Source: Candidatus Coproplasma stercoripullorum
GTDB taxonomy: Bacteria; Bacillota; Clostridia; Christensenellales; Borkfalkiaceae
Reading direction: 5' to 3'
Assembly (NCBI GenBank): GCA_018712405.1
Contig: DVHB01000075.1
Span: forward strand, 1-36,457
DNA length: 36,457 nucleotides
This document shows positions 1 to 36,457 of this stretch, one piece after another; the first letter of the stretch is position 1, and each line of letters opens with the position of its first letter. The notes beneath the pieces are model-generated. The model had not been told where the DNA came from, did no database searches, and worked only from the letters and a program-made list of their open reading frames with translations. A program made the translations under genes and the position numbers.

Positions 1-71
1 CATGGCGCCGCCCGCCGGACCTTCAGACTGAACCGTTACGGCAGGTTTAGCCTTTTTATTACATTTTTCTG

Positions 72-515
72 TCAGTTGAGCTTGTCCTCGCCGCTCACCG
101 AGAAGGCATACACATCTCTGTCCTCGGGGAATATGGGGCCGCTTATCACGGGAAGATTCAGGGGCGCCACATATGCCGAAGCCGTAAGATTGGTCACCGC
201 CGCGCGGAGATAAGGGAACAGAAGCTTGGTGCCCTCTATCACGAATTCTCTCTCCTGATCGCTGCCCGCGGCAACGTCCTCCACCTCGAAGGTGCCGACC
301 AATGTAACGTGTATGTCAAAGGGCTTGGGCTCGGCCTCGGTGCTCTCCACCTTTAAAGAAAGCGCGATGAAATTGAGCTTATCGTTGTCCTTTACCTTTC
401 TCACCTGGCGGGAAAACTGCGGCTTGATGTCTAAACGGGCGTTGGGCTCAAGCCTCACCCTGTTCATCTTGAAAGAAAGCTCCTCGGCGCCTACGCCTCT
501 GAAATTGATTTTCAT
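72..515 (-). CDS. SecB-like export chaperone
   Basis: 147-residue protein resembling the SecB family, cytosolic chaperones that hold unfolded preproteins for the Sec system. What shows this is the C-terminal half: a stretch around residues 100-125 reading LLFPYLRAAVTNLT and then APLNLPVISGPI matches the SecB pattern 'LFPYxRexixxlxxxgxfpplnLxpv'. Length agrees with SecB (about 150). The start has a GAGGAG site about 10 nt upstream. No signal peptide or membrane segment, as expected. It stands alone, divergent from the radical SAM gene. Classical SecB belongs to Proteobacteria; SecB-like proteins do occur in other phyla, some beside toxin-antitoxin systems, but no toxin-antitoxin pair is visible here. 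Family fairly sure, role unproven. Confidence 0.7.
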   Translation of the reverse strand: MKINFRGVGAEELSFKMNRVRLEPNARLDIKPQFSRQVRKVKDNDKLNFIALSLKVESTEAEPKPFDIHVTLVGTFEVEDVAAGSDQEREFVIEGTKLLFPYLRAAVTNLTASAYVAPLNLPVISGPIFPEDRDVYAFSVSGEDKLN

Positions 516-574
516 GGTAAATATCTCCTCAGATCACTTAAATTTTTGGGATCGGAACATCGTTGCGCCGACCA

Positions 575-602
575 ATTATATTTTAAACCAAAACGCGGCC
601 AA
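575..602 (-). promoter_or_regulatory. Possible promoter of the SecB-like gene
   Basis: On the minus strand TTGGCC (-35), 16-nt spacer, TATAAT (-10), about 60 nt upstream of the start codon. The -35 box is weak, so this is a plausible but not certain site. Confidence 0.4.
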
Positions 603-679
603 ACCAAACAGATTTAAGGCACAAATTTAAAATTTTGAACATTTTTGCAAAAATTAACGCGCGCGACGCCGCCCCGCGC

Positions 680-709
680 TTGCAAAGAAGCCGCATTTTA
701 TAATATAAT
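680..709 (+). promoter_or_regulatory. Promoter of the radical SAM operon
   Basis: TTGCAA (680-685), 18-nt spacer, TATAAT (704-709). A second TATAAT overlaps at 699-704. With the downstream -10, transcription would begin near 716, the same place as the candidate GTG start codon. Confidence 0.6.
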
Positions 710-715
710 AGGTGC

Positions 716-2515
716 GTGAGACCTGTAAATATGGGCAGTTTGAGAGAGCTGCTGTTAAAATGTGAAAAACCTTCCCGCTATACAGGCGGCGAATACGGCG
801 CACCCGAACCCGTGTGGGGCGCGGGAAAATTCAATTTCTGCATGTGCTTTCCCGACCTGTATGAAGTGGGCATGAGCAACCTGGGCATAAAGATAGTTGC
901 CAAATCGTTTGAAGAACGAGGCATGTGCGCCGACTTCTGCTTTGCGCCCGCGCGCGACTTCGGCAGGGGTCTGAAAGAGCTGGGCGTGCCGCTATATTCG
1001 CTTGCGCTCAAAGCGCCGCTTAAAGACTTCGACATGGTGGGATTTTCGCTGCAATACGAACTGAGTTATACGAACGTTTTATACATGCTCGACCTTGCCG
1101 GCATTCCGCTCACGCGCGAAGAGCGCAGGGGCAGGAACTATCCCCTCATCGTTGCGGGCGGGCCGTGCACGGCCAACCCCGAGCCGCTTGCAGACTTCTT
1201 CGACATATTCTTCATAGGCGACGGCGAGAGCGTGGACGCAGCCGTGGCCGAACTATACGTCGAGTGCGGCGGCGCTACGGAGGAATTTTTTGAGCGGGCG
1301 GCAGAGCTCGACGGCGTATATGTGCCCGCGCTGAGCGCGCCGCAATACCGCGCAGACGGGACGATTTCAGGCTTTTGCGGCCCGAAGGTGCGCCGCGCGC
1401 TTGCGGACGACCTTGACGGCGCCGTATTCCCGGATAAAATAGCCGTGCCCAACTGCGAAAGCGTGCACGACAGAGCCGTTCTGGAAGTGATGCGGGGCTG
1501 CTACCGAGGCTGCAGGTTCTGCCAGGCGGGCTTTTTGTACAGGCCGGTGCGCAAGCGCTCGGTGGCCACTCTGACAAAACAGGCTTGCTCGCTGATAAAG
1601 GCCACGGGATATGGCGAAGTGAGCTTAAATTCGCTCTCCACGGGCGACTACGGAAAACTCTCCGAACTTTTAAAGAGCCTTAAAGGCACGCTGCCGCCCG
1701 AAATCACGCTCGCGCTGCCCTCACTGAGGGTGGACAGCTTCGACGGCGAGTTTGCGCAGGATTCGCGCAAGACATCCTTAACTTTCGCACCCGAGGCGGG
1801 AACGCAGCGATTGAGGGACGTTATAAACAAGGACATAACCGAAGAGGAGATACTGCGGGCGGCGGAGAGCGCATTCAACGCGGGATATTCGGCAGTAAAA
1901 CTATATTTTATGATAGGCTTGCCCACCGAGACCGACGAGGACCTGCAGGGCATATGCAACATATGCGAAAAAGTGCGCGCCATATATTCCAAAGCAAAGC
2001 GGCCCAAGGCGCTGAGAATATCCGTTTCGGCGGCGACGTTCGTGCCCAAGCCCTTTACTCCCTTCCAATGGGAACGTCAGATAGACGAGGACGAAGTCAG
2101 ACATAAGCAGGACTACCTCATAAAGCACCTGCCGCGCGGCGTGAAATTCAGCTGGAGCGCCTACTACCCCTCTCTTTTAGAGGCCGTGCTTGCGCGCGGC
2201 GACAGGAGCCTGGGGCACGTCGTGCGCGCGGCGTATAAAAACGGATGCACGTTTGACGGCTGGGACAACCTTTTCAATGAAGACGGATGGCGGAAAGCCT
2301 TCTATGATTGCGGCATATATGCGGGTAAATTTGTACGCGAACGCGCAGAGAGCGAAATTTTGCCCTGGGACTTTGCGGATATGATGATAGACAAAAAATT
2401 TCTGCTTGCAGAGCGCGGGCGGGCATACGCGGGCAAAGTCACCGGCAGCTGCATGAACGGATGCCACGCCTGCGGAATGCAGAAGAACTGCCCCGCGGCG
2501 AGGGGTGAGATATGA
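716..2515 (+). CDS. B12-binding-domain radical SAM protein (TIGR03960 type)
   Basis: 599-residue radical SAM enzyme of the YgiQ-like group that carries an N-terminal cobalamin-binding-like domain. The 4Fe-4S motif CYRGCRFC places cysteines at 262, 266 and 269. Residues 40-240 form the B12-like Rossmann part, with the GGP and IGDGE loops near 148-171, and the radical SAM barrel follows. The C-terminus holds a second Cys cluster (SCMNGCHACGMQKNC), typical of this family. The substrate is unknown. It overlaps the next gene by 4 nt (ATGA), so the two are translationally coupled; this pair is conserved in Clostridia. The start is GTG 716 with no Shine-Dalgarno site; ATG 731 is an alternative. Confidence 0.9.
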   Translation: MRPVNMGSLRELLLKCEKPSRYTGGEYGAPEPVWGAGKFNFCMCFPDLYEVGMSNLGIKIVAKSFEERGMCADFCFAPARDFGRGLKELGVPLYSLALKAPLKDFDMVGFSLQYELSYTNVLYMLDLAGIPLTREERRGRNYPLIVAGGPCTANPEPLADFFDIFFIGDGESVDAAVAELYVECGGATEEFFERAAELDGVYVPALSAPQYRADGTISGFCGPKVRRALADDLDGAVFPDKIAVPNCESVHDRAVLEVMRGCYRGCRFCQAGFLYRPVRKRSVATLTKQACSLIKATGYGEVSLNSLSTGDYGKLSELLKSLKGTLPPEITLALPSLRVDSFDGEFAQDSRKTSLTFAPEAGTQRLRDVINKDITEEEILRAAESAFNAGYSAVKLYFMIGLPTETDEDLQGICNICEKVRAIYSKAKRPKALRISVSAATFVPKPFTPFQWERQIDEDEVRHKQDYLIKHLPRGVKFSWSAYYPSLLEAVLARGDRSLGHVVRAAYKNGCTFDGWDNLFNEDGWRKAFYDCGIYAGKFVRERAESEILPWDFADMMIDKKFLLAERGRAYAGKVTGSCMNGCHACGMQKNCPAARGEI

Positions 2516-3102
2516 TAGCTTTTAAATACACAAAGACGGACGGCGCGGAATATATCTCCCACCTCGACTTGCTGCGGCACATCGACCGGACTTTGAGGCG
2601 CGCGGGGATCGAAGTAGAATACAGCCAGGGCTTCCATAAACACCCCAGAATTTTTATGGGCAACCCGCTTGCTTTGGGCGTGCGCTCGAATAGCGAATAC
2701 TGCGCGGCGGATACGCATTTTTGCGGAGATTTCAAAGATCTATTCAACGCCAATTCCCCCAGGGGCGTAAAGTGCCTGGCGGCGGAATTTACAGATAAAA
2801 ATCCGAACTTTGCCGGGAGCATAAAGTCCTGCCGATATGAGGCTGAGGGGATCGCCCCCTTCGACGCGCAGGAACTTATGAAGGAAGAGAGCATTGTTAT
2901 AACCGACCTGAGAGGGCGCGCTGTGGACATCCGCCCGAGGATATGCTCGGTCGAATGGCAAAACAGCAAGCTTGTATTTACCCTGCGCTGCGGCGAAAAC
3001 AACCTTAGGCCCGACCTCTTTTGCGACTTTTTAAGCACAAGATACGGCGGCAGGGCGACAGATATTTTAAAAACAGAAAGCTTCGGAGAGGGAATATTTT
3101 AA
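2512..3102 (+). CDS. Radical SAM-associated protein, TIGR03936/DUF2344
   Basis: 196-residue partner protein of the preceding radical SAM enzyme. The N-terminal pattern YISHLDLLRHIDRTLRRAG, followed by YSQGFHKHPR and PLALGV, is diagnostic for DUF2344. In many bacteria this domain is fused to the C-terminus of the radical SAM protein; here it is a separate gene coupled by a 4-nt overlap. GAGGGG lies about 7 nt before the ATG. Its biochemical role is unknown; gene order links it to RNase G and ribosomal protein genes, which suggests, by inference only, a role in RNA or ribosome modification. Confidence 0.9.
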   Translation: MIAFKYTKTDGAEYISHLDLLRHIDRTLRRAGIEVEYSQGFHKHPRIFMGNPLALGVRSNSEYCAADTHFCGDFKDLFNANSPRGVKCLAAEFTDKNPNFAGSIKSCRYEAEGIAPFDAQELMKEESIVITDLRGRAVDIRPRICSVEWQNSKLVFTLRCGENNLRPDLFCDFLSTRYGGRATDILKTESFGEGIF

Positions 3103-3189
3103 TTTAAATATCCCGTTTAAAATCAATTAATTTTAATTAATTTTAATTTAATTAATTGCAAATTAATTTTAATATTTTTTAATTTAATT
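3103..3189. other. Extremely AT-rich spacer
   Basis: An 87-nt gap between the DUF2344 gene and RNase G built almost only of A and T, with repeated TTAATTAA and TTTAATTT units, in a neighbourhood of more than 50% GC. A weak promoter-like pair TTGCAA (3156-3161), 17 nt, TTAATT (3179-3184) lies inside. No GC-rich terminator is visible. Confidence 0.6.
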
Positions 3190-3225
3190 TTGGTGCGCGG
3201 GCAAACGCGCATAATGAATATATAT

Positions 3226-4692
3226 ATGACAAAAAAAGTAATTTATTTTGATAAACTCTGCGACTTTTCGGTGACAGCCGTAACGGAGAACGGAAAACTT
3301 ACAGACTGCCGCTTCAACGCGGAGGACGGTTCCCCGGCCGTTGGCGACATATACCGCGGCAGGGTGGTGAACGTCCTGGAGGGAATGCAGGCGGCATTCG
3401 TCGACTGCGGACTGGAGCGCAACTGCTACCTTTCGGAGGACGACCTTGCGTACGGAACTGAAGGCGGCGTGAGCGCGCTGAAAGCCGGCGACGAAATAAT
3501 GGTGCAGATAACCAAAATCCCGAGCGGCAAGAAGGGCGCAAAGGTGACGCAGAGGATCTCCATAGTCGGAAAAACGCTGATATACCTGCCCGATACCGAT
3601 TTTGTGGGAATATCGCACAGAATAGAGGACGACGAACTGCGCGAGAGCCTGATATTTGCGGCAAAAAATACAAAGAAAAAGAACGAGGGACTGGTAATAC
3701 GCAACTCCGCGCCTTTCTGCAAATACGACCAGATCTCCGACGAACTTAAATTTTTACGCAAAATATACGAGCGCACGGCGGAGGCATACAAGAGCGCAAA
3801 GGCACCCTCGCTCGTGTTTTCCGACTTCAGCATGCCTGTCCGCGTGATGCGCGACTTTACCGAGCACGACGTTTCAAAGATAGTTACAGGCAGCGCCGAA
3901 CAGTACGACGAGATAGCCGACCTTTTGAAGATAATGCCGGGCGGAAAGAAGATAAAACTCGAGCTGTATTCCGGCATGCGCGGCATGCTGGACGAGGCGG
4001 GCATAATAGATCAGATAATCGAAACATGCTCGCCGCGCGTCGAACTGGGGAACGGCGCCTACCTTGTGATAGAGCGCACCGAGGCGCTCACCTCGATAGA
4101 CGTGAACACCGGCGGCTTTATCGGCGACGACAGCCTGGAGTATACCGTGTACCAGACCAACCTCGCCGCCGCGCGCGAGATCGCGCGGCAGATAAAGTTG
4201 CGGGGCATCGGCGGGCTGTTCGTCGTGGATTTTATCGACATGGCCGAACCTGCGCACAGAAAGGCGCTGTGCGACGAGCTGGAGAAGGCGCTTAAAACGG
4301 ACAGGGTGCCATATAAAGTGCTGGCTATGTCAGACTTCGGCCTGGTGGAATTTACGCGCAAACGCTCGGGCGCGGAACTCAGTTTGTTCGTGCTTAAGCC
4401 CTGCCCCGTATGCGGGCGCGGAGAAGACTTTTCCGACGATTTTTACGCCGTACTCGTCCAATCCGAGGCGCTTAAGGCTCTGAGCGATGGAGCCGAAACC
4501 GTGTGCATAGAGCTGCGGCCCGAAGCCGCCGCGGCGCTGGCAAAAAAAGTGGGTTTAGGCGACAGCATACGCGCAAAATTCCCCTCGGCAGAAGTCTGCC
4601 TCATCCCTGACGACTCAAAAAAGAGCCGCGAGATCGGCTGCCGAAGGGAAAAGAGGGGATATATCCCCAAGGAAAAGGCAATAAAAATTTAG
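3226..4692 (+). CDS. rng: Ribonuclease E/G family protein (RNase G-like)
   Basis: Endoribonuclease of the RNase E/G family, about 488 residues, which cuts single-stranded RNA in mRNA decay and rRNA maturation. An N-terminal S1-type RNA-binding segment (GDIYRGRVVNVLEGMQAAFVD) is followed by the 5'-sensor/RNase H-like part and the DNase I-like catalytic core. There SIDVNTGGF and VVDFIDM supply the two conserved metal-binding aspartates. CPVCGRG near residue 400 is the Zn-link motif (CPxCxGxG). The length fits RNase G rather than RNase E, since there is no degradosome scaffold. Starts possible in frame are TTG 3190, ATG 3214 and ATG 3226; none has a good Shine-Dalgarno site, and 3226 was chosen because family members begin just before this beta strand. 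It closes the radical SAM operon. Confidence 0.9.
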   Translation: MTKKVIYFDKLCDFSVTAVTENGKLTDCRFNAEDGSPAVGDIYRGRVVNVLEGMQAAFVDCGLERNCYLSEDDLAYGTEGGVSALKAGDEIMVQITKIPSGKKGAKVTQRISIVGKTLIYLPDTDFVGISHRIEDDELRESLIFAAKNTKKKNEGLVIRNSAPFCKYDQISDELKFLRKIYERTAEAYKSAKAPSLVFSDFSMPVRVMRDFTEHDVSKIVTGSAEQYDEIADLLKIMPGGKKIKLELYSGMRGMLDEAGIIDQIIETCSPRVELGNGAYLVIERTEALTSIDVNTGGFIGDDSLEYTVYQTNLAAAREIARQIKLRGIGGLFVVDFIDMAEPAHRKALCDELEKALKTDRVPYKVLAMSDFGLVEFTRKRSGAELSLFVLKPCPVCGRGEDFSDDFYAVLVQSEALKALSDGAETVCIELRPEAAAALAKKVGLGDSIRAKFPSAEVCLIPDDSKKSREIGCRREKRGYIPKEKAIKI

Positions 4693-4726
4693 AACGCGCG
4701 GCGCACCGAAACTGCACCGGACGTAT

Positions 4727-4764
4727 AAAAAAGAGCGTGGTGCAAATTTGCGCCACGCCTTTTT
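4727..4764. terminator. Bidirectional terminator after RNase G
   Basis: Near-perfect hairpin with arms at 4735-4746 and 4747-4758 (GCGTGG...CCACGC), an A-run before it and a T-run after it. It can end both the plus-strand RNase G message and the minus-strand gene at 4825-5460. Confidence 0.8.
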
Positions 4765-4824
4765 CGTATCGCCGAAAAATTAAAATACGCCGTACACGGC
4801 AAAAAAGAGCGGTGCATGCAGAAC

Positions 4825-5460
4825 TCACTCTTCGTTTAAAACGGTCACCGCGAGCGCAAGTATCCGCTTAAGCGCTCTGCGGCTGAGAATATCCCCCCCC
4901 TGCACGCGCACGCCGCGGCTGTCTATCACATATGTACTGCCGTCTGCGCTGCCGTCGACAATTTTATCGCCGAGGCCGCGCACAACGCTTATCACAGTTT
5001 CATCGGGGTTGTCGGTGACGGGGTTTATGGTATTTATCACACCGGCATATTCGGCCTGAACCATCTCCTGAATGACGACTGCTATGCGTATATCCGCTGC
5101 GGAAAGGCCGCGCGCCGCACGGTAAGCCAGGGCCTTTGGCGTGAACGCGCTGGCATGCACGTCATTTATGCGCCGCAAAATATCAGCCTTTTTTACGTTT
5201 AGATAAGATTCGTGCACGCCGGCGAAGCTGTCGGCGGAGGAGTCTTCGTCGACGGCGGAGGAGCGCACGGCGTAAAGCTTTTTGTCTGAAAACAGACGGT
5301 CGATTTCGGCTGCCAGACGGACGTCGTCGCGGTTTGCGCCTATAAAATAACTTGAAGGGCACACATACAGCGCGGGCGTATTTTTTATGCCCATGGAGAG
5401 CAGGTGATAGGCCTTGCCGCCTATTTCGGCGACCGGCGCGACAGTGTTTATAAGTATCAT
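4825..5460 (-). CDS. Short PEP synthase/PPDK N-terminal-like protein
   Basis: 211-residue protein made only of the beginning of the PEP/pyruvate-binding ATP-grasp domain found in PEP synthase, pyruvate phosphate dikinase and rifampicin phosphotransferase. Visible motifs: GGKAYHLLSM at the N-terminus, YAVRSSAVDEDSSADSFAGVHESYL with the SFAG signature near residues 65-90, and VIQEMVQAEYAGV followed by GLGDKIVDG. Family proteins continue with an 'EHYGxPxDIEW' block and then His-swivel and PEP domains of several hundred residues. Here the reading frame ends just before that block and the next bases show no homology in frame. It may be a decayed relic or a stand-alone minimal domain. It has its own promoter. 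Fold sure, activity doubtful. Confidence 0.75.
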   Translation of the reverse strand: MILINTVAPVAEIGGKAYHLLSMGIKNTPALYVCPSSYFIGANRDDVRLAAEIDRLFSDKKLYAVRSSAVDEDSSADSFAGVHESYLNVKKADILRRINDVHASAFTPKALAYRAARGLSAADIRIAVVIQEMVQAEYAGVINTINPVTDNPDETVISVVRGLGDKIVDGSADGSTYVIDSRGVRVQGGDILSRRALKRILALAVTVLNEE

Positions 5461-5472
5461 AAATAATCCCCA

Positions 5473-5510
5473 GCAGGCTGCCGCCCCTGCAACGGGCTCC
5501 CGGGGCCTGC
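5473..5510 (-). promoter_or_regulatory. Structured 5' leader of the ATP-grasp gene
   Basis: Hairpin with GCAGGC/GCCTGC outer arms and further GC-rich pairing inside, lying between the -10 box and the start codon at 5460. It may be a simple stability hairpin; no known riboswitch was recognised. Confidence 0.4.
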
Positions 5511-5516
5511 GAAAAC

Positions 5517-5545
5517 ATTATATCACCCGCCGCCGCATATTGCAA
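5517..5545 (-). promoter_or_regulatory. Promoter of the ATP-grasp gene
   Basis: Minus strand TTGCAA (5540-5545), 17-nt spacer, TATAAT (5517-5522). Near-consensus sigma-A promoter about 55 nt upstream of the start codon. Confidence 0.75.
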
Positions 5546-5587
5546 TACACATATAGCAACGTCACTGTACCGCGGTGCCGGCGCGAA

Positions 5588-5623
5588 GGGGGCAGCCGCG
5601 AAAATTTTTCCGCGGCTGCCCCC
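5588..5623. terminator. Strong hairpin, probable terminator
   Basis: 13-bp perfect stem (5588-5600 with 5611-5623) with a 10-nt loop. It lies after the stop of the minus-strand helical protein gene at 5678. A classical T-run is missing, so it could also be an mRNA-stabilising hairpin. A small palindrome CGGCATATATGCCG precedes it at 5633-5646. Confidence 0.55.
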
Positions 5624-5677
5624 TGTAATTGCGGCATATATGCCGTCCGATTTTACCTTTGAAAGCAAAACCGCCCG

Positions 5678-6115
5678 TCAGAGATATTTTTTGAGCTTGC
5701 GCTCGAATCCCTCTTCGAGAGCGATCAGGCTCGTCAGCAATTCCTTTATCTCCATATCCATATCGCCGGCATCGGTGAGCGTGGTCTTTAAACTTGTTAT
5801 TCCCGTCACCGTGCCTTTTATCATCATCTGCGCAATGTGCTGGGCAGAATTGTCGGCGACGGTATTCATCTTTATCGCCGACCACATCATGGCCTTTTTT
5901 ACCGGATTCGGCTCCTTTATCTCTATATTGAACTTTTTGGCGAGCTGTGCCGCCCTGCCCGAGATGTGTTCATACTCCTCGTGCTCGCGCTTGATCTCTT
6001 CTTTTATGCCCTCATCGTCTATCTGCGGGAGAATATCCGATATAGACTGCAGCGCAAGCTGAGCGTTGCGGTAAATTTCGGCGAGCACTTCGCTGTCGCA
6101 TTTGGTTTTTTCCAT
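5678..6115 (-). CDS. Uncharacterised helical-bundle protein
   Basis: 145-residue protein with no signal peptide and no membrane segment, predicted by eye to be almost wholly alpha-helical. Amphipathic helices span about 8-35, 38-62, 68-105 and 112-145, a pattern like a ferritin-like or spore-coat-associated four-helix bundle. There are EEIKREHEEYEHIS and DMEIKELLTSLIALEEGFERKLKKYL segments. No complete di-iron ExxH pair can be confirmed, so no enzyme activity is assigned. The start has a perfect AGGAGG 4 nt upstream. It sits alone between two hairpins. I do not recognise the family. Confidence 0.65.
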   Translation of the reverse strand: MEKTKCDSEVLAEIYRNAQLALQSISDILPQIDDEGIKEEIKREHEEYEHISGRAAQLAKKFNIEIKEPNPVKKAMMWSAIKMNTVADNSAQHIAQMMIKGTVTGITSLKTTLTDAGDMDMEIKELLTSLIALEEGFERKLKKYL

Positions 6116-6167
6116 ACATCCTCCTTTTTACTGAGTATGTGCAGACGACGCAAAATAATTTACGCAT

Positions 6168-6212
6168 GCAAAAATAGCGCGCCGCGGCTATGCCGCGGCG
6201 CGCTATTTTTGC
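6168..6212. terminator. Bidirectional terminator, 21-bp perfect stem
   Basis: Arms 6168-6188 and 6192-6212 pair without a mismatch around a TAT loop. The arms begin with an A-run and end with a T-run, so it terminates either strand. On the minus strand it ends the nitroreductase message. Confidence 0.85.
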
Positions 6213-6268
6213 CATATATAGGGGGCAATTGCACTTTGATGAATGTGACGGCCGCATACGCCGTCCTG

Positions 6269-6931
6269 TTACGCCCACTCGAAATTTTCCTTTCCGGCAC
6301 CGGCCTCGAAATGGTATTTCGCTATGCCGAGGTCTATCTTTGTATAAAACCCGTTCCCCGCTTCGGCATGCACGGTGCGGCCGTCTAAACTAAATCTGAA
6401 CTGCTGCTGGTTCATGGCCGTGGGCGCAAGCAGAGCCGCCTCCACCCCCTTTGCGAACCATCCGGGCGCGTTCTGCGCCCCGCCTGTCTGCGCGGCGGAC
6501 TTGCTGTTATGGGCGACGCCTTCAGTCGAGCCATAGCCTATTGCCAGCACGCACACCAGCTTTTCGCCCGTCCCGACAGTGAAGGCCGACTTCACCTTTT
6601 TATATGTGAGCGCCACCCAGCAGGTGTTGAGGCCGAGCGTCTGCGCATAAAGCGCCAGCCTTTCGCCGAAATAACCGACGCGCTCCTGAAGATCGGGAGC
6701 TTTTTTGCCGACGAGCGCCACATAGTTTTTTACGCCAGAAAACTTGCCGTAATGCGCCATGAGTCCGCCGAACGCCCGCTCTTCGTCGGTGACGAGCTGA
6801 AAGTTCAGCCCTCCCTCCGCATTGCAACTTTTTATTTCGGCCTGCAGCTTTTCACGCAGGTCGGCGGCTATCGGCTTATCGAGATAGCTGCGCACCGAGT
6901 GCCTTTTTTGCATTGCTTCGATGATATCCAT
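6269..6931 (-). CDS. Nitroreductase family protein (TM1586 type)
   Basis: 220-residue flavin-dependent oxidoreductase of the nitroreductase superfamily, closest by motif to the TM1586-like group. The N-terminus RHSVRSYLDKPI is the FMN-phosphate binding signature of the family. Further marks are YFGERLALYAQTLGLNTCW in the middle and LLAPTAMNQQQFRF near residue 180, the 'aPSaxNxQpw' flavin motif. Start ATG 6931 was chosen because AAGGAG lies 9 nt upstream; longer frames lack a ribosome site. It lies downstream of a MarR regulator on the same strand and has its own copy of that regulator's operator, so it is probably induced by an electrophilic or phenolic ligand. The substrate is unknown. Confidence 0.85.
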   Translation of the reverse strand: MDIIEAMQKRHSVRSYLDKPIAADLREKLQAEIKSCNAEGGLNFQLVTDEERAFGGLMAHYGKFSGVKNYVALVGKKAPDLQERVGYFGERLALYAQTLGLNTCWVALTYKKVKSAFTVGTGEKLVCVLAIGYGSTEGVAHNSKSAAQTGGAQNAPGWFAKGVEAALLAPTAMNQQQFRFSLDGRTVHAEAGNGFYTKIDLGIAKYHFEAGAGKENFEWA

Positions 6932-6974
6932 GAATGAATACTCCTTATTTTTCATTAATTGCGTTTTTATCAAA

Positions 6975-6995
6975 ATAGCTAATGGTGTTAGATAT
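6975..6995. promoter_or_regulatory. MarR operator, site B (nitroreductase)
   Basis: 21-bp palindrome ATAGCTAA-TGGTG-TTAGATAT, 43 nt upstream of the nitroreductase start codon. It is nearly the reverse complement of site A at 7449-7469; both fit ATAkCTAA-N5-TTAGmTAT. Confidence 0.75.
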
Positions 6996-7025
6996 TTTAT
7001 CGTTATAAATTCCCGCGCGCCGCGT

Positions 7026-7436
7026 TCAGCCGAACAATTTCTGAGCAGCCGCCACAAACTGAGCGGCCTCTTCAGGCGTAAGTTTCATGAGCGCGTTCTC
7101 CGTAAAAGACCATACTTCGCGTTCCCGCTCTTCAAGCGCCTGCCGCCCCTGCTCAGTCAGCTCAAGCACCACTTTGCGTCCGTCGCTCTGCGCTCTTGCG
7201 TGCCGCAGATATTTCTTACGCGCGAGCGCTCTGATGAGCGCGGCCACGCGCGCCGTAGAGACGTTCATCTTTTTCGCAAGGTCACCTGCAAGCAACGGCA
7301 ACCGGCTCTCGCGCAAAATTCTGAGCGCGACAAACTCGCCCCTGTAGCCCGATTCGAGCAGCTCGACTACCTGCTGCCCTCCTTTGCCGGAAAACGTCAT
7401 GCAGAGCGTCTTTGCCATACGGGAATAGTCGGCCAT
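7026..7436 (-). CDS. MarR family transcriptional regulator
   Basis: 136-residue winged-helix repressor. The DNA-binding core is visible at residues 45-95: LLAGDLAKKMNVSTARVAALIRALARKK (helix-turn-helix), then RHARAQSDGRKVVLELTEQGRQAL (wing and the conserved DxRxxxxxLT motif). N- and C-terminal helices make the dimer interface. ATG 7436 was chosen because GGAGGGGG precedes it directly; the longer frame has no ribosome site. A near-consensus promoter lies upstream, and the palindrome that follows the -10 box shows how it can repress itself. The same palindrome occurs before the nitroreductase gene, so the two genes form one regulon. The ligand is unknown. Confidence 0.9.
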   Translation of the reverse strand: MADYSRMAKTLCMTFSGKGGQQVVELLESGYRGEFVALRILRESRLPLLAGDLAKKMNVSTARVAALIRALARKKYLRHARAQSDGRKVVLELTEQGRQALEEREREVWSFTENALMKLTPEEAAQFVAAAQKLFG

Positions 7437-7448
7437 ATCCCCCTCCAA

Positions 7449-7469
7449 ATATCTAATAGTGTTAGCTAT
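7449..7469. promoter_or_regulatory. MarR operator, site A (autoregulation)
   Basis: 21-bp palindrome ATATCTAA-TAGTG-TTAGCTAT placed immediately downstream of the -10 box, over the expected transcription start of the marR gene. Confidence 0.8.
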
Positions 7470-7498
7470 ATTATAGTCCCTATCCCGCGCGCAGTCAA
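7470..7498 (-). promoter_or_regulatory. Promoter of the marR gene
   Basis: Minus strand TTGACT (7493-7498), 17-nt spacer, TATAAT (7470-7475): near-consensus sigma-A promoter directly abutting operator A. Confidence 0.85.
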
Positions 7499-7586
7499 AC
7501 GATATGAATGCAGTTGCCGTAAAACGCCGCAAAATATTTGCGCACGCGGGCCAATTATCAAAAAATCGGCGCAATTATCCGGCAAT

Positions 7587-7619
7587 TTGCTTGACTTAAA
7601 ATGAAAGCTATGATAAAGT
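7587..7619 (+). promoter_or_regulatory. Promoter of rplU-rpmA
   Basis: Two overlapping readings: TTGCTT (7587-7592), 16 nt, TATGAT (7609-7614), or TTGACT (7591-7596), 17 nt, TAAAGT (7614-7619). Both place the start of transcription around 7620-7626. Confidence 0.7.
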
Positions 7620-7626
7620 AATACTC

Positions 7627-7652
7627 GAGCCGCTCGGGACGGGCTCTTTTTT
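7627..7652 (+). ncRNA. Leader hairpin before rplU (possible L21 leader)
   Basis: GAGCC (7627-7631) pairs with GGCTC (7642-7646) and is followed by six T residues. This terminator-like hairpin would be the very 5' end of the rplU transcript, with about 90 nt of leader to the start codon. L21 operons of Firmicutes carry autoregulatory leaders; whether this one fits the known L21 leader consensus needs a covariance search. Confidence 0.5.
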
Positions 7653-7741
7653 AAGTGCCAAAATTTTTTAATGGCCGCCCGCGAAGCGCCTTTACCGCGC
7701 ACGTAAATTCCCGGCGAGACTGGTTTGAGGAGGCATTTTAA

Positions 7742-8110
7742 ATGTACGCTATTTTTGAAAACGGCAGCAAGCAGTACAAGGTAAGCGAAGGCGACACCGT
7801 TAAGCTTGAGAAGCTGAACGCAAACGTTGGCGACACCGTTGAATTCCCCGTAGTTTTAGTTTCTGACGAAAAGGGCATTCAGGCAGGCGCCGAAGTTGAG
7901 AACGCCAAAGTTACCGCAACCGTTGTTGCCCAGGGCAAGGCCAAGAAGATAATCGTATTCAAGTACAAGGCCAAGAAGAACGAACGCAAGAAGCAGGGCC
8001 ACAGGCAGCCCTTCACCGAAGTGAAGGTTACGGCCATAGGCGGCAAGGCAAAGGCCAAAAAGGCTGCAAAATCAGAGGCAGCTCCCGCTGAGGAAGCTAA
8101 GGCAGAGTAA
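7742..8110 (+). CDS. rplU: 50S ribosomal protein bL21
   Basis: 122-residue ribosomal protein that binds 23S rRNA. It begins with the invariant [18 protein letters not shown] and contains the RNA-binding [23 protein letters not shown] near residues 75-97. Residues 103-122 form an unusual low-complexity tail rich in Ala, Lys and Glu, longer than the usual bL21 end (about 102-105 residues). GAGGAGG precedes the ATG. It is followed after 20 nt by rpmA. Confidence 0.97.
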
Positions 8111-8130
8111 GCAAAAAGGAGAAAGCTGAG

Positions 8131-8403
8131 ATGTTACTTTTTAATTTATTTGCACATAAAAAAGGTACCGGCTCCTCGCACAACGGCCGCGACAGCGAGG
8201 CCAAGCGCCTGGGCGTTAAGCGCTCCGACGGGCAGTTTGTGCTTGCGGGCAACATTCTTGTAAGACAGCGCGGAACAAAGTTCCACCCCGGCAATAACGT
8301 AGGCATCGGCAAGGACGACACGCTGTTTGCGCTCATCGACGGCACCGTAAAGTTCGAGCGCGTAGGCAAGGACGGCAAGCAGGTTTCCGTTTACGCCGAG
8401 TAA
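8131..8403 (+). CDS. rpmA: 50S ribosomal protein bL27
   Basis: 90-residue ribosomal protein whose N-terminus reaches the peptidyl-transferase centre. The core [20 protein letters not shown] and [20 protein letters not shown] segments are typical. The protein begins with MLLFNLFA, a hydrophobic extension like the one that Firmicutes remove with the cysteine protease Prp (cut in LNLQFF|A of Staphylococcus). In those genomes prp usually sits between rplU and rpmA; here only 20 nt separate them, so prp is absent from its normal place. AAAGGAG precedes the ATG. Confidence 0.97.
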
Positions 8404-8424
8404 GGTCATAATTTGAATTTTTTT

Positions 8425-8459
8425 GGCTGCGCGGGCATTTTTGCCCGCGCAGCCTTTTT
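8425..8459 (+). terminator. Terminator of rplU-rpmA
   Basis: Perfect 13-bp stem (8425-8437 with 8442-8454), TTTT loop, then a T-run. Confidence 0.9.
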
Positions 8460-8497
8460 ATATGCGCAGACGGGCGGCGGGGCAGGCAATCCTTTTC

Positions 8498-8526
8498 TTG
8501 CTTTTTCCAAAAAAATGAGATATAAT
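8498..8526 (+). promoter_or_regulatory. Promoter of the GNAT gene
   Basis: TTGCTT (8498-8503), 17-nt spacer, TATAAT (8521-8526), 26 nt before the start codon. Confidence 0.75.
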
Positions 8527-8552
8527 GATTTCAGCAACAGCAAGGAGATATT

Positions 8553-9047
8553 ATGGTAAGAGTTTTCCCTTTGAACGACAGGTATGCCGATAAATTTGCA
8601 AAGATGTTCAGCGACTACTACGACGAGCTGGGCTGCGACGAGGACGGCGAGCACCTTGTGCGCGAATATATACTGCCCGACCTTTTGGCGGGGCTTTTGA
8701 AAGTTGACCTCATTGAGGACGACGGGGCTTTAAGCGGCTTTTGCATATACCAGACAGACGAGCCGGGGAACGAATGGAACTTTAAGGACGGCTGGGGGGA
8801 TATCCGCGAGATATATATCGTCATGCAGAGGCGGCGCAAGGGACTGGGGAAATTTTTGCTGTACACCGCAGAAATGAAGCTGAAAGAGGCGGGCGCAAAG
8901 AATATATACGCCCTGCCCGACGACGGGGCCGTCGACTTTTTTGCCGCGTGCGGCTACGAACTTTCGGACGAGGTGTGCCAGGAATTGGAGTGCAACGTGT
9001 TTATAAAGTCCGCCCAAAACGGCTGCAAAGACTGCCGAAATAAGTAA
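8553..9047 (+). CDS. GNAT family N-acetyltransferase
   Basis: 164-residue acetyl-CoA-dependent acyltransferase. The acetyl-CoA binding motif A is seen as EIYIVMQRRRKGLGKFLLYTAE near residues 88-110 (R/Q-x-x-G-x-G/A), followed by AKNIYALPDDGAVDFFAACGYE, the motif B region in which the family carries 'a..FYeklGF'. The C-terminus ends in a Cys/Lys-rich tail (CKDCRNK). AAGGAGA lies 5 nt before the ATG. Monocistronic, with its own promoter and terminator. The substrate cannot be told from the sequence. Confidence 0.85.
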   Translation: MVRVFPLNDRYADKFAKMFSDYYDELGCDEDGEHLVREYILPDLLAGLLKVDLIEDDGALSGFCIYQTDEPGNEWNFKDGWGDIREIYIVMQRRRKGLGKFLLYTAEMKLKEAGAKNIYALPDDGAVDFFAACGYELSDEVCQELECNVFIKSAQNGCKDCRNK

Positions 9048-9100
9048 TCGGGCCGCATATATGGCCAAACTAATGAGGTTAATGCTGTTATAACAATAAG

Positions 9101-9159
9101 CCGCCCGCGCGCCCTGCCTTCCGTTAATTGGAGACGGGCGCGCGGGCGGGTTTTATTTT
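9101..9159 (+). terminator. Terminator of the GNAT gene
   Basis: Perfect 14-bp GC-only stem (9101-9114 with 9136-9149) with a 21-nt loop, followed by GTTTTATTTT. Confidence 0.85.
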
Positions 9160-9189
9160 ACACAACATTATATAGGCTCCACTTTTTAA

Positions 9190-9347
9190 GGACGAAGCCA
9201 ACATTTCTCCAAACAATGGACACCCATTGTTTGGGTTGGGTGAGATAAGTGAGCGCAAAGTAGAAGGCACGAACGGTGACCGAGCGCGGCGGCGTTTCAC
9301 CTTACGCCGCGCGAGACGCCGTCACAGGCAAAGAATTAGACCGTGAC
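9190..9347. repeat. Structured repeat Y, copy 1
   Basis: Intergenic element without ORF. From 5': GGACGAA (9190-9196); CCAAC/GTTGG clamp (9198-9202 with 9235-9239) around an 11-bp perfect hairpin (9209-9219 with 9224-9234, loop ACAC); GGTGACCGA (9275-9283); an 8-bp stem GCGCGGCG/CGCCGCGC (9284-9291 with 9305-9312); GAGACGCC; then a GTCAC/GTGAC hairpin (9321-9347). The same order of conserved words and hairpins returns at 32839-32969 with different stem sequences, and begins again at 36426. Confidence 0.7.
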
Positions 9348-9348
9348 T

Positions 9349-9437
9349 GAAGGGTTTACTCTCTTTCACCGCATCACAAGGCGCACATTTATTTGGAATG
9401 CAAACCCTTCCTTTACCTCCCCTTAACTAAGGGGAGG
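9349..9437. repeat. Inverted repeats downstream of Y copy 1
   Basis: GAAGGGTTT (9349-9357) is inverted at 9402-9410, and a 10-bp hairpin CCTCCCCTTA/TAAGGGGAGG lies at 9416-9437. The latter resembles the small REP-like hairpins spread in gut Clostridia and also lies just after the stop of the minus-strand methyltransferase gene. No gene is seen between 9160 and 9462. Confidence 0.55.
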
Positions 9438-9462
9438 CTTGACCGCTGATTACCAGCAACTA

Positions 9463-10212
9463 TTACACTTTAATAGCCTTGACCCTGATTCGTACATAGT
9501 CGATATACCACTCCCCGTCCTTATACAGCATAGGACGAAGGTCGCGCTCGGCCTCGGCAATTATTTGTTCCCTCTCCCCTTCGGGCACGGCCGAGAACGG
9601 TTCCTTTAAAAAGGTGAATATCCAGTTTTTGAGGCCGTCCTCCCCCTGCTGACGCGTGGGTCGGGGAAAGAGCGTGCAATACACGGGCACGAGGCTGTGC
9701 CGCTCTAATACGGGCGCAAATTCGCCTATCGATTTAAAGTTAAATGTACGTTTATATTCCAGACCGTGCGCTTTGAAAATATCTTCGAGGGCGGAATGCA
9801 CCGCCTCGGCACAACCCTTGCCTCCGAATTCGCACACCAGCTCGCCGCCCGCGCGCAGGTTGCGCGCAAGGTTCTCCGCGAGCGCCTCGTGGTCGTCTAT
9901 CCAGTGGAAAACGGCGTTTGAAAATATGCCGTCGACGGGTTCTTCAAGTCTGAACTGCGTGGCGTCAGCGCAGATGAACGGGATATCGGGCGCGTTGTTT
10001 TTGTCGAGTTCTATCATCTGAGTCGAAGAATCTATGCCGCAGACATCGTAGCCCGCGCCCCTGAGCTCCTTGGTGAGCACGGCGCTGCCGCAACCCACGT
10101 CGGCCACGCGCGCGCCTTTTTGCAACGTGAATAAATTGAGCAGCTCCTCGCCGTACTTATACACAAACGAAAAGTTTTTGTGATAATCCCCCGTATTCCA
10201 TTCTATGTTCAT
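9463..10212 (-). CDS. Class I SAM-dependent methyltransferase
   Basis: 249-residue methyltransferase of the trans-aconitate methyltransferase-like group. SAM-binding motif I is VADVGCGSAVLTKEL near residues 37-51, with the acidic motif II in CGIDSSTQMIELDK, then FICADATQFRLEEPVDGIFSNAVFHWIDD, where FHWI is typical of Tam-like enzymes. The C-terminal part holds the substrate cap (FLKEPFSAVPEGEREQ). ATG 10212 is preferred over 10236 because an AGGG site lies near it. Divergent from the AraC gene, with which it shares an inverted promoter region. The substrate is unknown. Confidence 0.85.
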   Translation of the reverse strand: MNIEWNTGDYHKNFSFVYKYGEELLNLFTLQKGARVADVGCGSAVLTKELRGAGYDVCGIDSSTQMIELDKNNAPDIPFICADATQFRLEEPVDGIFSNAVFHWIDDHEALAENLARNLRAGGELVCEFGGKGCAEAVHSALEDIFKAHGLEYKRTFNFKSIGEFAPVLERHSLVPVYCTLFPRPTRQQGEDGLKNWIFTFLKEPFSAVPEGEREQIIAEAERDLRPMLYKDGEWYIDYVRIRVKAIKV

Positions 10213-10259
10213 GATAACGCCCTGCCGCGCAATCAAGACGCGCGGCGCAATTTTTTAGT

Positions 10260-10288
10260 ATTATACCACATATCCCCTCAATCTGCAA
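10260..10288 (-). promoter_or_regulatory. Promoter of the methyltransferase gene
   Basis: Minus strand TTGCAG (10283-10288), 17 nt, TATAAT (10260-10265). The sequence TGTGGTATAATAC around its -10 box returns, with one change, around the -10 box of the divergent AraC promoter. Confidence 0.75.
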
Positions 10289-10312
10289 ACAAAAAATTTC
10301 CCGCGCGTTATA

Positions 10313-10341
10313 TAGACAAAACGGATATTTTGTGGTATTAT
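10313..10341 (+). promoter_or_regulatory. Promoter of the AraC-type regulator
   Basis: TAGACA (10313-10318), 17 nt, TATTAT (10336-10341). Only 6 nt separate the -10 box from the ATG at 10348, so the transcript should begin at or next to the start codon. Confidence 0.7.
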
Positions 10342-10347
10342 ACAGAT

Positions 10348-11034
10348 ATGAACGATATCATTTTTGCAGGTCGAGACGAAAGACAGGTACACGAACTGCA
10401 GGCAAAAAAGCGATACTGGCACTTCATCAAGTGCGGAGGGCGCGGAGAAGTTATAATAATTCCGCCGCTTACGGCGTTTGAACGCAGGCATGCGGGCGGA
10501 ATACATATATTCATGAGCGGCACGGCGCTGCCATTCAAGGCCCCGACTGCGATAGCCGAAGAGGCGGGCGGCGGGTTTGCGCACGTGTTTGCGCAGGCTG
10601 AGAGCTATTTTGCGCGCGGGGGCGAAAAGAGCGCCGCCGTTTTAAAGGCTCTTGGCGAACTTTTGGTGAGCTACATAGTGGCGCAGGCCGAGCGGCCCGC
10701 CCATTCGCCTGTGGTTGAGTCTGTGCGCGCCGACATAGAAGCCAACGTGAGCAACCCGAGCTACGCGCTGGACGCGTTTATGCGCACGCTGCCGCTGAAC
10801 TACGACTATGTGCGTAAACTTTTCAAGAGCGAGGTGGGAGCAACGCCGCACGAATATCTGATATCCGCGCGCATGCAGCTGGCGGCGCGGCTGATACTAT
10901 CCGGCATGAGCAACCAATACAGCCGATACAGCGTTACGCAGATGGCCGAGATGTGCGGCTTTGCCGAACCGCTCTACTTTTCGCGCGTGTTCAAAAAATA
11001 TTTCGGCACGCCGCCATCCGAATACGGGAAATAA
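10348..11034 (+). CDS. AraC family transcriptional regulator
   Basis: 228-residue regulator with a short N-terminal sensing part (residues 1-120, including FIKCGGRGEVIIIPP, cupin-like) and a C-terminal double helix-turn-helix (about 130-228). The second HTH shows the family signature FAEPLYFSRVFKKYFGTPPSEY. The first is less regular (YALDAFMRTLPLNYDYVRKLFKSEVG). It contains no membrane segment. ATG 10348 is preferred because the promoter lies directly before it; an upstream in-frame start at 10180 would run through the divergent promoter. There is no Shine-Dalgarno site. It could control the neighbouring methyltransferase or the pectin genes downstream; the sequence does not decide. Confidence 0.85.
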   Translation: MNDIIFAGRDERQVHELQAKKRYWHFIKCGGRGEVIIIPPLTAFERRHAGGIHIFMSGTALPFKAPTAIAEEAGGGFAHVFAQAESYFARGGEKSAAVLKALGELLVSYIVAQAERPAHSPVVESVRADIEANVSNPSYALDAFMRTLPLNYDYVRKLFKSEVGATPHEYLISARMQLAARLILSGMSNQYSRYSVTQMAEMCGFAEPLYFSRVFKKYFGTPPSEYGK

Positions 11035-11052
11035 TATCATGATTTTAAACGT

Positions 11053-11088
11053 CCGCGGGCGCAAAATTGCGCCCGCGGCCGTTTTTTT
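11053..11088. terminator. Terminator after the AraC gene
   Basis: Perfect 12-bp stem (11053-11064 with 11067-11078) followed by seven T residues. It separates the regulator from the convergent GH105 gene. Confidence 0.9.
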
Positions 11089-11097
11089 GGAAGATAT

Positions 11098-12237
11098 TTA
11101 TGATTTATGCAGTTGCATGAGTTCGGTATACGCCATTACAAACGGACCGGTGCCTTTGGCGTCGTTTTCGACGACGGGTTCTGAGATATAATACTCGAAC
11201 GTGCCGTCGCGGCGGCGGTTGTTTTCGGGGCCGAGGCCTGCAACCAGGCATATTCCGCCGAGATTGAGCTTGCCGTCCTCTTCGGTGAGGTATTCGCTGC
11301 AGATGCCGTTGAACACCTCCTCGCCCACCTTTGCAAAGCGGCCGTCTATTATACCGAGGCGGGCGCCCTTCATCATGGCGTAGGATATCATGGCGCTGCC
11401 CGAAGTCTCCAGATAGTTGCCCTCGCGGCCGCCCTGGTCGACAACCTGATAGAACATGTGCTTATCTTTATCGATATACTGCTCGAGCCCCTCTATCGTC
11501 TGCCTGAATATGGCTATCAGCTCTTGTTTTAGCTCCTCATGACCGACAAAGTAGCCTATGACGTCCACAAGGCCGACGGTGTACCAGCCCACGGAGCGCA
11601 GCCAGAAGCTCTTTGAAAGGCCCGTGGCTTTATCCGCCCAGAATGCCTGCCTGGACCAATCCCAGCCGTGATAGTAAAGGCGCTTATTTTTATCGTACAT
11701 ATTGTCGTATACGCTTTTGAACTGCGCGACGATATCACCGTAGTTTTTGCAGCCGCCCAATTCGGTCTCGTAGCGGGTGTAGAACACCTGCGCCATATAC
11801 AACCCGTCCAGCCACACCTGGTTGGGGTATATCTTCTTGTGCCAGAAGTTGCCCGTACCGGTGCGGGGCTGACCCTTTATCTGTTCGTATAAAAGATCTG
11901 CCGCCTTTTTATACTTCTCCTTGCCCGTCTCGCGGTACAGATCGAAGAGTATGCGCCCCTCATTAAGGTTGTCAAGGTTATATGTATCCAGCTCGTAGCC
12001 GCGGACGGAACCGTCCTCGAACACATAGTAATCGACGAATTTATCGATAAAACCGAGATATTTTTTGTTGCCCGTCTGAAGATATATGGAATAGAGCGAC
12101 GTCATCATGCAGCCGTCGATATAGTTCCAGGCGGGCTTTTTGCCGTGCCTGATGTTCTCTATGTTCCATATGGGCGCATCGGGCGTGGTATCTTCTATAA
12201 GGCGGTCGATATATCTGTCTATAACGGAATAGTCCAT
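11098..12237 (-). CDS. GH105 unsaturated galacturonyl hydrolase
   Basis: 379-residue glycoside hydrolase of family 105 (YteR/YesR type), which removes the unsaturated uronic acid from the non-reducing end of pectic or rhamnogalacturonan oligosaccharides. The alpha/alpha-barrel is visible as repeated helical hairpins. YNLDNLNEGRILF holds Asp89, and NQVWLDGLYMAQVFY holds Asp144, equivalent to the catalytic Asp pair 88/143 of YteR. Later come SFWLRSVGWYTVGLVDVIGYF and YLETSGSAMISYAMMKG. There is no signal peptide, so it acts in the cytoplasm on imported oligomers. AGGGG lies 8 nt before the ATG. It is the last gene of the transporter/GH28 cluster. Confidence 0.92.
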   Translation of the reverse strand: MDYSVIDRYIDRLIEDTTPDAPIWNIENIRHGKKPAWNYIDGCMMTSLYSIYLQTGNKKYLGFIDKFVDYYVFEDGSVRGYELDTYNLDNLNEGRILFDLYRETGKEKYKKAADLLYEQIKGQPRTGTGNFWHKKIYPNQVWLDGLYMAQVFYTRYETELGGCKNYGDIVAQFKSVYDNMYDKNKRLYYHGWDWSRQAFWADKATGLSKSFWLRSVGWYTVGLVDVIGYFVGHEELKQELIAIFRQTIEGLEQYIDKDKHMFYQVVDQGGREGNYLETSGSAMISYAMMKGARLGIIDGRFAKVGEEVFNGICSEYLTEEDGKLNLGGICLVAGLGPENNRRRDGTFEYYISEPVVENDAKGTGPFVMAYTELMQLHKS

Positions 12238-12262
12238 TTCATTTCCCCTTTTTTATTTATCT

Positions 12263-12281
12263 GCGGCCGGATACGGGCCGC
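12263..12281. other. Intercistronic hairpin between GH28 and GH105
   Basis: GCGGCC/GGCCGC 6-bp stem with a 7-nt loop in the 91-nt gap between GH28 and GH105. Followed on the minus strand by A-rich sequence, so more likely a processing or stability hairpin than a terminator. Confidence 0.4.
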
Positions 12282-12328
12282 CTTATTTTATATGGTATTG
12301 CGCAACCGCAGTCAAGCGGCGGACAGGC

Positions 12329-13870
12329 TTACTCTATCACGAGCTCGCCGCAGTTCTTCTCTATGATATGGTCGCCCTCCACGCCCTCGAACGTGACGTT
12401 TTTGAGCACGACCTTTTCTACGTTGTCGATATACAGCCCCTCCTTGCAATACTCGCGCACGAACTCGAGCATGGCGGGCTTGAAAGGCTTGGCGTCCTTT
12501 TTGAAACCGAAGTGCACGTTTTCGAGCACGATCTCGCCGATGGGCTGTTCCACGAGGCCGTCGAAGTAGCCGCACATGCATTCGCAGTCCTCGCAGTCGA
12601 TATCCTTGAAACGAAAACTGCCGATATAGGGCGTGCCCTCGTCCACAGGGTGCGGTTTGCGCGACCAGACGTACTCCGTATGGCCGTCGGGATCGCAGAA
12701 ATAATACATGTTCACGACGAGCGGAGTTATCACGTTCTCCATCTTTATGTTTTCAAACACTACCCCGTCGATTATTGCGTCCTTACCCCTGCCGCGGCGG
12801 GTCTTTATTCTGAGTCCCCTGTCGGTGTGTTTAAAGAGGCACTGGCTGACGGTGAGATTGGTCACCCCGCCCGACATTTCACTGCCCAGAACTATGGCGC
12901 CGTGGCCGTCCTGGAAGAGGTTGTTGCGCAGCGTGTGGCGGTTAGCCGGCGTTTTGTACGTCTTGCCCATATAAACCTTGCCCGACTTTATGGCAACGCA
13001 GTCGTCGCCGACGGAGAAAGTACAGCCGACTATGTCCACCTTATCGCAGCTCTCGGGGTCGAGGCCGTCGGTGTTGGGGCCGGTGTAGGGATTCTGCACC
13101 TTTACGTCGAAGAAACCCAGATTTTTTGAGAAGAAGGGATGCAGGTTCCATGCGGCGGAATTTTTGCAGGTAACGCCGTGGAACACCACGTTTTCGCACT
13201 TGTTCAGGAACACCAGGCGGGGACGGGCTACCTTCCTGCCCTTGGGCGTCGCCCACCAGGTGGATTTGTCGGCGTTGCCGTTTATCGCGCCCTCGCCCAC
13301 TATCTTTATGTTCCTCTGCCTGTAAGCAGATACAAACGACTGGTGGCAGTCGAAGGGATCGCCCTCCCAGCTGGCCATTATCTCTTCCGATCCGTCGTCG
13401 TTATATATGCGCGCGGGAATATAAGGATAGTCCTCCTCCCTTGTGCTGCCTAAAAGCTGCGCGCCCTTTTTAAGCTCAAGCGTTATGTCGCTCTTCAAAA
13501 CTATGGGACGGACATAATAGCTGCCCTCGGGCAAGAGCACTCTGCCGCCCCTGGGGCAGCTGTCTATCGCCATCTGCACATAATAGGTATCGTCCGACTT
13601 GCCGTCGCCTTTGGCGCCGAGCGCCCGCACATCAACGACTCCCGTCTCGGAATCGGTTTTAAAACGGAAGGCAAATTCGTCGTTTGATACCGTCACGGCG
13701 TATTCGGTGTCGGGCTGAAGATTGAAGAGGGAAAATACGTTGGTATCGGCTTCCCCTGCCTTTACGCCGTTTAAAAAAATTATGTATTTTCCGTCGGGAT
13801 GACGGAAAGGATTGGAATTATCAAATTCAAAGCATGCACTCGTCGAAGACGAGAATAACTTTTTGAACAT
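12329..13870 (-). CDS. GH28 polygalacturonase (exo type)
   Basis: 513-residue right-handed beta-helix pectinase that hydrolyses alpha-1,4-galacturonan. All four GH28 motifs are present: NTDG (266-269), GDD (Asp289, Asp290), GHG (322-324) and RIK (354-356). The first 75 residues form a fibronectin III-like domain (NLQPDTEYAVTVSNDEFAFRFKT), as in bacterial exo-polygalacturonases of the PelX/PehX type; the helix starts at VDVRALGAKGDGKSDD. No signal peptide is present, so, unlike most GH28 enzymes, it should work inside the cell on imported oligogalacturonides. AGGAGTG precedes the ATG. It is co-oriented with the transporter genes. Confidence 0.93.
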   Translation of the reverse strand: MFKKLFSSSTSACFEFDNSNPFRHPDGKYIIFLNGVKAGEADTNVFSLFNLQPDTEYAVTVSNDEFAFRFKTDSETGVVDVRALGAKGDGKSDDTYYVQMAIDSCPRGGRVLLPEGSYYVRPIVLKSDITLELKKGAQLLGSTREEDYPYIPARIYNDDGSEEIMASWEGDPFDCHQSFVSAYRQRNIKIVGEGAINGNADKSTWWATPKGRKVARPRLVFLNKCENVVFHGVTCKNSAAWNLHPFFSKNLGFFDVKVQNPYTGPNTDGLDPESCDKVDIVGCTFSVGDDCVAIKSGKVYMGKTYKTPANRHTLRNNLFQDGHGAIVLGSEMSGGVTNLTVSQCLFKHTDRGLRIKTRRGRGKDAIIDGVVFENIKMENVITPLVVNMYYFCDPDGHTEYVWSRKPHPVDEGTPYIGSFRFKDIDCEDCECMCGYFDGLVEQPIGEIVLENVHFGFKKDAKPFKPAMLEFVREYCKEGLYIDNVEKVVLKNVTFEGVEGDHIIEKNCGELVIE

Positions 13871-13958
13871 AACTTACACTCCTGACATTCAGCCCCCGCA
13901 CGCGCATTTTGCAGGCAGAGGCCATCAAAAAATTTTAAAACGCCCTTTACAATTTATC

Positions 13959-13988
13959 GGGCCGCGCCTGCGCACGCAGGCGCGGCCC
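13959..13988. terminator. GC-rich hairpin before GH28
   Basis: Perfect 14-bp stem (13959-13972 with 13975-13988) with a 2-nt loop; no clean T-run. It lies between the 4-TM gene at 14043 and GH28 and may partly separate the two messages. Confidence 0.5.
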
Positions 13989-14042
13989 CGTTCCCATGCC
14001 GTAATAATTATTCAGACGGCCGCCGTTCAGGCAGCTGAGATT

Positions 14043-14762
14043 TTATACGCTCTCCGCCGCTTTTTTTTCACGCGATTTACGTACGGCGCGCTTTACCAAA
14101 AATACGATCAGATCTTTGATGCCGATAAGCGCCATATCTACCACAAGACAGGCAAGGCCAAACCCGAGCGGTTCTACGCCGCTGAATTCGACAACCTCAA
14201 AGAGAAGGCCGAACAGCAGTCCCAGGCAGGACATGACTACGAGGTAGTACGCGAGATTTGCAAAAAAAGTCCAAACCTTTTTGAACGGGAAAGGAAACAT
14301 CATAAAATAGTTGTATTCCTTTCTGTCCGACTCCATCATGCGGAATATCGGATTGACAAAGCAGTCGACTACCACTCCCGTCACAAGGCCGCATACAACA
14401 AACAGGTCGAGCGAGTTGGTTATATATGTTCCCAAACCCATCAGTACAAAGTAGCACACAAGCCCGAAGAACCAGAATTTGATCAGAAGAGCCTTCAGCC
14501 AGAACGGCAGCCAACGCGAAAATTTATCGCGTTTATATGGGTCAAACTCTGCACTTTTCTTTTTTTTGGTCTTTGCCGCGCCCTCTTCAGGCTTTTCGGC
14601 AGTGACTTCGGCAATATTTGTGCTGGGAAGAGGCGCGTCCTCGGGCGTTTCGCCCTTGAGCGCAGCCACCAGCTCGTCCATTTCCTTTGTTTTAAGATCG
14701 TAAAAATTTTCTATGGTAGTCTCTTTGGGAGGCTGCTTATATTTTTTATTTTTACTCGACAT
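14043..14762 (-). CDS. Uncharacterised 4-TM protein with charged N-terminus
   Basis: 239-residue membrane protein of unknown family. Residues 1-80 are hydrophilic and charged, with the Lys-rich KTKKKKSAEFDPYKRDKF just before the membrane part. Four hydrophobic segments follow: WFFGLVCYFVLMGLGTYI, LFVVCGLVTGVVVDCFV, LAYYLVVMSCLGLLFGLLF and FGLACLVVDMALIGIKDLIV. The C-terminus is basic and cytoplasmic. It sits between the 4-TM protein at 14993 and the GH28 gene, on the same strand as the ABC transporter genes. No catalytic motif is visible. It is one of four small 4-TM proteins in this cluster, which suggests, by inference, an accessory function in transport. Confidence 0.65.
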   Translation of the reverse strand: MSSKNKKYKQPPKETTIENFYDLKTKEMDELVAALKGETPEDAPLPSTNIAEVTAEKPEEGAAKTKKKKSAEFDPYKRDKFSRWLPFWLKALLIKFWFFGLVCYFVLMGLGTYITNSLDLFVVCGLVTGVVVDCFVNPIFRMMESDRKEYNYFMMFPFPFKKVWTFFANLAYYLVVMSCLGLLFGLLFEVVEFSGVEPLGFGLACLVVDMALIGIKDLIVFLVKRAVRKSREKKAAESV

Positions 14763-14887
14763 CTGAACTTTAATGCGGAAATATTCCGCGCCGCTGAAAG
14801 CGGCCGCAGGCCGGATGCAAAACGGACCTGCAAAACCTCCATATTTTCTTTAAGTGACTGCAAAATTTATCTGCAGAATTGTTTTGA

Positions 14888-14956
14888 ATATCGCCCTGCC
14901 CGAGGCAGGGCGATATGTCTCTTTCAAAAATAACCGACAAAAATTTGCCGGTTATT
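14888..14956. terminator. Double hairpin after the 4-TM gene at 14993
   Basis: Read on the minus strand: AATAACCGG hairpin (14929-14936 with 14949-14956) followed by TTTTT, a good terminator, then a second 13-bp perfect palindrome (14888-14900 with 14904-14916). They separate the transporter part from the gene at 14043, though read-through is possible. Confidence 0.65.
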
Positions 14957-14992
14957 GTTTGATATTATATACCGCACAACCGTGCAGCCGAA

Positions 14993-15592
14993 TTATTCTT
15001 CCACATTTTCCAGATCGATGCCGCCCTTTATTTCGGTCGACTCTACAACCTTTCTCGTATTTATCTTCATGAGGCCCATCTTATAGAGCGGCATCGTGGC
15101 CATGAGAAGCGCCGTAATGCCGAGGAAAATAAGGTGGACTATGAGCACGTTGATCGTGGTGTCCCAATATGCGTGAACTTCGGTAGCCCCCTCTATGAGG
15201 CCCGTAAACTCGATATAGAACATAATATCCATAAACGCCATGAGCGCCATGGAGAGCACGCACAAAACGAGCGAAACAACCTTTACCTTTTTACGTTTAG
15301 GGAAGGAGTTCATGTAAAGCACGAGCGAGAGCACCGAGAACAGCGTGCAGACAAAGGTTGAAATACCCATCCAGTCGCCGCCCAGTCTGCTGTACACCGA
15401 CTGCGAAATGCTGCCGAGCGACAATATGTAGATAAGGCTGCTTACGATCAGGAAAAGGAAGGCTATATTGCTGGGGCGGCGCTTTAAGTTTACTATCTGT
15501 TTGCGGAACCACTCCTTGAGCCCTGCCTTGAAATTTGACCATGTGAACTTCTTTTTAGGTTCATCGATTACAATGTTTTCATTTTCAGACAT
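14993..15592 (-). CDS. Uncharacterised 4-TM protein after the ATPase gene
   Basis: 199-residue membrane protein. A basic amphipathic N-terminus (KFTWSNFKAGLKEWFRKQIV) precedes four hydrophobic segments: NIAFLFLIVSSLIYILSLGS, STFVCTLFSVLSLVLYM, VVSLVLCVLSMALMAFMDIMF and TINVLIVHLIFLGITALLMAT. The tail is hydrophilic. It starts 8 nt after the stop codon of the ATPase gene, with an AGGTG site inside that gene's end, so it belongs to the same operon. No similarity to a named transporter domain is recognised. Same size and topology as the proteins at 16661 and 17298. Confidence 0.75.
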   Translation of the reverse strand: MSENENIVIDEPKKKFTWSNFKAGLKEWFRKQIVNLKRRPSNIAFLFLIVSSLIYILSLGSISQSVYSRLGGDWMGISTFVCTLFSVLSLVLYMNSFPKRKKVKVVSLVLCVLSMALMAFMDIMFYIEFTGLIEGATEVHAYWDTTINVLIVHLIFLGITALLMATMPLYKMGLMKINTRKVVESTEIKGGIDLENVEE

Positions 15593-15600
15593 TTTGCACC

Positions 15601-16668
15601 TCACCTTATCGCCTTAGTAGTTTCAATATCGAAGAAGTGCATTCTGTCAGGCTCGAAACCTATAGAAATCTCATCTCCGAACTTATAGCTGCACCACTCG
15701 GCAAACTTGCAGACGACTATCTTTACGCCTCCCACTTTGCCGTGAACGAGGGTGTTCATGCCGAGGTTCTCGTTATTGTCGACTTTAAACTTAACAGAAC
15801 CGCCGCGCACAATATTTTCGGGGCGGACGCCGAGTATAACGGGCTTACCGTCGTAATCTTTGAGCCTTTCCGTCTGTTCTTCAGTGAGCGGATATTCAAA
15901 ATACTCGCACACGAACTTACCGCCCTCCACTTTTCCTTCGAACATATTCATGGGGGGAAGGCCGATGAAGGTTGCAACGAAGGTGTTAGCGGGATGTTCA
16001 TACAGTTCTATGGGCTTGCCTATCTGCTGGACGTGGCCCATCGACATACAGACTATTCTGTCGGCAAGGGTAAGCGCCTCGGTCTGATCGTGGGTAACAT
16101 AAATTATAGTGGCGTTGAGCTTTTTGTGAAGGAGCATCAGCTCCCTTCTCATGGAACCGCGGAGCTGAGCGTCGAGGTTGGACAGAGGTTCGTCAAACAG
16201 GAAAACCTTGGGATTGCGGACTATGGCGCGGCCCATGGCAACGCGCTGACGCTGACCGCCCGAGAGCTGCCTCGGCTTTTTATTCAGCTGAGCCTTTAAA
16301 TCGAGGATCTCAGCCGCCGCCATTACCTTGCGGTGGATCACCTCCCTCTTCTCCTTTCTGAGCGTAAGGGAAAAGGCCATGTTCTCGTAAATGGTCATGT
16401 GGCCGTAGAGAGCATAGTTCTGGAAAACCATCGCTATATCCCTGTCTTTGGGGGGAACGCGGGTACAGTCCTTGCCGTCTATGACAAGCTGACCCTTGGA
16501 GATATCTTCAAGTCCGGCCACCATGCGCAGCGTCGTCGACTTGCCGCAACCCGAGGGACCTACGAGCACTATGAACTCGCCGTCGTGTATGTCCATGTCG
16601 AAGTCATACACGGCCTGTACACCGCCATCGTATATTTTGTCGAGATGTCTTAAATTAACTTCAGGCAT
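15601..16668 (-). CDS. ABC transporter ATPase, UgpC/MsmX type (1)
   Basis: 355-residue ATP-binding subunit of a carbohydrate ABC importer. Walker A GPSGCGKST at 37-45, Q-loop VFQNYALYGHMTIYENMAF, signature LSGGQRQRVAMGRA, Walker B VFLFDEPLSNLD, H-loop YVTHDQTEA, then the C-terminal TOBE/OB regulatory domain (VILGVRPENI). ATG 16668 was chosen because GGGGAGG lies 7 nt upstream and it overlaps the end of the previous gene by 8 nt, indicating translational coupling. It is the natural motor for the two permeases and the binding protein upstream in the cluster. The second such ATPase lies at 31420. Confidence 0.95.
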   Translation of the reverse strand: MPEVNLRHLDKIYDGGVQAVYDFDMDIHDGEFIVLVGPSGCGKSTTLRMVAGLEDISKGQLVIDGKDCTRVPPKDRDIAMVFQNYALYGHMTIYENMAFSLTLRKEKREVIHRKVMAAAEILDLKAQLNKKPRQLSGGQRQRVAMGRAIVRNPKVFLFDEPLSNLDAQLRGSMRRELMLLHKKLNATIIYVTHDQTEALTLADRIVCMSMGHVQQIGKPIELYEHPANTFVATFIGLPPMNMFEGKVEGGKFVCEYFEYPLTEEQTERLKDYDGKPVILGVRPENIVRGGSVKFKVDNNENLGMNTLVHGKVGGVKIVVCKFAEWCSYKFGDEISIGFEPDRMHFFDIETTKAIR

Positions 16669-17296
16669 TTTCAACCTCCCCGGCAGGCGTTGCTTTATTC
16701 GCGGCATCCTGTGCGTCAAGTTCCTTTAAAGCGGCGTCTATAGAGATATTTCCGTCTTCGAGGTGCTTTGTAAACACTTCGAGCTGTTTAGCGCGCACAT
16801 AGCCGACTATTGCCGAAACCACTAAGCATGCGGCGGAGAGTACGAGATATATTATGAGTATCGTGCTCACCGCTGCCTGGTCGAGCGAGGTGCCGAAATA
16901 CCAGGCGGTGATCTCGTAAGTGGATTCCGGATAGAGATACCCGCCGCCCATGGCGATATCGGTAGGATAGATGAATATACGGCCTATCTGTATGACCGCT
17001 ATTATCAAAAGAGGGATGCAGTACTTCTTATTATAGGCCTTAACGCCTTCGGACGACAGGAACGTTATAAGCAGAACCGCAAGATTGAGTACTATGCTGC
17101 CGCCGATAAGTATCGAATAATACGTACCGTTGAGCAAGCTATAAAAAAGCATGAAATACAGGCACTCGAAGACGAGGCTTAAAAGCGCGAGACCGGAAGC
17201 GAGCGTATTGCGCTTATAGCGATATACGTCTGTTTTTATGACATCATGACTGTCCATCTCCCGTTTAACTCCCAGAAGTCTGCCAATATCGAACAT
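16661..17296 (-). CDS. Uncharacterised 4-TM protein before the ATPase gene
   Basis: 211-residue membrane protein. A short cytoplasmic N-terminus (MFDIGRLLGVKREMDSHDV) is followed by four hydrophobic segments: SGLALLSLVFECLYFMLFYS, YSILIGGSIVLNLAVLLITFL, IPLLIIAVIQIGRIFIYP and STILIIYLVLSAACLVVSAIV. The C-terminal 35 residues are charged and helical (LEVFTKHLEDGNISIDAALKEL). Start ATG 17296 has a perfect AAGGAGGTGG and lies 1 nt after the stop of the preceding gene. Its end overlaps the ATPase start, so 17885-15592 is a tight operon. The family is not recognised. Confidence 0.75.
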   Translation of the reverse strand: MFDIGRLLGVKREMDSHDVIKTDVYRYKRNTLASGLALLSLVFECLYFMLFYSLLNGTYYSILIGGSIVLNLAVLLITFLSSEGVKAYNKKYCIPLLIIAVIQIGRIFIYPTDIAMGGGYLYPESTYEITAWYFGTSLDQAAVSTILIIYLVLSAACLVVSAIVGYVRAKQLEVFTKHLEDGNISIDAALKELDAQDAANKATPAGEVENA

Positions 17297-17297
17297 A

Positions 17298-17885
17298 TCA
17301 AGCCACCTCCTTCTGAAGTCCTGCTTCGAGAAGGGCCTTTTCACCCTTCATCAGCTTTATTTTCCAAAGCAAATTATATCCCAGCGCAAGGGCGTTTAAT
17401 ATTACAAGAAAATAAACAACGTAGCCGATATAAAACATCACCTGGCTGTCGCCCGTGTGCGCAAAACGGTCAAGACTGATATTGCCGCCGTAGAATGTTT
17501 CCCAATCGACCTCTGAGATAAACATTACCTGCGTCTGGACGACGAGTATAATACCAACCACGGCAAAAACCACCATATAAAGCGCGCTTACGCCTATAGC
17601 AATATAGTTGGTTATGTAATAGTTGCGTCTCTTCTGACAGGCAAATATATACATCAATGCAACGAGGCAAAGGAATACAATTCCCAAAATCAAAATAATA
17701 TCATTGACCTGCTGACCGAAATTATACACGTTTGCCGCGTTGAAATAATCGTTCCTGTAGTCAAAAATATCACCTACGGTAGCCATGCCGCCCGTTATAA
17801 ACCCAAAGGCATAAACTATAGTTATTGCGCTCATTATTAAAGTGAGAAGACACAGGGTCTTTTGAAACCGCATCTGAGTTTTCAT
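17298..17885 (-). CDS. Uncharacterised 4-TM protein after the binding protein
   Basis: 195-residue membrane protein with four hydrophobic segments: LCLLTLIMSAITIVYAFGFI (may double as signal anchor), IILILGIVFLCLVALMYIF, IAIGVSALYMVVFAVVGIIL and MFYIGYVVYFLVILNALALG. An extracellular loop of about 30 residues (FISEVDWETFYGGNISLD) lies before the last segment. GGGGAAATGAT precedes the ATG. It is the first of the 4-TM genes after the lipoprotein gene. No EAA loop typical of ABC permeases is seen, so it is not a third permease. Confidence 0.75.
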   Translation of the reverse strand: MKTQMRFQKTLCLLTLIMSAITIVYAFGFITGGMATVGDIFDYRNDYFNAANVYNFGQQVNDIILILGIVFLCLVALMYIFACQKRRNYYITNYIAIGVSALYMVVFAVVGIILVVQTQVMFISEVDWETFYGGNISLDRFAHTGDSQVMFYIGYVVYFLVILNALALGYNLLWKIKLMKGEKALLEAGLQKEVA

Positions 17886-17915
17886 ATCATTTCCCCAAAT
17901 CCGTTGTTTGCCGCA

Positions 17916-17935
17916 CGCCCGCCCGAAAGCGGGCG
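17916..17935. other. Hairpin between binding-protein gene and 4-TM gene
   Basis: 7-bp stem CGCCCGC/GCGGGCG (17916-17922 with 17929-17935), with a second CCAAAG/CTTTGG hairpin nearby (17960-17975 area). Such hairpins after binding-protein genes often protect the upstream mRNA and so raise its level over the distal genes. Confidence 0.5.
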
Positions 17936-17989
17936 CACGGTGAAACGGTTATTTGCTTGCCGCCAAAGCGGACTTTGGTTTATTTGAAT

Positions 17990-20710
17990 TTATGCAGCGT
18001 AATTTGCGTCGTAATACTCGATAAGGAAGCCCCAAGCCTCGGTCATATAATCCTGGTATGTGTCATACTCGAGCCCTTCAATAACGGCAACTGCTGCAGC
18101 TGCGCTGTCGGGGAGGGTACCGCCTGCCGTGCCGAGATAAGTCGAGGTCGAAGTTTCGCCGTCGAGACCGCGGAACATTATTTCAAGAAGCCAGTTGATA
18201 TAAATGGAGCTGCCGCTGCCGAACCAAGTAGTGTTGAGCTGAGACCATTTATTCGAAATAGCCGAAGCGGTTACGGGGTCGTAAGGAAGAGCCGAAGGAA
18301 TGATCGTGTACCAGGGATTTTCGGTTATCTGCTGGTAAACGTGTTCGATAGTGCCGTTGGTGAGGCAGGCCGCAACCTTGTCTGCGCCGATTATGCCGCA
18401 GTCGGCCGTGCACTGATACTCGAAGGACTGGAGCTTGTTGCCTATGGGCAGAGCCGAGCCGATTATCGCGCGAGCATAGTTGGTGTAGCTGCGCGCATAT
18501 TTGGAGCCTATGGGAGCCTGGCCGAGCGTTATATCGTTAACCGTTCTGCCATAGTAGAGCTGAAGGTTGGCGTCCGTCATTGTAGGCTGCATCTCGCCCT
18601 TGTAGTATGTGCCGGAATAAACTTTGTTTTTGTAGATGAAGTACTGTGCGGCATATTCATCCTTCACGGTGTACTGGTCGGAGCCCTCTACCCGGTATGC
18701 AACGGTGTCGAGGCTTACGCCGGTAACTTCATCGTTGTACCAGAAGCCGTCATCGTCAGAGGTGAAGCCCGCTTCCGCCGTGCCGCTCAGATCGTTGGTG
18801 GACGACTGAGGACCGTATGACATGAGGATCTGGCCGTCGTTGGAGAACATGTAATCTATGAAGGCAAGCACTGCCGCGAGCTTTTCGGGATTGTTTGCCA
18901 CTGCTTCATAGGGAACCGCGAAGCCGGAGTTCTTGACCGAACGCCAGGACTCGGTAAAGCGCATCACCTTTCTGCCGTCGATATAGTCATAACCTTCGTC
19001 GTTGGTAGACCCGTCGTCATATTTGGATACAGGGGTAACGATGGGAGCGAAGTTGTAGTCGTCGCCGACAGCTGCAATTTCGGTGAGGCCCATTGCCGCA
19101 TAGCCGCCGTTGGCGGTCTGAGTCTGAACATAGTCCCAGATCATGAGCGCTTCGATCTCGTTAGCGGTGTAGTAGCTTATCGTGCCGTTGCCCGTTTCAG
19201 TACCGGTGTAGATGAGGCCTTCCTCTACGAGGGCGTTCATCCTGTCGAGAGCGGTGTATGTGTCTTCCTGGATACGCGCGTCCTTAATGCTGTTGTCGCT
19301 GTCGATATATGCATACTCGTAGCGGAATGTGAGGCCGCGCTCGCCGTAAAGCTCGCCGGTGAGAGACAGAAGGTCGTTGAAGCGCTGGGTGCTACCCTGA
19401 CGGCCGGAGATGGCGTATATGTCTGCCATGGCGGTCTGGGTGTCGAGCAGGCTGGTGTTGGTAACTACGCAGCGGGAGAGCGCTACGAGGAGGTCAACGT
19501 CCCATGCGGCGTTGTAGCCGTTGAACACGTCGGAGCGAACGTCGTAGAACTTGGCGCCGTCCTTAGTCTGGTAAGCTACGTCGATATAGGCGCGGAGGAT
19601 CGCAAGGAGCTGTGCGCCTGTAACTTCGCCGTCAGTCTCGTCGATGGCTGCGTTCTGCAGGTCGACTATGTTGCCGCTTTCAAGCGAGCCGGGATTTGCA
19701 ACGCCGGCTGCAGTCATTGCCTGTGCAAGCGCAGAGGAGCTGTCGGCAAGCTCATCGAGAACTGCGTCGTAATTTACGACTACGGTAGTGGTTGCCGAGG
19801 TATCTACGCCGTCGGGCACAGTGCCGTCCTCGTTGAGGTCGGCGGCGGAGACGTCGGTAGTTTCAACCCACCAGCTGCCGGTCTGTCCCATATAGGAAGT
19901 AGCCGAAGCGGAAGTTCCGTCGAGCACGTCGCCGCGTTTGCTGGCGGCCGTGCCGGTTGTGGCCTGCTTGGCCGTAGCCTGGGCGGTGAAAGTGGTGCTG
20001 TCGCCCGCCTCGGTGCCGTCGAGCAGTTTTTCGATCCACGTCATGTTGGCGATCTCGTACTTTTCGATATCGTCATTGCCGTCGAAATAGGGAGCCATAT
20101 ACATAGCGCCCGTATCGGTGCTGTTAGTGAGCGAGAGCATGATTATGGGATTATCTTCGAGGAATGCCTTATAGTTGGGCAAATAATCGAGATACATGCT
20201 TAAATCGAGGAACAGATCGGTATCGGCGTTGGCCTGAGTGTTTATCGCCGCGGTAGAACCCGTTATTACGTCATAGGTGGCAAGAACGCCGTCTGTTATT
20301 GCAGTGTTGATCTGCGCGTCGGAGCTGAGGTTTGTGAAGTTATCGGTAAAAGTAACGTCCAGTTCCTCCTGAAGCGCCGCCCATGCCGGCTTGAGCTGAC
20401 CTGCCGCATAATGGCTGCCGAAGAGGGTAAACTCGCCCGTTACCAACGCATCATTGTTCTGGTAGGTAATATAACCGTAGGGAGTCTTATTGTTGTAACC
20501 TACGTTCATGCTGAGAGCCGTGCCGCCTGCGTAGCTGAGACCGCCGTCCGCATCCGTGGAAACATCCAGCCTGGGCTGACTCTCGGTCTTGTCGGGAGGG
20601 GTGTCGGGATTGTCGGGATTGTCAGGTCCGCAGCCTGCAAAGCCGAACACCAGTGCGCCGGCCATAACGAGGCTGACAATTGCTGTTAAATACTTTTTGG
20701 TTTTACTCAT
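17990..20710 (-). CDS. Large lipoprotein solute-binding protein (LplA-like)
   Basis: 906-residue extracellular sugar-binding protein. Signal peptide with lipobox: basic SKTKKY, hydrophobic LVMAGALVFGFAGC, with the lipidated Cys near residue 27, then a PDNPDNPDTPPDK linker. The mature part resembles family 1 solute-binding proteins of the LplA/YtcQ type (TWIEKLL region, WRSVKNSGFAVPYEAV, AVLAFIDYMFSNDGQILMSYGPQ). It is almost twice the usual length (430-560), with a threonine/alanine-rich insert near residues 235-310. AAGGAG precedes the ATG. Gene order permease-permease-binding protein is that of LplBC/YtcP-type oligosaccharide importers. The neighbouring GH28, GH105 and CE8 genes point to pectic oligosaccharides. 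Confidence 0.9.
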   Translation of the reverse strand: MSKTKKYLTAIVSLVMAGALVFGFAGCGPDNPDNPDTPPDKTESQPRLDVSTDADGGLSYAGGTALSMNVGYNNKTPYGYITYQNNDALVTGEFTLFGSHYAAGQLKPAWAALQEELDVTFTDNFTNLSSDAQINTAITDGVLATYDVITGSTAAINTQANADTDLFLDLSMYLDYLPNYKAFLEDNPIIMLSLTNSTDTGAMYMAPYFDGNDDIEKYEIANMTWIEKLLDGTEAGDSTTFTAQATAKQATTGTAASKRGDVLDGTSASATSYMGQTGSWWVETTDVSAADLNEDGTVPDGVDTSATTTVVVNYDAVLDELADSSSALAQAMTAAGVANPGSLESGNIVDLQNAAIDETDGEVTGAQLLAILRAYIDVAYQTKDGAKFYDVRSDVFNGYNAAWDVDLLVALSRCVVTNTSLLDTQTAMADIYAISGRQGSTQRFNDLLSLTGELYGERGLTFRYEYAYIDSDNSIKDARIQEDTYTALDRMNALVEEGLIYTGTETGNGTISYYTANEIEALMIWDYVQTQTANGGYAAMGLTEIAAVGDDYNFAPIVTPVSKYDDGSTNDEGYDYIDGRKVMRFTESWRSVKNSGFAVPYEAVANNPEKLAAVLAFIDYMFSNDGQILMSYGPQSSTNDLSGTAEAGFTSDDDGFWYNDEVTGVSLDTVAYRVEGSDQYTVKDEYAAQYFIYKNKVYSGTYYKGEMQPTMTDANLQLYYGRTVNDITLGQAPIGSKYARSYTNYARAIIGSALPIGNKLQSFEYQCTADCGIIGADKVAACLTNGTIEHVYQQITENPWYTIIPSALPYDPVTASAISNKWSQLNTTWFGSGSSIYINWLLEIMFRGLDGETSTSTYLGTAGGTLPDSAAAAVAVIEGLEYDTYQDYMTEAWGFLIEYYDANYAA

Positions 20711-20782
20711 ACTTTTCTCCTTATAAAATTTAAAATTATATATAAACCCGAGTAACCATAAAGGTTTATATTCTTTTTGTCG

Positions 20783-20803
20783 CCCGCCCGCAAAGCAGAC
20801 GGG
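20783..20803. other. Hairpin between permease and binding-protein genes
   Basis: Nine-pair stem (20783-20791 with 20795-20803, two G-U pairs on the minus strand RNA) in the 109-nt gap before the binding-protein gene. It may set the relative level of binding protein and permeases. Confidence 0.4.
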
Positions 20804-20819
20804 AACTTGTACGGCGCAA

Positions 20820-21776
20820 TTACTCCTTTACGCCGCCCATATTTACGCCCTTCGCGAAATACTTCTGGATGAAGGGGTAAATTATCAGAATAGGGATGAC
20901 CGAACATACTACTATGGCATATGCGCAGCCCTCCATGGAGAGGGTGCTGTCATAAGGCCAGGGGTTGGCCTCCACGTCGTACGGGGTAATGAACGAAGTG
21001 TAACTCTCGATGAAGTTACGCAGATAAACCTGCACGGGCCACGAATATTGCTGCTGCGTGCCCATGATTCGCATCGCCCAGAAGTAGCCGTTCCAGCGGG
21101 ATATGCCGAAGAAGAGCGCCACAGTCGCAATTGTTGCCTTGCTCATGGGCAGATATACCTTCGTCAAAACCTGCATTTCGGTGGCGCCGTCGATGCGGGC
21201 GGCCTCCTCTATCTCTGCGGGCACGCCCTCGAAGGCATTGCGCAGCAGAATTATGTTGGTGGCGTTCATACCCATGGCGATAACTACCACCCACTTCAGG
21301 TCGATGGAATACATGGGGAGCGTCGTGCTGCCTTCGCCCGCCGTGCCGAAGATGGCGGCAAAGATATTTGCCGTGTCGCGGTAGTTGGCGTAAGTTGCAA
21401 CTACGCCCGCCGAGAACCACATGGTGAACACCAGGAAGAAGTTCCAGCCCCTGCGGCCCATTATGCGCTTCTTTGAAAGGGCATATGCGCCGAGAATGGA
21501 ATAGAACAAGCTCCATATCGTGCCCAGGAATGTCATGAATATGGTGTTTGAATAGCTTATCCAGAACTGGCTGTTGGTGAACGCCCACGCGAACGCGTCT
21601 ATCGTGGGTTCAACGGGCCAGAGCACGACTTCGCCGTTTGAGTTTGCCGCCTGTGAGCTGAACGCGCTGCTTATGGCATATATAAAGGGATATACGCACA
21701 TAAGAGCGAATACTATGAGGAAGAAATAGGCCACTATTTTGAAGATCAGTTCGGATACTTCCATTTTACGTTTCAT
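20820..21776 (-). CDS. ABC sugar permease (YtcP/LplC-like)
   Basis: 318-residue inner-membrane permease with about six membrane segments. The first is near residues 10-32 (IFKIVAYFFLIVFALMCVYPFIYAIS). The EAA loop that contacts the ATPase is visible as EIEEAARIDGATEMQVLTKVYLPMSKATI near residues 187-215. This is the CarB-type half of an oligosaccharide importer. AGGAGG lies 11 nt before ATG 21776. It follows the LplB-like permease gene by 16 nt. Confidence 0.93.
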   Translation of the reverse strand: MKRKMEVSELIFKIVAYFFLIVFALMCVYPFIYAISSAFSSQAANSNGEVVLWPVEPTIDAFAWAFTNSQFWISYSNTIFMTFLGTIWSLFYSILGAYALSKKRIMGRRGWNFFLVFTMWFSAGVVATYANYRDTANIFAAIFGTAGEGSTTLPMYSIDLKWVVVIAMGMNATNIILLRNAFEGVPAEIEEAARIDGATEMQVLTKVYLPMSKATIATVALFFGISRWNGYFWAMRIMGTQQQYSWPVQVYLRNFIESYTSFITPYDVEANPWPYDSTLSMEGCAYAIVVCSVIPILIIYPFIQKYFAKGVNMGGVKE

Positions 21777-21792
21777 AGAGCGCTTTTCCTCC

Positions 21793-22896
21793 TTAATACA
21801 GCGATACGTCGGTGGCCTTGCGGCTGACTATGTTGGCGCCTATAACCAGGATCATACCGAGGAGGTTGTTGGTCATTTCGCCCGCCATCGCATAGACTGA
21901 GTTTGACTGCGCATTCGCCCAGACGGAAACTACGTATGCCGTTTCATAGTTGCCCATCGGCGCCGCTTCTCCGCCGCCTGTCGTCGAGAACAGGAATATC
22001 TTTTCATACGAAACGTTGAGCAGCGAGCCTATCTTCATTATCAGCATTATCACGACGGTGGATAAGATACTGGGGATAACCACATATCTCATCTGCTGCA
22101 TCTTGCCCGCGCCGTCTATCTGCGCCGCCTCGTACGAAGTCGGCGAAACTGCGATTATCGCGGCGAAGAACACTATGCTGTCGTATCCCGCGTGTTCCCA
22201 AAGGTCGGTAACGATATATATCGCCCTGAAGTAGCGCGTGCTGTATACAAGGCCCGAACCGTTGGCTGCGTCGATATTTCCGGCTATCTGGCCCAGCGAA
22301 GAATTCTCGCCGCAGATGGCCGTAAGCAGTTGGGCGACCACGCCTTGCGCACCCGTGCTGGAGTTGGTACCGAACAGCGTTATCGCAAGAGTTGAAATAA
22401 CAACTATCGACATGAACTTGGGCAGGTATACGCACACCTGTACGATGCTTCTTACCACATTCGAGCGGATCTCGTTGAAGAAGAGCGCCAGAATTATGGG
22501 GAACGGGAAGCCGAACAGAAGGCCGTAGAACGCCAGAATGAACGTGTTGCGGAAAGACATCCAGAATTCAGTCGTGTACTGCTGTCCGCCGGTGAAATAG
22601 ACGGTGATAAAGTTCTCAAGACCATACCACGCGCCAGAGGCAGGATCGGCCGTATTTGAATAATAGTCCTTGAATACCGCCGTGAGTTCGGTCATGGGCA
22701 AATAACGCCAGAAGAAGTACACGAACAGCATCGGGACAAGCATCAAATACAGGCGCCAGTCGGTGACGAGTTTGAAGGCGATCTCCTTCCACCGCGTCTT
22801 TTCGACTTCATCCCTTACCTGTTGGTCGGGAGACATCGTATAAGCGCCTGTCTCCTCGTCTTTGGTAAGGAAATCGTCGCACTTGAGTTTGAACAT
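21793..22896 (-). CDS. ABC sugar permease (LplB/YteP-like)
   Basis: 367-residue permease, first gene of the cluster. A cytoplasmic N-terminus of about 45 residues precedes the first membrane segment (LYLMLVPMLFVYFFWRYLPM). The EAA loop is SYEAAQIDGAGKMQQMRYVVIPSI near residues 252-275. ATG 22896 is preferred over 22908 because GGAGGG lies 4 nt upstream only for it. Together with the permease at 20820 it forms the membrane channel. A large periplasmic-side loop holds the ENFITVYFTGG segment typical of LplB. Confidence 0.93.
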   Translation of the reverse strand: MFKLKCDDFLTKDEETGAYTMSPDQQVRDEVEKTRWKEIAFKLVTDWRLYLMLVPMLFVYFFWRYLPMTELTAVFKDYYSNTADPASGAWYGLENFITVYFTGGQQYTTEFWMSFRNTFILAFYGLLFGFPFPIILALFFNEIRSNVVRSIVQVCVYLPKFMSIVVISTLAITLFGTNSSTGAQGVVAQLLTAICGENSSLGQIAGNIDAANGSGLVYSTRYFRAIYIVTDLWEHAGYDSIVFFAAIIAVSPTSYEAAQIDGAGKMQQMRYVVIPSILSTVVIMLIMKIGSLLNVSYEKIFLFSTTGGGEAAPMGNYETAYVVSVWANAQSNSVYAMAGEMTNNLLGMILVIGANIVSRKATDVSLY

Positions 22897-22911
22897 AAAT
22901 CCCTCCATACT

Positions 22912-22932
22912 ACTTAAACAGAAGATTTAAGT
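22912..22932. promoter_or_regulatory. Palindrome upstream of the transporter operon
   Basis: ACTTAAA-CAGAAGA-TTTAAGT, perfect 7-bp arms, 15 nt before the operon's first start codon. A similar word (ATACTACTTAAAATCTT, minus strand) lies about 20 nt before uxaB. A TATAAA box lies next to it at about 22938. Candidate operator for the pectin genes. Confidence 0.45.
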
Positions 22933-23374
22933 TAATATTTTATACCCGCAGTTCTCTCCGCCCCGCCTCGTGTCAAGCGGTTTTAACGGTTGTCCCCCAT
23001 TGCCCTCCGCCCCTTGCGGAGCGGATAAGGCGCTTTTGCCGCGAGTTACGGAAAAGCCCCGCCGTTTGCCCGGACGTGCCTTCCGCTTCGACGGCTTCTA
23101 CGCCACGGATACAGAAAAAGCTGCATTGATATCAGATTTATTTTGCGATACGCCGCGTTTTGCCGCGGAACGCCGTTTTTAAAGAGATATTTGCCGCCGT
23201 TTTACCGCAAGGAACGGTAAAACGGCATAAGGGGCATGCCCCTGCCTGATTTCATTTTGAATTTTACGCCGTATATACTGTTTATTATATATTATGTAGG
23301 CCTTGCGGCCTGTCCGCGCTGCGTTTGTCTGACACATGCGCACTGCAGCTAATCAAAGGCACCCGGAGCGCTCA
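22933..23374. other. Gene-free stretch with hairpins
   Basis: No convincing gene. It holds CTCCGC/GCGGAG (about 23005-23021), an 11-bp perfect hairpin (23196-23206 with 23216-23226), the palindrome AGGGGCATGCCCCT (23229-23242) and AGGCC/GGCCT (about 23298-23311). Short ORFs here show no codon pattern or ribosome site. Confidence 0.5.
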
Positions 23375-24088
23375 TTAAAACATATCCCCGCCCTTCTTAT
23401 TGAGCGACCTGAGCGCTTCCTGATCTATCTCCACGGGTTCGTCGCCGAAAGTGTCGCGCCGCATCCTCTCTTTTTTCTCTTTATCCAGCCTCACGAGATA
23501 GTCGCGCTGATTTTCGAGCATGCCGTCAAGTTTGCGCATTATGAGCAATATGACCGCGCTCATGGCGAGGGATAAAAGCTCGGATGGGCCGAAGAAGAAA
23601 CCTGCAAAGGCCGAACCTGCCGGCGTTCCGAAACATAAAGAAACTATCGTCCTGCCGAGTTCCAGCGCCGCCCAGCCGCACAGCGCATATAAAACCGAAA
23701 AGCCAGCGTTCCCCGCTATGCGTTTGTAACCCATAAACCGCACCATCAGAAACGCCAGCCCTATAAACGCATTGCCTATTCCGTATGTGAGAAAATATTG
23801 CAGGGCCGCGGCACCGTAAGCGCCGTCTGAACTGAGAATGACAAGCGCGCAATACAACACGCCGTCGAAGACGGCATAGAGCAGACCATACCAGTTCCAT
23901 CTTATCATGACGAGCAAAGATATCGGAACGGCGATCGAGAAGAAGAAGTTTGTCAGGTCTGAAGCAAACCACTCGGTGACCGCAAAGAAACTTATTATAT
24001 CGAAGACTGCAAGTATTACCGCAAATATGATCAGATCGGTGGCACGGTATCTGCCGAATGAAATTATCCTTGATCCATTTTTACTCAT
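23375..24088 (-). CDS. Uncharacterised multi-pass membrane protein
   Basis: 237-residue protein with about six hydrophobic segments: LIIFAVILAVFDIISFFAV, FFFSIAVPISLLVMI, LLYAVFDGVLYCALVIL, GNAFIGLAFLMVRFMG, FSVLYALCGWAALELG and LLSLAMSAVILLIMRKL. A charged cytoplasmic tail of about 45 residues follows (DKEKKERMRRDTF). Size and topology recall ECF-transporter S components, but no substrate motif is recognised, so this stays a guess. It has a strong promoter but no good ribosome site. It lies between the transporter cluster and CE8, divergent from CE8. Confidence 0.7.
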   Translation of the reverse strand: MSKNGSRIISFGRYRATDLIIFAVILAVFDIISFFAVTEWFASDLTNFFFSIAVPISLLVMIRWNWYGLLYAVFDGVLYCALVILSSDGAYGAAALQYFLTYGIGNAFIGLAFLMVRFMGYKRIAGNAGFSVLYALCGWAALELGRTIVSLCFGTPAGSAFAGFFFGPSELLSLAMSAVILLIMRKLDGMLENQRDYLVRLDKEKKERMRRDTFGDEPVEIDQEALRSLNKKGGDMF

Positions 24089-24151
24089 ATTTTAATGTAA
24101 TTCACAAATCATTTTCCCTTATTGTGTTATGTTCTAACATTTAGCTTACTC

Positions 24152-24180
24152 ATTATAACATGGCTAATTTTAAATTGCAA
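24152..24180 (-). promoter_or_regulatory. Promoter of the membrane protein gene at 23375
   Basis: Minus strand TTGCAA (24175-24180), 17 nt, TATAAT (24152-24157). The leader to the start codon is about 60 nt. Confidence 0.75.
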
Positions 24181-24192
24181 TACCTTTTTTAA

Positions 24193-24221
24193 TTGTTTCA
24201 CAAAAAAAATTATGCTAAAAT
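24193..24221 (+). promoter_or_regulatory. Promoter of the CE8 gene
   Basis: TTGTTT (24193-24198), 17 nt, TAAAAT (24216-24221), 38 nt before the start codon. It is back-to-back with the divergent promoter at 24152-24180. Confidence 0.7.
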
Positions 24222-24259
24222 AATTGACAAGTGGAAAATCTGCAATACAGGAGGCCGCA

Positions 24260-25222
24260 ATGACAGTAATAAATGCAACCCCGAACGACGATTTACAGCA
24301 TATTTTGGATAATCTGACCCCGCCCGCCACAATATATCTGACTGAGGGCGTGTACAGGCAGAAGATAAAAATTTCACGCTCCGATGTGAAAATTATAGGC
24401 GCCGACCGCGAAAAGACGGTGATAACGTTTGACGACTATGCCCGCAAGAAGCACGCCGACGGCATGGAATACACCACATTCCGCACATACACCGTGTGTG
24501 TAACGGGTGAAAACGTGCGGCTTGAGAACTTTACGATAGAAAATTCCAACGCCGACCCCGTAAAAGTCGGGCAGTGCGTGGCCCTTTCGGTCAACGCCAG
24601 GGCCTTTTCGGCAGTGAACATGAAGCTGGTATCCACGCAGGACACGCTGTTTATGGCGCCCTTCCCCGACGATCTGGTGGTGCGCTACGCGGGAATAACC
24701 GACGAGGGATATTACGACGGGTTCATGCCGCGCGACGAGCTGTATATGGAGGGCGGCGCGCTTCACTACTTCAAGGACTGCGAAATATGCGGGACGGTGG
24801 ACTTCATCTTCGGCTGTGCGGAGGCGTACTTCGACAGATGCCGCATAGTATCTTTGAACGACGGGAGGAGCGCGGCATACATCGCCGCGCCCGCACACTC
24901 CTTGAAACAGAAGCGCGGGTTCTGTTTTTACGACTGCGACCTTAAGGACGGCGGGGCCGCCGAAGGGAGCGTGTACCTCGCGCGGCCGTGGCGCGACTTC
25001 GGCAAGAGCGTTTTTGTAAACTGCCGCGCAAGCGGCCACATCGCGCCCGCTCTCTTCGACAGGTGGAACGACACCTACCGATATAAGACGGCGCGCTTCG
25101 GATATTTTAACTTGAGCGGCGCGCAAATTTCGCCCGTGGACTGGTGCAGACAGCTCACCGAAGCCGAGGCGGCGGAATATGCCGCGCTGTGCAGGCGCGC
25201 GGCCGAAAAGTTCGGGCTTTGA
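24260..25222 (+). CDS. CE8 pectin methylesterase
   Basis: 320-residue pectinesterase that removes methyl groups from homogalacturonan. Beta-helix with the family marks: GQCVALSVNARAFSAVN, STQDTLF (Gln127, Asp128), GTVDFIFGCAEAYF with the catalytic Asp181, and LARPWRDFG with Arg242 and Trp244. About 45 residues between the Gln and Asp motifs form a longer loop than in plant enzymes. ATG 24260 was chosen because AGGAGG lies 5 nt upstream; the longer frame crosses the promoter. No signal peptide, so it would act on imported, still methylated oligomers. Transcribed alone, opposite to the other pectin genes. Confidence 0.92.
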   Translation: MTVINATPNDDLQHILDNLTPPATIYLTEGVYRQKIKISRSDVKIIGADREKTVITFDDYARKKHADGMEYTTFRTYTVCVTGENVRLENFTIENSNADPVKVGQCVALSVNARAFSAVNMKLVSTQDTLFMAPFPDDLVVRYAGITDEGYYDGFMPRDELYMEGGALHYFKDCEICGTVDFIFGCAEAYFDRCRIVSLNDGRSAAYIAAPAHSLKQKRGFCFYDCDLKDGGAAEGSVYLARPWRDFGKSVFVNCRASGHIAPALFDRWNDTYRYKTARFGYFNLSGAQISPVDWCRQLTEAEAAEYAALCRRAAEKFGL

Positions 25223-25277
25223 ACAGCCGTCATTCCCATGCCCGTACCATATAAACTATGATAAAACATAGTAACAG

Positions 25278-25314
25278 CAAAGGACGCGCATATTTGCGCG
25301 TCCTTTGTTATTTT
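25278..25314 (+). terminator. Terminator of the CE8 gene
   Basis: Perfect 13-bp stem (25278-25290 with 25295-25307), TATT loop, then TTATTTT. Confidence 0.9.
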
Positions 25315-25363
25315 ATAGCGTATTTTGCGGTCTTACCGCCTGGGCATGCCCGTATATTACCAT

Positions 25364-25403
25364 AAAAGGCGGGGCCGCGCATGCGCGCGCGGCCCCGCCT
25401 TTT
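25364..25403. terminator. Bidirectional terminator
   Basis: Perfect 17-bp stem (25364-25380 with 25387-25403), A-run on the left and T-run on the right. It lies between the convergent CE8 and YitT genes and can stop both. Confidence 0.9.
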
Positions 25404-25486
25404 CATATCGTAACACTTAAATCAAGATCATCAGAAATACAAATTCGACAGGCCGTATTATGCGGCGGATAAACGACGGCGAGCGG

Positions 25487-26413
25487 CTACAGCTCATCGG
25501 AATCGGGCGATATATACCCCTCGCCGTAGATCTCCTTCGCCGAGGAAACTATCATGAACGCCTCCCTGTCCTCCTCCCGCACTATATCCCTCAGACGCGG
25601 ATACACCACGGGCTTTACCACGCATAAAAGCACCTTTTTGTCGTTCCCCGAATAGGCGCCCCTGGCGTCGATAAACGTGGCGCCCGCGTCGAGCTCCTTC
25701 AAAACGCGCGAGGATATGTGGTTTGCAGGCTGTTCGGCGGAGATTATGAACACCATCTTGGCAGAGTTGCCGCCGTAGAGCACCCAGTCGAACACGACGG
25801 TGTAGACGACTATGGATATCACCGTGTAGAACAGCACCTCGAGCGTGTTTTCGCGGTAGGCGAACGCCGAGCACGCGACTATAACAAGGTCGGTGACCAT
25901 GGTTATCACACCCGTGCTTATGTGGCGGAACTTTTTGCGCAGTACCTTTATGGGTATATCCGTACCGCCCGAAGAGGAGCCGCACCTGAATATCAGCCCC
26001 ATGCCCAGCCCGTATATCGCGCCGCCCGTGACCGAATTTATGAGCATATTCTGCGTAAAGGGCAAAAGCTCCTCGCCCCACCTTTCGGGCATCCAGTTAA
26101 AGAAGATGTGCTCGGTGAGCCACATGAGCACAGAGGAGAGCGCTATCACATACAGCGTAGACAGGAAAAAATCGCGGCCGAACACCTTCCAGCCCCATAA
26201 GAGCAGGGGCACGTTCAAAATAAACGCGGTTATACCCGTGGAAAAACCGGAGACCTCGTTTACAATCAGCGCGATACCGGTAACGCCGCCGCCCGCAAGG
26301 CCGCCCGCCTGCAGGAACATTATTACGCCCACGGCGTACAGTATGCACCCGACGGTTATCAGCGCATAGCGCTTTGCATAGTCTTTTAAAACAGCTTTCT
26401 TTGCCCTATCCAT
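25487..26413 (-). CDS. YitT family membrane protein (DUF161/DUF2179)
   Basis: 308-residue protein of the YitT family: five to six membrane segments in the N-terminal two thirds, with the typical LQAGGLAGGGVTGIALI motif near residues 30-46 and FRCGSSSGGTDI near 146-157. A soluble DUF2179 domain follows (SSRVLKELDAGATFIDARGAYSG near 234-256). The function of the family is unknown. ATG 26413 has no Shine-Dalgarno site; the promoter's -10 box ends only 8 nt before it. Not obviously linked to pectin use. Confidence 0.92.
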   Translation of the reverse strand: MDRAKKAVLKDYAKRYALITVGCILYAVGVIMFLQAGGLAGGGVTGIALIVNEVSGFSTGITAFILNVPLLLWGWKVFGRDFFLSTLYVIALSSVLMWLTEHIFFNWMPERWGEELLPFTQNMLINSVTGGAIYGLGMGLIFRCGSSSGGTDIPIKVLRKKFRHISTGVITMVTDLVIVACSAFAYRENTLEVLFYTVISIVVYTVVFDWVLYGGNSAKMVFIISAEQPANHISSRVLKELDAGATFIDARGAYSGNDKKVLLCVVKPVVYPRLRDIVREEDREAFMIVSSAKEIYGEGYISPDSDEL

Positions 26414-26421
26414 ACGACTAT

Positions 26422-26450
26422 ATTTTATATCTATTTTGCCGTTTAGTCAA
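26422..26450 (-). promoter_or_regulatory. Promoter of the yitT-like gene
   Basis: Minus strand TTGACT (26445-26450), 17 nt, TAAAAT (26422-26427). Eight nt separate it from the ATG, so the mRNA should be leaderless or nearly so. Confidence 0.8.
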
Positions 26451-26505
26451 CACCTGAAAAATTAAAAGTTGCCTTTCAGCTACGCAATGAGCGGTGGACA
26501 GGCCC

Positions 26506-26616
26506 ATTGCCCCGCACATATGCCGCAAATATCGCATTTCCCAGAAGATCAAATGCAAAATTCAAGCAAACGTATGAAAGCATGATTTTTAAAATTGCCC
26601 CGCACATATGCCGCAA
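26506..26616. repeat. Pair of 23-bp direct repeats
   Basis: Identical 23-bp units at 26506-26528 and 26594-26616 (ATTGCCCCGCACATATGCC then GCAA), 65 nt apart. They lie beyond the uxaC terminator on the minus strand. Only two copies, so not a CRISPR array. Confidence 0.7.
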
Positions 26617-26625
26617 CGAACGCCA

Positions 26626-26659
26626 AATGCGCCGCGCGGCTTCTGCCGCGCGGCGCATT
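26626..26659. terminator. Terminator of the uxaBAC operon
   Basis: Perfect 15-bp stem (26626-26640 with 26645-26659) with a TTCT loop. It lies past repeat X copy 1, so the repeat is part of the 3' untranslated RNA of uxaC. Confidence 0.75.
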
Positions 26660-26691
26660 AATTTTCACCTTATTATACCTGCCAATAATGA

Positions 26692-26807
26692 CCTCGGAGA
26701 TGCGAGCAGTACGCGGAGCTGACGGAACGCCGCGAAGGGGCTTACTAAAGCGTAAGTGACTGAACGAAACCGTAACAGCGACAATGTAATGCGACGCATA
26801 TGCGAGG
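26692..26807. repeat. Structured repeat X, copy 1
   Basis: 116-bp element ending 13 nt past the uxaC stop codon. Its ends are imperfect inverted repeats (CCTCGgagATGCG at the left; CGCATatgCGAGG at the right). A hairpin CTTAC-taaagc-GTAAG lies at 26741-26756, followed by TGAC. Copy 2 at 33273-33387 keeps the length (115) and the position of the hairpin (49 nt from the end) but has CGTAC/GTACG, a compensatory pair change. Confidence 0.7.
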
Positions 26808-26820
26808 GCAGGCGGAGCAC

Positions 26821-28239
26821 TTAATCAGTGAAGCCGAAATAAGAAGCGGCGTTGTTGTAGCACACATCCTCCACAATCTTTTCGAGAGTCTTTATCTCCG
26901 AAGCGGGATAGAGGCCGTTTTCGACGAGGTTGCCGAGCATGTTGCAGAGTATTCTGCGATAGAGCTCGTGGCGGGGATATGAGAGGAAGGAACGGCTGTC
27001 GGTGAGCATGCCAACAGACTGAGCAACAAGGCCGACCTGCATCAGAGTTTCAAGATTCTGCTTCATGCCGTCGATCTGATCGAGGAACCACCACGCGGTG
27101 CCGACCTGTACGCGGCCCTTCATGCCCTCCTTCTGGAAACAGCCTGCGAGCACGGTGAGCGCATAGTTGTCGCGGTTGTTGAGGCAGTATAAAATGGTCT
27201 TGGGCAGGGCGTTTTCCATATCGAGCGCGCCCAGGAGGGCGGAGAGCTTGGCCATGTACACCTCGTCGCCGATAGCGTCGAAGCCGGTGTCGGGGCCTAT
27301 CTTTTTAAGCATGGTCTTTGAGTTGTTTCTGAGAGCGCCGATGTGGTACTGCTGTACCCAGCCGTGCTTTGCATACTGCTTGCCGAGGAATACGAGGATA
27401 TAGCCCTTATACTTATCCTGCTCCTCGTCGGTGATATGCTCGCCCTTCATGCCCTTCAAGAATACGGCGTTGGCCTCTTCGTAGGTTGCGGGGGCGTAAT
27501 GCACGACATCGAGCGCGTGGTCGGATACGCGCGCGCCCATGGAATCGAAGAAGTCGACCCTTGCCTCAAGCGCGTTGCACATATCCTCGAGCGTGGAAAT
27601 GGGCTTTCCCCAGACGTCTGCAAGCTGCTTTACCCAGGGGGCGAACCACTCCAGCTCCACATTTATCGCCTTATCGGGACGGAACGCGGGGCGCACCTTT
27701 ACCTTTAAGGTCTTGTCCTCCGCCATCTTCTTGTGCCACTCGAGGCTGTCGACGGGATCGTCGGTGGTGCAAACCGTTTTAACGTTGAACTTATACATCA
27801 TCTCACGCGCGGTGAGGGTTTCCAGCTTTTTGTTGGCTTCGTTCCAGATCTTATCGGCGTTTGCGGGGCAGATTATGTCCTTTATGCCGAAATAGCGCTG
27901 CATCTCGAGATGCGACCAGGTATAGAGAGGATTGCCAACAAAATAGGGCATAGAGTCGACAAACTGCCTATATTTCTTGTAATCGTCGTCGGGACCGGAG
28001 ATGGAGTCCTCCTCGTATCCCCTTGCGCGGAGAGCGCGCCACTTATAATGGTCGCCATACCTGTCGCCGGCGCCCAGCCAAGCCTCGGCGAGGTTGCGGA
28101 ACTTCTTGTCCTCGTATATTTCCTTCGGGGGGAGATGACAGTGATAGTCGATTATGGGCATATCCTCGGCGTGTTCGTGATACAGTTTTCTCGCCGTCTC
28201 TGTCTCCAACAGAAAATCTTTATCCATAAAATCTTTCAT
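26821..28239 (-). CDS. uxaC: Glucuronate/galacturonate isomerase
   Basis: 472-residue uronate isomerase of the amidohydrolase superfamily; converts D-galacturonate to D-tagaturonate (and glucuronate to fructuronate). The N-terminal HxH metal motif IIDYHCHLPP has His33 and His35. Family blocks RNLAEAWLGAGDRYGDHYKWRALRA, NVKTVCTTDDPVDSLEWH and HELYRRILCNMLGNLVE are all present, and the length fits UxaC (about 470). It starts 2 nt after the uxaA stop codon; AGGAG inside the end of uxaA is 12 nt from the ATG. Last gene of uxaB-uxaA-uxaC. First step of galacturonate breakdown. Confidence 0.96.
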   Translation of the reverse strand: MKDFMDKDFLLETETARKLYHEHAEDMPIIDYHCHLPPKEIYEDKKFRNLAEAWLGAGDRYGDHYKWRALRARGYEEDSISGPDDDYKKYRQFVDSMPYFVGNPLYTWSHLEMQRYFGIKDIICPANADKIWNEANKKLETLTAREMMYKFNVKTVCTTDDPVDSLEWHKKMAEDKTLKVKVRPAFRPDKAINVELEWFAPWVKQLADVWGKPISTLEDMCNALEARVDFFDSMGARVSDHALDVVHYAPATYEEANAVFLKGMKGEHITDEEQDKYKGYILVFLGKQYAKHGWVQQYHIGALRNNSKTMLKKIGPDTGFDAIGDEVYMAKLSALLGALDMENALPKTILYCLNNRDNYALTVLAGCFQKEGMKGRVQVGTAWWFLDQIDGMKQNLETLMQVGLVAQSVGMLTDSRSFLSYPRHELYRRILCNMLGNLVENGLYPASEIKTLEKIVEDVCYNNAASYFGFTD

Positions 28240-28240
28240 A

Positions 28241-29713
28241 TTATAACGTTACTCCTGTTTTAAAAATAGCAAGCTCGCGGGTGTTATTGAGCTCGTTCTT
28301 TGCGGGCTTGCCGTTTACGATCTCCGCAACGAGGTCGATGAGCTTTTCAAGCTGAACGGAGAAATCGGTATCGAGCACCGCGCCCGCGTTGAAATCTATC
28401 CAGTTGGACTTTTTGGCGGCGAGTTCGTTGTTCGTCGCGATCTTGATTGTGGGCACGAAGCCGCCGAACGGCGTACCCCTGCCCGTTGTGAACAGCACGA
28501 GGTGGCAGCCCGCCGCGCCTAAATTGGTCACGGCAACCATGTCGTTGCCCGGGCCGTTCAAAAGATTGAGCCCCTTCTGCGTGATATAGCCGTCGTCGAA
28601 CACGACGTCCTGCACGGCCGTGGAGCCGGACTTCTGCGTGCAGCCCAGAGACTTATCTTCAAGCGTGGTGATGCCGCCCGCCTTATTGCCCGGCGAGGGG
28701 TTTTCATAAACGACCTGACCGTTCCTGCGGAAATAGTCCTTGAAATCGTTTATCAGCTTCACTACCTTTTCAAAGGTGGCCATATCCTTTGCCCTGTTCA
28801 TGAGCTTCTGCTCGGCGCCGAACATCTCGGGCACTTCGGTGAGCACGGTGGTGCCGCCGCACGCCACGATATAGTCGGAGAAAAGCCCCACGAGCGGGTT
28901 TGCCGTAATTCCCGAAAGGCCGTCGGAGCCGCCGCACTTCAAGCCGACTTTGAGGCAGGACATGTCCCTCTCCACCCTCTTGTCGCCCTTTATTGCGTCT
29001 GCGATCTCTTTCACGAGCGCAACGCCCGCCGCTATCTCGTCCTCCTCGTCCTGGCAGATGAGGAACTTTACGCGGCTTTCGTCCACGGGCCCGAGTCCCT
29101 CTTTAAAGGGGCCCATCTGGTTGTTTTCACAGCCGAGGCCCACAACGAGCACGCCCCCTGCATTGGGATGGCGCACCATCTTCTGCAAGATGAGCTTGGT
29201 GCGCTCGTGGTCGTCGCCCAGCTGCGAGCAGCCGTAGGGGTGCGTGAACACGAATATGCCGTCGAAGCCCTCGGTGCCGTACTTTTCCTTGAAGGTATCG
29301 GCGATGAGCTTGGCCTGGCCGTTTACGCAGCCCACGGTGGGAATTATCCACAGTTCGTTGCGTATGCCCACGTCGCCGTTTGCCCTTTGGTACACATTTA
29401 TCTTGCGGGGCACCGCCTTTTTTACGGGGCACTCCACCTTGTTGTAAGTATATTCAAGATTCTCCGAAAGGTTGGTATGCACGTTGTGCGTATGCACGTG
29501 GCAGCCCGCGGGGATATCGGCGGTGGCATAGGCTATGCTGGAGCCGTATTTTATTATCTCTTCGCCCTTCTCTATGTCGCGCAGGGCAAACTTGTGGCCC
29601 TTGGTTATGTCCTCCTTAAGGGTCACTCCCTCATGCGTCTCCCCCGCATTTAAATCGCGCAGGGCGACGGCGACATTGTCGAGCCCGTTGATTATGATAG
29701 TCGATTTAGCCAT
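28241..29713 (-). CDS. uxaA: Altronate dehydratase
   Basis: 490-residue enzyme that dehydrates D-altronate to 2-keto-3-deoxygluconate. The N-terminal SAF domain (about 1-90; LNAGETHEGVTLKEDITKG and HVHTHNVHTNL) is followed by the GD_AH domain with WIIPTVGCVNGQA, THPYGCSQLGDDH, GLGCENNQMG, KVGLKCGGSDGLSGITANP and GRGTPFGGFVPTIKI. These conserved cysteines support Fe binding. Its start overlaps the uxaB stop by 8 nt (ATGGCTAA), so the two genes are coupled. Third step of the Uxa pathway. Confidence 0.96.
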   Translation of the reverse strand: MAKSTIIINGLDNVAVALRDLNAGETHEGVTLKEDITKGHKFALRDIEKGEEIIKYGSSIAYATADIPAGCHVHTHNVHTNLSENLEYTYNKVECPVKKAVPRKINVYQRANGDVGIRNELWIIPTVGCVNGQAKLIADTFKEKYGTEGFDGIFVFTHPYGCSQLGDDHERTKLILQKMVRHPNAGGVLVVGLGCENNQMGPFKEGLGPVDESRVKFLICQDEEDEIAAGVALVKEIADAIKGDKRVERDMSCLKVGLKCGGSDGLSGITANPLVGLFSDYIVACGGTTVLTEVPEMFGAEQKLMNRAKDMATFEKVVKLINDFKDYFRRNGQVVYENPSPGNKAGGITTLEDKSLGCTQKSGSTAVQDVVFDDGYITQKGLNLLNGPGNDMVAVTNLGAAGCHLVLFTTGRGTPFGGFVPTIKIATNNELAAKKSNWIDFNAGAVLDTDFSVQLEKLIDLVAEIVNGKPAKNELNNTRELAIFKTGVTL

Positions 29714-31154
29714 TTACAAACCTTTCCACGGCGTCTCTCATGCCGTTCTTATCGATATCCTCAAGGCGCGAAGCGACCTTTTCGGCGATTTCGGGGTGAA
29801 TGGTATTCATATCCATATCCCACGCCTCTTCCCAGGCGAGCACCTTCTTTGCCATGGCGAGATAGTCGCCGTCGAATTCCGCCCACAGCCTGTGCCAGAA
29901 GGCAAGGTATGAAGGGTCGTCCTTCAAGGCGATATCCTGATCGCCCCTCTTGCCCTTGTGGAATTCGATTATGGCCGCGAAGGAGAATATGAGATGCTCG
30001 GGAAGCTTACCAAATATGCGCACATAGTCCAAAAGGGTGGGCAGAAGCCTGGTTTTGAACTTTGTGGTGGAGTTGAGCGCGATCGACATGAGCTCGTGCC
30101 TGATGAAGGGGTTCTGGTAACGCTCGATAACGCTGTTTGCAAACGCCGTCATCTGATCCTGAGGCAGGTCTATCGTGGGATTTACTTCGCCAAAGATGAA
30201 GTCGCGCACATACTTGCCTATCGTGGGGTCGGCCATGGATTCGCCCACGGTGTCTATGCCGCAGAGGTACGCAACGGGTACGAGCGCCGTATGCGAACCG
30301 TTGAGAATTTTAACTTTACGCTGTTTGTAGGGCTTTATGTCGTCGGCGAAGATGACGTTGAGGCCGGTGGAGTCGGCGGGAAGCACCTTCTGCACAAAGG
30401 GCTCCTTCTTTAAGACCCACAGGTGGAAAATTTCGCCCTTTACGACGTTGTTGTCGATATATCCCGTCTCCTCCCGGATTGCGGGGATCTCCGCCTTGGG
30501 ATAGCCGGGGACTATGCGGTCGACGAGCGTGGACGTGAAGTGGTTGGCAGTCTGCATCCACTCTATGAACTTTTCATCCATGTTGTTGACCTTTGCAAGC
30601 TCGGTGAGCACCCTGTAGAGCTCGTCGCCGTTATTGTCGATGAGTTCGCAGGGAACGATGGCAAGGCCCTTATCCGCCGCGCCGCCGAATTTATCGTACC
30701 TGCGCTTTAGGAGGGCGAGGAGCTTGCCGGGGAATGACTTGGGGCATACCGTGAAGTCGGTATCTGTAGTATCGAGCGCAATGCCCGCCTCAGTCGTATT
30801 GGAAATTATTATCTGAAGATCTTCGCTCTCGCCGTAGCGGAGGAACTTTTCATAGTCGGTGAAGGGGTTTACGCAGTCGCCGATGACGTCGATTATCTCG
30901 CTCTTTTTTACCCTTTCGCCCTTGTCGATGCCTTCGAGACGCAGAGTATACAGACCGTCCTGCGCGGCGATATCCTTTACCCTGCCGAGGGGCATGGGCT
31001 GAACTACCACCACGTCGGCCGAAATCGCGCCCTTATCGTTCAAATCCTGCAGGATCCATTCAACGAATGCGCGGAGGAAATTGCCCTCTCCGAACTGCAT
31101 TATCTTGATTTTTCTCTCAGGTTTTGAGTGAATTTTTTTATTAAGCTGTTCCAT
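29706..31154 (-). CDS. uxaB: Tagaturonate reductase
   Basis: 482-residue NAD-dependent reductase of the long-chain mannitol dehydrogenase family; reduces tagaturonate to altronate. The Rossmann start IMQFGEGNFLRAFVEW lies near residues 19-34, and the catalytic Lys/Asn/His block KVKILNGSHTALVPVAYLCG near 278-297. The length fits UxaB. GAGGTG lies 10 nt before the ATG. First gene of uxaB-uxaA-uxaC. Its leader contains the word ATACTACTTAAAATCTT (minus strand), close to the palindrome before the transporter operon. UxuB (fructuronate reductase) is the alternative, but the uxaA partner decides for UxaB. Confidence 0.94.
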   Translation of the reverse strand: MEQLNKKIHSKPERKIKIMQFGEGNFLRAFVEWILQDLNDKGAISADVVVVQPMPLGRVKDIAAQDGLYTLRLEGIDKGERVKKSEIIDVIGDCVNPFTDYEKFLRYGESEDLQIIISNTTEAGIALDTTDTDFTVCPKSFPGKLLALLKRRYDKFGGAADKGLAIVPCELIDNNGDELYRVLTELAKVNNMDEKFIEWMQTANHFTSTLVDRIVPGYPKAEIPAIREETGYIDNNVVKGEIFHLWVLKKEPFVQKVLPADSTGLNVIFADDIKPYKQRKVKILNGSHTALVPVAYLCGIDTVGESMADPTIGKYVRDFIFGEVNPTIDLPQDQMTAFANSVIERYQNPFIRHELMSIALNSTTKFKTRLLPTLLDYVRIFGKLPEHLIFSFAAIIEFHKGKRGDQDIALKDDPSYLAFWHRLWAEFDGDYLAMAKKVLAWEEAWDMDMNTIHPEIAEKVASRLEDIDKNGMRDAVERFVNG

Positions 31155-31212
31155 AAAAAATAGACACCTCGTAAAAGATTTTAAGTAGTATTTGCGTTAA
31201 AACGTCGTTTAT

Positions 31213-31318
31213 TGCGGCATGAGCAGAGGAAGTCAGCGCGGTGGCCCGCGCGTTAAAACTTACTCTGCGGCTCATAAAAATCTACGCATTAAAAATTTCA
31301 GAAATACTCATGCCGAAA
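31213..31318. repeat. Nested inverted repeats upstream of uxaB
   Basis: CGGCATGAG (31215-31223 area) is inverted as CTCATGCCG (31308-31315 area). Inside, an ATGAG-CAGAG / CTCTG..CTCAT arm pair encloses a GCGCGG/CCGCGC hairpin (about 31236-31252). The CATGAG arm can pair in two ways, so alternative folds are possible. It follows module ZW copy 1 on the minus strand. Confidence 0.5.
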
Positions 31319-31417
31319 AAGCGCAAGGCGGAATTTACTTTCGCCGTTAAGCGCTTTTACGACCTTTTATCTCCCTCACGGAAAAAGATTTTGCCACAGG
31401 CAAAAGATTTTTCGTGA
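31317..31417 (-). repeat. Structured repeat ZW, copy 1 (minus orientation)
   Basis: Read on the minus strand: a 42-bp near-palindrome TCACGAAAAATCTTTTGCC, 3 nt, GGCAAAATCTTTTTCCGTGA (31376-31417), then stem AAAAGCGC/GCGCTTTT (31317-31324 with 31351-31358) around the conserved interior CTTAACGGC..GAA..TAAATTC..GCCTT. It ends 2 nt before the stop codon of the second ATPase gene and may also serve as its terminator. The arms of the 42-mer are identical to copy 2. Confidence 0.75.
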
Positions 31418-31419
31418 AC

Positions 31420-32535
31420 TCAATGGCGAACGATATCTGACTCAACCGCCAGCTCCGTCTCCTTATCATACAGATACGCCGCCTTATAGGGCACGACGAA
31501 TGTGCACTCCGAGCCTCTTGCGGGAGTATCGTGAGGGTTGACCTTGAGTATTACATTTTTGCCGTCTATGTTGGCATATACGTTGGTTACGTCGCCGAGA
31601 AGTTCGGTGAGTTCGACCATGGCGGTGAATTTATAGCCCTCGGGCGCATCTTCGCCATCTTTTACGAGTTTTATGCCCTCGGGCCTGAACGCAAATACCA
31701 CCTCTTTTCCTTCGAGCGAGGCTACGTCTTTAACTATGGGAGCAATGTCGACAACGTTGTCCTCATCCTCCTCGGTGACCAGTTTTCCATCCTCCACTTT
31801 GCCGTTCAGGAAATTCATGGGAGGCTCGCCGATGAAGCCCGCCACAAAGAGGTTGCGGGGATAGAAATACAGTTCAAACGGGGTGCCTACCTGCTGTATG
31901 ACGCCCAGTTTCATAACTACTATCCTGTCGGACATGGTCATGGCCTCGGTCTGGTCGTGAGTAACGTAAATAGTCGTGGCGCCGATGCCGCGGTGGATCT
32001 GCTTTATCTCAGAACGCATGGTAACGCGCTGCTTTGCGTCGAGGTTGGATAAAGGCTCGTCCATGAGGAAGATATTAACCTTTCTGATGAGCGCGCGGCC
32101 TACCGCTACGCGCTGCTGCTGGCCGCCGGAGAGCTGGCGGGGGAACCTTTCGAGATAGTCGGTGAGGCCGAGAATCTTTGCGGTCGCCTGGACCTTCTCT
32201 TCGATGATATCTGCGTCGATTCCCTCGAGCATGAGGCCGAAGGCGAGATTTTCGTACACGGTGAGGTGCGGATAGAGCGCGTACGACTGGAATACCATCG
32301 CAATGCCCCTCTCTTTGGAGGTCATCTGGTTGGCGAGCTTACCGTCTATGTAAAATTCGCCCGAAGATATCTCTTCCAGTCCCGCGATCATGCGCAGCGT
32401 CGTAGACTTGCCGCAGCCGGACGAGCCGACGAGGCAGATAAATTCGCCGTCGTTTATCTCGAGGTTGAAGTCGTGCACGGCGTGGAAACCGTTCGGATAA
32501 ACTTTGTTTACGTCTTTTAAGATGAGATGTGACAT
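31420..32535 (-). CDS. ABC transporter ATPase, UgpC/MsmX type (2)
   Basis: 371-residue carbohydrate-importer ATPase, clearly a paralogue of the one at 15601. Walker A GSSGCGKST (37-45), Q-loop VFQSYALYPHLTVYENLAF, signature LSGGQQQRVAVGRA, Walker B IFLMDEPLSNLD, H-loop YVTHDQTEA, and a C-terminal TOBE domain (VVFAFRPEGIKLV). AGGGG lies 9 nt before the ATG. Unlike the first ATPase it has no permease or binding-protein neighbour, so it may be a general MsmX-like ATPase that serves several importers. The gene is bracketed by inverted copies of the same 42-bp repeat. Confidence 0.94.
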   Translation of the reverse strand: MSHLILKDVNKVYPNGFHAVHDFNLEINDGEFICLVGSSGCGKSTTLRMIAGLEEISSGEFYIDGKLANQMTSKERGIAMVFQSYALYPHLTVYENLAFGLMLEGIDADIIEEKVQATAKILGLTDYLERFPRQLSGGQQQRVAVGRALIRKVNIFLMDEPLSNLDAKQRVTMRSEIKQIHRGIGATTIYVTHDQTEAMTMSDRIVVMKLGVIQQVGTPFELYFYPRNLFVAGFIGEPPMNFLNGKVEDGKLVTEEDEDNVVDIAPIVKDVASLEGKEVVFAFRPEGIKLVKDGEDAPEGYKFTAMVELTELLGDVTNVYANIDGKNVILKVNPHDTPARGSECTFVVPYKAAYLYDKETELAVESDIVRH

Positions 32536-32558
32536 TATTATTTTCCCCTATACACTTT

Positions 32559-32659
32559 TCACGAAAAATCTTTTGCCTACGGCAAAATCTTTTTCCGTGA
32601 GATTTTTATTTTGTCGTGGAAGTACTTAACGGCTGAAGTAAATTCAGCCTTGTACTTCC
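32559..32659 (+). repeat. Structured repeat ZW, copy 2
   Basis: 42-bp near-palindrome (32559-32600), arms identical to copy 1 and differing from it only in the 3-nt loop, then stem GGAAGTAC/GTACTTCC (32618-32625 with 32652-32659) enclosing TTAAC, GGCTGAA/TTCAGCC (32631-32637 with 32643-32649) and TT. It begins 24 nt upstream of the second ATPase start codon, in opposite orientation to copy 1. Confidence 0.75.
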
Positions 32660-32684
32660 TCGGCATTATTGATTTTACATTTAT

Positions 32685-32788
32685 TCACGAAAAATCTTTG
32701 CCGGTGACGCAAATATTTTTCCGTGAGATGAGGAGCCAGCTCCTCTGTCTGCGATTTTTAAAGGCTCACCTTTTATATAATCGCAGAC
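32685..32788 (+). repeat. Structured repeat ZW, copy 3 (divergent)
   Basis: Palindrome part at 32685-32726 (TCACGAAAAATCTTTG...TTTTTCCGTGA), then a GAGGAGC/GCTCCTC hairpin (32730-32745) and a 10-bp stem GTCTGCGATT/AATCGCAGAC (32747-32756 with 32779-32788) around an AAAGG-CTCA-CCTTT hairpin. The stem sequences differ wholly from copies 1 and 2. Confidence 0.6.
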
Positions 32789-32795
32789 ATTCACC

Positions 32796-32828
32796 TTTGC
32801 TGAGGCTGCTGCCTCAGCAAATTGGGTC
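32796..32828 (+). repeat. 11-bp hairpin with CAAATTGGGTC word
   Basis: Perfect stem TTTGCTGAGGC/GCCTCAGCAAA (32796-32806 with 32811-32821) whose 3' arm runs into CAAATTGGGTC (32818-32828). The same word returns at 33185-33195 and, inverted, at 36341-36351, each time beside hairpins. Confidence 0.6.
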
Positions 32829-32838
32829 TTGCAGCACA

Positions 32839-32969
32839 GGACGAATGAGGCATTTCATAGCACAATGGACACCCATTGTGCGTGGCGAAATGAGATGAAC
32901 AAGCGCATAAGCAAAAGCGCTTGCGGTGACCGAGCCGCCATGCCATTACTTTAATGGCGGCGAGACACC
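32839..32969 (+). repeat. Structured repeat Y, copy 2
   Basis: GGACGAA (32839-32845); CATTTC/GAAATG clamp (32851-32856 with 32887-32892); hairpin GCACAATGG-ACAC-CCATTGTGC (32860-32868 with 32873-32881); CAAGCGC/GCGCTTG (32900-32906 with 32917-32923); GGTGACCGA (32925-32933); stem GCCGCCAT/ATGGCGGC (32934-32941 with 32954-32961); GAGACACC. Same plan as copy 1 at 9190, with compensatory stem changes. Confidence 0.7.
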
Positions 32970-33017
32970 CTGCTTGCAACGTAAGTATTTTGAAATATGT
33001 TCACGCAAATCGCCCTG

Positions 33018-33059
33018 CCTCCCATTTTAGGGGAGGTGCCGCATAGCGGCGGAGGGGTT
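33018..33059. repeat. REP-like double hairpin
   Basis: CCTCCC/GGGAGG (33018-33023 with 33031-33036) and GCCGC/GCGGC (33038-33042 with 33046-33050), ending in GGAGGGGTT. This arrangement is a familiar MITE- or REP-like intergenic element in gut Clostridia; a related hairpin lies at 9416-9437. Confidence 0.6.
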
Positions 33060-33063
33060 CTCT

Positions 33064-33140
33064 GCGCAAAAATCTTTGCCGTGAGATTTATAATAAGGCC
33101 ATAACAAGGCTTAACGGCCGAACTAAATTCGCCCTTGCCT
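33064..33140 (+). repeat. Structured repeat ZW, copy 4 (partial)
   Basis: Only the right half of the palindrome part is left (GCAAAAATCTTTGCCGTGAG, 33065-33084), then AAGGC, TTAACGGCCGAA, CTAAA, TTCGCCCTT, GCCT (33106-33140). Outer pairing AGGC/GCCT; inner stem with one mismatch. Confidence 0.6.
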
Positions 33141-33173
33141 CTCTTCTGCCGTTTCCCTGCGGGAGACATCTGC

Positions 33174-33195
33174 CGCTTTCGCGACAAATTGTGTC
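33174..33195 (+). repeat. 22-bp motif, copy 1
   Basis: CGCTTTCGCGAC followed by AAATTGTGTC; the inverted copy at 36341-36362 differs by one base (G for T in the last part). Confidence 0.65.
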
Positions 33196-33272
33196 CTGCC
33201 GCGGCGGCGCATGTCCGCCTTGCGACATTAATTTTTTAAAATAATTTTTACATTAATTCCAGCCCGGATAAC

Positions 33273-33387
33273 CCTCGGAGATGCGAGCAAGACCAGGAAA
33301 GCGAGCATTTACGACGGGGAGCGTACACTGACGTACGTGACCCGAGGAAAGCGGAGCCTGACACCGTATTGCGAAGCATATACGAGG
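33273..33387. repeat. Structured repeat X, copy 2
   Basis: 115-bp counterpart of 26692-26807, ending 18 nt past the kduI stop codon. Shared: CCTCGGAGATGCGAGCA at one end, TGCGAnGCATATnCGAGG at the other, and the hairpin 49 nt in (CGTAC-actgac-GTACG, 33322-33337) followed by TGAC. The pair T-A of copy 1 is G-C here. Confidence 0.7.
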
Positions 33388-33405
33388 CCAAACGGATTAA
33401 GTTAC

Positions 33406-34275
33406 TTAGCGCAGGTCCTTCGTGGCGATATTATCCATATCATCATACGTCTGGTTCTCGCCGCACATGCCCCAGATAAAGGTGTAATTCATTGTGCCCA
33501 CGCCCGTGTGGATGGACCAGCTGGGGGAGATGACGGCCTGCTCGTTGTGCATGACGATGTGGCGCGTCTCCTGCGGGGTGCCCATGAGATGGAACACCGC
33601 CTCGGTTTCGGGAAGTTCGAAGTACATATAAACTTCCATGCGTCTTTCGTGCGTGTGGCTGGGAAGGGTATTCCACGCGCTGCCCACGTCGAGCTCGGTC
33701 ATGCCCATGGAGAGCTGGCAGCTTTGGCACACGCCGCCGATTATGAACTGGTTGATGGTGCGCTTGTTCATGCCCTCAACCGTGCCGAGGTGGCGCTGTA
33801 TGCAGTACGCCGTGCCCTCGGGTGCGGGAACGCCCTCTACGGGCTTGGTTATCTTTACCGTGGGGTACGACTTGTGCGCGGGGCTGGAGTTGAGATAGAA
33901 CTTGGCGGGCTTTGAAGGGTCGTCGGAGGCGAAGGTGACTTCCTTGGTGCCCATGCCGATATATATGCCCTCTTTAAAGCCGATGTTATAGACCTTGCCG
34001 TCGAGCGTGATAGTGCCCGCGCCGCCGATGTTTATAACGCCCATTTCGCGCCTTTCCAAAAAGAAGTTGGTGGCAAGCTCTTTGAACGTGCCCAAAGATA
34101 ACTTTTCTTTGACAGGCATGGCGCCGCCCGCGATTATCCTGTCCTGATGAGAGTACGTAAGTAAAATGTCGTCCTCCGCGAACAGTTTTTCGATCAGATA
34201 TTTTTCCCGAAGCTCCTTTGTATCGTAATGTTTGGAATCGTCGGGATGATTTGCATACCTTATGTCAAATTTCAT
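33406..34275 (-). CDS. kduI: 5-dehydro-4-deoxy-D-glucuronate isomerase
   Basis: 289-residue cupin enzyme that isomerises 5-keto-4-deoxyuronate, the product released by GH105 enzymes and oligogalacturonide lyases, to 2,5-diketo-3-deoxygluconate. The Zn site is seen as HTHERRME, giving His207, His209 and Glu214, with the fourth ligand in SWSIHTGVG near residue 256. The start [14 protein letters not shown] and the block [12 protein letters not shown] fit KduI. Slightly longer than the E. coli enzyme (278). AAGGAGG lies 5 nt before the ATG. It follows kdgK and the isomerase gene on the same strand. Confidence 0.96.
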
Positions 34276-34329
34276 AAGACCTCCTTAAATCGGCCAACAG
34301 ATTTCTGTCAGATTTCTGCCGCAAAAGTT

Positions 34330-35169
34330 TTAAACGGCGTTCCATTTGTCGCGTATAAACTTTATGCACGGCAATATATTTTCGCCCGTGGTGCCCTCGA
34401 GCACCAGATACGCGTCTTTATCATATGCCTTTATGCGCGATAAAATGGCGTCGAAATCAAAGAGTCCCGTACCGGGCGGCACCTGCTTTACCTTGCCCTC
34501 TTCAAACACATAGTCCTTTATGTGGAACACGCGTATCTTGCCCGCAAACGCCTCTAACCCCTCGTCTAAAATCTCGAGGTAGCGCTCGTGATTGGAGGCG
34601 TCGAGATAGTTGTATATGTCGAAGATGACCTGCACGTTGGGCATATTTATGATGTCGACGGCGCGCTTTAACGTTTTCACGTCGTAGCAGCAGTGCCCCG
34701 CAGCTCCCTCCATTCCGATATTTACGCCCAACTTTTCGGCGTATTCCGCGAGGCCGCGGAAAGTCATAACCACCCTGCCGAACGCCTCGGGCGTGCGATT
34801 TAAAGGGTTATATGTCCACTTATCGTCGTTATACGAGCCCGTCTCCGAGCCGACTATGTTGCAGCCGAGGTTTTTACAATACTTTAAGTATTCTTTGAAC
34901 ACCGCCACTCCGTTTGACACCTTTTCGGGATCGGAGTGGACGGGATTGAAGTAGGCGCCGATGAGCGCGACGTCGATGCCCGCCTCTTTAAGGGCCGCCC
35001 CTATGGCAGCCGAATTTTGTTCGTTCAGCTGCCGGGGCGCATACTTGAGCTCGTCCATGAACTTATACGCAACCAGTTGGACGGCAGATATGCCGCAGTC
35101 ATTGCACTTTTTTATGGCGGGCTCCAGCCCCTTCACGCCGAGGTCGTGCGTGCGGAATGCTATCTTCAT
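34330..35169 (-). CDS. Sugar phosphate isomerase/epimerase (TIM barrel)
   Basis: 279-residue xylose-isomerase-like TIM barrel of the AP endonuclease 2 superfamily (COG1082). Metal ligands are expected in NIGMEGAAGH (Glu), QVIFDIYNYLD (Asp), RVFHIKDYVF (His and Asp) and AYLVLEGTTG (Glu). It starts on the last base of the kdgK stop codon (TAATG), so translation is coupled to kdgK. The substrate is unknown; since KduD is missing and this gene is locked between kdgK and kduI, a uronate or keto-deoxy-sugar isomerisation is the natural guess. Confidence 0.85.
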   Translation of the reverse strand: MKIAFRTHDLGVKGLEPAIKKCNDCGISAVQLVAYKFMDELKYAPRQLNEQNSAAIGAALKEAGIDVALIGAYFNPVHSDPEKVSNGVAVFKEYLKYCKNLGCNIVGSETGSYNDDKWTYNPLNRTPEAFGRVVMTFRGLAEYAEKLGVNIGMEGAAGHCCYDVKTLKRAVDIINMPNVQVIFDIYNYLDASNHERYLEILDEGLEAFAGKIRVFHIKDYVFEEGKVKQVPPGTGLFDFDAILSRIKAYDKDAYLVLEGTTGENILPCIKFIRDKWNAV

Positions 35170-36200
35170 TATCTCTGAACGCGGCCGCTGCCGTCGCCGC
35201 CGGCGAGCGCCTCAACTTCCTTGCGGGATACAAGGTTGAAGTCGCCGGGGATGGTGTGCTTGAGCGCGGAGGCTGCAACGCCGAACTCGAGGGCAGACTT
35301 GAAGTCCTTGCCGTCGAGGAAGCCGCAGATTACGCCGCCGGCAAAGCTGTCGCCGCCGCCTACGCGGTCGACTATGGGGGTTATCCTGTATTCCCTGGAG
35401 TGGTAGAACTCGCCCGTCTCGCCGTTGTAGATGCAGGCAGACCAGCCGTTATCGGAGGCGGAGTGGCTCACGCGGAGGGATGATATTGCATACTTGAAGC
35501 CGAATTTTGCGACCATCTGCTCGAATATCGACTTGTAGCCCTCGAGGTTGAGCTTGCCGGAGGTCACGTCGGTGGAAGCGGGCTTGAAGCCGAGAACGAG
35601 CTCGGCATCCTCTTCGTTGCCGATGCACACGTCAACATACTTCATGAGGCCGGTCATGACCTTCTGCGCCTTTTCGCTCGACCACAGTTTCTTGCGGAAA
35701 TTGAGGTCGACAGAGACGGTAACGCCGTGCTTTTTGGCGGCCTTTAACGCCTCTTCGGTGAGAACGGCGGCGCTGTCGGATACGGCTGGGGTTATGCCCG
35801 TAAAGTGGAACCAGTCGGCGTCCTTGAAAATATCGTCGAAGTCGAAATCGGCGGCGGTCGCCGTGGTTATCGAGGAATGGGCCCTGTCGTAAACTACCTT
35901 GGAGGGGCGCATTGCCGAGCCGCTCTCGAGGTAATAGATGCCCAGCCTCTCGCCGCAGCGGGCGATGTGCTTTGTTTCAACGCCGTACTTTCTGAGCGCG
36001 GCCACAGCGCAGTCTCCGAGCTCGTTTGCGGGGAGCGCGGTGACAAATTCGGCATTGTGGCCGTAGTTGGCGCACGATACGGCAACGTTAGCCTCGCCGC
36101 CGCCGTAGTTGATGTCGAACTCGTCGGCCTGAATGAACTTCTCATTGTTGGGGGTGGAGAGGCGAAGCATGATTTCGCCCATGGTTACAAGTTTTTTCAT
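35169..36200 (-). CDS. kdgK: 2-keto-3-deoxygluconate kinase
   Basis: 343-residue pfkB/ribokinase family sugar kinase; phosphorylates KDG to KDPG, the meeting point of the saturated and unsaturated uronate branches. N-terminal substrate segment NYGGGEANVAVSCANYGHNAEFVTAL, the YYLESGSAMRPSKVVYDR loop, FHFTGITPAVS, and the C-terminal catalytic motif DRVGGGDSFAGGVICG, where the last Asp is the base (family DTxGAGD). AAGGAG lies about 10 nt before the ATG. First gene of kdgK-isomerase-kduI. A promoter is visible upstream. The KDPG aldolase is not in the window. Confidence 0.92.
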   Translation of the reverse strand: MKKLVTMGEIMLRLSTPNNEKFIQADEFDINYGGGEANVAVSCANYGHNAEFVTALPANELGDCAVAALRKYGVETKHIARCGERLGIYYLESGSAMRPSKVVYDRAHSSITTATAADFDFDDIFKDADWFHFTGITPAVSDSAAVLTEEALKAAKKHGVTVSVDLNFRKKLWSSEKAQKVMTGLMKYVDVCIGNEEDAELVLGFKPASTDVTSGKLNLEGYKSIFEQMVAKFGFKYAISSLRVSHSASDNGWSACIYNGETGEFYHSREYRITPIVDRVGGGDSFAGGVICGFLDGKDFKSALEFGVAASALKHTIPGDFNLVSRKEVEALAGGDGSGRVQR

Positions 36201-36249
36201 AAAAATATTTTCTCCTTAAAACTATAACTTTAAAAATATTATTTAATTG

Positions 36250-36278
36250 ATTATCGATTTAATTTTTTTACACGTCAA
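36250..36278 (-). promoter_or_regulatory. Promoter of the kdgK operon
   Basis: Minus strand TTGACG (36273-36278), 17 nt, GATAAT (36250-36255), about 45 nt before the start codon in an AT-rich stretch. Confidence 0.75.
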
Positions 36279-36340
36279 AATATTTGAATTAAATTTCTAA
36301 AATAATTGACGGCGCAAGCAGGGTTTCCCTGCGCCAGCGC

Positions 36341-36362
36341 GACCCAATTTGTCGCGAAAGCG
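36341..36362 (-). repeat. 22-bp motif, copy 2 (inverted)
   Basis: Minus strand CGCTTTCGCGAC followed by AAATTGGGTC; one base different from 33174-33195. Confidence 0.65.
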
Positions 36363-36379
36363 AGCTCACCTGAGGTGAA

Positions 36380-36422
36380 TTTGCGCAATTATGCGCTCCG
36401 TGGGCCCTTAAAATTGCGCAAA
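36380..36422. repeat. Inverted repeat near the window end
   Basis: TTTGCGCAAT (36380-36389) and ATTGCGCAAA (36413-36422) are perfect 10-bp arms 23 nt apart. As at 32796-32838, this hairpin directly precedes a GGACGAA word. Confidence 0.65.
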
Positions 36423-36425
36423 GAG

Positions 36426-36457
36426 GGACGAACATTGCAGTTCTACAAACAGCGGAT
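36426..36457 (+). repeat. Structured repeat Y, copy 3 (cut by window end)
   Basis: GGACGAA (36426-36432), then CATTGCAGTTCTACAAACAG with CGGAT, matching the first 30 nt of Y copies 1 and 2 up to the first hairpin arm. The rest lies outside the window. Confidence 0.5.

Follow-up and report, generated by a model that had tools for sequence, protein, structure and literature searches.

A family of small non-coding DNA elements, each made of two dissimilar hairpins and an AT-rich tail, was found only in the Candidatus Coproplasma group. It is probably a genus-specific, non-autonomous mobile DNA whose variable hairpin arms are maintained at the DNA level. The family was recognized in a stretch of 36,457 nucleotides (hereafter the window), which is contig C17 of a 1.70-Mb genome (G000; 82% complete, 130 contigs).

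Architecture of the element and its copies in the window

The element is about 110-125 bp long and consists of hairpin 1, a linker, hairpin 2 and the tail. Hairpin 1 is bounded by TTCAC (5') and GTGAG (3'); initially described as a palindrome, it is an imperfect one that keeps a conserved internal TC/TC mismatch (GA/GA on the opposite strand). Beyond a linker of ~10-15 nt, the 5' half of hairpin 2 runs through a clamp (TGTCG-T), a variable arm of 7-9 nt (~8), TTAAC and a 7-bp inner stem, and its 3' half through the loop NTAAA, the returning inner stem, TT, the matching arm and T-CGGCA. The unpaired bases of aligned copies are conserved in fixed geometry: TTAAC, TAAA and TT are on average 95% conserved between random copies and 80-100% conserved at orthologous sites. 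Aligned copies start at TTCAC and finish in the AT-rich tail, and neighbouring elements abut exactly, tail to TTCAC. A terminal GTAG tag is absent from these ends, and so are terminal inverted repeats, the 5' TTCACG and the 3' WATTATTTTNAAWTT not being inverted copies of each other. Folding energies favour the forward strand slightly for hairpin 2 and the reverse strand for hairpin 1, which gives no clear strand call.

The first-pass annotation counted four copies in the window, of which two are intact (A and B) and one is damaged (C; Table 1). The one placed at 32685 possesses hairpin 1 and lacks the TTAAC core, and the arms ascribed to it are those of the middle hairpin in a separate family of longer elements (family 2), which has further copies elsewhere in this genome. 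In both intact copies, hairpin 1 is indeed joined to a second hairpin with the conserved interior, and the outer arms, different in the two copies, pair over all 8 bp. Hairpin 1 of copy A lies 23 nt upstream of the start of a minus-strand MalK-like ABC gene, and hairpin 2 of the same copy has the conserved TTAAC/TT internal loop and the inner stem GGCTGAA/TTCAGCC. The copy reported near 33064 is present as copy C, with an interrupted hairpin 1 and pairing at only 4-5 of 8 arm positions.

Table 1. Hairpin elements and related modules located in the window
Feature	Position	Strand	Remarks
Copy A, whole	32558-32665	+	intact
Copy A, hairpin 1	32558-32601	+	TTCACG..CGTGAG
Copy A, hairpin 2	32612-32665	+	clamp TGTCG/CGGCA; arms GGAAGTAC/GTACTTCC
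Copy A, AT-rich tail	32666-32683	+	TTCAC of the next element follows directly
Copy B, whole	31311-31418	-	intact
Copy B, hairpin 1	31375-31418	-	starts 1 nt past the TGA stop of the ABC gene (31420-32535)
Copy B, hairpin 2	31311-31364	-	arms AAAAGCGC/GCGCTTTT
Copy C, whole	33000-33150	+	damaged
Copy C, hairpin 1	33000-33085	+	split by another repeat
Copy C, hairpin 2	33097-33150	+	arms partly decayed, AACAAGGC/GCCTCTCT
Family 2, hairpin 1	32684-32727	+	third copy of the first-pass annotation
Family 2, variable-arm hairpin	32747-32788	+	arms GTCTGCGATT/AATCGCAGAC
Nested module	32840-32885	+	TTTCATAG..GACACC hairpin; also in long composite elements of relatives
Third hairpin module	31226-31265	-	arm-TTAACGCGCGGGCC..GCGCT-arm'; layout as in hairpin 2

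Arm pairing exceeds chance

Copies were searched for by sequence pattern and by covariance model. The core pattern has 17 matches in the 1.70-Mb genome compared with 0 for the reversed pattern, and the covariance model finds 24-39 there, depending on the cut-off. In an alignment of 13 copies, 88.5% of cells are paired, 41 cells show double changes (12.8 when shuffled), and pairing falls sharply when the partner is shifted by one column. Collecting copies by model biases the set towards paired arms; a second test therefore used copies fetched by the conserved core without regard to their arms, 43 of them with the clamp and 28 distinct arm pairs among these. Their arm positions are 89.7% Watson-Crick, compared with 58.3 +/- 2.9% after the arms were shuffled and a maximum of 67.4% in 2000 shuffles. 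Arm pairing therefore goes well beyond chance. Copies with unpaired arms form a minority and are decayed or belong to other families; core-only copies with 4-5 pairs come mostly from the other family, whose arm is a constant 4-bp GCGC, together with a few decayed ones. The conserved core with variable paired arms, as first noted in the window, recurs across 116 parsed copies from many genomes, a set that was chosen and scored partly by pairing.

Distribution and mobility

Matches are present in 21 of 37 genomes of the Candidatus Coproplasma group, with up to 44 copies per genome and with tandem arrays that have a period of 114-123 nt. Rich in the element are G030, G002, G016 and G206, whereas G004, G008, G009, G011 and G013 are free of it. 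A survey of the order with strict filters (297 genomes) placed the element in only one of 125 genera. Matches to the exact core in named genomes all fall in assemblies of uncultured Clostridia or Candidatus Coproplasma, apart from one Fibrobacter-labelled contig (L121) whose match has unpaired arms and is probably due to chance, and IMG/VR viral contigs have none.

The element is mobile, being dispersed, arrayed in tandem, and present or absent at orthologous sites. After a gene whose product ends in DYINGRFG* (site L011), G000 carries the element, G030 a degenerate copy and G016 a family-2 element; many other genomes have no element there, and several of them carry an ordinary terminator instead. 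At a second site (L009), G000 has the present family (family 1), G002 and G016 have family 2, and other genomes are empty. The intergenic DNA of the species compared is too diverged for a junction-level view of these empty sites, so that a target-site duplication is not definable. In the G030 copy (L253), the internal loop has been lost and a perfect AAAAACGCAAGTC..GACTTGCGTTTTTTT hairpin followed by a T-run resembles an intrinsic terminator.

Arms were also compared in 44 cross-species orthologous pairs, which are not independent of one another and have both flanks aligned at 69-91% identity. In 16 of the 44 the arms are nearly identical, with hairpin 2 in most cases better preserved than the flanking sequence; in 19 the arms are no more alike than those of random copies, and the remaining 9 are intermediate. 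This division into two classes points more to exchange of entire copies, or to several insertions at one site, than to slow compensation.

Position relative to genes

Whichever way a copy is oriented, hairpin 1 is the end nearer the gene. A gene that stops ahead of hairpin 1 was located for 52 copies, and in 38 of them the stop codon is 0-9 nt away (median 5 nt). Next to divergently read genes hairpin 1 typically lies 10-28 nt from the start codon, that is, at the ribosome-binding site. Distances to genes on the hairpin 2 side are broad because further modules follow. Copies have no net preference for orientation, with 73 in tandem, 18 divergent and 13 convergent relative to genes. Elements also occur immediately upstream of an rpmJ (L36)-like ribosomal gene (L050 and L055) and directly upstream of conserved genes in several species (L056, L057 with three tandem copies, L060 and L218). 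The hairpins next to stop codons are likely to act as transcription terminators, which would make insertion there tolerable. Terminator-like calls in the window number 6, compared with 3.5 +/- 2.1 expected.

Maintenance of the arms as DNA or as RNA

Covariation is usually taken as proof of RNA structure, and the element could be read as a cis-regulatory or small RNA whose stems covary through selected folding, with the complementary strand as the folded one. Compensation in RNA by way of G-U pairs would predict an excess of G-U and more double transitions than double transversions. In the 116-copy set, with its partial selection for pairing, arm mismatches (57 distinct arm types) comprise 9 G-T, 12 A-C and 14 others without G-U preference on either strand, and 81 double transversions compare with 46 double transitions; pairing kept at the DNA level is thus favoured over RNA compensation. 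The inner stem is strand-asymmetric, its mismatches amounting to 15 A-C and 1 G-T distinct types. Such a bias would suit folded single-stranded DNA or an RNA of the complementary strand and counts against the folded-DNA mobile element, but clamp wobble points to the strand opposite that implied by the inner stem. Fixed geometry, conserved unpaired bases, and a hairpin 2 that at many orthologous sites is more conserved than the coding flanks are all as expected of an RNA; however, arms often swap wholesale at orthologous sites and copies face both ways relative to genes. Rfam returned 0 matches on the window at the gathering cut-off and, at E<=1 on 18 element-bearing loci, no match that recurs across copies, in agreement with the first-pass remark that no familiar class was matched. 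The structured-RNA part of that description is weakened by the arm data, and we regard it as unlikely. Outside the element, at L292:1795-1992 (+), a T-box leader was matched below threshold (48.9 bits; gathering cut-off 93).

Template switching during replication, a documented alternative, can extend stems and produce changes that look compensatory (PMC8794818), and the elements might be repeat debris whose arms are matched by this process alone, free of recognition or function. The mismatch spectrum, which resembles unselected single mutations, is compatible with such neutral upkeep, and the perfect inverted repeat of G030 is the outcome expected from arm recopying. Recopying of arms alone does not, however, explain the conservation of the unpaired TTAAC, TAAA and TT, nor a hairpin 2 that is often better conserved than the flanking genes, and only one copy was seen to have lost its internal loop. 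Neutral upkeep is therefore quite improbable as the full account. The family is large and natural, and in it strong covariation occurs together with a DNA-like spectrum of mismatches and the replacement of entire copies; it is a useful test case for telling RNA selection from palindrome recopying.

Candidate mobilizing enzymes and proposed mode of movement

No gene for a transposase, an integrase or a reverse transcriptase parallels copy number. Genes for Y1 transposases are absent from the high-copy genomes G002, G016 and G021, and those that occur elsewhere have no element beside them; a RAYT/Y1 link was rejected. A reverse transcriptase was likewise discarded (no correlation with copy number; none in G000, G002 or G016), as was a tyrosine recombinase, which shows no correlation and at E<=1e-10 is missing from the 82%-complete G000 and represented once in G002 (34 copies). 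The first-pass comparison to recombination sites is supported as to mobility, given the empty orthologous sites and tandem arrays, but not as to a linked recombinase. The lack of a copy-number-tracking Y1 transposase, reverse transcriptase or tyrosine recombinase counts against the folded-DNA mobile element.

Integron attC sites follow a folded-shape logic in which geometry and unpaired bases are retained even where the sequence of the stem varies, and they are laid out with conserved paired ends and a variable interior. Folded single-strand sites of this type, used by a tyrosine recombinase, are a very improbable explanation: the element shares their fixed geometry, sequence-tolerant stem and conserved unpaired bases, and occurs in tandem arrays, but its zones are inverted (variable arm outside, conserved interior), its arrays of 114-123 nt spacing hold no cassette genes between copies, no integron integrase was seen, and tyrosine recombinases are as scarce as given above.

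Under the preferred reading of a mobile folded DNA, an enzyme of the host, or one acting in trans, would move or copy the element in folded form, recognizing it by its conserved internal loop and stem geometry and not by the sequence of the arms. The arms would stay complementary through processes acting on the DNA itself, namely recognition of the folded hairpin, recopying of one arm from the other through template switching in replication, or both, and whole copies would sometimes be exchanged for another subfamily at the same site. A more specific proposal, which we advance only tentatively and consider doubtful, is that the elements are mobile terminators of a new class. Each would be a folded DNA served by a dedicated mobilizing enzyme; it would insert just behind stop codons, bring a terminator with it, and be recognized by its asymmetric TTAAC/TT loop, with the stem sequence free to differ. 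Hairpin 2, hairpin 3 and the long composites, as modules that share this loop, would then be sister substrates. If such gene-end targeting is active, it would offer mobile DNA a harmless route through small genomes, in which copies take up places next to stop codons and act there as terminators.

Relationship to known repeats

Among the nearest known repeats are REP sequences, palindromes tagged with GTAG and CGTC (PMC3733652), and REPINs (PMC3116915). The present element is likewise a palindromic, high-copy intergenic repeat, and it resembles REP, BIME and REPIN sequences in being short, taxon-restricted and modular, in its tens of copies often near gene ends, and in stems that vary with complementary changes. 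Unlike REP, it lacks the GTAG tag, combines two unlike hairpins in a total of about 110-125 bp, carries a structured interior of 24 nt where those repeats have a small loop, and has no RAYT beside its copies or tracking their number. It shares with BOX and other small mobile or MITE-like repeats (PMC2229807) a modular, non-coding, structured, dispersed and occasionally tandem character; unlike these, it has variable arms in a fixed frame, with no Rfam or sequence relation found, and unlike MITEs it has no recognizable terminal inverted repeat; a target duplication is not recognizable between intergenic regions as diverged as these. The element is thus REP/BOX-like in behaviour, yet it fails the tests that define REP (GTAG tag, RAYT) and MITEs (terminal inverted repeat), and it is best filed as an unusual new variant of REP/BOX-like small mobile hairpin repeats.

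Related hairpin modules and other repeats

Family 2 (window positions 32684-32999; L038-L046 and L066) is a longer relative whose paired arms again differ by copy. It begins with hairpin 1, a GGAGCC/GGCTCC hairpin and a variable-arm hairpin with a TTAA..GCCC..TTATATA core, and ends with TTCACC/GGTGAG and a core hairpin with constant GCGC arms. The third hairpin module lies downstream of hairpin 2 and has variable arms and a TTAAC/TA internal loop (L008, L037, L072 and L171-L178). The nested module, of the form TTTCATAG-arm-GACACC-arm'-CG, sits inside outer variable arms (L282-L301; window positions 32840-32885 and 9189-9230), and near-identical copies of it terminate contigs of its own genome. 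The autonomous element considered behind these contig-end repeats proved to be another non-coding module. In G002, four ~260-bp tandem units, each with a terminator-like hairpin and repeated sequence resembling a tRNA 3' end, adjoin a tRNA-Lys-like gene (L291; G002:C4:230115-230925). The window further contains, at 9080-9170, a 35-nt inverted repeat with a GC-rich centre, 77% complementarity and a 21-nt spacer.
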